The translations under genes were made by a program, and so were the position numbers. From Panorpa germanica (lineage: Eukaryota > Arthropoda > Insecta > Mecoptera > Panorpidae), in the NCBI GenBank assembly GCA_963678705.1, contig OY783209.1, forward strand, positions 13,888,001 to 13,952,000: a stretch of DNA of 64,000 nt, given 5' to 3'. The first letter of the stretch is position 1, and every line of letters starts with the position of its first letter. The notes under the pieces are model-generated. The model was not told the origin of the DNA and made no database searches. It saw nothing but the letters and a program-made list of their open reading frames with translations. Positions 1-64,000 of this stretch are shown piece after piece.

Positions 1-601
1 ACAGAGGTTTTAAACCTAACGCAGACCTGCCGATCGTGGATTTTTGAATCACCAAAACAATGTAAAAAACTAATATAACGAGTATTGTTGAAGATGAATA
101 ATATTCATTAAAAAAATCACGATCCGTACTAAAGATTACATCAATTTATTTTTTCATTTAAATATTTATATTTTGCAGATTTTAAAAAGTAAAATTCCAT
201 TAAGTTTTATACCCCTGCCATCCTTGCTAGTGTAAAGTTTATGACTTATACGATGCTAAGACAGAGGTTTTCAACCTAACGCAGACCTGCCGATCGTGGA
301 TTTTTGAATCACCAAAACAATGTAAAAAACTAATATAACGAGTATTGTTGAAGATGAATAATATTCATTAAAAAAATCACGATCCGTACTAAAGATTACA
401 TCTATTTATTTCTTCATTTAAATATTTATATTTTGCAGACTCTAAAATGTAGAATTCAATTAAGTTTTATACCCCTGCTAGTTTTAAGTTTATAACTCCG
501 GTCATAAATCATAAACCTACTCCGCTTTTAATTCAGCAGTGAACCGTCGTTGCAATGTCTGTAGCTCATAAAAAGGACCTTTCCTATGAACGACTGAATA
601 G
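1..601 (+). repeat. Two tandem 260-bp units plus flank, inverted copy downstream
   Basis: A unit beginning acagaggttttaaacct at position 1 recurs at 261, giving a 260-bp period, with only scattered differences. The second unit runs into a unique flank that ends near 601. The whole block recurs in reverse complement at 14514-15113. The flank reads, on the minus strand, as the end of a helix-turn-helix transposase fragment, so the tandem units are probably part of a transposon. The left end of the repeat lies outside the window. Confidence 0.85.
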
Positions 602-950
602 AGACTGTTGACTTCTTAATGTCTGTAGAAGCAGCAATCTTTCTCACTGATTTTCTTGGATTTCTAATGATTTCTTGATGAACTTGTACCACACGTTCTG
701 GCGTTGCGGTTGACGAAGACGGTCTAGGGTGCGGTCTATTAACTATTGTCTTTTCTTATCGGAATCTTTGAACCCACGACCATCGTTTAACCGTAGAATA
801 TTAAGGTGGGGACAGAATGCACGAATCAACGATTCACCACATTTCAAATATTGCTCCACTGAAAACTCATGGTTACTAACAAACCCGCAAAGAGGACACA
901 ACAGACGCAACCTCTCCCGCGCCCCTAGCCCCGCTAATAAAAGAGTAACG
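520..950 (-). pseudogene. Transposase helix-turn-helix fragment (Tc1/mariner-like)
   Basis: On the minus strand, between about 730 and 540, the sequence reads STATPERVVQVHQEI followed by NPRKSVRKIAASTDIKKST. This is the pattern of the second helix-turn-helix of insect mariner-type transposases (family pattern: ...P.RSVR.LA..L..S.ST...). No catalytic DDE/DDD part follows, because the frame runs into the 260-bp tandem units. Sequence up to 950 has no better explanation and may belong to the same remnant. The family assignment rests on pattern recognition only. Confidence 0.5.
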
Positions 951-1394
951 ATAATTTACACTTGAAATATTCCCGCTGGACACCATTTTTATCTGTGCCA
1001 CTAAATAGTTTAGTTCATTTTCGTTTGCGCTGGTTATCTTAAATTTTCAAAATTTGCCACTTACATCTCTTTGCCCCATATGAGGAGACGCCGCATATGA
1101 GGATTAATAAAGAAGCATTCGTTTGTCGATTGAATTATTTTTATTTGCTATGTTCGAACCACTATATGTCTAAACTTTCTTTAGTAGTTTAATGCCAACA
1201 AATGACGCTTTTTGGTACCTTAGTTTTTATTCATTTATTAAGTTTTTTAAGCGAGTTTTATTAATTTAATAATTGACGAAACAAAATATTGACATTAAAT
1301 TTTACGATAATTATGCAGTAAAATTCATTGAAATAGTGCAAAAATTGGAGAATAATTTGAGAAATGATCTTAACACAAAGTATTTTATTAGAAT

Positions 1395-1720
1395 AAACGT
1401 TCCAAGAGGATCGTGCTGACGTTAAATATGAGAAGAGATTTGAAAGTGTTAGAATATCAATCAGATTATACAGGGTGTGCGAAACGGAGATAGAAACATT
1501 GGAGCATATTAAGTTTTCATGTGAGAAAAAGGTAATAAGCAAAAAGAATATTGGGCAGTTATTAAAGGGTGGCAGAGAAGGGAAGAGGTGGATGGCGGAG
1601 ATAGAGAAAAGGAACGAAGAAAAAGAAGGAATAGCTGAGTAGAAACAGGAGCGAGAGTAGCAGGAGGAGCAAAGCAATAGCAGTAGCAGTTTTGTTTTTA
1701 ATAAATTTATATATATATGT
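1395..1720 (+). mobile_element. 3' end of a decayed non-LTR retrotransposon
   Basis: The plus strand encodes CRVCETEIETLEHIKFSC, the Cys-His motif that closes the reverse transcriptase protein of several insect LINEs (pattern C..C....ET..H....C). A lysine/glutamate-rich tail and a stop near 1640 follow. The sequence then becomes an AT-rich 3' UTR-like stretch. Only the last 80 or so codons are present. The related family also occurs on the minus strand at 18370-18960 and 45600-46530. Confidence 0.55.
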
Positions 1721-2735
1721 GGGATATAATTTAGGATTAGATATAATTAGTTTGTTTGAAATAGTAATTATATAGTAAAGAACTCTATAAAATAGGTTAG
1801 GAACATTGCTAATATTAAGTTATATTCAAATGTTACTAGCTTTGTTTTTGAAACGATTTGTGGACCCCTCTAACAGGTCACGACACACGTTCGCTTGCTA
1901 CGACATGCGATGATGCATGCGACAGGTCAGCGGCAGAAGATTGTAAAAATGGCGATAGTAGCAACATACACAGCTTGTATGGCAGTCATTAGTAAATTCG
2001 GGAAATGTAGTATTAACTAGTTGTTAATAACATTAAGAATTAGAATCCGTTAACAATATTACTAGTTGTAATATTTGTTGTTGAATAATATTGTTGTGAA
2101 CTATTTTTATATATGTGAGTTATTTTTGTAATATAATTTCTTTGAAAAATAATTAATTGAACTTTATTTTTAATAAGCTAAATTGTAATGGGGGCTCAAC
2201 TAAGGATTGAAATAAGATCAAAACAGCTAAAACCACAGCTGGTAATCTAGCTAACACCCACTAAGGTGTAACGTAGACCCACAATTGGAAACGTCAACAA
2301 GGATAGGATTATTGTCACCCCACAATATATATAAATATTCATATATTTATATATATAAATATAATTTATATATATAAATTTATATATTTATATAAATTTA
2401 TATATATTCCTGTTTCCTTTGGAAGGAGTGAGAATGTTTAGATTTAATAAAGATCAAAATTGAATTAAGTTACGGCACAAGAATGTAGTGCCAAATGGTA
2501 AAAACATTAAAAATAAATTTAAAAAAATATATAGAACAAGTCACAGCAAAGTGACGGATTGCACTTTACTTCTTATTCGTGAATTCTTAACCATAGAAAA
2601 CATGATGAAATGAGGTAAAGATATTACCTTCGGCGGTACTAAAATACGTCGCTTACTCTTGACGCTTAAATTAAAAAAGCGATTATTTTTATCAAACTAT
2701 GTGTATATTTATATTATAATTGTTAATTTTTGCAG
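1721..2735. other. Non-coding AT-rich stretch with low-complexity block
   Basis: I see no gene here. At 2325-2408 there is an A/T-only block of short palindromes (tatataaat variants). If CRAL-TRIO gene 1 has the same structure as its paralogue, this stretch and what lies left of it would be its third intron. Confidence 0.5.
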
Positions 2736-4445
2736 CAAGCACTTGGACTTCAAATTAAATCAATGCATTTGGTATGCCCTCCAGAATCAGCCAAAGAATT
2801 TTTACAAATAGTAAAATCGGTTTTTGTAAAAAATACTCAGGTAAGAAGTTAGTTAATACAATATAAAATAAAGCAGATTAAGTAAATATTAGTAGTTCAA
2901 AGTTCCATTTACGTACCAATATACCTTTACCTTTATACCATTTTTAACGTCAAATTAACCCGATACAAAATATTAGATTTATTTGACTTAAAATCTTCGA
3001 TTTTTCTTTTAAAATGAAAAAATTACAATTCCTGAAAATTTATAAGTAGAGCTGATGGATTTTAACAAATAGAAATTATTTTACAACGCTTTATTTAAAA
3101 ATAGTAATGCCTCAAAATTCCTTGGACGCGGACGCAGGCAGCTGCTGATATACGCTCTCTCTCTCTCACACTGAAACTTATCTACAGCACTTTTCACTCA
3201 CCTGGCAGGTAGAATGTCCCACCGAAATTATCTGTATTTTTTAAAATATTTATTTTTAATTATAAATAATATCCTGTTAAAATTTCAACGTGCCTCATTT
3301 GCAGACATTTTGTCAAAATTTTTGTAAAATAATTTTGCAAGCACTTGGCAAAGTTTAAGACCCGCTATTATTGGTCCAACCTATACAAATAGCAATAAAG
3401 TAAACACAATCTAGATCTATTTAATCTAAAAAGGATTCTAATTTGCTTGAAATCGTATTCATCTATGATTGTATAAATAATTACTACAGAGTGATTAAAG
3501 TAAGTAAATTAACTTATTCTTAATGGCAATCGGTTGAAAAATCGGTTTTCCTTTTTGGTACGTGACAAAACAAAATGAACAAAAGGAGCAGAAACGGAAA
3601 AAAATGTATCTTATTAACAGCGTAAACGAAACGAAACGTAAAAACCCAATGGACCTACCAAATATGGTGTAGGTTCCATATAGGTTCCATATGCACTAAA
3701 TATTAATGTAATAGGTTAAGTCAAAGAGTGAGTCATCGGTGGATGGCAAGCTCGCATGTCATATTTATATATATTCTAAAAATTTGATTAATGTCCTTCG
3801 AGGACAGATTGTAAATTATGTATGTTGTAAAATAAAGAAAAAAAAAATCAACAGCAACGAACAGAATAATATAAGTTCCTAGTCTGTTACATGATAAGCC
3901 TTTAACCTCAAAGATTTTTAGTAATCAAAAATGAGATATTTTTCGAATAACACAAAAAAGGGTTTTAGTTATGTAATGCTATATTTAACATAATGTTAAC
4001 CGCGCTTAACATAGTTATATATATTTAAGGCATGATTGAGTTAAAAAAAAATTACCTTATTTACATAAATATATTATGTTAATATAGATACATTAGATGA
4101 TTTAGATTACATTAGAGGAATTAAAATAAACTTTTTATTGCTAACAGAGCTGGTATTAGCTAATGGTAATGGTACAAATATTTATTTTGTTTCTCAGTTT
4201 GTAATCCATGAAGACTTAGCATCTCTTCACCGCTCCGTCGAACCAGCGTTGTTGCCGAGGAAACTTGGAGGAAAACAAAACGATGTTGATCAAGTGCAGG
4301 GTAAGCAAAACTTCATTTTAAATTACATATATTTGTTGTTATAATTTTAAAAATATCAATATATCCTCTAGGCACATGGTTAAAGAAGTTAAATGACTGG
4401 CGTCAATGGTTCCTCGAGGAAGACAGGAAATACCAAGCAGTTTGA
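2736..4445 (+). CDS. CRAL-TRIO (alpha-tocopherol transfer-like) protein, gene 1, 3' exons only
   Basis: Three exons match exons 4-6 of the complete paralogue at 15737-21450 in size and phase: 2736-2840 (105 nt, starts QALGLQIKSMHLVC), 4198-4300 (103 nt, starts FVIHEDLASLHRSVEP) and 4372-4445 (74 nt, ends EEDRKYQAV and TGA). Introns are GT-AG; the last is 71 bp. CRAL-TRIO/SEC14 proteins carry a small hydrophobic ligand in a cytosolic lipid-binding pocket, and these exons encode the C-terminal half of that fold. The exons for the N-terminal helices and first half of the pocket were not found between 1 and 2735, so they lie to the left or are lost. No frame break is seen in these three exons. 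The copia insertion starts 186 bp past the stop. Confidence 0.85.
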
Positions 4446-4630
4446 ACGTTACTGGCACGAAGCTCTCAAATGATTCAAAAAATATAAAGCATAAAGTAAA
4501 CTTTCAAATTTACATTTTTTTAAATTAATCTCAATAGATTATATACTTTGATGATTTCTTGTTTGTGTATTTTATTGCAAAATCAATGAAAATATATTTT
4601 ATGCATACAATATTTCTGTTTATTATAAAT

Positions 4631-4979
4631 TGTTGTAATTATAAGTAAATAATTAGTTTTGTATTCACCGCCAATTATAAATATATATGTGTTATCATAG
4701 TATAGTAAGTTACCAGTGTAGATATTATTGTAGATACCAACGTAGTACCAGCACTAGGAACACACGAGCCATCTGAGATTGGTAACATTAACTAATAGTA
4801 CCGGGAGTGCTTCGTCATGTCGTACGAAGTCAAGTTGACTGGTTGAATCCAAACGTTATACAGATAGGACGCTCTTTGTGAAGCCAGTGCTAATACTACA
4901 TATAGAATACTTTTTAATTAAACATACATCTTTTAATTCATTATCTTTTATTCAATCTCTGCAAGGATAGTTCCCAACA
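4631..4979 (+). repeat. 5' LTR of the copia element
   Basis: This 349-bp direct repeat is paired with 8932-9280; I found no difference reading the two side by side. The ends are TGTTG...CAACA. A TATAAATA stretch near 4676 is a possible core promoter. Confidence 0.95.
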
Positions 4980-4993
4980 GGTTATGGGCCCAG
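4980..4993 (+). other. Copia primer-binding site
   Basis: Directly after the LTR comes ggttatgggcccag. As I recall it, this is the primer site of Drosophila copia, which pairs with an internal part of initiator Met tRNA rather than the tRNA 3' end. Confidence 0.75.
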
Positions 4994-5361
4994 ATTACGA
5001 TCTTCTGCAACATCGATTAAAAGATATATTACAAGATATCAGGGTTTTGAGAAAAAAGTGAGGCAGCCATCTTGAAGCAAACGGAGGTGATATTAATAAG
5101 TCCACATTTGCTTGTGAGACTATTTAGACATTAATATTGTGTTTGTGGTGAAGGAAAAGTGATATTAATAAGTTCATCGAAACTATTTTGAAATTAATAT
5201 ACTTTTTGGGCTGAAAAACGGTAACATTAATAAGTCCACACGTGCTTGTGAGACTATTTAGAAATTAATGAAAGGATTGTGTTCGAACATCAAGATTAAT
5301 AAGTCCTCGTGTGTGAGAGACTATTTAGACATTAAGATTGTGCTCGATCGACAAGATTAAG

Positions 5362-8300
5362 ATGACCAACAGTATTAGCATCGTTAAGTTTGGTGGTAAG
5401 AACTACCAGCAATGGAAATTTCAAATGAAGTGCATATTGAAATCAAAGGGTGTGTACGAGTGTACAACAGGCACCGAAGTTAAACCAGGGGTTAACGCAA
5501 CAGCTGATTTAGAAACGTGGATTCAAAAGGATGCAACGGCGATGTGCATCATAACCAGCTCGATGGAACTACAGCAAATAACGCTAATCGAAAATTGTGA
5601 ATCGGCCAAGGAGATAATGGACAAACTTAGCTCTATTTATGAGATGAAATCAGAAACGAACAAGATGTTAGTACACGAGAGGTTTCATCAATACAAAATG
5701 GCACTCAACGAGACGATGGTGCAACATATTTCGAAAGTGGAAAATCTTGGCAAGCAGATACGGGAGTCAGGTGATACTCTCAGTGATACTGCAATCATGA
5801 CTAAAGTATTGAGTACGCTACCATCCAAGTATCGTAACTTTAGGCAAGCATGGTTGTCAGTGGAGGATTCGAAACAGAACATGGCCAACTTAACTGGACG
5901 TTTGTTGGATGAAGAGGCGAATCTCATGAAATATGAAGAAGAAGAAGAAGTCGCTCTAACAACTACTAGGGCAGTACATACAGAAAGAAGGCAGATTAAT
6001 AAGAAAATTGTGACGTGCTTCAAATGTAACCGGAAGGGTCACTATGCGAGGGATTGCAGAACAGTGATGTACAGTAGAAGAAATAAGCAAAATGTCTCAT
6101 GCTTTAAATGTAATCGTAAGGGTCATTACGCGAGAGATTGCAAGAGAATAACGAATCAATACGAAGAAGAACCACATCAAAGTAATCACGGAGCCTTCAA
6201 CGCAGAAATATGCAACCAGACTATCAGTAAAGAAGGTTGGATCCTGGATAGCGGAGCTTCAACCCATATGACATATAAACGGGAATTCTTTAATACGTTT
6301 AGTGACTGTAAGGGACTCACCGTCAAACTAGGCAATAATGAAGAAGTACCTGTGGAAGGCATCGGCACAGTAAAGATTAAGAAATTAATTAAAGGTAGAA
6401 GCGTGGATGGATTGATTACAAATGTCTGGTATATACCCAAGCTAAGGAAGAACTTATTATCTGAAGGAGTGATAACTAAAAAAGGGATGAAAATAGTTAA
6501 GCAAAACGAGACAGCTGAAATATACGACCGTGGAATGTTAGTAGCCAGTGCAATCCGAGAATCAAATAATTTGTATAAGCTACAAATCGAAACTGTAATT
6601 ACCATGGAAGCACATACTACAGTAAGGTCAAATCTTCAAGTCTGGCACGAAAGATTGGGACATCTGAATGTTAAGACTCTTTGCGAAATGGTTTCGAAAG
6701 GGTTAGTGGAAGGAGTGGATATTGAAAATACCAATGAATTCTTCTGTGAAGGCTGTCAGCAAGGAAAACAACAGAAGTTGAAATTCGAGAAACAAACCAA
6801 AACAGTGAGAAGACCTGGTGAAATCATACACAGTGATGTGTCCGGCCCAATGTCTGAACCATCTGTAAGTGGTTGTAGGTACTATGTACTATTCAAAGAT
6901 GACCATACTGGTTTTAGAATGGTTTGGTTTATTAAACACAAGACAGACGTTTTATCATGTTTTCAAAAATACGTAAAGATATGTGAAAATAAATTTGGAT
7001 ACAGACCGCAAATTCTGAGAGTTGACAACGGGAAAGAATACTGCAACCGTGAGTTTCAAAGTTATCTTTCAAACAAAGGCATTCTAATGGAAACTACAGC
7101 ACCATATACTCCAGAACAAAACGGAAGATCTGAACGTGATAACAGAACGATTATGGAAAGTGCACGATCAATGCTTTACGCAAGCAAGAAACCAATGTAC
7201 CTGTGGGCAGAGGCTGTAAATACAGCAGTATACATACTCAACAGAACGGCAACTAGACAGATTACAGATTCAACACCATATGAAGCCTGGATGAAAAAGA
7301 AACCGAACTTGAGCCATAGCAAAACTTTTGGTTGTGACGCATTCATGCATATTCCAGATGCACTTAGAACGAAGCTGGAAAGTAAAAGTAAGAAATTAAT
7401 ATTCGTGGGTTATGAAAAGGAATCGACAAATTACAGACTGTTTGACCCAACCACAAAGAAAATCAAAGTATCGAGAAATGTGACATTCAACGAAAATAAC
7501 AACTTAGACAGAGAAAACCCAACACAGATGTCGGAAATAGCAATTGAAAAGGAAAAAGGGGAGATCAACAATCAAGAAGAAGTGATTGAAAATGAGACCA
7601 CAGAATTAAGGATTGAAACTGAAGTCGACCAGGTAAATCGACCGAGACGTAATACGAGAAAACCAATACGTTATACCGAAGCCAACATTGTTGAAGCGGA
7701 AATATTAAACTCGTATGAAGAGGCGTTAAAGAGTGAAAATGGAACAGAATGGCAAGAGGCCATAGACGCAGAACTATTGCAAGAAGATGTGAAACAAGTA
7801 TTAGATTGGCTTGAAAATCACAGTGAAGTTTTTATTAAGAATAATACAGAAATTAGCAGAAAGATACAGGAGGCAAAAGTATTTCAAAAGTCACATAAAC
7901 ATTTTGAAAATATTGCTAAGAACACATACACGAAAGCTGAGAGATTACTAACAGCAGTTGAAGAACTAACACAGACCAGTGAATGCAACGTACAGGAAAT
8001 TCACTCTGTAGCTCAGGAACTAGGAGAGAAGCTACAACAAGAAATAAGGTCTATGGGAAATATAGACTCTACAGGCTCGATGTCAGCCGTAGAAGGAGCT
8101 GTGGAACGACTTCCTAAACAGCGTGGAGAACTTGAGGAATTCTGGGACACAAGAAAAATGCGACTTGATTTATGTTTAAGGCTACGACTATTTGAACGAG
8201 ATGCACTGGATGCATGTTTCCAACTGGATATGTGGACTGAAGAACTGCAGCACAGCGAGTTATCTCACGATGTGCAAAAAGCGAAGGAACTTATCCTGCT

Positions 8301-8865
8301 ACACAATGAAAGGGTCAGTCAAATGCAAAACACGACGTTCCAGGTTTTGCAACAGGGACAAGAACTTACGCGGCTTATTGAATCTTCAGGAGTTTGTGTC
8401 ATTGCAGATGCACAAACTATGGTACAGGTGCTGCTAGAACTTCTCCATGAACGCGAAATGAATATAGTAAATTTAGCCAAGATGAAGCGTGTTAAATTAG
8501 AGCAATGTATACAACTGAGTCAGGTTCAAAAGGACGCCGAGAAAATAATTAGGACCAGAAAACGAGAAGCTGTGTTACTAACAAGTTTCACAGTACCCAA
8601 CAGTTCGCAAGATGCAGAACAATTTAGAGAAGGTGACACAAATTATGGAATGTATACGGAAGATATCTCTGATGCTGACTACGCCAATGCCGGAGACGCA
8701 AGAAATGTCTTAACGTTATGCAAGGGAGCTAAAACGCGGAACAGCAAACGTCAAGCATCAGTAGGACCATCAAGTATTGAAATTAACAGAAGTGTTAAAT
8801 GTGAAGGACAATTAAATATAGACAATCAAAGTGCCTTTACACCTATAATAATATCAGTGATTTAA
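5362..8865 (+). CDS. Chimeric Gag-protease-integrase-Trio spectrin repeat polyprotein
   Basis: Single open frame; the first ATG is at 5362, giving 1167 aa (the frame itself is open from 5338). Domains, numbered from that ATG: copia Gag (UBN2-type) about 1-200; two CCHC knuckles CFKCNRKGHYARDC from Cys219 and Cys247; aspartic protease DSG from Asp296; GAG-pre-integrase motif WHERLGHLN at 428; integrase catalytic triad Asp492, Asp555, Glu591 (D-x62-D-x35-E). Copia sequence stops after EWQEAIDAEL near residue 805. Residues about 807-1090 then read like spectrin repeats of Trio/Kalirin, for example NTYTKAERLLTAVEELTQTS and LRLRLFERDALDA. After about 1091 copia RNase H fragments return (ISDADYANAGDA, KRQASV, DNQSA) with pieces missing, to a TAA. 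No reverse transcriptase YVDD box is present. The Trio match is from memory of the family, not a search. Confidence 0.88.
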   Translation: MTNSISIVKFGGKNYQQWKFQMKCILKSKGVYECTTGTEVKPGVNATADLETWIQKDATAMCIITSSMELQQITLIENCESAKEIMDKLSSIYEMKSETNKMLVHERFHQYKMALNETMVQHISKVENLGKQIRESGDTLSDTAIMTKVLSTLPSKYRNFRQAWLSVEDSKQNMANLTGRLLDEEANLMKYEEEEEVALTTTRAVHTERRQINKKIVTCFKCNRKGHYARDCRTVMYSRRNKQNVSCFKCNRKGHYARDCKRITNQYEEEPHQSNHGAFNAEICNQTISKEGWILDSGASTHMTYKREFFNTFSDCKGLTVKLGNNEEVPVEGIGTVKIKKLIKGRSVDGLITNVWYIPKLRKNLLSEGVITKKGMKIVKQNETAEIYDRGMLVASAIRESNNLYKLQIETVITMEAHTTVRSNLQVWHERLGHLNVKTLCEMVSKGLVEGVDIENTNEFFCEGCQQGKQQKLKFEKQTKTVRRPGEIIHSDVSGPMSEPSVSGCRYYVLFKDDHTGFRMVWFIKHKTDVLSCFQKYVKICENKFGYRPQILRVDNGKEYCNREFQSYLSNKGILMETTAPYTPEQNGRSERDNRTIMESARSMLYASKKPMYLWAEAVNTAVYILNRTATRQITDSTPYEAWMKKKPNLSHSKTFGCDAFMHIPDALRTKLESKSKKLIFVGYEKESTNYRLFDPTTKKIKVSRNVTFNENNNLDRENPTQMSEIAIEKEKGEINNQEEVIENETTELRIETEVDQVNRPRRNTRKPIRYTEANIVEAEILNSYEEALKSENGTEWQEAIDAELLQEDVKQVLDWLENHSEVFIKNNTEISRKIQEAKVFQKSHKHFENIAKNTYTKAERLLTAVEELTQTSECNVQEIHSVAQELGEKLQQEIRSMGNIDSTGSMSAVEGAVERLPKQRGELEEFWDTRKMRLDLCLRLRLFERDALDACFQLDMWTEELQHSELSHDVQKAKELILLHNERVSQMQNTTFQVLQQGQELTRLIESSGVCVIADAQTMVQVLLELLHEREMNIVNLAKMKRVKLEQCIQLSQVQKDAEKIIRTRKREAVLLTSFTVPNSSQDAEQFREGDTNYGMYTEDISDADYANAGDARNVLTLCKGAKTRNSKRQASVGPSSIEINRSVKCEGQLNIDNQSAFTPIIISVI

Positions 8866-8919
8866 TATGTGTCAAAGACTGTTTAGATTTAAGCACTTTT
8901 CTATTTATAATGAGCTGTG

Positions 8920-8931
8920 AATATGGGGGCG
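8920..8931 (+). other. Polypurine tract of the copia element
   Basis: A short purine run (tatgggggcg) abuts the start of the 3' LTR, where plus-strand DNA synthesis is primed in LTR elements. Confidence 0.6.
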
Positions 8932-9280
8932 TGTTGTAATTATAAGTAAATAATTAGTTTTGTATTCACCGCCAATTATAAATATATATGTGTTATCATA
9001 GTATAGTAAGTTACCAGTGTAGATATTATTGTAGATACCAACGTAGTACCAGCACTAGGAACACACGAGCCATCTGAGATTGGTAACATTAACTAATAGT
9101 ACCGGGAGTGCTTCGTCATGTCGTACGAAGTCAAGTTGACTGGTTGAATCCAAACGTTATACAGATAGGACGCTCTTTGTGAAGCCAGTGCTAATACTAC
9201 ATATAGAATACTTTTTAATTAAACATACATCTTTTAATTCATTATCTTTTATTCAATCTCTGCAAGGATAGTTCCCAACA
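8932..9280 (+). repeat. 3' LTR of the copia element
   Basis: Partner of 4631-4979, same length and, as read by eye, same sequence. The target duplication TAAAT follows at 9281-9285. Confidence 0.95.
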
Positions 9281-9285
9281 TAAAT

Positions 9286-9930
9286 GATTAGAAACAAATA
9301 ATTTTTATTTATACTAATTTTATATTGGATTTATATTTATTAGATTGTGATGGATCTGTTTTAAGAGTTTTTATATAAAAATATAATTATAGAAAAAGGT
9401 AATTTGTGCAGGAACAAAACATCCGATACAAAGTAATAATTTTTCGATATTTTATAAAACTCCAAATATCTTAAATGGAGAGATTTTTATAGGTGAGAAA
9501 TTTTAATAATCAGGCAAGCCAGTTCATCTTGATCTAGTTCATCTCCCCTATAATATGAAATGAACTTATGTAACCTTTGCAATATGTACTAATATTTTAC
9601 AAATACATTATAAATATGTTTCTTTGTCGGTTATAAGAAGTACTATAAACTCACCAGAAATACAACGCCTGAAATAAACTACTATTCGTACATGTAAATT
9701 TCTATGAATACCAAATACAAAAATTAATAGCGAGAAAGTTGCTAATGTAACAAATTTTTAAATAAATAATTATTATTAATTTTTATATGTAGAACATACT
9801 CGTATATTTTCTTATAATTTAATTTAAGATAACGTGAGAATATGAATTTGAGAATTGAATGAAGTTTTGATTAGTGTTGGTTTAGCGAAAAGCTACGTTT
9901 TTGTGTTATATCTTTTGATATATAGACTAA
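9286..9930. other. AT-rich stretch without recognisable feature
   Basis: Nothing beyond short spurious open frames. It is the pre-insertion flank of the copia element and former 3' flank of CRAL-TRIO gene 1. Confidence 0.5.
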
Positions 9931-10610
9931 ATGGGCATGTGTCCTATGTCTTAATTTCTATAAAAGTGTACTATATATTGATAAAGTGGGTTACTAGAAC
10001 CTCAAATGGCCAATTATTTTTTAATAACTCCTTATATGTTAGGAGATATTAACAATTAAAAAAGTCATTTTGTCTCTTTAATTATTAAAGGGATTCAACG
10101 TTGTATACATTCCAAATGCATGTGACATCGCAACCGCTGCCATCCTTACAGCTCATAAATCTCTGCTATATGTATTTATATATCAAAATATCAAATATTA
10201 CTTATAGCTATTTCATAGTAATAATAATAATAATAATAGTAATAATAGAGCAAGAAGGCTGAATAAAAAATATTTCAAGGAACAATAAAATTTCAATATT
10301 ATGTCTGCCTTAGCAGGGTTAAATAAAATAAAAAGTTATTATTCTTTGACTTGACTTGATTATTTGACTACCAACAGCTACAAAACATTACCACAGCACT
10401 GACCTACTCAACAAATAACTGACCTATACAATACATTTTCACGTCATACAAATATGGCCGACCATTTCTAGCGCTAAAACTACAATTCAAACTTTTAATT
10501 GCTATATCTCTGTCAACATTTAGATATTTAACATTCAATACACATTTATTAACATCAATTTCAATCAACAATTGAAAAATCGACCACAAAAAATGAGGAC
10601 ACAAGCCCAT
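9931..10610. mobile_element. MITE, family with TIR atgggcttgtgtcc, long copy
   Basis: The termini are inverted: atgggcatgtgtcct at 9931 and aggacacaagcccat ending at 10610. The outer parts match a shorter copy at 38932-39276 (for example the shared aaagtgtactatatattgat). The middle (about 10140-10450) is absent from the short copy. It contains an AAT microsatellite (10220-10245) next to a LINE-tail-like stretch, suggesting a nested insertion. No protein is encoded. Confidence 0.75.
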
Positions 10611-11442
10611 TTCTCTTTGAATTGTTTGCAAAACTCACAAGTTCCATATGTCTATTATTTCTATTCTTTAGAATAGGATAACCTACTAATATTGTTTATT
10701 TTATTAAATATTCAAAAATTGACGAACATATATCTATTTGAAGTTTGAATTTTATTTTACTGCGTAATATTCTGGTTGTTATCCTAGTTGTTGATGACGT
10801 TACGAACTGAAAAGAATATCATAAATAATGTAATTTATTTTCCGTTTTACATCATGACATTATATTGGAACATTATGAGTGGACTCAACAACTGCTATGC
10901 TTGACAGTCCAATATTGCATCCCTTTCACTTTGGAAGAAGGTTTCACAATAACGTCGTGAAATGAAGTCATTTTTTGTAAATTTTTACCGCTTTTGCTAT
11001 TAAAGGGGAAAAATGACTATTTCAATCGTTAATAACTTTTGTAATATTGCGAATTGAATAAAAGTAATTGTATACTTGAGGTTTTGATAGGCAACTTTAT
11101 CTATATACAGTGCTGTTGTATATAAATTCAGTTATGGTTCACAACCCAACTCATATATTATTATTTATCACTTTATCTCGTTTGACTAACGTTTTTCGAG
11201 ATAAAAGTGAAAATTATTTTTTATTTTTACAAATCCGTTTAATACAGAACGTTTCAGCGTTGTGTAACAATAAACAATAATTTTATTCGATATCGTGTCA
11301 CTGAATCTCTTCTTTTTAAAGTGGAAAGTACGAAATTGATCTCAATCTCAAGCAACAACTTAAAATCCCCTGATAATGTTGTGACACAGGTTTTGTATCA
11401 GTAAGACCGGAAACAAAAAGGAAAGCAGCACGTTATAACGTA
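10611..11442. other. AT-rich stretch without recognisable feature
   Basis: No gene or repeat recognised. It separates the MITE from the decayed gene at 11443. Confidence 0.4.
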
Positions 11443-11960
11443 ATGAGAACTAAGTTTTCTGTGGCTTTAGATAAATATAAAATTAGTAACAGAGGCGCAG
11501 TTCATATTCTAATCGATGTTATTGAGACATTGAGTCTGGACATCGATGTTTTTATCATCCATAGAAATTCCAGTTCCTTTTATAGAAAAAAATGCGTGAA
11601 AAAAATGCAAATGAAATTAAGAAGTAATTTAAAGACACCAAATTACAAGGTGCTGCGTAAATTACTTCCAGCGATAACACAGAAACCGTGGCCAGAGTTT
11701 TTGTGTATTCTTTAAATGGTGATACTCGAAAAGTTCTCGGAGTATTGCAATCTTGAACTCGAAAAGAGAAAATTCTTTCTGAAGTCTCGAAAATTATGTT
11801 AAAGCTTTTGTTTTCGATACAACAGTAGCGAATACTGGAAGTTTTAGAGGTGCATGCGATTCGATAGAAAATATTTTACAAAATATTTTTTTGTATTTTG
11901 CTTATATGCACCATATATATGAAATTATTCTTATAAGTGTTTCAAGAAAAAGATGGATTA
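11443..11960 (+). pseudogene. Decayed copy of an arthropod multi-copy gene family of unknown function
   Basis: The first 90 codons are open from ATG 11443: SVALDKYKISNRGAVHIL, then FIIHRNSSSFYRKK. This resembles a family seen in many copies in aphids and other arthropods (LDR...SNR.A..., NR.S....R...R). After a stop at 11713-11715 the homology appears to resume in another frame from about 11810, with FDTTVANTGSFRGACDS followed by HHIYEIIL, typical of the later part of the same family. At least one stop and one frameshift therefore break it. The family is often treated as transposon-derived. Identity is from recalled patterns. Confidence 0.5.
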
Positions 11961-12106
11961 TATAATAGCAAATACGCATACGTTCTTAACTACATATTAT
12001 ACTATTTATTTTTAATATTTAAGCTTTGTTAAAATGTCGTAGTTCCGGCGGATCTGGGATCTTAGTATATATTCCTATAGTGTTTTTATATTAATAAATT
12101 TATTAT

Positions 12107-12325
12107 TATAGTTCAAATTACGAAAGTTCGGCGGCGACTCATACTTAAAATAAGTTATAACTAGTTATAATAAGATATAACTAAAAAGCACTGACTCACT
12201 TATTTTTCTATAATGTATATAGAAACGAATAAGATAAAATTTATTATCGTGTTATAGATTTGTACCGCACTTATAACTTCTTTTAAGTATAAGACGCCGT
12301 CGAACTACCGTGATTTGAATTATAT
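12107..12325. mobile_element. Small MITE with ~55-bp terminal inverted repeats
   Basis: Left arm ttcaaattacgaaagttcgg and right arm (reverse complement) ttcaaatcacggtagttcga continue as inverted repeats through ggcg and a ttaagtataag/cttatacttaa block, for about 55 bp each side. The total is about 219 bp with no coding potential. Confidence 0.7.
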
Positions 12326-12743
12326 TAAGGTTTCTTAACCTGTTCTGAGTCAGCATTCCTGTCAGCTCTTAAACTTTATAATATTGTTTACTAATAGTTA
12401 CACACAATGTAAAGGAAAATAATGCGAAAAAAATACCAAAGTAAAATAGCAGTATTTCGAATGAAGAGATTAGAAACTTTGTTGGCAAACAATAGATTTT
12501 TGCTTTCGTCGTAGAGAAACTTAAAAAGTTTTGTATGTTTTGACCTTTTTTAGATTAGCAGTTTAGATTTATCTATAAGTGAGACAGGTGCAATTGTTAC
12601 GTAAGCAACGATAGTCCTTAATTGAGACATGTTGCCTTTTATCTTTATTTAAAGTCGAGAAAGATCCGTGTTGTCTTGCTGTTATACTTTAAACGGACTT
12701 TAGTATCATTCTCTGTCACATCGACAACGTGGCAACTCTAGGA

Positions 12744-12758
12744 GGGGGGGGGGGGGGT
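12744..12758 (+). repeat. Poly-G tract
   Basis: About 14 G in a row within otherwise AT-rich DNA. Confidence 0.9.
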
Positions 12759-13403
12759 GCTCAGACTGTTTTGCTTTCAGGATGTGTACCCGCATATCGC
12801 TGCATACAAGAACAGCAAGACAATCTTAAGATAATATTGGGTTCAGAGTACCGACAAAGTTAATAAATAGAAATCGTTGAACCGGCCACTGAGGCTACGA
12901 TTATTTTGTGTGTGATTAGAGCATTAAATCGTATTAACATGACCTTGAAACTGAATGCGTATGTTATGTAACTAATGCCAACTGTGACATAATGATAAAG
13001 ATTAAAATGATAACAAAATTATCAAATTATTTAGTCGAATGCATATTTATAGTAAGATGAAGTTCTTAAACATTTAAACTTCACCTCTCTATTTTAACAG
13101 GCTCATTCGCGTATAAGTACAGCGTTTTTGTTTAATTTATAATTTCAGTGAACATCTTCATATATTCTTTTAAGGTAGGTACAAGATATTTTTTAATAGA
13201 CAGGTCTGATTTAAACAATACACTGGTACTGAAAACTAATTATAGAGCAAGGATCCTCAATGTGGGACTCTTGTACCCTTATATTCATGTATTATTGATG
13301 TTATTATTTATCAAATTTAACATAATTTTGTTAAATACTTGTATTCAAATTTAATACATTAGTTTAATATGTAACAATATATATTCTTACATAAACAGTT
13401 TAA

Positions 13404-14164
13404 GGGGGTTCTCCCGTGTGATAAATTCAAAAAATCGATTTTTTTTTTATTAATACTTCACGGGCTTCTTAGGACCACAGTCCTTGCATAAATTTATTCC
13501 TTGACATTTGTAGAATACTCGTATGCTGGTTAAGTGATTTTTTAAAATTCAAAGACGTTATAAAGACGCAGCAGTTAGAAGAAGCAGATGTTCGGAGCGC
13601 GTAGTTGAGTGGTAGGAACTTTAATAGCGTTTTTCTGAAAACTGTGTTTTTCAAAGTTTCCTCCATCATATCAAGAACGGTTCGACCGATTCACTTAGAA
13701 TTTATATGATGAACTCAGCACATGTTCACGGACTCAGCACGGACTGAACTAAAATCTTCCAAAAATTCCGAGTATTTCTAATTATTTCGAAACGAAAAAG
13801 TGAAAAAATGTTATGAAATTTGAAACTTTTTTTTCAGAAGTCTACCATAAACCCCATTTTAAATATTTTCAAATAATTCTAGTTCATTTCATGCATTTGG
13901 ATTTATAGATAAAAACGCCGTTTTTTTCTTTCTTTCTAATAAGCCAATTAGGCGAAATCGTGGAGGAAGTTAGCGCCCCTTTTTTTGAGGCATGAGTGGT
14001 ACAGCATACGTTCTAATGAAAACTTTTATATGAAATATATTTTACATTATTTTGAAGTAATAATAAATAACTGATAATAATCTCAAAATTCTATCTTTTG
14101 ATTGGACACCAAAAAAGATCCTCAACAAATGCTTAAAAACAAGCCGTCACACTTGAGAACCCCC
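13404..14164. mobile_element. Non-autonomous element with TTAA target duplication
   Basis: Ends are gggggttctc (13404) and gagaaccccc (ending 14164), flanked by TTAA on both sides (13400-13403, 14165-14168). TTAA duplication is the habit of piggyBac and Kolobok elements. The 761-bp interior has no credible frame. Confidence 0.7.
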
Positions 14165-14434
14165 TTAATTTACATTCAGAAAATATAAGGTTATGTTAGA
14201 GGATTACTTTTCTTATTTAAAAATGTATGTAATTTATAAATTTATCTATATACACCTACTATGTACTGCTACTTTCAATCAGAAGTTATTTAGTTTCCAA
14301 ATGAGATTTTTATTTATTTGGTCTAGTTTCTCAATATACTTTTAGTATTCATGACTGTAGTCAACAAAGGATTCACCAACTATTTTAAATTTTCTGTTAG
14401 GTTTAAGTTCAGTATAATTTACGTAAAATAATTT

Positions 14435-15557
14435 CCCAGTAAACATTTTGGAGTAAATTCTACTTAATTTCTATTACATATCATGAATTTTTTATCTGGA
14501 ACGTGTTCGTTTTCTATTCAGTCGTTCATAGGAAAGGCCCTTTTTATGAGCTACAGACATTGCAACCACGATTCACTGCTGAATTAAAAGCGGAGTAGGT
14601 TTATGATTTATGACCGGAGTTATAAACTTGAAACTAGCAGGAGTATAAAACTTAATTGAATTCTACATTTTAGAGTCTGCAAAATATAAATATTTAAATG
14701 AAAAAATAAATAGATGTAATCTTTAGTATGGATCGTGATTTTTTTAATGAATATTATTCATCTTCAACAATACTCGTTATATTAGTTTTTTACATTGTTT
14801 TGGTGATTCAAAAATCCACGATCGGCAGGTCTGCGTTAGGTTTAAAACCTCTGTCTTAGCATCGTATAAGTCATAAACTTTACACTAGCAAGGATGGCAG
14901 GGGTATAAAACTTAATGGAATTTTACTTTTTAAAGTCTGCAAAATATAAATATTTAAATGAAGAAATAAATAGATGTAATCTTTAGTACGGATCGTGATT
15001 TTTTTAATGAATATTATTCATCTTCAACAATACTCGTTATATTAGTTTTTTACATTGTTTTGGTGATTCAAAAATCCACGATCGGCAGATCTGCGTTAGG
15101 TTTAAAACCTCTGTCTTACCATCGCTAGATGCTAACTTCCTTTATATACATTCTATTCGGGGATTGAGGGAGATAGCGTCTGTCTATTACCGTTAAAGAA
15201 ATATTTGTTGAAAAAGGATAGCATATACTTTAAACATCTGTACAGAACGAAATATTATACAAGTATACAAGTGTAACAACGGTGAAAAATATATTTTAAT
15301 TGTCTAACGTATCTCGTTTCTCTCTCACTTTGGAACACTTTGGAATAAATTAAATGAATGTGAATTTAAAAAAAATATATCCATGTGGGATAGAAACAGA
15401 AATACTTAATGAATGATGTTGGAAAAAGAAAGAATATTATTATGCAAAACTAACACAAAATCTGTGACAGGTAGAGAACTTGTAAAGCGTTAGAATAGAA
15501 TTGAACGAGTGTCTCGAACTTCACCAAATAGGGCACTTCACCAAATTGTTTACTGGG
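14435..15557. mobile_element. TIR element containing the 260-bp tandem units
   Basis: The ends are inverted repeats: cccagtaaacattttgg at 14435 and ccaaattgtttactggg ending 15557 (one mismatch over 17 bp). The same termini bound short MITEs at 35396, 45097 and 53001. Inside lie the transposase fragment and two 260-bp units (14514-15113) in inverted orientation to 1-601. No flanking duplication was identified, so the two ends could instead be remnants of separate copies. Confidence 0.5.
14514..15113 (-). repeat. Inverted copy of the 1-601 tandem-repeat block
   Basis: The reverse complement follows 1-601 almost base for base, including both 260-bp units and the flank with the transposase residues YSVVHRKGPFYEL. 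Confidence 0.9.
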
Positions 15558-15736
15558 TTTAAATGAATGTTTGTGGTAATCTCAAAGTAAACGCGTGTAC
15601 TTAGGACAGATGCACAAAAAAGTTAGCCTGATCCCGAGTGAGAGAAACATCTAGTAGTCTTCTAAACCGAAGAGAATTTATTTCAATTCAATTTCTAATG
15701 GTTTCATTTTATAATCAGGTGTGAAACAAAGAAATA

Positions 15737-17067
15737 ATGAATCCTCCAACAATTAGTGATTTAGTTGAACTCAGCGATGACTTAAGAAGTCAGGTTCTAC
15801 AGAAATATAAATTATCGGAGAAGAATGTTCGAGATGGCGTCCAGCAGATTTTGGAATGGATTAACAATCAGCCGTTCGTGGCATTCTCTAAACCTGGCAA
15901 GTAATCACAAATCAATTAACTTCGCATGTTTTTTTTGTAATATATTTTTAATCTAAAATCAATGGTAAACCAAAACACAAGACATTTAAACTAAGCTTTA
16001 TGTTTCAATATTTATCGAAATGTAAAACAGCATAGATATTTTTTTATGTAATCTTCAATACGGGGTGTGGCTATTTAATAACGAGACTGACGCAGTAAAA
16101 CATTTTATTTTTATTTCATACGTATTTACTTATTATCACCTTCAATATACACCCCTCCTCTGTCCCTGCAACGCTCCATGCGAATCTTCCATTGTTCGAA
16201 ACAGTGCTGTCAGCTCTTGCAGGACGCGTTATGCTTTCTTTTTCTCAGCTTCAACAGACTGAAATCTTGTTCCTTTCAATGCAGATTTCACCTTATGATA
16301 CCATGGCATTTAACTGTCAGAAATTGTGTTTTAATAAAAATAACATAAAAGTAGCTGTAAAAAATAAATAAGAAGACTTCGGCTAAAACATTTATGGCTT
16401 AAAATGTTCTAAATGGTGTCAACTATCATCCCGTTAAGGGTCTGCACCTTGCTACTAAACGACCTGTATAAAGAATATTTTATGAAATTTTCATAAATAA
16501 ATATCAAGAAATGAGGCATTGACAGCGAATCTCCGTAGAAGTCACAAAAAAAGCAACATTGCGGTGCCACTCATAACTCATCACTGGATTATTTGAAATC
16601 AAAAAACCAAAATGATTTCATTAGTTGATAAGTTTCTGCAGGTAACCATGTCGAAGAAAAAAAACTCGACAGCGTTACTTCGGCATTTATGTTAAGAAAC
16701 TTAATATATTGTACATTAATATAAATAAATTTGAAAAAAGTTGAAACCTTAACACCTACCCACTTCCCCCTTCTTTTATTTTATTTAGTATTTTTATTTT
16801 ACAGATTGGAAACATGTGGAAATCTTATTTATTCGGCAAGAAGGTAACTTCGATAAAACCAAGAACTGTTTGATTAACTACTTCTTCTTGAAGATTTCCG
16901 TACCAGAACTATTTACCAGCAGGGATCCACAACAACCCAAATTGACAGAAACCTTGAATGGATTGTAAGTTAAACAATTTACATTGTTTAAATTTTTTGC
17001 TTTGTTTTTATACATTTTAAAAATCCATTTGAAAAAAGTTTTTTTTAGTCTTATTGTACTTTTTGTT

Positions 17068-17150
<83 letters not shown>

Positions 17151-20100
17151 CTTTTTTTAAAGTCGAATTTTAAATTAGATGTGCTCAACTCTTCTCGTCT
17201 TGATGGATAAGTTAAATACTGAATATTAGCATAAAAATATATCAATTTTTCTAAAGCCAATCAATTTAATATTTCGATACACCTGAGAGAACCTATTAAA
17301 TGTAAAACACCTATAACCCGAGTGTCAGCTCTATTCTTATTTTCGCACATACATGTAATATGTTTTGTTTTTCTTCTACTGTTTGCTCATATTTAACTTT
17401 TGAATCTTTCGTTCAACTGACATCCTTTTTCTACTTTTTGAAACTTAGTTGAACCACAGTAGCTCATAACATTCATTATAATAATATAGTTTCAGTCACT
17501 AAATTGATGAAAAAATTTAATTAACGTAAGGTGTACATAACAACACTTCCGCTACACTCTAACTTCACACCTAAAACTTTCGATAACATGACAATAATTA
17601 CATGTTTAATCTTTCATGCAACAAAATAATTCAATTCGCAGCTCGTATTCCATTCAGCATCCATTGTCCAAGTCTGGAGAACGGTATTTCTGTGCCGAAT
17701 TCAAAGAAGATGCCGACACGTTCGATGTGGTCGCCTTATACAAAGTATTCTTCATGGAGCTTGATATGGGCCTGCGCTTTGATTATACCAGAGACATCAT
17801 TTTCATTGTAGATGGTACTCAAATGAAGCAAGAACATTTTGAAAGATTTATTATAAAGTATATTGGTATAGCTGTCTATGCTACAGAGGTACTGTGTTGT
17901 CTATGCTGTTTATGTACGAGTATATGTATATAATTAAAATTTAAAAAAAACGGGTTTGACCCTTATAGCCTGAGAGCCTGAGAGAATGCCTGAAAGTGTG
18001 TGCAAAATGTGAGCGAAAGAGAGAAAGGTATATGTTCCTATTTGTTCTCTATGCGCATGCGTCGAAACGAACACATTTTGGACACACTTTTAATCTATAG
18101 AAAATATAGGCTACTCACTCTCCAAAATAAATATGCTCTAGGGTTTGTCCCTTCAATTATTCTGGTTCTTAAAATTACCATTTCATTTGTTTATACATTA
18201 AAACTCAATAAAAATATCAAATAAATTCATATTCATATTCATTTTTGCAGCAAGCATTTGGACTTCAAATAAAAGCTGTGCATTTTGTGTGCACTCCAGA
18301 ATCCGCCAAATCCTTTCTGCAACTAGTGAAAACATGTTTCGTAAAAAATACTCGGGTAAGACAATAATTAATGTATTCCATACTTCTTTCTTCTTCTATA
18401 TTTTTTCCTGCTGTTCAATTCATAGTACTCTTTCTTCTTCTTCGTTCCTCCATTTCCACAGATCTCACAATCTGCCTTGCTCAATTTTTCGACAAATCTT
18501 ACTGTATGGAGGAGCACTGCTTCAATTCTTATTTTTTCCCTTTACACTTCTTCCATTACCATATACCCCGGCGTGCATTTATCCAACCCTATTACCCGTT
18601 TCACATATCTTTCTTGTATTTTTCCAACGTCTTTTGTTTCTTTCACCCCCAGATCTCTGCTCCATGCAGAATCATGCTTGACATTAGCCTATCAAGCATC
18701 CACACCCCTTTTCTCTCTATCCGCCTCAAACAACTTCTCACCTACATTCCACACTCTCCTCATTGCTAATTCCGCCTTCTTTATTGCTGTTTTTATTTTT
18801 ACCGTTGCCTTTTGAATTTCCACGTTCTCTTGTTCTTTTTCCTCCCTCTTTTTGAAACACAATTATTTTTGTCTTTTCTGTGTTCATCTCCAACATTTAC
18901 TTATATAAATATCTTTCAACCCGTTTAATTATTTTCGTCATTTCCCCTTTCCTTTTTACCACCAATATAATATCCGCTGCGCAGGCTAACGTCTAAATTT
19001 TCTTTGTCTCCCCAATTATCAATCTCTTTTTCTGCGATGTGATTTAGTAAGCATACGAGGTTCGGCTATTAAATAACGAGACTAACGCTATGAAACATTT
19101 TATTTTGATTTCATACCTATTTACTTATTATCACCTTTAATATACACCCCTCCTCTGTCCCTACAACGCTCCATGCGAATTTTCCATTGATCGAAACAGT
19201 GCTGGTAGTCTTCTTCTGTCAGCTCTTTCAGGTAGCTATCGTCCCTCTACCCTTTATAAACCCCGCTTGTATTTCCGCTATTGCCCCATTTGTCTTACTT
19301 CTTCTTCCAATATCTCTCGTACAATCCCTGCGTATATCCTTTGTTTATGATTTCTCAGGCTTCTTAGGCTATAATTATTTTTTTACCTTTATATCCCGAC
19401 AACAAGAATGATCTATTCATATCCACTGCTGTTATAAATTTCGGGTTAACAGGAAGCGTCTTCGATGTTTACAGCATCGCACTTTGAATTCCATTTATTG
19501 CTTTGCTGTATTTCTACATTGCCACAGAATCTGGTCAGCATCTGCCTCCTCTTCACCACATTCCCATTTAGTGATGGTAATGATTTTCTTTCTTGCTAGA
19601 TGTTTCAGAGCTCCAGTATGATTAAATCCAGTGTTTAATAATGTTATTCCCTTATAGGTCTTGACCTCTTGTCTGTTTCCCTTTTTATGTATTGGGCATA
19701 CCAATCCTTCTCTCCAGCTATCTGGGAAATCTTCTCTTTTCCAAATATTGTTCTTCAGCTTTTCCTTATATGCCTTCTGTTTCTTCCTGAATTCTTCCTT
19801 GTTTGAATCTCTCTTTCACTTCTTTAGTTTTCTCCTGGGCTCTTTTCTCCTTTCTATACAATCTCGGTCCCACCACTTTTTTCTACACTTCTTCTAATCA
19901 CCTTTTTCCTTGCCTTGCTCTTGTATATCCAAGTATTAAATGCAATAGTAATAGTAGTTTTTAGACATTTATTGATTATTATTATACACAAGTGAAAATT
20001 TTAGTTCTTCTCTTTATTCTGCAAACCCCAAACACTTTTACTAATTATTTGGAAGCTTCAATACCCTTCTCTCATAAAAAGATTGAAGGCGTGTTCTGAG

Positions 20101-21450
20101 TCAATTGCGCACGTGCTGCTCGAAATCTTCATTACTTGCGAATCATTTTCCTCCAAGTGATTCCTTTAACAACGTGCGAACAAAAAATAGTCACAAGGGG
20201 ATAAGTCTGGACTACAAGGAGTACTCATTCTTTTGAAATATATGCCCTTTTCTCGGAATCCATCGGACACTCAATTTTCTGAACCGAGGATGACCAGTGA
20301 TAACGGATTGAAGACACTCATAGCTGATTCCCACTTTTGATGAGATTTCTTCAACAGTTAACCGGCGATCACATTCAATACGCTCTTGAACGTCTGTAAG
20401 ACTTGCCCTTTGGCATTGATCATGACCTTCGTATGCGACATGTTCTCCCCACCCTAAAGTTGTCTTACAAAACACATTGTTCTGAGACAGTGTACTGTTT
20501 TCAAACTGTGCCTTCAATCGACTAAAAATTTCCAAGAGTTTAGGCGCTTATTGGTGAAAACCCGCGAACGAAGCCATTTCCTCCACTCCTCACAAAAATC
20601 AACTGCACTCTACATCATCTAGCTTAGGTCTGCGTGGTTAACAGAATAACAAAATTACCGTTTATATTTGATCCACCCTCGTATAAAGAATTGTGTGAAG
20701 AAACGTTATACGGGAATTATCCTCTTATGAAAATCAATCATACACGGTGCAATAGGACGTTGTACGATACTGGGGTCGGTATCTGAATTTTTGTGTCAAT
20801 ATCAATTATATTAAGATATAATTTTTTTTGTTTATTTAATGTGTGTGTCTTATTTTACCCAAATTACGAAATTTCACCTAAACCTAATTTCACCTAAAAG
20901 ATTGAATTAATAAACACAGCATTATAAAAAATAAATTTATATATAAATAGATTTATATCTATCGATATTAATTTATGATTTTAAAAGCATTGGCTGTAAG
21001 GTATGTGTATTGTAGACAGCAAATAGGTTGAATATAAAACACTTATATAAAAATAATATGCCACTGCATTAATTAAGCAAACTATTATGACGTTATCCAC
21101 ATCTATTATTCCGCTTAGAAACTATTTTCAATAATGGCTTCAAAGACACATTTAGTAATATTACTAATTATGAGCAATAAATCACTGCACGTACGATATT
21201 TCAGTTTGTCATTCACGACAACTTGGCGTCCCTCCATCGCTCCGTTGAACCAGAACTCTTGACGAAGAAACTGGGAGGTAAACAAGACGATGTGGATCAA
21301 GTGCAGGGTAAGAACCGTTACTTATAAATCCCCGTATTATGTTCAATGTAATAAATAATGACATTTCTTTCTTTAGCCCGGTGGTTGAATAAGTTAAATG
21401 ATTGGCGCCCTTGGTTCCTCGAGGAAGACAAGAAATACTCAGTAGTTTGA
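15737..21450 (+). CDS. CRAL-TRIO (alpha-tocopherol transfer-like) protein, gene 2, complete
   Basis: Six exons join into 282 aa: 15737-15896, 16805-16964, 17642-17888, 18251-18355, 21205-21307, 21377-21450. Exon 1 has the N-terminal helices from MNPPTISDLVELSDDL. Exon 2 holds GNFDKTKNCLINYFFLK and ELFTSRDP. Exon 3 holds the core of the lipid pocket, RFDYTRDIIFIVDGTQMK. Exons 4-6 mirror gene 1. The frame only joins across intron 1 if the donor is GC (15897, gcaagt), giving a GC-AG intron; the other introns are GT-AG. Intron 4 (2.8 kb) carries LINE and mariner debris. The length fits the 280-320 aa of insect relatives. The protein is expected to bind and move hydrophobic ligands between membranes; the actual ligand is unknown. 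Start chosen as the first ATG of the homologous region. Confidence 0.9.
16063..16330 (-). mobile_element. Mariner-type element, 3' end fragment
   Basis: The minus strand encodes SALKGTRFQSVEA and, further on, MEDSHGALQGQRRGVY, the end of a mariner-type transposase. The sequence ends in the possible terminal repeat gtggctatttaataacgaga. It lies inside intron 1 of CRAL-TRIO gene 2. A second copy of the same end is at 19066. Confidence 0.6.
17070..17148. repeat. (TA)n microsatellite
   Basis: About 79 bp of uninterrupted TA in intron 2 of CRAL-TRIO gene 2. Confidence 0.98.
18370..18960 (-). mobile_element. Non-LTR retrotransposon fragment (RT C-terminal region)
   Basis: The minus strand shows the conserved stretch around GWINARRGIW*WKK, corresponding to the G.D..TPGY.V.EE block of insect LINE proteins, and a K.N..KTK.I.F-like block. 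It is broken by stops and frameshifts. It sits in intron 4 of CRAL-TRIO gene 2. Confidence 0.55.
19066..19240 (-). mobile_element. Mariner-type element, 3' end fragment (second copy)
   Basis: Nearly the same sequence as 16063-16230, including ggctattaaataacgagact and the codons for CFDQWKIRMERC-like residues. Cut off on its right by LINE sequence. Confidence 0.6.
19395..19630 (-). mobile_element. 3' end of an I-like LINE, same family as 27100-32160
   Basis: The reverse complement matches 31820-32080 closely (landmarks: cgacaacaagaatgatctattcat, ccacagaat.tggtcag) with a small internal deletion. The encoded motif is CGEEEAD..QILWQC. Confidence 0.8.
19640..19920 (-). mobile_element. LINE reverse-transcriptase N-terminal fragment of a second family
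   Basis: The minus strand reads KWWDRDC, then REDFPDSWREGLVCPIHKKG and TYKGITLLN. This is the entry region of a LINE reverse transcriptase (W..G.V.PI.KKG....YRGI.LLN). It abuts the I-like fragment in the same orientation, so one element was probably inserted into or recombined with the other. Confidence 0.6.
19985..20640 (-). pseudogene. Mariner transposase remnant
   Basis: The minus strand encodes EIFSRLKAQFENSTLSQNN, then VQERIECDRRLTVEEISSKV and FRKLSVRWIPR, the paired helix-turn-helix and linker of mariner transposases. The frame then jumps to YSPDLSPCDYFLF-like and FMRE-like residues near 20210-20080. The catalytic centre is therefore deleted and both termini of the protein are fused. 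It lies in intron 4 of CRAL-TRIO gene 2. Confidence 0.7.
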
Positions 21451-21490
21451 ATAGCATTGTGAACTCTTAGAAGACCTTTATTAATTTTGA

Positions 21491-21496
21491 AATAAA
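21491..21496 (+). promoter_or_regulatory. Polyadenylation signal of CRAL-TRIO gene 2
   Basis: AATAAA occurs 41 bp after the TGA of exon 6. Confidence 0.6.
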
Positions 21497-21499
21497 TTT

Positions 21500-22410
21500 T
21501 AATATATGTGTATATTGGCCTTTTTATTATTTTTAAATATCCTAAAGTTGACGGAGTTATAGGTATATCAAATTTTAATTTCAGTTTTGCCGCATGTTTT
21601 AGATATGTATAATACGCCACAGAGAGCTAAGTAATCGAGATTATTTTTAATTTTTCACAACCTTTGTAATATAATACTTCATGTGATACACAACGCAGCT
21701 GTTAGTATAAAAAGATGTATCATACACATACTCGTATGCGTCTCTGTTCTATTCGTACCATGCTATGGAATTTTCTGTAACGTTGAATTTCTTTAATATT
21801 TAATATATATATTAATTTAAATTTATTTCCGTAAGCCGTTTCTTAATCAAATTATAAAAATATGCGAAATGGTTCTATTGATAAAGAAATAGTTAAACTA
21901 AATATTGTACTGCCAGTTAGGCGTCTTAACAATCATAAAAAATCTACGTTCTAGTTTAACTATGAGCTTTTACATTGGTTCCTAAATAGTAAGCAACAAT
22001 GTATCAATAATTAATGAATCTGCCACTGTTACACTAAAAGCAGACATATTGAGATTCTTTGTCAATTAAACTGCGTTTTGCCGTGAATGTCCACCTCCAT
22101 GGCGTTTTTCGATGTTACGAGTATCATTGCAACGTGCAATCCCGAGTCGAAATTTTAGACCTATCCTAACCCTGAAAGGGATCTATACTCCTCTTTTCAT
22201 ACTAAATAAAGTACAGTAAACCTCTTCTCATCATAAACATTATTATATGATCCTGCCTTAGTCATAAATAAAATTATGATCCTATCGACACTGATAGAAT
22301 TAAACAAACTTGCATCTATATAAATAAATCATGGTGAAATGAATTAAAAAATTCGCTCTAATTTATTGAATAGAAAACAGTCATAAAGTTGGTAATCCAT
22401 TAACCGTCAT
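21500..22410. other. Intergenic stretch without recognisable feature
   Basis: Only AT-rich sequence and short spurious frames were seen. Confidence 0.4.
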
Positions 22411-22435
22411 CCCAAAAAGTAAACGTGTTATCGGG

Positions 22436-22749
22436 TGTGTTGTACAATTAATGTGGCAAGATTACAAAACAACACGGAATCAAAAGTACTTGCGAAAATT
22501 GTAGAAATCGATGGTAAGTACATATCGTTTTTTATTGAATTTCTACTTTACTTTATTTTACTTTATTTTTATATTTGTGTAGAAGATGAAAATAAGCTAC
22601 ACAACATGATTCTGACGGCAGACGGAAATTTAGCCGATTTGTCGCAAAAAGTCTACCGCCACCATCAGCTAAATCAGATGAAGCAAATATTTTTTCTTAG
22701 AGTCAGAAAAGCCCCAGCACCTTCATTGAAAGTGCATGCAGCTACATAA
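22436..22749 (+). CDS. Possible two-exon gene fragment, unrecognised
   Basis: Two blocks join in frame across a well-formed intron (donor gtaagt at 22514, acceptor ...tgtgtag at 22583). The first ends VLAKIVEID, the second begins EDENKLHNMILTADGNLADL and stops with TAA at 22747-22749. I do not recognise the protein and no start codon is evident before a stop at about 22424. It may be the tail of a host gene or a transposon fragment. The intron structure is the only argument for reality. Confidence 0.25.
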
Positions 22750-22857
22750 GATGCAAATTCAACAATTTGTCTGCTGCCAGATAATTTTTTCGGTGCAATT
22801 CTCCAAATCAGCTGGTTCAAACTTTCGTTGGCATTTTGAGTAAAGCCTCCAAGCCTC

Positions 22858-22862
<5 letters not shown>

Positions 22863-22888
<26 letters not shown>
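22863..22888. repeat. (TA)n microsatellite at the 5' edge of a LINE remnant
   Basis: Thirteen or so TA units directly precede the LINE 5' sequence at 22889, which may mark a target-site preference or slippage at the insertion. Confidence 0.85.
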
Positions 22889-22890
<2 letters not shown>

Positions 22891-23620
22891 GGGACCCTGT
22901 AACCCCAACCAAGCGCATCCCCAGGTGGCGGATAGGGGAATGCTCAAATCGTCTAGAACGACGGGCTGGAGGGAGATAAAATACCTCCCGCGGACCAACA
23001 GGATTACAGGAGGACGACTATGGAAATGAACAAGGATATAGATTTTAATACTACGTAACAGAGGGTCGAATCCTCAGAACCGGCACTAGTGGGGGTGGTT
23101 AAGTAGGCTCCCCTTGGGTCATCATTAAACGACTGTGATACGCAGACGGTGGTAAACCTGGCCGAGGTGTACGAAATGGTTACTGGAAATAGTGAGGAAC
23201 AGGCATTTCGAAGAAGCGGGAAGATGCTTAGATCTCCAGTAAGGAGTAATTTTATGCCGGACCTAGCCTCCGGAACAGAAAGGCCTGCTAAAGAGAAGAG
23301 AGTGATAGAGGAGAATGCAAAGAAAAGAGGAAAACAGAGGAAGAAAGATTTCGTGGAAATGGAACTAAACGACTCAAACATTAAGAGAGCTCAGACTGGT
23401 GTACAAAAAACGCATCAGAATAAGATGGACGAGGTGCAGAATAGTAGAAAGGTTAGCACCCATTAAATGTTTCAAATGCCAGAACTATGGGCACTTTGCG
23501 AGTTCATGCAAAAATAAGGAGGATACGAGTGATAAATGCCTTAAGTGTGGAGAGGCAGGACATAAGGCCAAAGAATGCACCAATGAGGTATACTGTTGGC
23601 CTTCAAAATAAGAGCGCATA
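22889..23620 (+). pseudogene. R1-clade LINE, 5' end and Gag-like ORF1 remnant
   Basis: A GC-richer leader (ccaggtggcggataggggaa) is followed by a basic, glutamate-rich frame (KEKRVIEENAKKRGKQRKKD). After a frameshift near 23430 come two zinc knuckles, CFKCQNYGHFASSC and CLKCGEAGHKAKEC. That order is typical of the nucleic-acid-binding ORF1 of R1/TRAS-type LINEs. It is shorter than a full ORF1 (usually over 400 aa), so it is internally deleted. No ORF2 follows. Confidence 0.65.
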
Positions 23621-24104
23621 GTGCGAGGGAAATTATATGGCCTAGCTACAGAAGCCTAGTGGGAGAACTGCTGAGGAACAGGAGCATCTCAGCAAATAAA
23701 AAATGATAATAAAAGTACTACAAGTCAAAGGGGACCGGGGGGTGGCATCAACGGGAACATAGATGTCGCTATCGTTTTCGAATCAAAACAAAAAGCTAGC
23801 AAGCAAGAGCCCTTGGTTTAAAGACCTTAACATAGCTGCAGCAATTAGAGCCTATAACAAAGAAGTGACCGTTCTCAATTGTAAAACACAGCATAAGGTT
23901 TTGTGGTAGAGCTAGAGGAAGTAGTAATATGTGTTTACAGTACACTTGAACTTGCACTTGTGGTACAAAATAAAGGTAATAATCCAACTTTTGTGAGGAG
24001 GCAGAGCAGGTCGCACATCACAATCACTTCTGAAAAACACGCGGACAAAATAACGGAATGGAAGGTAGCAGACGAGGAAAACCTCAGTTTCCATCATAAT
24101 ATAT
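23621..24104. other. Stretch without recognisable gene
   Basis: Moderately GC-rich, with no convincing frame. It may be further LINE or LTR-element debris. Confidence 0.35.
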
Positions 24105-24740
24105 TGTTACGAATTTGCGGTCGTCTGAGCATACAAAATTGCAGTTGTGAAATATTATTCGGTATTAGCAGAAAAGGTTGCACATGTCTGTACAAATATC
24201 GGCATTGCGATAACAAGGCTGTTTACTTGTCACGTCATAACTTAATACGCACAGTTCTTGAATATAGCACAATAAACAATGCGTAAACAATTGCATATCG
24301 CGAATTTATGTTATTTACATACTCGCGCGCTCTTTTTAGAAATAATTATATTGCGAAGCGACAAACGTAGAAATATTCAGAAGGTCAACAGCGTATCCGC
24401 ATAGAGAATTATTCTTGAATGTCAAAGATGTCGAGGGCAGGGGTATTCTGCTACGTAAACTGTTGGTATAAAGGGAACCAGAGCATCGCGTCACGAGTTA
24501 GTCCGCGATAGTAAGTCAGTCTGCAGGAATAAGTCAGTCAACAATAAACAGTGAACAAGTGAAAAGAAATAATAAACGGTAATTGTAAATAGTTGTAATT
24601 GTTTTTTGTGAATAAATAAAGTCCGTAAATAGTATAAATCGTTCTTATTATTTTATTTGTGGCTATTATTTATTTTATAAGTTACAACGCGACTAAATAG
24701 TGAACATAATTACTCTGCTTGGTAATTAGAAAGAATCCAA
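24105..24740 (+). mobile_element. Solo LTR or LTR remnant, gypsy-like
   Basis: It starts tgttacgaatttgcgg and contains a TATA-like ggtataaag (24468), AGTCAGT initiator-like repeats (24515-24540), AATAAA (24612) and an AT-rich end. The part from about 24480 to 24740 resembles the reverse complement of 41250-40960 (shared aataaagtccgta, gtggctatt, cttggtaatta). The right boundary and target duplication were not found. Confidence 0.45.
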
Positions 24741-25199
24741 GTCGCTGGCGTGATACGGCATATAAATAGAAGGTTCGAGAATCCTTCTCTTTCTTCCCTT
24801 AATCCTCGCTCGTACATACAAATTTGTACCTTTGGCGTCATAAAAAGTTTCAGAGCCAGACTCCCTTCATCCCCTTTCACGCCCTTACAAGTGTGTATCC
24901 TTTGGTGTTGGAAGCTGAAGAGGATAGTTGCTACGCACAAAAGCCGTCGCCTAGTAAAATTGTAACAATATATTTTAACACTGTGAGGAATGAAACGAGG
25001 GTACTAAATGAAGGATACAGAAAGAAAAGTTTCCGGTTTTTGCGGCGAACCTGGAAAAGCAAGTTGGAAAATGTACACGCCGTATGCGACCTTTTAATGC
25101 TCTAAATTATTGAAGAGTTTTCAGGTGGTCGCTTAAGTCTTAGATTTAAAGTGGACTGTATGATTTGTTAACTTGACAGAGAAATATAATATTTCTTGT

Positions 25200-26520
25200 T
25201 ACTACGAATAATTTGATGTCTTATACTAGAACAATGGTTCTAATATCTATATCTATTGTATTGTGACGGTAAGTTTGAACTAGACAATAATTCTATATAC
25301 TAGGTTCTACGACAACGATGGATTCTACTTACTAATTTGATTGTATTGCAACGCTAGGTTTGGTCTAGGTAATAATGCTATATACTAGGTTCTACGACAA
25401 CGATGGATTCTACTAACTAAATTGATTTTATTGCAACGCTAGGTTTGGTCTAGGTAATAATGCTATATACTAGGTTCTACGACAGCGATGGGTTCTACTA
25501 AATAAATTTATTGTATTGCAACGATAGGTTTGGTCTAGATAATAATGCTATATACTAGGTTCTACGACAACGATGGATTCTACTAACTGATTTGATTGTA
25601 TTGCAATGCTAGGTTTGGTCTAGGTAATAATGCTATGTACTAGGTTCTACGACAACGATGGATTCTACTAAATAAATTGATTGTATTGCGACGATAGGTT
25701 TGGTCTAGGTAATAATGCTATATACTAGGTTTTACGACAACGATGGATTCTACTAACTAAATTGATTGTATTGCGACAATAGGTTTGGTCTAGGTAATAA
25801 TGCTATATACTAGGTTCTACGACAACGATAGGTTCTACTAACTAAACTGATTGTATTGCAATGATAGGTTTGGTATAGATAATAATGCTATATACTAGGT
25901 TCTACGACAACGATGGATTCTACTAACTAAATTGATTGTATTGCGATGATAGGTTTGGTCTAGGTAATAATGCTATATACTAGATTCTACGACAACGATA
26001 GGTTCTACTAACTAAGCTGATTGCATTGCAACGATAGGTTTGGTCTAGATAATAATACTATATACTAGGTTCTACGACAACGATGGATTCTACTAACTAA
26101 ATTGATAGGTTTGGTCTAGGTAATAATGCTATATACTAGGTTCTACGAAAACGATGGATTCTACTAACTAAATTGATTGTATTGCAACGCTAGGTTTGGT
26201 CTAGGTAATAATGCTATATTCTAGGTTCTACGACAGCGATGGGTTCTACTAACTAAATTTATTGTATTGCGACGATAGGTTTGAACTAGGTAATAATGCT
26301 ATAACATACTAGTTTCTACGACAACGATGAGTTCTACTAACTATATGTATTGCATTGGGCTGATAGGTTTGAACTAGATAATAATTCTACATACTTGTTT
26401 CTATGAAAAAGATAGTTTCTACTAAATATAATTATTGTATTGCAACGACAGGTCTAAACTAGGTAATAATGTTATATACTAAGTTCTATGACAACGATGA
26501 GTTCTACTAACTAAAGTTAT
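25200..26520 (+). repeat. 85-bp minisatellite, about 15 copies
   Basis: Landmark taggttctac begins at 25301, 25386 and 25471 and continues at the same 85-bp step to about 26480. Each unit holds aggtttggtctaggtaataa and ttctactaactaaattgatt. One unit near 26100 is shortened by about 14 bp, and the outermost units are the most diverged, as expected for array edges. Confidence 0.95.
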
Positions 26521-27099
26521 TATAAGTTTGCTAATACGAGGTTATATTGAATATAATATACATCTGCGACAATGTTGATGATGGAATAATTCTAATTATC
26601 AAACGTAAACTATTATTTATTATAGCGAAGTGTTTGCCTTAAATCATTTGGGCGATAAAAATATTTCGAATTAGACTTAGACATTAGTAGCATATGTTAT
26701 TTTTATTGAAGTTTAAATTATTGTATTACGACTCCTTATAAGTAATTTGTAGATAACAGTAATTGTTACGGCAGACTCACATTACACACTTATTAACTAA
26801 ATTTAACACATACGGACAACGCCGGTTGATACAATGAAAACATAATGATAACTCTCTATTATCAGATTTCTAAAACTCATACCACAACTTCAGTATGTGT
26901 AATTTCTTATAATTTTTTCCTTTGTTTTTTAATTCTCAATATCTAACAAAACCCTTCAATCGTATTTATGTTGTAATAAATTTTGCTCCTGAAATTATTT
27001 TCAATTTATTAAATTTATTATACTAAATATAAATTATTTATTTAATAAATACATTTATTTAATAAATATAAAGAAGTTTAAAAATAATAAAGTGTAAAA
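26521..27099. other. AT-rich stretch without recognisable feature
   Basis: Nothing was seen between the minisatellite and the I-like LINE. Confidence 0.4.
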
Positions 27100-27170
27100 A
27101 CGAAGTAATAGATATTTTTTATTTTTTTTATTTTTATTAATTTGTGTTAAGTGAAAGTGAGGTTATAATT

Positions 27171-28434
27171 ATGAATGACAGGTCTCATGAGAAAGACCTC
27201 TTTGAAGCAAAAAGGATAAGAACCAGCTATTATCCACATAGTTATTTAGGAGTGTGCTTGGTAATTCTAAAACCAATTTGTTACAATACAAACCCTGCCT
27301 TTATAGCACAATATTTGCGAATAAATTACAAGGAGATCAACATCATTGTTGTCAGCCAAAGAAAAATTGAGGTAGAGACTAATAGCCCATTTCTGGCTAA
27401 TAAAATTATAGAAGACGCCATAGTTCTAGCTAAATACAAGAGCATAATTCCAAAGAATTTCATAGAAGTACAGGGACTAATCGATTTACACCCCGATAAT
27501 CTGGATGACGTATTCCTACATGACGCAGTAGGCTTTAATAAAAATAGTAGACAGTTACCACCAAAAATTACCGATTTTATTAGATTTAATAGAATTGAGA
27601 AAGGCAAAAAGACTCCTACTTGGAAGTGCCTAATATCCTTTAGCGGGGATAAGATCCCGGAATATATAGCCTTCCAGGGTATCCTTTACCCAGTTTCAGC
27701 ATATATACAAAGAATTAGACAGTGTGGTCGGTGCTGGAAATTTGGCCACTCAACTAATTTCTGCAGAAGTGCTGAATATTGCCAATTTTGTGGTGGAGAT
27801 CACAGCTTTTTAAGTTGCAAGAAAGAGAAGATAGTGTGTCGTAACTGTAAACAAGAACATAAAGCTGACGATAGATCCTGCAGCAAATACTTAGAATTGA
27901 AGAACAAAATCGAACCTTAAGCTAAAGGTACCTATATAGAAAAAATTAAAATTGATCGTGGGAAAGAGGTTTTTAAATCAAATATCTTCGAGTTCCCTTC
28001 TTTGGAAGAGAGTATAAATAAAAAGAATATTACAGACTGTATGATAAGCGGTGAACCGGAAAGGAAAATTCGTAGTTTTAAAAATTTCAGAACTCCGCAG
28101 ATCCCCCCGAGAAGTAAAGAAAAGGACGTGGAAGCCTGATAATACACATAAGGCAAAAGAAAACGAACGCTCTAAGCCAATTCCCGTAAATAAGACCGAT
28201 AAAGTTAAGAAAACAGAGATAACTAAGAAATCAGAGTTAGTTAAGAAACCTGATTTAGAGAAAAATACTATTGAAAATTTGGAAGAGATCAGAAATTCAG
28301 AGGAGATAAACCATAATATTGACACTGACCAGGTTGTTTTACATGCAGAAACTCTTACTAATAATTTGAAGCCAGATATGGTAAATAACCATACTATTCC
28401 ACCCCCAGATAATCAAAATATTGAAATGTTCTAA
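27171..28434 (+). pseudogene. I-like LINE ORF1 (nucleic-acid-binding Gag-like protein)
   Basis: Starts at ATG 27171. The first 250 codons end with three CCHC knuckles: CGRCWKFGHSTNFC, CQFCGGDHSFLSC and CRNCKQEHKADDRSC (the last is irregular). A TAA at 27918 interrupts it. A lysine-rich C-terminal tail continues after a frameshift, in the frame 28051-28434 (for example KVKKTEITKKSELVKKPD). In active elements ORF1 coats the RNA intermediate. Confidence 0.75.
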
Positions 28435-28465
28435 TACAAATGTTAGTTAACAAACATAATAAATA

Positions 28466-31400
28466 ATGTATAAAAATACTTGTATAATGCAATGGAACTG
28501 CCGCAGCTTAAAATCCAAATTGATAAATCTAAAACAAATAGTTTTTGAAAATAATATTGAAGTAATCGCGCTCTCGGAAACCTGGCTTGATCCATCTTAT
28601 AAAATCAAATGGAGAAATATGGAACTAGTAAGAGCAGATAGAAATAACAACGGTGGAGGCGTTACTCTAGTAATAAACCACAACATTTTTATTGACAAAA
28701 TTTTAATTCCTCTCTCAGGGGATATTGAGATTATAGGAGCAAAAATTAAATGGGGTGATGGGCATATTAATGTTGTATCTCTTTATGCCCCAGCAACAGC
28801 ATCTATTACTACAGGAATATTGAATACAATATTAAGATCTATTCCAGAACCAAGGCTAATTCTAGGTGACTGGAATGCTAAAGCCATTGCTTGGGGAAAC
28901 ACCTATGACTGTCCAATGGGTAAAATTTAATGTCAGGTGATGGACAATAATAACATGATGTTCCTTAATGATGGTTCTCCTACTCGAATCGACATCCATT
29001 CAGGAACAGCGTCAGCAATTGATTTATCATGGCCAACTCCATCTCTTGGTAGCCAACTTTCATGGAACGTAATGGAGGATCAATTAGGTTCAGATCACGC
29101 CATTATACTTATGAATGGGGCACAAATTGGTCAATCAAGCAGAGGCAACGAAAGATTTAAATTAAACATCGTACCAAATACAATCGACTGGGACAATTTC
29201 TCTAACCAAATAGAAGCAGACTTATTGGCAAACCAAATTCAGTACAATATTACGCTGGAAAAAAAGTATAGTGGTGATGAAAGTAAAGAGGCTGTGCAAA
29301 ATAGAAAAAGAGCCTACAGAAGATACCACCGAAATAGTTCTAAAACAAATAAAGTAGCCTTAAAAAAAGTAGAATCTGAAACGACCAACTTACTAAAGTT
29401 CAAGAAAAGACAAGCTTGGAAAAACCTTGCCGAAGAGTTAAACCATAATTTAACTACTAAACAATTATGGGAAAAAATTAATAGGATGAGAGGTTCAGGA
29501 AAATGCACGAAAACAATTTCACCTAACAGTGAGGACTTGTTATGTGAACTTTCACAAGTAATAGCACCGCCCTGGGTACCTGAGCAAGAAAGCGTACTAT
29601 ATATGGAGTAACTCAAGACGACTCTAGTAAAATGATGATTAAAGAAGTAGAAATGTGGGAGCTACAATCTCACCTTATAATGACGAAAACAACCACGCCT
29701 GGTCTAGATAAAATATCATATGAAATATTAGGCCATCTCCCATCAATCGCTAAAAAGTTATTATTAAACATATACAACACAATTTTAGAAAAAGAACTAA
29801 TTCCTGAGTCCTGGAAAAATACTCAGATTGTTCCAATATTAAAAATAGATAAGCCAGTAAATCAACCAACCTCATATAGACCTATAACTCTCATTAATTG
29901 CTGCAGAAAAGTCTTTGAGAAAATATTGAAAACGAGATTAGAACATTGGTTAGATTCTAAGTCGTTAATACCAAAGCAAATTTTAGGCTGTAGAAGAGGT
30001 AGAAGTACCAGGGATGGCATAGTTGCATTATCAGCTAGAATTAAAGCAGGAAAAAACAAAGGCAACGTATCAATGGCCTGTTTTGTAGATATCAAAGCAG
30101 CTTTCGATAATGTAAACATCAATTTTTTATTAAGGCAATTATATGTAATAGGAGTACCGAGACTAATAATTAATATACTAAAGAATTTACTAAGTGGCAG
30201 GAAAACTCAACTATGGTTTAATGGATTATTATCGGACTGGAGAATATGTTCCAAAGGCATTCCACAAGGCTCAGCACTAAGTCCTCTCCTCTTTAATATG
30301 ATGGTTAGATCAATAAAACCGTATCTCAACCCAACAATATCATGGATATCATATGTGGATGACTTAGTTTTCTTATCACAAGAAAATACTACAGAGGAGA
30401 CTGGAAAACAAATGCAAAAGACTGTAAATAACTTAGAAAAATGGCTTAATGATGCTTGTTTAGATGCATCAACCGAAAAATCTAAACTAATGATTTTTAA
30501 CATGAGTTCAAAAATATCTCAGCCACCTATAATAACTCTAGGTAAACAAAAATCGGAATACACAAATAATTATATATACTTAGGATTTCCATTTTCTACA
30601 AATAAATCCGAAAAATCAATAATACTCAATATTAAAAAAAAGCTGAACCTGCAATCAATATACTCAAAATGTTTGCTGGACAAAGATGGGGACTAAATAC
30701 ATCTTCGCTACTAAATTGATATAAATCATTAGTCCGCCCTCATTTGGAGTATGGTGCAGAGGTACTAATAATGTGTAAAAATAATACAATAGAATCACTT
30801 GAAAAATTGCAATATAAAGCTTTAAGAATAGTATTAGGAGCTATCTGTACAACTCATACCCTTTCATTACTAGCAGAGGTTTGTATGCCACCATTAAAAG
30901 AAAGATGGATAAAGAAAACGTCTTATTTTATGGCTAGCGCTTTAATGACAAATAACACATTAATAAGGGACGAACTTAACGAATTATCAAGAACAGGTTC
31001 CAGAAGTCATGAACTTAATGCAATTTGGATAAATGAAAAAAGGAAATGGACAGAAAGAGGAACCCCAGTAGAAATACCAATTTTCGAACTAGATTATTAT
31101 TACTCAGGTAGAGGAACTTCTGCAAATATAACTATTGGCAAGGAGCTAAATATGAGTAACATATTACCTGAGCTAATAACTATAGACTTACAACAAAAAT
31201 TAGATCAACAATTCCCGAATTATACAAAATTATATACTGACGGCTCAAAAGTAGCAGATGGAGTGGGTGCAGCAGTAGTAGCTATTAACAATAGCAGAAT
31301 TTACAAGCTTCATAATCAAGCATCCATATATACAGCTGAGTTATGTGCCATAGATCTAGCTGTGGATCAAATCATTACTGATGACAGAGACAGCACTTTA

Positions 31401-32086
31401 ATATTATCCGACTCGTTATCAGTCATACAGTCGTTAAGCAGCAGTAAGGGAATCAATACAAAATTAGACAACAAAGTTTATTATGTCAAAGAAAAAATAA
31501 ATAGGGAAATAGGTAAGGGCCGAAATATTAAACTAATTTGGATACCTCACATAAGGGAATTAAGGGAAATGAAAAAGCTGATCAAATGGCCAAGGTAGCT
31601 ACTTCCTGTGATAAATATATTTCATTTTTTATAAAATCAGACATGAAAGCAGAATTAGAAAAAAATGAAATGAAAAATTGGCAAGACAAGTGGGATAATT
31701 CTGATAAAGGTAGAGAATTTTATACAATACAACCAATACTGAGACGTAAGCCATAGTTATTAGCTCAGGCCAAATTAAAATGGCCAAGAAGATTAATTAC
31801 AATGACCTCAAGACTAAGAATAAATCATACTGGAGCTCCGAAACATCTAGCAAGAAACAAAATCATTCCAAACTCTAAATGCGAATGTGGTGAAGAAGAG
31901 GCAGACCCTGACCACATTCTGTGGCAATGTAAAAATACAGCAATTGCAAGAAATGGACTCCAACGGGCGGTGCTACAGACTTCGCAGACGCTTCCTGTTA
32001 ACACCGCCTTTTTGATTGAGAAACCGAAATTTATAACAGCAGTAGCCATGAATAGATCATTCTTGTTGTCGGGATACAAAGTATAA
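28466..32086 (+). pseudogene. I-like LINE ORF2 (endonuclease, reverse transcriptase, RNase H)
   Basis: Starts ATG 28466. Endonuclease: QWNCRSLKSKL, LSETWLDP, GDWNAKAIAWG, then SDHAI. Reverse transcriptase: SYRPITLINCCRKVFEKIL, FVDIKAAFDNVN, GIPQGSALSPLLFN and the intact catalytic YVDD near 30354. RNase H: YTDGSKVADGVGAAVV, TAELCAIDLAV, LILSDSLSVI. The terminal motif is CECGEEEADPDHILWQC. Breaks: TAA at 28928, a stop/frameshift near 29610, another near 30697, and a frameshift near 31560 in the last RNase H motif. The catalytic boxes survive, so decay is recent or modest. Confidence 0.88.
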
Positions 32087-32504
32087 GAAGAAGCAGAATA
32101 TATTAGGGGCGATAAAAGGCTACGTGCCTAGGAAGCCCGAGAAACTATATTTAAAAAAAACCCTTCAATAATATAATAAATATTGAATATCCAACATCCA
32201 ACATCAATCCACAAACAACGACAAAAAAACAACAAAATCGAATTGGTAAAATAAATGGAATTATTTATTTACGAAAAAAATTGGAACACAAGTGAACTTA
32301 TATAGAAAATGAATCATATTTTACATGTGAGAGCTAATTTTGAAATATAAAATTGTATTGAATTGTGAGAAAATTAAACTATACTTTATTATTTTAAATA
32401 GTTCTATTTTAATTTAAATTTTTTAGGATTGTGTACTTAACAGAAGGTTCCAAAGATTAATTCAAGGACATTTACTAAAAAAGACCTGGGACTGAAATGC
32501 ATCC

Positions 32505-32990
32505 CCATCTATTGGTGGAATGACAGAGTTGCGCACCTTAGAAGGGAATGTCTAACAGCGAGAAGAAAATTGATCCGTGGAAACAAAAGAAGCGTATATA
32601 CTGAGGAAAGTAAGGAAAGTCTGATAAATACCCACAAGAAAATGAGAAAAGTGCTAAAAAATGAAATTATTGCGGTAAAGCTAGAATCCTGGAAACAAAT
32701 CTACGAAGAAGTTGATCGAGACATATGAATCATGGGGTATAAAATAGTATGCAAAAAATTCAATATGTTGCCACACTAGGGAAAGAAAAGCTTATGAAAA
32801 AATTGTGTGTGAATTATTCCCAACATGCAGTGAGAAACAATGGGCAAATGTATGTCTTGATGGAAACAACATATAGGGAACAAAATAGGGAATCAAATGC
32901 TTGTCTGACCTCTTTGGTACACGAGATAATATGTGCCAAAAAAAAGTGTTTGATTCAGTAGCAAACAATAACTACATAAAAGATAAGTTA
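32505..32990 (+). pseudogene. R1-clade LINE fragment, region before the RT domain
   Basis: Reads WWNDRVAHLRRECLTARRKL and, further on, ESWKQIYEEVDRD, then a stop and frameshift, then residues resembling the IVCELFP..SEKQW block. This is the linker between endonuclease and reverse transcriptase in R1/TRAS LINEs. Neither neighbouring domain is present. Confidence 0.65.
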
Positions 32991-34189
32991 ATTTGAACAC
33001 AGTTGACAGTTTGGGAGGAGTAAACATAGAACAAAAGTACTCCAAAGAGTTCTTGTATGTGGAGTAAGGCAAGATTATGTGTGATAAGCCTATGAATACT
33101 CTTGTAGTATATGTGAACACTAGCTCTTGCGTGCGAGCTTCTAAGACTCATTGCTGTAATGGTTCTTTAAAGAAGATATTAAAATAATAATCTTAGCCAG
33201 AGCTGAATGCACGAAGTTAAAATATTGCATTTTGCGTGTTATTATGTATTAAGTCGTAAATATTTAACGTAATCAAGTGTGATGATTATTCAAAAAAGTT
33301 TAAACAAATATTAAAGTAAATGTTGAAGTAGAAAATTGATTTATATGTGACATTGAAATAGATCTTAATAAAAGAAGACAGTTCAAAAATAATAATTTAA
33401 CAATGTTAACGTATTATTGTCGTAAACTGTATCAAATCATTTAAAAGTTATTTACAATTATAAATAATTCTAACAAAAAAATCAAATTTTGACGGTTAAT
33501 AATTTGAAAACTAATGAATAAAATCAAAGTAATTGTGTGGTATTTGACTAGGTTGTTTTTCAATAACTATATTGGTGTTTGAGAATGATGAAATTTGATA
33601 CATAATATCTAATAGAATTACTGTTGGTGAATATTTTAAAGCTAAAACGTATTTTAAATTTAATAGTAATTAATATTTAAAACGAAATATTTTACTGGTA
33701 TTTAACGACTAGTATTTAACAATGGATTAATAAAATGTTTAATGCTTTGTTATGTAAGGTATGAATTGATCATTAGTCTTTATTTATAAGTAAATTCTGT
33801 TTGTGAATAGAAAAGCAATTTTAACAACAATTTTAAACATTTGAATTTCAAAATAAATTGACTATTTTAATGTTAAAATTTACAATTTGGTCTTTTTGTT
33901 TGATTTCCAGAGATTATCACAACCTGTCCTTAGGACGTTCAGCAATATGTTTGAAAATTGTAAGTGTGTTGCGCGATGTGTACCCATCGACTCATCCTTC
34001 AATTTCAATAGATTCTAGAATCTGATTAGGTTGAAAATAGGTCCTGACTTCTTTTTTAGTCTGCGTAGTACGGAATTATTAAACAATAAACAACTGGCCT
34101 AATTGTTGGATGTTCAAGTATTCTCTCTTTGTATGCTTTGGTTCTAAGCAGTATTTCATTAACTGTAGGTATATCCAGATCCCGATGTA
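32991..34189. other. AT-rich stretch without recognisable feature
   Basis: No gene or repeat was recognised. Confidence 0.4.
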
Positions 34190-34480
34190 TTATGTTATTA
34201 GGTACGAACCATGGTGCTTCGGATTATTTCAATATTAGAAACAAGATCATTTGTAACCTTAAGAGTGAATATGGTGAAGAGGAGGCCGATCTTGACCGCT
34301 TTCTGCGGCTATGCAGAAAAATAGCAAAAGCAACGAATGGACTGTAAAGGGCGGTGTTACAGACTTCGCTAACGGTTTCTGTTAACACCGCCTTTTTAGT
34401 TGGGAGCTCATTATTCGCAAACGGTGGGGACCATGAAATCATTGTTCTTTTTGTCAAGAAGTAAAGTTTAAAAAAGGAAG
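34190..34480 (+). mobile_element. 3' end fragment of the I-like LINE family
   Basis: Matches 31820-32080, with SEYGEEEADLDRFLRLC in place of the CECGEEEADPDHILWQC motif. Diverged and out of frame in places. Confidence 0.75.
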
Positions 34481-34484
34481 AAGA

Positions 34485-35395
34485 ATATTATCAAGAGCAA
34501 TAACAGAATATTTACTTAGCAAACCCAATATACCATGAACAAACAAAAAATTGTATTTTTTAACAAAATTTTCACATCGTTTGATAATTAATGTGTCTGC
34601 GTTTTTTAGAGAAAATTGAAACAGAAACTATATGTGCACAAATTATTAGGTAAAGTTTCTTCCATAACATTGAGGAATACATTGAGTTTCGATGTCCTTC
34701 AAAATCCATGACGTGCGTGAGATTAATCAGATAGCAAACATCTCAATTGAACATGTATTCATATTATGAGTATGCGATTGTTTGTATGCAAATGTTCTCA
34801 GTGAGGTGTTTGTTTACACAAGATGAAAAGTTGTCTCTCAAATGTAGGTGCAACTGCAAAATTGACTAATCTACGTAGAAATATTATTAAGCTAAAAAAT
34901 TATTAGGTTGAAAATAAATTAAAATAAATAAAAATGATTTCACTGTGGTTCAATAAATCTCTGAATTGCAAATGTTATAAAAGTCAAACAAACTTTTGGT
35001 AGCCCCTACACAAGCCACTGCTCAGGGTTGTAACTGTTCTAATTTAGATTTTTTTTTGTTTTTTTCTTTTAATTAACTATGAGAATTGACACGCTATCAA
35101 CCTAATGATATCATTAGGACACACACTATTACATTCAGCTCACAACAACTTACCTTTTACTTAACAGTTTGCTATTAAAAATTAATTTATTTAAGAATAA
35201 TTTAATAATTAATTTTTAAACAGTGTCTTCTTTGTGGTGCGTTAAATAGTTTAGAAAAGTGAAAATCATTGGTATTGCAATATATTTTAATAATACGGAA
35301 TTGTTATATTATTACCAGATACAAATAATGTAGTACATCCGCTATACCACGAGTTGCTGTAATGCGAATTCATATAGTGCGACAAAAATACAACG
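34485..35395. other. AT-rich stretch without recognisable feature
   Basis: No gene or repeat was recognised. Confidence 0.4.
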
Positions 35396-35630
35396 CCTAG
35401 TAAACAATTTAGTGAAGTGTCCCGTTTTGTGACGTTCTATCACTATTACATAGTTTGTATCAACTTTATCTTCATTTGTATTCCAAAATGGGTTTCGCCA
35501 TTTGCTGCCGATAAAATAGACATTTCAAATAAACGACTGTGAGAAACTGAACTGTAAATGAACTCTTTCGTGACAAACCAATCATACGCATCTTCAATAT
35601 GATGCGAAGTGACTCCAAAATGTTTACTGG
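35396..35630. mobile_element. MITE with cagtaaaca termini, copy 1
   Basis: Starts cctagtaaacaatttagtga and ends actccaaaatgtttactgg. The interior (tttgtattcc, cgactgtgagaaactgaact) is shared with 45097-45357 and 53001-53252. Confidence 0.8.
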
Positions 35631-35722
35631 ACGATGACTGATTTTCCTCAAAATTAATTGTTTGAATTGTTCTTAGAACAGGGAAACCGGAGAAAGTGGC
35701 TCTACAAAAATTGTCTACTCAT

Positions 35723-36043
35723 CAGTAAAGTAGCGTGCCTTAGACGGGCCCCGTATCAAGATTTGTTGGGGGCCCAAATGATGGGTAACGATTTTTCACA
35801 AAAGGAACAAAGACGCTCGAATTGAATTAAAACAGATATAATTGATTATACGTTATTACTTACAATTATTACACCTATTAACTAAGCTAAGTACGGCCTA
35901 AGACTTTGAGTGAGATTGTGGATAACATTTGATGAATCCACATTTGATGAGGATGAATTTTTGCTTTCACAAGTTTGGGGCTCTTGTAGCCCAGGGGAGG
36001 GCGTATCATTGATACAGCAGATACGGCGGTAGCTACGCCACTG
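35723..36043. mobile_element. hAT-type MITE with 8-bp target duplication
   Basis: The right end, reverse-complemented, is cagtggcgtagctacc; the left end is a diverged cagtaaagtagcgtgcc. CTACTCAT flanks both sides (35715-35722 and 36044-36051). An 8-bp duplication and CAGTGGCGTA ends are hAT features. 321 bp, non-coding. Confidence 0.75.
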
Positions 36044-36073
36044 CTACTCATTAAACTCTTACCCTATTCCAAA

Positions 36074-36676
36074 CTAGATTTTACCCCCCTCGCAAAGCGA
36101 CGTCTTTTTAGTATGTATGTCCCACATTTCAAATTTTATTTCTATTTTCAAATTGAAATATTTAACTCATTAAAATAATTTTTCATAAAAATTAACTAAA
36201 AAAATTTTTTTTTTTAACAAAATGTAAAATATTTTCAATTTATTCGTTATTTGACCAATTTCTTTTACGACTTGTAAATTACGTGCTACAGTTAGCCCAT
36301 ATATAAAATTTCAACTTTCTAGTACAATTTTTACCCTCGGTAACCTAAACAAAATTTCCTACCGGACCCCCTAATCTCAACGCCCCTTTTTCAGTTTTTC
36401 AGTCTCTAATTGTCAAAAAATGTTAGCATAGACCACCGTAATACATATGCCAAATTTTAACTTTCTATCCTTTACGAATTAAAAGTTATAGAGCAAAAAG
36501 TCAAAAAAATAATTAGATTTTCCAAAATTACAGGTTTTCAGTAAATTCAAGAAAAAATCAGAAAACACCAAACGTCTTAGAATTTCTTTCTCTACAAAAT
36601 AGAAAGTTTTCAAAGCATCGCTGGAGCCGTTGTCGCCACCATACAAATCGCGTAAGCATATAAACATACAGTTGGA
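36074..36676 (-). mobile_element. Helitron-like non-autonomous element
   Basis: Read on the minus strand it ends in a short hairpin (tcgctttgcga), then CTAG followed by T, the Helitron 3' signature. The interior is shared with 59216-60057 and, in part, 39350-39860 and 40604-40870 (for example the tgccaaattttaactttcta block). The 5' edge is approximate. Confidence 0.6.
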
Positions 36677-36740
36677 ACAATATAATATATACACTTGCAC
36701 TATATTAACTTGCACTGCCTCTCTACGATTAAGTCCCGTG

Positions 36741-38352
36741 CAGGGCCGTCTTTAACCTATTGGAGGCCCTGGGCATGTTAGGATAATGGGGCCCCTATGA
36801 CTTTGACAGAACACTATTTTGTTAGAATAGACATAGAAACTAGATAAACAAGGTTAAATATTTATTTTTATTAACAATCACATGAAACGAATAGATAAAT
36901 GTAATATAGTCCACAAAAGTAACTCTTTTAACATTTACAGATTAGTGCTTAAAAATCTATGTTATTTGAAGAGGAACCCTTCTAGATTTCAGATGGGCAA
37001 AATCGTTAATCAGATTTTATGGACATCAGCGACAAATTGGTTAATCTCTCTTGAAGCATTGTACTTCTTAATTCATTTTTAATTCTTTTTAATTTGGAGA
37101 AGGAGCGTTTTCCACTGCAGTTAGTTACCATCATGCTTAAAAAGATTCTCAATGCGATTTCTACATTTGGAAATGTGTCTTCAATTTTGTTTTCTTTCAA
37201 AAGTTGATATATTTTTAATATACAATCCTTATTTTCACTGTCATCAATTTTCAAGTATTCTGTTAAATGCAAACATTCTATTTCTAACTCTTTCTCATTA
37301 ACATCTTCATAATAAAATTCAGCAAATTCTTTGCAACTTTGTCTCAACTCTTCAGAATTGAGAGTTTTCAAGCGAAAAAATAAATAAAAACGTTTACTGA
37401 TATTCTTATACGAATTTAATCGCTGTTTAGACGTCGAAAAAAAATTCTCAAGGACATCCACACAATTTGTTCATGGAAACTCAAGGTATTAAGAAGGAGG
37501 ATTTGGATCCATCATACCACACTTATTTAGTACGAAAAGAATCGTCATGTTGCGAATGCCTTCTCTGTCTATATTGCGAATGGATATTTGACAAATTATT
37601 GTTTTTATGTAGAATATACGGAAGTAATAATGAAGAAGTCTTCATTTATAATAAAAAAACCTCAATGTGAGAACTGAACTTCTCAAAAAAACAAATCTAT
37701 CAGATCACAAATTCCATTGTTTTATTAAAATTCATTGTAAATAAATAAAATATGTACATATTATTAGCATTTATATTAGACTGGGCCAAAAAAAATCAAG
37801 TATTTCTTTTTTAAAGGTACATTGAAAATCTTATTCGGGATGTCAAAAAATTTTTTTTGTGAAAGTTTGACCCCTTAAAATCAAAATTAACAGGTCTATC
37901 GCAATTTTAGATTTTTATTCTTCTTTCAAATTCTGTTTTAAGAACTTCTAAACCATCAAGCTAAAAAAAATGAACTATATTTATGCTTATAGGAAATTAA
38001 ATACTCTACAAAAAATGATGAGTGTACTACTGATGATTTTTCTTTAAATGGGTATGTGCTTAGTATACCATTATATATTTAAATTTATCTAAGCATGCTG
38101 AAGTCGGAAAGCCTAATTTTTGGGCGAGAGTAGAATAGCTCGCATTTACGAGTAAAAGCGAGTAAGTTGGTATTTTAGTCAGTAATTTAGGTTCGATTTC
38201 TTCGAATCAAATAAGTTTTTTGGTAATAAATATTGGTTATCGTTTGATGATCTGACAGGAACTAAGAACTTTGTATTTGATCTGAGGGGGGCCCTATCGA
38301 TCGCGGGGCCCTGGGCACTTGCCCAAAGTGCCCAATGGGAAAGAGGGGTCTG
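36741..38352 (-). mobile_element. hAT element with 8-bp target duplication, decayed
   Basis: Ends cagggccgtctttaaccta (36741) and, reverse-complemented, cagacccctctttcccatt (38352) are imperfect inverted repeats. GTCCCGTG flanks both sides exactly (36733-36740, 38353-38360). The 1612-bp interior holds the end of a hAT transposase on the minus strand. Confidence 0.9.
37006..37461 (-). pseudogene. hAT transposase C-terminus (ZMYM1-like, dimerisation domain)
   Basis: About 150 open codons end in NCSGKRSFSKLKRIKNELR, then ERLTNLSLMSI. This is the hAT dimerisation domain in the form found in ZMYM1-like/DUF4371 proteins. The upstream BED/TTF finger and RNase H core are missing or degraded, so the protein cannot be active. 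It lies centrally in the element 36741-38352. Confidence 0.85.
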
Positions 38353-38608
38353 GTCCCGTGTAAGCATTATTCTATACACGTATTTTCGAGATATCGTCGG
38401 AATATTTACAAAAAAACGACTATTGTGATCATGACTTGCGTGCACGAGATTATATGAGATTTTTAAAAGAACTTATGAAATATCAAAACAATGATTTATA
38501 GAAGTTTCTGCGTTATTATATTTCGAGGTTAAATGCTTATATAACTGAACTATAAGAGCCTGATATAACTGAGCCATCACCAATAGCACAGACGGAGTGG
38601 GGTGCTGC

Positions 38609-38617
38609 TATATAAAA
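38609..38617 (+). promoter_or_regulatory. TATA box of the GST gene
   Basis: tatataaaa lies about 60 bp before the ATG at 38672, leaving a short 5' UTR of about 30 bp if transcription starts 30 bp downstream. Confidence 0.5.
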
Positions 38618-38671
38618 CAGTTGAATGATAGACATTGTCCCTTTAGTAGGTTCGTACGTACGACTGTCGCA

Positions 38672-41600
38672 ATGGGTGTTGACAAACTAGTGCTCCATGG
38701 GTTCGCAGAGTGTCCTTCGGTGCGGTCTGTGCTACTGACAATTAGCGCACTGAAACTACAGGTAAAGCTCAATCCAATCAACACCATCAAGGGAGAGCAC
38801 AAGACCAAAGAATATTTAAAGGTAAATGCAACTATTTTTTAAATTGGTGAGGAAACTTTAATAGAAGCTTATAGAATTTTTTGCAAAATTTAAAAATTAA
38901 TGAAGATACACTCAATTAAACAGTTTAAGCAATGGGCTTATGTCTAAATTTTGATAAAAGTGTACTATATATTGATAAAGTGGGTTACTAGAACCTCAAA
39001 TGTTCAATTATATTTTAATAAGCCCTTATATGTTAGAAAATATTAACAATTAAAAAAGTCATTTTGTCTCTTTAATTATTAAAGAGTAGAACATTCAAAG
39101 ACATGTGACCTCACATCCACTATGTTGATTAAAACTACAATTCAAATTTTTAATTGCTGTATCTCCATCAACATTTAGATATTTAATAAAATAGACACGC
39201 CAATACATATTTATTAACATCAATTTCAATCAACAATTGAAACATCGACCACAAAAAAATGAGGACACAAGCCCATTATGCATCTTTTTATTTAATAATT
39301 TAAGACGATCTTGAATATTTATTGAATTTTATAAAACACTTGTTAACGTGTTGGCGTCCTCGGATTTTCCCCTGAATTTTCTGGAAACCAGTAATTTTGG
39401 AAAAACTAAAAAAAAATTTGTACTTTTTGCTCTATTACTTTTAATTTGAAAAAGATAGAAGGTTGAAATTTGGCATGTGTGTTTCGGTGTTCAAAGCTGA
39501 CATTTTTAAAAATTAAAAATTGGTAAAAGGCGTTGTGAAAATTAGGGGTCCCGGCAGGAAACTTTAAAATGTTGAAATTTTATATATCCCAACTTTGACA
39601 CTTAATTTACAAATTGAAAAAAAATTTCATATTTTGAAAAAAAAAGTTGGTCAAATAACGAATAAATTGAAAATATTTTATATTTTGTTGAAAAAATATT
39701 ATATTATATTTTTTAGTCAATTTGTATGAAAACGTATTTTATTATTGAACGAGTTAAATATTTCAATTTGAAGAAAATAGATTTCAAATTTGAGATGAAA
39801 TTACAAATTATTTTATTGGATTCAAATCATACACACTAAAAACGTCGGGCTAAACTCTAGTTTATATTATATTGTATTTCGCGCCAATAATTAATAGTCT
39901 ATTATACTTACTGCGTTCGTTCGTATAAATGTGGATAAATAGAGTTTAGAAACATAATTATTATTTAACCGCGTTCTCACGGGGCGATTTTACTTGAACG
40001 ATTTTGGTTCATGGATAGAAGAACTGGACTGAACGTGTTTACACGAATCAAACGGTTTAAAGATTGACAATGTTCGACTAAAGTGATCATCAATTGAAGA
40101 AATTGGTATAAAGCATTGGTAAAAGCGGCGCGCTTTTTTTTATACCAAAACACAACAATATCTCATAATTACCTAAAAAAAATATATAATTATATTTATT
40201 CTTCACTTCTAAACTTCACACAATAATATTATTATAAATATTATAATCTTATTACCTTACCTTTAATTACAAAAACTAATTTAAAAATATAAACAAACAT
40301 ACCTGAAAATTCTGGACGATTTAAGAAATATAATATTTAATTAACAAAAAGCACAAGTGTATAAATATTATAACAAAAAATAATATAATAGAAGTAATAC
40401 TAAATAAGTTAAAGCAGCGTTCTCACGAAGCGAGTTTACTTCGATTAATAACTTGCATCAATCGGATGCATCAACTGTTGAACGGTCGTGTGACAGTGGT
40501 CATTGTATAGTTTTACGTTACGATTCTCGTGATTATGTTTTGTTATCGTTCCAAAAACTTTTGAAAAGTTTTAAATAAAAAAGAATATCTAAATTATATT
40601 ATACTAGCGTTTACCCTAGTCTTTTATATGTGAATTGAATTTCATTTAAAATTTTAATTCCATTTTTAAATTAAAATATTTAAAACGTTCTATATCAATT
40701 TTTCATATAAATAGACTAAAAAAATATTTTTTTTTCAACAAAATATTAAATATTTTCAACTTATTCGTTATTTGACCAACTTTTTTTCAAAATTTGGGTT
40801 TTTAGCCCATATATAAAATTTCAACTTTGTAGCACAATTTCGACGCTCGGAAAAAACCGCAGCCGTGCCCTAAAATAAAATTATAAAAAATGTATGTTAA
40901 ATTTTTAAATAAACAAATTTTTGTTAAATTTTGTTAAATTGAATATTTGGGCTCCTTTAATTACCAAGCGGAAGTAATTATTTTCACTATATAATTAAGA
41001 ATAGCCACAATTAGAATGAGAACAAGGATTTACACTACTACGGACTTTATTTAATATCACACAAAACAATTTACAACTATGTACAACTATTTCTGACAAC
41101 TGTTACTACTTAATTTAACTTTTACCAGCTGACTGTTCATCGCTGACTGACTGCGAAGTTCTTTATATACGGTCCGGTGACGTAGCAGAAAACTCATTCT
41201 CTCGAAATAGGTGAGCTTCCGGAAAGGTTCTATGACGTGGCCCTTAGTATTTCCCAGTATAATTATTTCCAGAAGTGAATTCTGTGTTTTATTTACGACT
41301 TTCCAAGGACTCAGCGTTATACAACTATAGACCAGGGTCGAAGCCGTCAAAAATAATTAAAAACGAAAAAAATTAAAGTAGAATGAAACCTATTGGAAAA
41401 GGAAGGGAATACTACTAAAATGAAAGGAAAAATAAATTACGGGCGATCTGCGGTTGGGAAGTGGTAGGGGGTGAGTTTTTAAGGGTAAAAATCGGTAAAT
41501 CTCGATTTCCGGCAAAACTACAAGTCCTATCGAAGAAAGTTAAATGGCAAAGTTGTAGATAATAAAAAGATCTACAACTTTTGTATCTACACTTTTTCTC

Positions 41601-44600
41601 CATAACCTCAAAATTCATGTAAAAAATCCAAAAAACCACATTTTTGATTTTTTATTTTTATCTTTTACAAAATTTTTTTTTTTTTCATGATAATTGGTGA
41701 AAACTTACCTCTTTATGTCCCAAACACACTGGAATTTTGAAAATTTAAAATATTAATTTTTTCACCCTATTTTGACTCGATATCGAAAAAGCACCCCAAT
41801 TTTCAATCGAAAATTCTCACGTCAAAATATCTGATTTTTCAAAAAAGTCGGTGGGCTTTTTGTTCGTTGAAATCTCTATTTTCTGATGGTGTAAAAAAAA
41901 ATATACATTACTATGGAAATTTTTTTCAGAAAATGCAAAAAAACGAAAAATACTAAAATTCGAAATTTTTTTTTTAATCTTTATGTACAATTTTTTGGTA
42001 TTCATTAAATTTTTTACTTTACTTACTCGAAAAACGTTAGGTTCCATGTTAGATTAATAAACATTATTTTCGGTCTGCATTATATAGCAATTGATCCGTT
42101 ATTGCTATTTCAAAGAATATCTCTAACGATCGACAGTAAAAAAGATATGGAAACTTATTTACAATACGAGCTTGCACCTTTTCCATTATCTCTTTTTACC
42201 GAAAATGGCCTCAGAAAAAACGTTAAATCTCAGCTCTACGAATTATTTGTGAGTACGAATAGACCAATGCATTTTGACGGCATTGTGCATGTCGTCGACG
42301 GTGGATTTTTACTACACAAAGTAATTTGGCAGAAAAATGAAACGGTGGAAGAGATCATGAATATAATTTACGCTATGTAGAAAAACATTACGCAGCAGAC
42401 AGCTGTATAGTTTTTGATGGGTACCCTGAAATTGAAAAATTAATTACTGTGTCAACAGTACCAGCAGTTCATTCAACTAAAAAAGGAGAACGTAGTCGTA
42501 GAAAGACGTCAGACAATATTCCAGAGTTCAATTATCAAAACCATACAAAAATACCTTTTTTGTAAGAAAAATTTTTATCTAATGAGAAAAACAAAGACAA
42601 AATAATAAAATCGTTAATGCAAGTATTACAGTCAAAAGGATTTTCCTGTAAACAAGCCGAAGAAGATGCTGATGCTGACATTATTAAGACCTAGATAGAA
42701 ATTGCCAAAGATACTAATAAAACTATCATTGTTGTAGGACAAGATATTGATCTATTGGTCCTTTTGAATCAATTAAATTCTAATAATCATAAAATTTATT
42801 TTCTCAAGCCCAGTTCTGGAAATATAAAAGATCTTTTTTTCACGTCTAATAGTTTTAAATGTGAATCCGTCAAAAACATCGTTGCATTTCTGCATTGTTT
42901 TTCTGGTTGCGACAAAACATCTGGATTTGCCGGAAAAGGAAAGTAAACTATCGTAAATTCATTATTAGACAATCAAAATTTGTCAAATTTGGCTAATATT
43001 TTTTTTAAAAAAGATGTAAACAAAGAATATATAAAAAAAAATGGATTGAAATTAATTAAATCTATTTATAAATGTAAAAAGGATAATATAACACTGAATC
43101 AATTAAGATTTCAAAAATATCAATTGGCAAAAATTAAATCATCTTTCATATTGGCAAATCTCCCACCCACAGAAGGTGCAGCAGAACAACATTGTTACAG
43201 GGCATATTATCAGCTTTAAACGTAGCTGGGTAATGAATTGACAGCAACAGATTGGGGCTGGAAGCAACATCAACATGGAATTATGCCCAAATTTACAGAA
43301 ATGGAATTAATTCCGGAAAAGTTGCTGAAAACTATTTGCTGCAGCTGTGAAACTGGATGTAATAGTTTAAAATGTGGCTGCCGAAAACATGGTTTAAAAT
43401 GCACAAATTTATGCTCAAATTGTCATGGTTCTGAACAATGCGCCAATGTGGAGAAAAAAATCTACGAGGAAGTTAATGATTCAGATGAAATTGCGAATGA
43501 AGAACCAATGCAGACCGAAAATAATGTTGGAGACGAAGACGGTGATGGTCTTGAAGATGTCTATTGTTTAGATGTTTATTAATCTAACATGGAACCTAAC
43601 GTTTTTCGAGTAATTAAAGTAAAAATTTTAATGAATACCTCAAAATTGTACATAAAGATTAAAAAAAAAATTTCGAATTTTAGTGTTTTTCGTTTTTTTT
43701 TGCATTTTCTGAAAAAATTTTCCATAGTAATGTATATTTTTTTTTACACCATCAGAAAATAGAGATTTCAACGAACAAAAAGCCCACCGACTTTTTTGAA
43801 AAATCAGATATTTTGACGTGAGAATTTTCGATTGAAAATTAGGGTGCTTTTTCGATATCGAGTCAAAATAGGGTGAAAAAATTAATATTTTAAATCTTCA
43901 AAATTCCAGTGTGTTTGGGACATAAAGAGGTAAGTTTTCACCAAATATCATGAAAAAAAAAATTTTTTTGTAAAAGATAAAAATAAAAAATAAAAAATGT
44001 GGTTTTTTGGATTTTTCACATGAATTTTGAGGTTTTGGAGAAAAAGTGTAGATACAAAAGTTGTAGATCTTTTTATTATCTACAACTTTGCTATTTAACT
44101 TTTCTCGATAGGACTTGTAGTTTTGCCGGAAATCGAGATTTACCGATTTTTACCCTTAAAAACTCACCCCCTACCACTTCCCAACCGCAGATCGCCCGTA
44201 ATTTATTTTTCCTTTCATTTTAGTGGTATTCCCTTCCTTTTCCAATAGGTTTCATCCTACTTTAATTTTTTTTCGTTTCTAAAATTATCGACCCTGGTCT
44301 ACTATGGCGTTTCAAATAAAAAAATTGATAAGTCGCAGATGTACATGTCTAATACCGGTTTCACACCAAATAGACAGTTGCATAAAACTTTTTTGTTGTC
44401 AGAAAGCAAAGCAAAAACGTGTTGTGCTTTTTTGCAACAATTCTGTTTTTCGGCAACAGACTATTCATATTGAACAGATCCATAATAAAGGTTTCACACC
44501 AGATAGACAGTTGCATAAAACTGCAACAAAAAGTTGTTTTTCTGAATAAAAACACCAATGTTTACACCAACTAAACAGCTTTTAAAACATTTTTGTCATT

Positions 44601-47600
44601 TGTTGCAGTTGTTCCCTTCTGCTGAAAGCTAAAATAGTTGTTTAAGGGTTGGAAAAGGGTCTTTCTCAAGGGTCTCTGGAGATTTAACGTATTTGGTTTG
44701 TTTTATTATATTTTTATGTACGAAATATTTATTAGTACGAAAGAAAATTTCCTTAGCATTTATATAACATTTACAATTAAGCCAAATTTGGAGTTATATA
44801 AAACTATCAGTTTCTTTCCAGATGACTCCTCAGCACACGATTCCGACTCTGCAAGACAACGGTTTTATTCTCTCTGACAGGTATGACACTCGATTAAAAA
44901 ATGGTCTTGGCATTTAAGAATAGTGATCTGTCATAAAAGAGGAAAATAACACTGTATTTGAAATTTATTTTAAAGTAATTCGTAATGCATACTAATTTTT
45001 TTTTCTTCATTTCGTAGACGCTTTAAACAACGCTAAATATAAAGCATGAATTCTTATACTATTATTATTTTATTTTAATGTTTTTGCCATTAGGCTCCAG
45101 TAAACAATTGAACAAGTGAAGTGTCCCTTTTTGTGACGTTTCTATCACTATTTCACTTCAATTCTAGTTTGCATCTACTTTATCTTCATTTGTATTCTGA
45201 CAGGTGGAGTGGTTTCGCCACTTGTAGCAGATAAAATAGACATTTCATTTGAACGACTGTGAGAAACTGAAATGTAAATGAACTCTTTTGCCATGAGGCA
45301 AAAAAATCATACGTATCTTGAATATGATGTCAAAGTGAATCCAAAATATTTACTGGGGCACTACATTTTCCCGCTTTAAATAATTAAATTACATATCATT
45401 GTGGTTAATTACTTTTCACTTGTGTTCCATATTCTATCTAAACATACTCAATCCTTCCATAGAAAAATAAAAACAAAATAAATAAACTTAAATCATTACC
45501 TCTTCCCTTCACTGCCTCCTTTTAATAGCTGCACAATTTTCTTTTCACGTTTTACTCTTTTTTCACATAAATATTTAATGTGTTACAGCGTTTCTATCTT
45601 TCTTCTGCACATACTTTCTTCTTTCGTTTCATAATCTAAATCTTGCAATTTTGCTTATGTTCCCTATCTCTTTTTCTCGTATGTATTCCGGTATCTCTCT
45701 CTCCCAAATCATCTTGTATCTTTTATTAAACTTGATGTTATTAATTTTTCTATTCTTTCCTGTTGCTGTATCTCTCTGTCTCTGCTCCTTAGCTCCTCTT
45801 CCACATATGTGCCTTCCTCTTTTCTTCTCTCTACCTCTTCTATCGCCATTCCGTGCCTTTCAAAGTACTCCTTTCTAATTTTCGTTTATCCTCTTCCACC
45901 CTCCTTTCTACTCTCCTTCCTTATTTTCCTTAGGATCTTACCTTCAGCATTTCTCATTTTCTCCTCGAATCTAATGGCTTGCTTTCCTGCTTCAATTCCT
46001 ATTTTGACCATTTTCACCTCCTCCATTACCATATATCCCGGCTTGCATCTGTCCAACATTAATCCAACCCATTGCTGTATCTTTCCTGGATTTTTTTCAA
46101 CTTGTTTTGCTATTTCCATTCCCATATGTCTGCTCCGTACAACATTATACTCGTCTTGAGCCCATTAAACATCCAGAGTCTTTTTTGTATATCCGCCCCA
46201 AACATCGCTAAATTATCCATCATCGCTACCTCTCGTATCTGATCCTCTTCTCCGTTGTTCATTTAAACGTTTCAGATACCTAAATCCCTCCACCTCCTCA
46301 ATGTCATCTTCTTTGTGTTTCTAAGTTCTCTTTATCCTTTTTCTTTCCTTTTTTTGGAACACCATCATTTTAGTTTTTTCCGTATTCAAGTCCAGCCCTT
46401 TCCTGTCTAAGTATCTCCCCAACAGTTCATAGTCCATACTTTCCTGTTTTTGCCCATCATCACCCCTCCGTCTTGACCCTTTTCCATTATTTCCTCCATT
46501 CTGATATGTAGAATAAATGTCAATCATGTCTCACAACTTTGCCCGTCCTAAACTCCTCTGACTCTTGGCCTTCGACTCTTATCCTCATTTTTGTCTCCCT
46601 AAAAGTTTATTTAATTACTTGCATGAATGTTTCCTTATATTTATATACTAGTAGTATTTCTACCTAGTAATATTTCATGTTAGGGAGTCTTATTTTTTAA
46701 TTTTTATCTATTCTAAATTGATTTAACCATAAAGAGAGCTGCTCAAGATATTATGATTCTTAAAAATGTGTTCTTCAGAACTTAATAATGAGCATACTAA
46801 CGTGCAAATTGGTAGATTTAGGTTTCAACAAGCAGTAAAAGATATTGTCTATTCGGCACAATCTTTTAAGTAGAAGGTAACTTTTGTTATGTAAGATAAA
46901 CTTTATATATAATTGTATTTAGTTGGTTGACATTTTTTATATTAAAATTTTAGATTAGAAAGAGTTATTGGCAACTTCAGCTAGCTAGCTAAATAATTAA
47001 TTTAAAACTAAAGTAAATAAAGGTAATATTTCTTGAGTCTTAAATAACTGTATCCCAATATAATAAAAAAATATCTTTCATTTAAAAAAAATGTCGCTCA
47101 TTTTTAAAATTATCCAATAATTTAGTACATACATATTTAATAATTACTCGTATATAACTATATTTGTTACAGCCATGCTATTTCGGCATATCTTGTAAAT
47201 AAATATGGACCTCCAGACTGTCCCTTGTATCCACAGGATTATCAAAAGAGAGCGTTGGTGGATCAGCGGATGTACTTCAACTGTAGTATTCTATTTCCTC
47301 GTTTTAGGAACTTGATGGTAACAGTATTTTTGTTATAATGTTTTACTTATATCTGTATTTGTTAACAACATTATACAGGTTTTGTACAATTAAGGTGCCA
47401 GTCGTCTCCTTGCAGAAAACTTTACTATGCATGCTTTCTCACATGTGTATGAAGTATAGAAATTTAGAAAATTTTCTCAAAGGGTCATATTTCACGAATA
47501 GCCAGTTAAAGATTAAGGGGAAATTGCAAGAATTGTGAAAATATTGTACTTTGAAGTGACGTCCATGGGTGCGTTCCACTAAGCATTCACAACAATCACA

Positions 47601-50600
47601 CTCACGACCGCAGTTTTTCCCGTTCCACTTGCTAGCGAGCGTTGCAAGCATACGTACACTCAATGGAATAAATTATGGAGCGTTTTGAATGGTTGAACGT
47701 TGAAAAAATAAGGATTACGATAGTAGATTAAATAGCTCTGTAGCAAAATATCTACAAAGAAAATAGAAAGAAATATATTCTAAATGATAATGAACATTGT
47801 TTATTTATTAAGTTAGGTTATGGGATGAGGAAAAATGTTTAAATGTATTAAGCTGAATTAACATAATTACATAATAAAATAAAATTCAATAAAATATCTC
47901 TTTCCGAATCATATAAAGTAATTTTTTCTGTCATCGTTATCTTTAAGTTTTGCGTTATGTTTAAACATTGCGCCGAAATGCTCAACAAATACTACTACGA
48001 CACAACTTTTCAAATAGATCGTTGTGAGCTTGGCGTGACCGAAATACAGACGTCATCAACGAAAACGACCCTGGTCGCCATGTGGAACGGCTGAAATATT
48101 ATTTTGAAAGTTGTAAACGCTTAGTGTAACGCAGCCCATATATAATATACAGTCGCCCAAAGTATAAGAATGTTTGTTTCACTATGCAGCATAGCTAAAG
48201 AACTAGTTATACGATTGAGCTGAAATGCTGAATATAATATATTGTAACCTATAAATGTTCAAGTTTAAAAACTTTATTATTTTTAATTTTTACAACAAAT
48301 TATTTAGCAATTTTTTATTATATATTCATTGTTCCGGTACCTAGCTTAATCTTTAAACCGTAAAGTCGTTATTAGTCTAATGCCAGTTTTACACCAAAGA
48401 GACAGAAACAAAACCATGTTTTCTTTTATTTTAAAACAGTTCTGTTTTCCGAAAACAAACTGTTCACATTGAATAGACTGGTTTTGTTTCTAGTGTTTTT
48501 CTGTGTAATTATTATTAAAATTTAGTATCCCACAAATTATTGTGATGGCGATACATTTCTATTAAATTGCTGGTCTTATGTTTTGTGCACTGAATTCTGT
48601 ATTTATTTACAACTTCTCTTGGAACTAGCCAAATGATAAACAACAATAAAAACAAACGTGTTTTCTTTTGATCTTACCGACTCGTATGGGAATGTGTTTT
48701 GTTTACTAAAACAGTTTTTAAAGACAAAAATGTTTTAAGAACTGTTCAGTTTTTACAAAACATTGGTGTTTTTGTCCGAAAAACAGTTTTTATTCGTGTT
48801 TTGTTGTTTTGTCTCTGTGGTGTGAAATCGGCATAAGATTTTTATCTTGTGTAACTTTGTAGAAAAAATTGACTAAAAAACCGTACTTTTCTATAATAAA
48901 TTTTATAAAAAGAAAAGAATGTTGTTTGTATGTTGTTTGTACGTAGTGTATGTATGGAGTATTTGTCTATAGAATAATGTCTTTCGGTAGTCTGTACTTA
49001 ATTTTGAATGGCAGGCTGTCGTGTGTGTTTTGTCCCAGATTTTGTATTACTGTATTGTTATGTGTTTTTATAATTCTGTATAATTTTTCAGTTTGTTATT
49101 TAACTATGGTTTTGATGTATGATGTATAATTCGTCTTCTTATATAGCCGAGTTTCTGGATTCATGCAGGTCTAAGAGAGGATGTTTCTATAACCTATGAG
49201 AAGAAGTTTTCTATAACCGTTTTGCATAAATGTGGCGTGAATGTGTGCGTGAATTTCGATGATACAGCGCTACATCCTTTTTCAACGCGTGGATGGTCGT
49301 GGGTTTGTTGGCATAAACCTAAGACTTCAAAAAGAACCCTAAACAAAAAAGTAGCAATTCTGATCACCATGACGATAAATTAACGTAGTAAATGAATTAT
49401 TTCTCGTGCTGTATGGCATGCGGCACCGTCATGTTGAAACCACATGTCCTCCACATCAATATCTTGCTATTTAGGTACAAAGAAATTTAATATCATGTCG
49501 AGTTAACGAGCGCCACTTACTGTTATTACCTGACATCCACTTTTAAATATCGCTCAATAATAAAAACACGTTGCTCTATTGTGTAGTGCTCCATTTTTAA
49601 TAAACCTAAATTGTCAATTGTCTTTTTCTTTTCGTTGTTAACAATTTACAGCTTAAATGACACAACATTCAAATCTTGCAGAAAAATTTTGTCAAGCAAG
49701 AATATTTTTTAATAAGTTTATCAGAACCTTCGTTTTAAGGCATGTTAAATTAAAAAAAAAAAATTTAAATGTTAATTCATAACTTACATTTTATACTGAA
49801 AATGGTTGACGTTGAATCGTTATGTCTTTACTCAGCCGTCGGGGTTAGTGAAGCATGTATAATTTGTTTATAATTATTATAAAGCCTCAATGAGTAGGAA
49901 GGGGCTATGATGTGCGAAGAAGGGTCTGGATGGGAGACTAGCCTGGCCGTCATCGATGCAGATATTGGTGAGAGAAGAAAATTTATCAAATGATATTTTT
50001 TCAAAATGATGTTTTATAAGTGGTACAGGAGTACTAGAGAAAATTAATTTTCGTTCTCACTTACTGCAAATAACTTCATTTGTTTGCAATGATTCTGACA
50101 TGTCGATGATTAAGAAAATTCAAATTTTATTCGAAACTCAATTTCATTATGAATTTATTGAAAATCTGTTGTACCTTCTTTAATAGGAACCAATCATGTA
50201 TTATGGTGCTACTTCAATGGATCTAGCAGCTGTAGCCAATTACCATGAAGCGTTGCAGTTTGTTGAGACCTTCTTGGACAATACTACATGGCTATCTGGA
50301 GAACAAGTTACTCTGGCTGATTTTTGTTGTGTGTCAACCATTAACAGTTGTCAGTTATCTGTGCCAGTGTCAGAAAACAGGTTCGTTTTGTTACTTCATT
50401 GATTGTTTTTAATGCTAAGGTAAGTGATAAGGTAATGTAACCCACATAATGACGCTATGACGATATATACTGCCAACATTGTAGGAGATTGTCAGGCATA
50501 AGAAATAAGTTTACGGTGATGCAATAAATTAAATGAACAGTGCCTGTGATAAGAGATAATGATTGTAGATGTTACTTAATAATAATTATTGTTATTTTTA

Positions 50601-50765
50601 ATTACTTTTATTTATTAAATAAGTATTTTCAGATATCCAAAAATACTTGCATGGTTACAAAGGTGTAAGGCGCTACCATACTACAACGAAGTTAGCGAAC
50701 CCGCCCTAAATTCATGCGAGCAACAATATTTAAACACAATAACAAATTTACCAAAATCATTTTAG
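38672..50765 (+). CDS. Glutathione S-transferase, delta/epsilon-like
   Basis: Five exons: 38672-38821, 46779-46834, 47173-47317, 50187-50380, 50633-50765. They join in frame to 225 aa with TAG at the end, the usual length. Exon 1 begins MGVDKLVLHGFAECPSVRSV (thioredoxin fold start). Exon 3 carries HAISAYLVNKYGPPDCPLYP and FPRFRNLM. Exon 4 carries GATSMDLAAVANYHEALQF and WLSGEQVTLADF, the C-terminal helical domain. Oddities: Cys14 occupies the place of the catalytic Ser, the HT.P and ES glutathione-site motifs are not conserved in exon 2 or its junction, and intron 1 is 7957 bp and full of transposons. Exon 2 is the weakest call: 56 nt with correct phase and splice sites but poor similarity. 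The protein is cytosolic; insect relatives detoxify electrophiles or act in hormone synthesis. Confidence 0.83.
38932..39276. mobile_element. MITE, family with TIR atgggcttgtgtcc, short copy
   Basis: Inverted ends atgggcttatgtc and gaggacacaagcccat. The interior matches the outer parts of 9931-10610. Lies at the start of GST intron 1. Confidence 0.75.
39350..39860 (+). mobile_element. Helitron-like element, plus orientation
   Basis: This is the reverse orientation of the family at 36074 and 59216. It shares gaaatttggcatgtgtg, ttgaaattttatatat and ttggtcaaataacgaataaa and ends with CTAGT at 39857-39861. The terminal hairpin is degraded. Confidence 0.5.
39861..40603. other. GST intron 1 sequence with a repeated gcgttctcacg motif
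   Basis: Two direct occurrences of gcgttctcacg.{2}gcga (near 39970 and 40425) may belong to a MITE; inverted ends were not found. Otherwise AT-rich. Confidence 0.3.
40604..40870 (-). mobile_element. Helitron-like 3' end fragment
   Basis: Starts (plus strand) ctagcgtttaccctagt and shares caacttattcgttatttgac with the family. The hairpin has decayed. Confidence 0.5.
40960..41338 (-). mobile_element. LTR remnant of the family at 24105
   Basis: The minus strand has tatataaag (TATA), an AGTCAGT initiator-like repeat just after it, and ttaaataaagtccgta, in the same order as 24480-24740. It is interrupted at 41339 by the long-TIR element, and its remainder may continue at 44301. Confidence 0.5.
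41339..44300 (+). mobile_element. Long-TIR DNA element carrying a FEN1-like nuclease gene
   Basis: Terminal inverted repeats of about 726 bp (41339-42064 and 43572-44300) begin agaccagggtcga. ACTAT flanks both ends (41334-41338, 44301-44305). The 1.5-kb centre holds one broken gene, whose stop codon lies at the inner edge of the right arm. No DDE/DDD transposase, reverse transcriptase or helicase was seen. XPG-type nucleases are reported in Academ transposons, but the 5-bp duplication and arm length do not obviously fit, so the superfamily stays open. Confidence 0.88.
42085..43582 (+). pseudogene. FEN1/XPG-like nuclease with cysteine-rich tail, transposon-borne
   Basis: The frame is pieced from six or so segments. 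Nuclease-like signatures in order: VFDGYP (about 42410), AEEDADADII (about 42660), VVGQDIDLLVLL (about 42733) and FLHCFSGCDKTSGFAGKGK (about 42890). These resemble the acidic clusters and the GCDY..I.GIG-type helix-hairpin of FEN1/XPG nucleases. A later stretch contains LPPTEGAAEQHCYRAYYQ and DWGWK. The last 80 codons form a Cys-rich zinc-binding-like module, CCSCETGCNSLKCGCRKHG. A frameshift near 42377 and stops near 42562, 42694 and 42946 inactivate it. Similar proteins are abundant and uncharacterised in arthropods. No ATG is evident, so the start is nominal. Confidence 0.7.
44345..44590 (+). repeat. Fragment related to the TIR element at 48381
   Basis: ccggtttcacaccaaatagacagttgcataaaac and a second partial copy at 44489 share the cggtttcacacca terminus of the 48381-48833 family. 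No matching right end was found. Confidence 0.45.
45097..45357. mobile_element. MITE with cagtaaaca termini, copy 2
   Basis: Starts ccagtaaacaattgaac and ends tccaaaatatttactgg; interior as at 35396. Confidence 0.8.
45600..46530 (-). mobile_element. Non-LTR retrotransposon fragment (RT C-terminal region)
   Basis: Minus-strand blocks run in gene order: YLDRKGLDLNTEKTKMMVFQK, then VGLMLDRCKPGYMVMEEVKM. They correspond to the C-terminal half of an insect LINE reverse transcriptase. It is broken by frameshifts and lies in GST intron 1. Related to 18370-18960 and 1395-1720. Confidence 0.65.
47567..48137. mobile_element. MITE with TIR gggtgcgtt.cactaagc
   Basis: Left end gggtgcgttccactaagc and right end (reverse complement) gggctgcgttacactaagcg. 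571 bp, no frame, lies in GST intron 3. Confidence 0.7.
48381..48833. mobile_element. TIR element with TAA target duplication, PIF/Harbinger-like
   Basis: Ends tgccagttttacacca and (reverse complement) tgccgatttcacacca continue as inverted repeats rich in aaaac blocks. TAA flanks both sides (48378-48380, 48834-48836). 453 bp, non-coding. Confidence 0.65.
49140..49620 (-). pseudogene. DDE_3-type (mariner-like) transposase remnant
   Basis: The minus strand begins MEHYTIEQRVFIIERYLK near 49592, an N-terminal helix-turn-helix start. It then jumps to DVEDMWFQHDGAACHTARE (the second catalytic Asp region, FQ.DGA..H.A) and, after stops, VYANKPTTIHALK. The first catalytic region is deleted. Lies in GST intron 3. 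Confidence 0.75.
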
Positions 50766-50888
50766 GTATAAATAGCCCGAGAACGTTACACTTTTACCTG
50801 ACATGAGGGCCGGTAGTTCTAATTTTTGAATATGTTTTAAAGTTAGGGCTGTTAATGAAAACTCCAAGTTATCCAACACGGGAGACGT

Positions 50889-51035
50889 TGGCGTGCGCCG
50901 CCATCTTGAAAAAATGGCAGCCAAAACGGTTGTCTTACAGGGACGGATATTAAAAATATTTCAATTTTAAGCTCAATTTTTTATGTTTATTTAATAAACC
51001 GTTTTAGGCAGCCATTTTTTCAAGATGGCGACGTG
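50889..51035. repeat. Inverted repeat forming a ~40-bp-arm hairpin downstream of the GST gene
   Basis: gccgccatcttgaaaaaatg is mirrored by cattttttcaagatggcgac; the arms extend through aaaacggtt/aaccgtttt. The loop edge contains AATAAA (50993), the nearest polyadenylation-type signal after the GST stop. Confidence 0.8.
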
Positions 51036-51589
51036 TGCATATGTTGCAAAAAATCTACTAATTAATCGAAGGAATAAGTAAAATATTTTTTTTTGACAAA
51101 ATGCCGGCTTATCAAAAAAATAATTATCGATTTTTGACCAAAATTTTGATCTTAAATTGTTTATAAAAAAAAATAAAAATTTTCGGTGAAAAAAGCCTTC
51201 GATTAATTACTAAAAAATATACTTAAGAAACTTGTGTTAAAATTTGAGACTGATCGGTTCAGGCGTTTTTGAGAAATCTTTTTATTTTATTGATATATTG
51301 ATTTTAAAAACACATTTAAAGTTTCAAAAGCACAATACATAGAGTAAAAAAAATGTTTTTCAACTTACATAACTTCGAAAATAATCGCCGGATTGATTTA
51401 AATTTTTTTGTGTGTGTACTTAAATACATGTACATTACGAAAATGAAATAAAAAAAAATATTTTTGTTGAAAATATTAACTGTATACTTAAGACTTTCAG
51501 CACTTATTATATCACGAATTGTTTCCTTTCATTAATTAATCCTTCCTATTATTACTTCCTATTATTTTAAATAAGCATAATTGAAAAAG

Positions 51590-53438
51590 CGTCAGCTGGA
51601 CGGAGTTGTTCTTGTTCTGAAATATTACATGAAGAATGGGGTTGTGCAGGCCAAATCAGACCTAATCTTGGATATTTATTAGAACTACTTAAGAAAGCAG
51701 AACTTTTTTGAGCTGCTGATTATGTATCTATTGATTTCCTAAAAGGTCTGTTATTGTTATTTATTTCGCTTACACTTACTATATTACACTTTTTTTTTGT
51801 TCACTTTTGTATAGGACAACCTGCAGTTCGACTCACACACGGACCAGTTGCAGCTGTCGATATTAATATAAGTGCACACCATGCAAGTGCTTTGAATGTT
51901 CAAAATAATCAGTTAGTATATTCTTCAATGAATGTACAACTTGAATGAACAAAACACTAATTTAATTTCTTCTGTACCTGATATAAGTGCTTTAAATGTA
52001 CAAGCTAGTGAAAGGATATTGTATTTACCAAATTTAAGTAGTCTAAATGTACAAAGTACGGATTCAATGAATTCAACATTTTCAAATGTAAATATTTCAA
52101 ATACTCAAAATAGTGAAGTATTCACTGCATTGCCAGATATAAGTGCACTTAATGTGCAATAGGATTTATATACTCCTTTGGTTTCAACAATAAGCGTTTG
52201 TACAAATTTACCTCATTTGCCTTACAATAATATCTCAGAATATACAAATCATTTTGACGAAACCTGTTACAAACAGAGGTCGAGGAAATTAGGATCTGGA
52301 GCATTTGGGACCGTTTATTTAGCATTTAACTTATTAGGTGCGAAAGTTGCTATAAAGAAAATGCATAATGAGAATCATATGATGGATAAAGAATTTGCCA
52401 AAAGACAATTTAAAAATGAGGTTGAAATGATGTTCAAATATGAACATAACAATTTATTAAATCTATTGGGTTATTCTTGTGATGGAAGGTGGTTGAAAAA
52501 TAAAGATGAATCTTTGCTTTTTAAAAATAGATTAATCATAGCTCTGGGATGTGCTAAAGCAATTGATTATCTACACAATGGTTTAGATACACCATTAACC
52601 CATCGAGACGTTAAATCTGCAAATGTTTTACTGGATCATAATAATGAAACAAAGGTATGTATTTCAGATTTAGTTTGAAGCGTGATGTAGCAATTATATT
52701 TTTAATAAAAAATAATGTTTTTTAACTCAGCGACTTTGGATTTGTGAAAAAGACTACTAACACCTCTGGGTCACGGACTGCTACTGGCATTATAGGAACA
52801 ACGCCATATAGGCTATATGGCACCAGAAGCATTAAGAGGAGAAATGTCAGTAAAGTAAGATTGCTTCAATTAACACCATAACTATTATTGGAACTTATTA
52901 CAAGTTTGTCACCAATGGATAAAGAAAGGCATTGGAAGGATCTATTAAATATACAACAGTTCATTAAATATTATAATTCTATTAAATTTACCATAACTCT
53001 CAGTAAACAATTTGGTGAAGTGTCCTATTTAGTGACGTTTCTATCATTATTTCACTTCAATTATATTTCGCATCAACTTTATCTTCATTTGTATTCCGAC
53101 AGGTGGAGTAATTTCGCCATTTGTAGCCGATAAAGAAGACATTTTATATGAAAGACTGTGAGAAACTGAACTATAAATGAACTATTTCATGACAAAAAAA
53201 TCATGACGCATATTCAATATGATGTCAAAGTGACTCCAAAATGTTTACTGGGCTCCTTAAATTTATTTTATAGGTAACATATAAAGAAGAATATATTGAA
53301 ACTCTACCTGATGGTATTGTTAGGTTGGTAGATAGATCAGCAGAAGATTGGATCAAGGAAGCCAAAGCCTTATATGATATTTCTTGCAAAGACATTTTAC
53401 ATAATGTTTCTAACTTAGTATTACTTAGTGTTAAATAA
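51590..53438 (+). pseudogene. IRAK4/Tube/Pelle-like kinase pseudogene
   Basis: Death-domain-like part: SWTELFLFCEILHEEWGC-type residues, with an in-frame TGA near 51709. An apparent intron (51746-51812) and then a repeat region with ISALNVQ-type units (four or so) follow. Kinase part: KLGSGAFGTVYLAF glycine loop, VAIKKMH lysine, HRDVKSANVLLD catalytic loop, DFGFVKK, YMAPEALRGEMSVK. The segment after the hinge (LVYE..PNGSL in relatives) is missing. Breaks include a frameshift near 51945, TAG at 52159, frameshifts near 52665 and 52805 and a MITE at 53001-53252. The C-terminal residues SAEDWIKEAKALYDIS follow the MITE. Relatives act downstream of Toll/IL-1 receptors. Retained intron-like gaps suggest a decayed duplicated gene rather than a retrocopy. 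Confidence 0.8.
53001..53252. mobile_element. MITE with cagtaaaca termini, copy 3, inside the kinase pseudogene
   Basis: Starts cagtaaacaatttggtgaag and ends tgactccaaaatgtttactg. It separates the kinase C-lobe from the C-terminal tail. Confidence 0.85.
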
Positions 53439-53490
53439 TTAATTTTAATTAATTAGTATTAGTATTAAAGGTAAGATAATTATATTTATA

Positions 53491-53700
53491 CTAGCATTTA
53501 GCCCGTCGCAAAGCGACGACTATGGGCTATGGGTTTCAATAATATAATTTGTTATTTTCATTTTAAAATTTAATTCCGTTTCTAAATTTAAATATAATTA
53601 TAATATTGCACAAAATATAGTTTTGCGTTTTATATATTATTGTAAACTTCTTAAAATTTGGGGATTCCTTTATGGAATTTAAGTAAATTTATAAATTGCA
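53491..53700 (-). mobile_element. Helitron-like 3' end fragment
   Basis: The plus strand shows A then ctag, followed by cccgtcgcaaagcgacga. On the minus strand this is a gtcgc-ttt-gcgac hairpin, then CTAG-T. Confidence 0.6.
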
Positions 53701-54021
53701 ACGCCTGATCAGATGCAACCACTTATACATTTATTTTGTGTAAATATAGCTGCATGATGATCAGGCGTTGAAAATAAAGTCTGCTTTATTTGGGATGAAA
53801 CAAGAATATACTCTTGTTAGAATTGATAAACATGTTGTATTTTTCATTTTAGCGAAAATAAATTTAAAATTCATGGACATCATATAAAATCCAGAATCGC
53901 TTAGATATTTAAAATATAATGAAGCAGTTCTTCGTTTAAGAGCATAATGAAGATAATTGTATTAAAGAAATGTATTTTTCTTTTAGAAAATATGTCCAAC
54001 AGTTTCAAACTATTTAAAATC

Positions 54022-54354
54022 TTAATATATATAAATTACGTGTCACTGCATCTCTCCGCGATGGACTCCTAAACTACTTAACCGATTTTAATCAAATTTG
54101 TACACCGTGTCCAGTTTGATCCAACTTGAAAGATAGGATAGCTTACATCTCAATTTATTTATCTTATTGCTAATTATTTGTCTATTAATTATCTGTATAT
54201 GACATATGGCATCGGGCGACGATGATGGCGACATCTGTTGACTAGATTGAGTAAATATTCTGTTTAGTAAATCGAAATCTGTTGACTAGATTGAGTAAAT
54301 ATTCAATAGATGGCGCTACGTTAGGCACAGCAACGCGTGGCCGGGACAGCTAGT
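54022..54354 (+). mobile_element. Helitron-like element, second family
   Basis: Contains ctccgcgatggactcctaaa and aactacttaaccgatttt, blocks common in insect Helitron-like repeats. Ends gcgtggccgggacagCTAGT. An internal duplication of gttgactagattgagtaaatattc is visible at 54236 and 54287. Its 5' end is approximate. Confidence 0.5.
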
Positions 54355-54359
54355 AATTT

Positions 54360-55550
54360 ATAAAAAATCTAAGCTGCTGTAAGTGATAACTATTGAAGAG
54401 TACCTTAAAATACATATGGTTATACATTATTTATTCTAAGATGACGTCCACATTTATTTGCGCTACAGGTGTATGCAACCTAAATAACACTATGCATATT
54501 CACTTTTTTATAAATTTGTATTTAACTTTTGGAATTTATGTACTATCAAACCTAATGATAATATTCACGTTTAAAGGTAATGAAATTTGTATATATCAGC
54601 AACAGGCTTGAATAAATTATTTGTTTTCTCTAATGTTAATTGAAATATCTTTCAATAATTACCAAAATTGCTTCTTTTACCAATATTTATATTTCTAAAT
54701 CTTGAAATATGTTTGCATTGAATGGCTTAATATATATGCCAAATCTCAATCAAAATCAAGCAAAAAGTGCCCATTTTTTTACAGTATTTTACAAATTACT
54801 GGTTTCTAGGAAATGATTTATTATTTATTATACATAAAATTATAAAGACCTAATTTCTTATGATACTATTAATAGTAAAGGATTTTATATAAAATCAGTG
54901 ATATAAATATAAATAATATATATAATGTACTTGCTAACAACTGTTAAAGAAATAAAATATAAATATATAGATATATCTGTCCATAGAGAGATATATTTAT
55001 TATGATTTTTGTTTTCTTCCGTGTTTGAATGAATGAATTAAATAGAAACCAGTTTTTACCAATGCTACACGTTCGTATAAACATTCGGACAATTATGAGG
55101 AAATCCAGTAAACATATTAGTTTCTTTTAAGGTCATTCCAATTTCATACATGAATACCTCGCTAAAATAGTTACATTGCTAATGTTATTTAGTACAAAGT
55201 ATATACGAACTTTATTAAGAGAATGAATATTATTAATTACAATTTTATAGTGGAAACAATTGTGATTTTTTTAACTATATTTAATATCGGTAACTTCATA
55301 CTTGCTTGAAATGTACTCTATATAAATAGTAAATTCAAATTTATGTAGAATTAAAGTCTTAGCAAAAACATTAATTAACAAAATTTTGTTGTAGACACCT
55401 ATATATATATATATATATAATTCTCATGCTTTGGTAAGCAGACAAGACAGTGTGTTTACACTGCTAAATTGTATGATGATCAGGCGTAACAATATGCTAT
55501 TTATGTTGCAGCTCTCCCAAACTCTTAATTTAATGAACTACAATGTTCTT
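54360..55550. other. AT-rich stretch without recognisable gene
   Basis: Includes a short TA microsatellite at 55400-55419; nothing else was recognised. Confidence 0.4.
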
Positions 55551-55554
55551 TTAC

Positions 55555-55716
55555 CTTGTAATGCATTACATTTTTATAACAATTTTTAGAGTTTTTATTT
55601 AATACATGTTTGAAAATCAGATCCATAGATAATGCTACGTCCTGTATTCTGCCACCACAACTATCTAATGGAGTATATACTTTAGAGACAACGACTGAAT
55701 TGGGTTGTGAACTCAT
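55555..55716 (-). CDS. Possible first exon of an unrecognised gene
   Basis: ATG at 55716 (minus) opens MSSQPNSVVVSKVYTPLDSC, then GGRIQDVALSMDLIFKHVL, and reaches YK followed by a GTAA donor-like site at 55554. Without splicing the frame stops 10 codons later. The composition looks like real coding sequence and is not low complexity. No downstream exon could be identified to the left. Family unknown. Confidence 0.3.
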
Positions 55717-55859
55717 TTTTTTGAAGTCGATTTTGTAATTGATTATTGAAATAGATGTTAATGAATATATATTGGCGTTTTTATTTTTTTTAATTATCAT
55801 AAATTGATGGAAATATAGCTGCTTGAAATTTGAATTGCAGTGTTGCCGCTAAATCTATT

Positions 55860-58490
55860 AGTAAATTTTGACGTCACTTCTTAGGCACCACAGTGACTCA
55901 ATTAAAAATATGTTGTCTATGGTAATGGTTGCTTCTAGTACGCATGCGTTAGCTTTAAAAAGACTAATAAATAATATATTTTATTTTTTCTTCATTACTC
56001 GCTTAATATATTAAAACTTTATGTGTTGATAGAAATGTTTGACATTTCATTTATAAATACACAGTATATATGCTTGACATACTAATATTTTAATATGGAT
56101 ATAAAGTGAATAAACATTTAAAAAATGTAAGTAAATATATGCATGTACATTAATTTTAATTATTTAATTACTTATATTTAAAAAAAACCATGCAAACATG
56201 TTTGTTATGTTCTACATTTATTGATTCTAGGTAGAAGAAGACGCAGAAAATTTGGTGAAACACAAGTTAATATATCTTAGAGTTAAGATATATTAATTAA
56301 GTTATTTTATTAAAATATAAAAAGGTATAGTTCCTTATATTTTTTACTGCCAACCTAATTATTAACATGTTAAGGTTTCCAACCACCTAGTGCCAAAGCT
56401 AATGAAAAAAATGAGCAAGGAAGATGTATTGACAACAATTAAATTGCTCCTTTGCGAGTGCATATAGAAAGAAATATAAGACGTGTGAACTATAAGACCG
56501 TATAAGACAATTTTAAAACCAAATTCTACGATACATCACAATTTACTTTCCTCTATTGACTGATGTTCAATACCCCATAATAAAGTCTGTTACCTGCTCT
56601 ATAAATAAATAGTTTGTACATATTATTTTAATTACTTTTATTTTTTCTACAAAATAAATTACCTGAAATTTAAATGTGTCATTACTATTAATTGAATTAA
56701 TATTGCAAGTAAGTTTTTTCTTTTATTGATTACCCATTAATTCTACTTCTTTGTGATATATATGATTAAAATTATGAGTAAAAAATTAAAATTTATTTAA
56801 TTGGCTTTGTTAATAATAATTTAATGAATTTGCAGTACCCTCCAGCTCAGTTCAATAAATTATGTATACAAAATTATATTATTCCTATCAGTTACATTTT
56901 TCGTACAAAAAAACAATGTTATTGAATTATTTAAATTTTATATTTAATATAATAATTGCTTTATTAAGAATCTATTTAGTCTTGTATATATTTCTCCTCC
57001 TCTATGTCAATAACAAATGCAGTTACTTTTTCTATCTTCTCAAAGTCTGTAGAAATAGCAGAAGTGGAATACAAATAATTGAAGGTCGAGTGGTCTCAGA
57101 CACATTCCGCAGATCTGAACTTCTATTTTAAATATTTTGGAAACAACTTAAGTTATGGAAACCTGTTTCTCCAAATTACGGCCACTCTTCATTGCTTCCG
57201 TATCTCTAGTTTTTGTACAACCTATCAGTTGATTTACTAATTGATTTATGATTTATCTGTTGATTAACTAATGCTCCATCAGGTGTTTTGCAGCGAAATG
57301 CCTCATATATTTTTGATTCAACCAACAATGGGCTATTACTTTGGTCATGGCCAGACTGCATGTGGATGCTTGCATACTATTTGCTGCAAAATCAATAAAA
57401 TTATTATTTTTTCTACATTCAATTATTAATTGATGTAGAGACAATTTAAATGTATCACTAGATCAATTCTATGTTAAAATAGAGGGTGTTATAAATACGC
57501 TTACCTTCAATATGTCTCAATAATAGTCTCTACATAGTCAGATACGTCGTATGTCTTCCTACGTCTACTACATGGAATTCTCTACTAATTATATCTTTCA
57601 CAAGACTAAAATTTTGTGAACCAACAGAAGCTAATCGTGGTTTTACCCAGTAACACTCAATTTCTGTAGGGATGATTGTTCCTTTTGCGGTGGATCCAAA
57701 ACAGAAAAGCCAATGCATGTTTACACCCACCTTAAATAACAATAAATAAAAATTATAAATATATATATAAACAATATTTGTATTTATTATTTGTAATTAA
57801 ATATTCTCACCTAAAGCTGCAGTACAACAGTAATTAGTTCCACCACATAATTTTTAATGTTTATACGATGTTCTGGACATATTTCAGCCTGAAATACTTT
57901 TATTACCTTGGAGTTGGAGCTGGAGTTTTACACATACAATGGCAGAATCTCCATAACTTTCACATGAAAAACTGTAAATAAATAGAATGTTTCGTATTTT
58001 AGAATACAGTTTATGATTTAATATTTTCAGTTTAGTATAACATTCCATGCGAGACATTCATATTTTGAGGTTAAGTTGTTCCAAACCCCAGAGTATGAAG
58101 AACAATTTATTAAAAACAAACAAATAAAATTTATATAATTACCTTTGCTCCTTAGCACCACTTGTTTTGGGGGAACTAAATCTAGAATCTCTTGTTAAAA
58201 AAGTTATTAACATATGTATATGTGTCAACTTTAGGAAGAGATTCTGAATTAGCCTTTTCAAAGTTGTTTAACTTCATTATTATTACAAACAAATAAAATC
58301 TGTAACCAAATTCTAGATTGTACCACGTGCAATACTTATATTTGTGAAGAAAAAACAATGTTTATTAACTGAAAAATCACTGTGTTATGAGTTTCACATT
58401 TTATTTTGTTTACTTCAGCCATTTTAACTATATAAATATGTCATCTCTTTTCCAACCTGTTGTAAGAAAGAAATGGCAATATAATGTCGG
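55860..58490. other. AT-rich stretch with no gene I can support
   Basis: Several short frames occur (for example 57530-57742 minus, with CYWVKPRLASVGSQNFSLV), but none could be tied to a family with confidence. Confidence 0.35.
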
Positions 58491-58494
58491 TGTA

Positions 58495-59085
58495 GAAGGA
58501 AACGAAACGTTGCATTAAACGAAACGAAATCGGTGCATGTTAATTTCACCAACAAAAGGACTAATTACATTCCGGTACTAATAAATGACCAAGCTATTCC
58601 GTATGCGAATACAGCAAAGTATCTAGGAATGACTTTAGATGACAAACTTCGTTGGAAGGCTCACGTAAAGAAAAAGAGAGATGAACTGGGAATAAGATAT
58701 AAGAAAACGTGCCGGATAATGGGACGCAAATCCACATTAACCATACACAACAACCTGATGCTGTATAAGCAAATATTGAAACCAGTTTGGACATATGGAA
58801 TTCAGCTATAGAGCTGTATTAAGAAATGCAACATCACATGCATTCAGACTTTCCAAAATAAAGTTCTGAGGAACATAGTGAATGCACCATGGTATGTCCG
58901 CAATAGCGATATACATAGGGTTTTAAAGTAACTACAGTAGCTGAAGAAATTACGAAAATTGCAAGAAAACACGAGCAACGTCTCCAACACCATGTCAACA
59001 TGGAAGCGTTTCACCTGTTGCACACGGATGGACTGACAAGGAGATTAAAGAGAACTAAGCCATTTGAGCTAGTATGATGACCGAC
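58495..59085 (+). pseudogene. Jockey-clade LINE, C-terminal fragment
   Basis: Reads VHVNFTNKR, then ANTAKYLGMTLDDKLRWKAH, LYKQILKPVWTYGIQL, NAPWYVRNSDIHR and RRLKRTKPFELV before a double stop near 59080. This is the characteristic end of Jockey-type reverse transcriptase proteins. Stops at 58809 and frameshifts near 58930 break it; the catalytic domain is absent. Confidence 0.85.
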
Positions 59086-59215
59086 AGAAAAAGAGTTTCA
59101 ACAATGATTAATACTTTGACTCAAAAGTATTACCATTATTAAAATTAAATAGAAAAAACGTTATTAGATAGTTATTATAAACTAGTTATAACAATATAAT
59201 AGGTACTAGCTTTTA

Positions 59216-60057
59216 CCCCGTCGCAAGCGACGTTTGTCTTTTGTGTGTGGCTTTAATTTCATGTCAAATTTAAATTCCATAGAGTTTACCCCCGTCGCAA
59301 TGCGCCATCTTTTTTGCATGTATGATTTGAATCCAATAAAATAATTGGTAATTACATTTCATATTTAATTCTATTTTTAAATTGAAATAATAAATAAACT
59401 CGCGCACAACACATTGACACATATAAACTGACTAAAAAAAGATTTTTTTTCTATCAAAATAAAAAATATTTTCAATTTATGCGTTATTTGACCAACTTTT
59501 TTTCAAAATTTGGGATTTTTTTTTTCGATTTGTAAATAAGTTACCAAGGTTAGCCTATATACAAAATTTCAACTTTCTAGCACAATTTTTACTCTCGGCA
59601 AATACTGCCCCCCGTGCCCCCAAACAAAATTTTGAAATTTTGAATTTTTTTTATTAATAAAATACTTAATTATTCTAGAATCCAGAATATGAACTTTCTC
59701 AAAAGTTCCCTACCGGGCCCCCGAATTTCTTGAACCCCCCCTTTTTCAATTTTTGAATTTTTAATTTTTGTGAAATGTTAGCATTGAATACCTTAATACA
59801 CATGCAAAATTTCTACTTTCTATCCTTTACTAATTAAAAGTAATACAGCAAAAAAGGATCATCTTTTTTCCAGTTTTTCCAAAATTACGGGTTTCCAGGA
59901 AATTCAGGCAAAAATCCGGGGACGCTAAAAGTCTTAGAATTTTTTTCTCTACGAAATAGGAAATTTTTAAAAACTTCCTTGGAGTTGTTTTCGAGATGCC
60001 ATACAAAATTTGAACCAAACATATAAGAATATAAGAAAACAAATATACACCTGGGAC
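59216..60057 (-). mobile_element. Helitron-like non-autonomous element
   Basis: On the plus strand it begins A-ctag then ccccgtcgcaagcgacg. The interior is shared with 36074-36676 (caaaatttcaactttctagc, tactttctatcctttac). A second cgtcgcaatgcgcc hairpin at 59292 suggests a partial duplication of the end. It is followed head-to-tail by the next element at 60069. Confidence 0.65.
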
Positions 60058-60068
60058 ATTATAATATA

Positions 60069-63000
60069 CTAGCGCTTCGCCCCGTCGCAAAGCGACGTGT
60101 ATTTAATATTTGTTAATAAATAAAAGTCATTTGATAAATTGAAATTAATGCAAAATATTATTTTTAAGTAATTTTTGCTAAACTATATCATTTTTTAAAT
60201 TTATATTTCCTTATTTTGTTATAATTCCTTTATTTACTGTAATAAAGCACTGTATTGACAAGTCTCCAGTGCCCCCGCCCATAAGCTTAAATCGTCACCT
60301 CTTGGCTTCATGCTTTCTTACGTTTCCTAACTTTTAATTTGATTCCTCTAAACTTCCGCCATGGAGCGCCTCCTACTTTTAGCACTCTGCATCGCTTTTT
60401 TCATGAGCATCGTCGATCTTTAGAGTACTTTTACAGCGCCCCCGCTTTAGCGCTATAATTAAATAGTCCTTCGCTTCCTCCTCCCTGCGTAAAATTATCA
60501 ATAGCCCTAATGAAGCACAGTATTGAACAATGGCCACTGCCCCGTCCCTAAACACCAATCATCACCTCTTGGCTCTTCTTTGAATTGTATTCGTCTGCAC
60601 CTCTGCCATAATGCGCCCACTTGCAACATCACAGTCCACCTGAGCATCATCGTTCATTAAGGCACTTTCCTATCGCCTTCGTTTTTGCGCAATCATTAAA
60701 TAATCCTGCGCTTCCACCTCCTGCGTACTAATCTCTTAACAATTAGTTTTCAAAGTTAATACTTTACTGACAACCTACATACTAAATTTCATCCATAGAA
60801 GTACATTGTTTTTTAATAATTATTCGATAAGATAAATGCTTTATAAAATTAATTTTTACTCATTTTAATGTAAACCTAATAATTACATTAATTCATTTAT
60901 GTTTTTAAGAAAGCCTAGCGGTTCGCTCCAAATAATCCATCTCTAGCACTTATCCTTCCCGTTATTGTACTTTCAATTTAATCCCTATGCACCACCGCAT
61001 ACACTTCCAGCACCAAAGCACATGTTATCTGCAACACGGTTATCTCCCAGAGTCATTATAATCTTAGTACTGAACCTCAGCGCCATTCTCTCCTCTAATC
61101 AGGCACTACCAATTCGATACTACAGCAATTCATTTACATAATTAAAACTGCACTGTAATGTTAGGTTCTAATTTTCGTATTTATATTTACGATATAATAT
61201 TAGTCTCTCCATTAATCCCCGCTCCTGAAATAAAATTGTCAAATTTTAAGCATAGCAATCTATTTTGCTCGTAACAATTCTCTCTACCTTTATAACCTTT
61301 ATCTACCTCTACTTTTATAAATGATCGAAATTTCAAAATTGAGTTCTTTGGCAAAGCCTTTCCCGCGCCCACTTCCCCAATTTCACGCCGCTACTAAGGT
61401 TAAATTTATTTTCGCCAATATGCACATGCATAGTTTCTATTTTTTTAATTTGATATTTGGGGCTGTAAACTATTTCCTCTCTATACCCCTCACTCCTGTT
61501 TGATTTCGCAGCACAAGAAACGCACCAAAAATTAATCCAATTCTACTACTGAATGTTATTTGAATATCTAGCTTATAGAGAACTATTGTGCTTCTATTTA
61601 ATATTCTACATGCAAAATATCATCGTTGTACCTCCATATTGTTCTTATACTCACCTCCCACTCTAATGTTACACTTAGGAAAATGTAGTTTTTTTTATAT
61701 TTTCGTTATTAATATGTCAATCTGACTGTCAATTTGTATCTGCATACCAAATTTTAGCTTTGTACTTATATTTTAGCACTAGTTCCTCCCACATACCATC
61801 GCTACTGAACAAATTTGTCAAATCTCAGCACTGGGATCTATTTTGTTTGTATCTAAAAACATATATTTTATATAATAGTCTTTCATCACTATGTATTGTA
61901 CATTTCCGGTTTTTAGCCACCCGCCACTACTTGAAATTTGTGTTTTTTATGGTTTGTCTTATATTTCAACGTTCTAGCTTTGTTGCGACATTGTCCCCAA
62001 AAATTCGCGCCGCTACTGAATAATAATTTTAGTGTTATAATTATTAGCAAATATGGCAATTAGTGTCTTAATACATGACCCAAGTTTTAATTTTCTTAAT
62101 TTAATATTTCTGGCCTTTACTGTCTCAGTTCCCGCCGCCACTGGAAGTTTGGAGTTTTTAATATTTATTCTTTAATGACAGAAACTCTTTTCTAACAATA
62201 CCCTCAAAAAATCGCCCCGCTACTGAATATAATATGTGGTTTTTTAATTATTGGCAAATATTTACAATTAGCGTATATACTCGTATATACATATCGCAAG
62301 TTGAAATTGTCTTTATTCAATATTTCTAGATTTTACGGTTCTAACTTCCGCCGCCACAGGAAATTTAGGGTTTTCTATTTTTGTTTTTATAAGTTACTGT
62401 CTACAGAGTGCTTACCTACAAATTTAAATATTCTAACTCTATTCTTACATAGCCTCAGAAAATCGCGCCGCTAATAAATTATAAATTTGGTGTTCTAATT
62501 ATTGGCGATAATATGCACAATTAGTGAATCTATACATGTCGCAAATTAATATTTTTTTATTAAATATTAAATTAATAAATTTTAAAATTATAATAAATTT
62601 GAGGGTTTTAACTCCCACCGCCACTGGAAATTTGGAGTTTTCAATTTTTTCCCTTAATTAGGATTATTGCACTTCCACCACCCTGTGTACCAATCTCTAA
62701 ACAAATAATTTGCTAAATTTATTTTTTACTGTTAATCGCTCTGCACAGCCACCCACACTTTAAGCACAACGACTCATCGCTTGCAGAGGAGCTACATTCT
62801 ACCGCCACTACTTCAAGCGCCACCTCTACTTTGCGTACTGACCCCCACTGAATATATATTTAATATTCTACATGCAAAATATCATCGTTGTACCTCTATT
62901 TTGTTCTTATACTCGGTATATCAACCCCCACTCTAGTGTTACACTTAAGAAAATGTAGTTTTTTTTATATTTTTGTTATTAATATGTCAATCTATATCTG

Positions 63001-63814
63001 CATACTAAATTTCAGCTTTGTATTTATATTTTACCATTAGTACCACCCACATTTTTGCGCTACTGAACAAGTTTGTCAAATTTTAACACACGGATCTATT
63101 TTATTTGTATCTAAGAACATATATTCTAAACTATAGTCTTTCATCTCTATATATTTCATATTTCTGGTTTTTGGCCCCCAGCGCCCGCCGCCTCTGGAAA
63201 GTTACAGTTTTCTATAGTTTGTCTTTAATGACACTCTATATAGGGCCCACGTTCCAAATATCAAAGTTCTAGCTCTGTTGCAACATTGCTCCTAAAAAAT
63301 CACGCCGCTACTGAATTAAAATTTTGGTAATCCAATTATTGGCAAACATGCGCAATTAGTGTTTTAATACATACCCTAAGTTTTAATACTACTTTTTCAA
63401 TATTTCTGGCTTTTACTGTCTCAACTCTCGCCGCCACTGGAAATGTGGGGCTGTTTATTTTTTTTCATTAATAACTTTCTACAGCAATATTAAATTTGAA
63501 CGTCCTAACTCTATTCTAACATTGCTCCCGGAAATTCGCGCCGCTACTGAACTCAAATTTTAAATTTCCAACTATTGGAAAATGTGCACAATTATGATCT
63601 CAATACACATACCAAATTTCAGTTTTCTATCTTTTCTAGTTCGTCAGATATTTGCAAAAGTATTTTTTCGAATTTTCCAGTTTTTCCAGAATAATTTTTT
63701 CCAGGGAAATTCAGGGACGTAGAAAGTCTTAGAAATTTGTCCTTTACATAATATCAAAATTTAAAAAACTTTGTAGGCGCCGTTTAGAAGATACCATATA
63801 GATTTTGTTACCGG

Positions 63815-63904
<90 letters not shown>

Positions 63905-63938
63905 ATGAGTTCTTATGAGTTTTCCATGTTAAATTGGA
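60069..63938 (-). mobile_element. Long Helitron-like repeat with internal duplications
   Basis: The plus strand begins A-ctag, then ccccgtcgcaaagcgacg. The far end (about 63600-63938) matches the far ends of 36074-36676 and 59216-60057 (cataccaaatttcagttttcta). Inside, a block starting atattctacatgcaaaatatc at 61601 recurs at 62863, and a shorter module with cgccgctactgaa/gccgccactggaaa occurs about eight times. No protein was found. About 3.9 kb. Confidence 0.6.
63816..63902. repeat. (TA)n microsatellite
   Basis: About 85 bp of TA near the end of the long Helitron-like repeat. Confidence 0.97.
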
Positions 63939-64000
63939 ACATTACGAACATTATAATAGTAAGATGATAATAAAAAAAACCCATATTTTCAATATTACTA

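Follow-up and report, generated by a model that had tools for sequence, protein, structure and literature searches.

A Ty1/copia-derived element family carrying an intron-free piece of the host trio gene in Panorpa germanica

Introduction

In acutely transforming retroviruses, which are replication-defective and spread by a helper, a piece of host mRNA replaces pol sequence and is often fused to Gag. The maize LTR retrotransposon Bs1 lacks a reverse transcriptase (RT) and has few copies. In two articles, Bs1 is described as an LTR retrotransposon holding pieces of three host genes, with a hybrid coding sequence (PMC13317346, PMC5408686). The first article also describes template switching between packaged RNAs, and presents BARE-2 of barley as a subfamily produced by abnormal template switching (PMC13317346). 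In the second, a microsimilarity model is cited in which template switching at short similarities brings host mRNA sequence into the cDNA of LTR elements, and LTR-mediated retrocopies are attributed to invertebrates and vertebrates, Drosophila included (Tan et al. 2016, as cited in PMC5408686). Gene capture by crocodilian endogenous retroviruses is the topic of a further study (PMC4299795). Among the matches listed in the literature, mostly papers accessible without a subscription, none concerned capture of Trio by a retroelement.

So far, host-gene capture by LTR elements has mostly been represented by isolated retrocopies or plant relics. Here we analyze a 64,000-nucleotide stretch of the Panorpa germanica genome (hereafter the window), in which an LTR retrotransposon resembles Bs1 in carrying host-gene sequence: an intron-free host coding sequence (CDS) lies between its LTRs.

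Structure of the window element

The element is made up of the following features (window positions; basis of each assignment in brackets).

4631-9280, plus strand: LTR retrotransposon, whole (LTR pair and TAAAT flanks)
4626-4630, no strand: target-site duplication, left copy, TAAAT (sequence)
4631-4979, plus strand: 5' LTR of 349 bp, with the same sequence as the 3' LTR (sequence comparison)
4980-5361, plus strand: leader, starting GGTTATGGGCCCAG, with repeated units inside (sequence)
5362-8865, plus strand: single open frame of 1167 codons comprising Gag, protease, integrase, Trio piece and RNase H remnant
5425-5925, plus strand: copia-type gag, PF14223 (Pfam)
6013-6060, plus strand: first zinc knuckle, PF00098, in two stretches (Pfam)
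6238-6489, plus strand: Pol_BBD protease region, PF22936, with DSGAS (Pfam)
6568-6771, plus strand: gag_pre-integrase, PF13976 (Pfam)
6811-7113, plus strand: integrase core, PF00665 (rve), holding the DD35E residues (Pfam)
7294-7503, plus strand: retroviral polymerase SH3-like domain, PF25597 (Pfam)
7773-8021, plus strand: Trio block 1, host trio CDS nt 138-386 (alignment to spliced CDS)
8022-8632, plus strand: Trio block 2, host trio CDS nt 636-1261, containing the Spectrin_6 match at 8182-8460 (alignment, Pfam)
8633-8865, plus strand: truncated copia RNase H remnant and stop (sequence comparison)
8866-8931, plus strand: 3' untranslated stretch, with GGGGG directly before the LTR (sequence)
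8932-9280, plus strand: 3' LTR, 349 bp (sequence comparison)
9281-9285, no strand: target-site duplication, right copy, TAAAT (sequence)

A preliminary description had reported exact LTRs with a target duplication, and we find 349 of 349 LTR bases identical (ends TGTTG...CAACA) with the 5-bp duplication TAAAT on each side. It had also reported one frame through Gag, protease and a complete DD35E integrase; this frame runs from an ATG at 5362 to a stop at 8863-8865, its domains are recognized by Pfam, and the catalytic residues are D500, D563 and E599, with 35 residues separating the latter two (numbering from codon 5338). The order of gag, protease and integrase, with copia-type domains (Pfam), is that of Ty1/copia elements, and 651 copia-type relatives were recovered at E 1e-20 or better; in viral contigs, no relative was found.

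Within the frame 5362-8865, Pfam recognized no reverse transcriptase family, and neither a YVDD reverse transcriptase nor a complete RNase H was found. The description's return to copia RNase H after the insert stands in that RNase H is present beyond the join, but what is present is a truncated remnant, which lacks some internal pieces and its end. Since the reverse transcriptase is absent and RNase H is truncated, the window element is a non-autonomous Ty1/copia derivative. The leader start is a candidate copia-type primer-binding site for an initiator tRNA fragment, and the GGGGG before the 3' LTR is presumably polypurine-tract-like. The copy number of the leader repeat units varies (locus L047 has more, L013 fewer).

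Elsewhere in the window lie a LINE-like element (28466-31595), whose endonuclease, RVT_1 reverse transcriptase and RNase H each occupy a different frame, and a protein-kinase exon-like frame (52178-52675; Pkinase, E 5e-17), which may resemble Pelle/IRAK kinases. A minus-strand frame at 37006-37461 presumably resembles the C-terminal region of a hAT transposase.

Identity and source of the Trio segment

Searched alone, the inserted segment matched the Kalirin-like Spectrin_6 family in Pfam (E 1.5e-6, 28.9 bits against a cut-off of 27). A phmmer search with positions 7780-8640 returned 26 proteins (best E 1.3e-87), two of which carry the source name 'triple functional domain protein', and residues 790-1175 as query matched 65 proteins, including named Trio and Kalirin from insects, crustaceans and chelicerates. 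None of these 65, which come from a candidate set restricted by length and by word sampling, is listed with copia domains next to its Trio domains. These matches bear out the proposals that the inserted residues resemble Trio/Kalirin and that Trio-like spectrin repeats have taken the place of the reverse transcriptase. Pfam found neither CRAL-TRIO nor DH-PH exchange-factor domains in the window frame: the piece is a Trio fragment with Trio-type spectrin repeats, not a Trio protein.

The donor gene is present in the same assembly (464 Mb in 249 contigs searched), where trio on contig C20 matches the window piece exon by exon at 82% nucleotide identity. In the set compared, the host Trio protein is closest to those of beetles (Aromia, 85% identity across 210 residues; Cryptolaemus, 85% across 201 residues), with 83% to Dendroctonus and 82% to Zootermopsis over the whole span. 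Splicing seven exons of the host gene in order leaves six internal junctions (CDS nt 162, 285, 477, 662, 825 and 1053), and the introns are GT-AG. The suggested alignment to host trio allowed joins and exon borders to be mapped: the Trio segment comprises 860 nt (7773-8632), with joins at 7772/7773 and 8632/8633, within a few bases of the approximate positions first proposed (7775 and 8632), and both joins fall within exons. Relative to the host gene, the window copy has an in-frame internal deletion of 249 nt (83 codons) at 8021/8022.

Five host junctions lie inside the window piece, all of them intronless at the exact splice junctions. The absence of five introns from the retained piece indicates that RNA was captured, in agreement with the earlier proposal of an intron-free host mRNA, as the GT-AG introns of host trio have no counterpart in the element. 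Entry from genomic DNA instead, by recombination or later insertion, is extremely unlikely given that the lost introns include one of about 30 kb, that undeleted copies elsewhere in the genome continue unbroken across all six junctions, and that no intron remnants were seen in the 38 loci read, older copies included. We reject genomic-DNA capture on the missing introns of the window piece and the undeleted copies.

Loci, forms and joins

At E 0.001 or better, the Trio segment had 97 matches in the genome, five of which belong to the trio gene on C20. The remaining 92 merge into 53 loci, of which 38 were read, the window included. Rather than one fresh event, this is an old capture now present at 53 loci. 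Other copies with the same joins, which the preliminary description had suggested seeking, do exist with respect to the 3' side, but the 5' join has moved. In 37 of the 38 loci, Trio gives way to the RNase H remnant at one common 3' position (in four of the 37, L026, L028, L030 and L032, the local alignment ends 6 nt before the join); the one locus without this join is L046.

By their 5' joins, the loci fall into three forms. In form A (3 loci), copia stops upstream of the integrase core and Trio begins at host nt 112; in form B (24 loci), copia reaches the start of the reverse transcriptase and Trio begins at host nt 138; and in form C (8 loci), about 57 RT codons are added and Trio begins at host nt 292. 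Form B comprises 5 undeleted loci and 19 with the 249-nt deletion. Three loci (L037, L044 and L046) are truncated or have an ambiguous 5' join and were left outside these forms. At the form A join, 6-8 bases are covered by both the copia and the Trio alignment; the exact match at form B and C joins is only two or three bases, with TATACG in the RT-bearing copy and TACACG in Trio at the form C join being a near match only.

Of the 38 loci, 35 have a 12-nt deletion close to host nt 1022, the exceptions being L034 (10 nt), L041 (a larger deletion covering the site) and L046. This deletion and the common 3' join point to a single capture, with L046 possibly apart. Several independent captures of trio would accommodate L046, which is intronless, has no copia parts and lacks the 12-nt deletion, but given the two features common to nearly all other loci we regard such a history as very improbable, and for forms A-C we reject it. 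In L046 itself (G000:C7:7173292-7179381), the Trio sequence at positions 4002-4597 corresponds to host nt 656-1255; this locus may be a retrocopy in its own right or represent a stage that came before the family.

Two further observations concern diverged copies. L044 (G000:C41:113881-119971) is among the most diverged, with an LTR 70% identical to that of the window and nine stops in Trio, and the search matches in one region of about 73 kb (G000:C5:4235382-4308019) include four Trio-bearing stretches that are diverged but similar to one another, resembling a tandem duplication.

LTR pairs were readable in 23 of the 38 loci, and in 21 of these they are flanked by matched 5-bp duplications. 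In 19 loci, which are deleted B (window included) and C, LTR divergence is 0-0.9%; four loci of undeleted B have 2.4-4.1%. As had been claimed from the window copy, the chimera itself has transposed, and some of this transposition was recent. An assembly artefact or a single dead insertion would leave both the common join across many loci and these target duplications to be explained; its probability is practically negligible and we reject it.

Loss of Trio sequence is easy to envisage, whereas copia could scarcely supply it again, which places A before B, and B before C. A Trio-region tree of 34 copies and host trio forms a ladder from A through undeleted B and deleted B to young B and C, with support of 100/97 for the branch splitting A from B and C. 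Support is strong for 8 of the 32 inner branches and below 80 for 15, and neither deleted B nor C forms a single clade. The nested 5' joins, along with the tree that includes host trio, suggest a stepwise history from one capture.

The reverse-transcriptase-bearing partner

When the genome was searched with a full-length copia protein, at least six loci covered residues 19-1315 of this query at 56-57% identity, at least four of them without internal stops; 35 of 3366 candidates were scored, making these counts a lower bound. Among the same 35, a second copia family (e.g., G000 C7:8258463-8262323, about 41% identical to the query) has at least 17 full-length copies, nearly all open over 1309-1322 codons.

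An intact copia in the same genome, one of the checks first proposed, is represented by the RT-bearing copy at C9:6834678-6838547, of which three pieces were compared with the window and which we refer to as the partner. The two LTRs of this copy do not differ from one another and match the window LTRs at 99.4%, and the leader (99.5%) and gag start (98.0%) are similarly close. The genome thus holds an intact relative with matching LTRs and leader, as a helper would be expected to be.

Identity to the partner is not even along the element. It is 99% across the integrase core (6362-7361) and 96% across 7362-7772, for which the eight closest places are all chimera loci (window included), and falls to 89.7% in the 116 nt ending at the Trio join and 89.3% in 56 nt of 3' untranslated sequence. 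The contrast in mismatches (12/116 vs. 9/982, counts rounded from percentages) has P 1.5e-7. The five undeleted B loci show the reverse of the window copy, with divergence from the partner of 13.9-22.8% in the LTR and 11.2-14.3% in the pre-join stretch, so a difference in rate does not explain the window contrast. A backbone at about 99% around cassette flanks at about 90% implies that backbone and cassette have different histories and were recombined. The window copy is a mosaic, with an older Trio cassette inside a refreshed copia backbone.

Selection on the Trio segment

If the spectrin repeat were a working part, for example an oligomerizing or cytoskeleton-binding tail on Gag-PR-IN, selection should have kept it. 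Consistent with this, the chimera frame is open for more than 1100 codons in 10 of the 38 loci (L037 has an eleventh long frame, distinct from the chimera's), the Trio-region indels that copies have in common (249, 12 and 3 nt) preserve the frame, and one confidently predicted spectrin repeat is retained in the forms read. Omega is 0.47 for shared changes and 0.71 for private ones, but these values do not differ significantly (P 0.14), stop variants are shared in 4 cases, and omega reaches 0.75 in the last third of Trio compared with 0.08 in Gag-PR-IN. In comparisons by subfamily, omega in Trio is 0.35-0.59 between subfamilies and 0.49-0.76 within them, both ranges mixing active and dead lineages. 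Selection on the Trio piece appears at most weak, and a working role for the repeat unlikely.

Alternatively, the Trio piece might act on host trio through small RNAs or as a competing RNA. Young copies retain long trio-identical stretches in sense orientation, including a 41-nt stretch identical to host trio in 15 of the 38 loci (window among them), but it coincides with a part of the Trio protein that is highly conserved among insects, so common descent suffices to explain it and we consider an RNA effect highly improbable. The broader proposal that the cassette is the element's own accessory, whether as a spectrin tail for the particle or as trio-identical stretches feeding RNAs that act on host trio, is unlikely; if true, a captured host fragment would have become useful and heritable through successive element generations.

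Proposed origin and spread

We consider it very likely that these loci represent a non-autonomous copia family that bears a cassette of host trio mRNA and is copied by the reverse transcriptase of a partner, with Trio being mostly a passenger. Spliced trio RNA would have been co-packaged with copia RNA, and reverse transcriptase would have switched template on both sides of the trio stretch, yielding one chimera, form A, which would have started without an integrase core and RT. Template switching at capture may have been the mechanism, but the runs of matching bases at the joins are short. The structures show the integrase core again in form B, then the loss of 249 nt of Trio, and in form C the first ~57 RT codons as well, Trio shrinking at each stage.

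Having no RT and a truncated RNase H, the chimera is unable to copy itself, and it retains LTRs, leader, Gag, protease and integrase. Copying in trans by the partner's RT is most likely: chimera RNA, with its partner-like LTRs and leader, would be packaged, copied by that enzyme and then integrated. The same co-packaging would account for repeated exchanges between backbones and cassettes.

Comparison with known systems

Host-gene capture by LTR elements is already known; a long-lived, graded, in-frame family that tracks its partner is a new form of it. Bs1 combines pieces of three plant genes, whereas the element here carries a piece of one animal gene behind a complete Gag-PR-IN frame and belongs to a graded series of 53 loci, with an RT-bearing partner in the same genome. 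BARE-2 gained its new sequence from another retrotransposon, while here the source is a host gene. The LTR-mediated retrocopies, as cited in PMC5408686, are gene retrocopies; here the host piece lies in-frame in an element family that continued to transpose.

The intron-containing donor gene, an intact partner with RT and the graded descendants of one capture occur together in one genome, allowing the trimming, frame-keeping and backbone-to-backbone passage of a captured mRNA to be read. The family is also a natural counterpart, in the germ line, of helper-dependent retroviruses with host genes. It differs from the acutely transforming retroviruses in being a copia retrotransposon resident in the genome and in having descended through many germ-line insertions.
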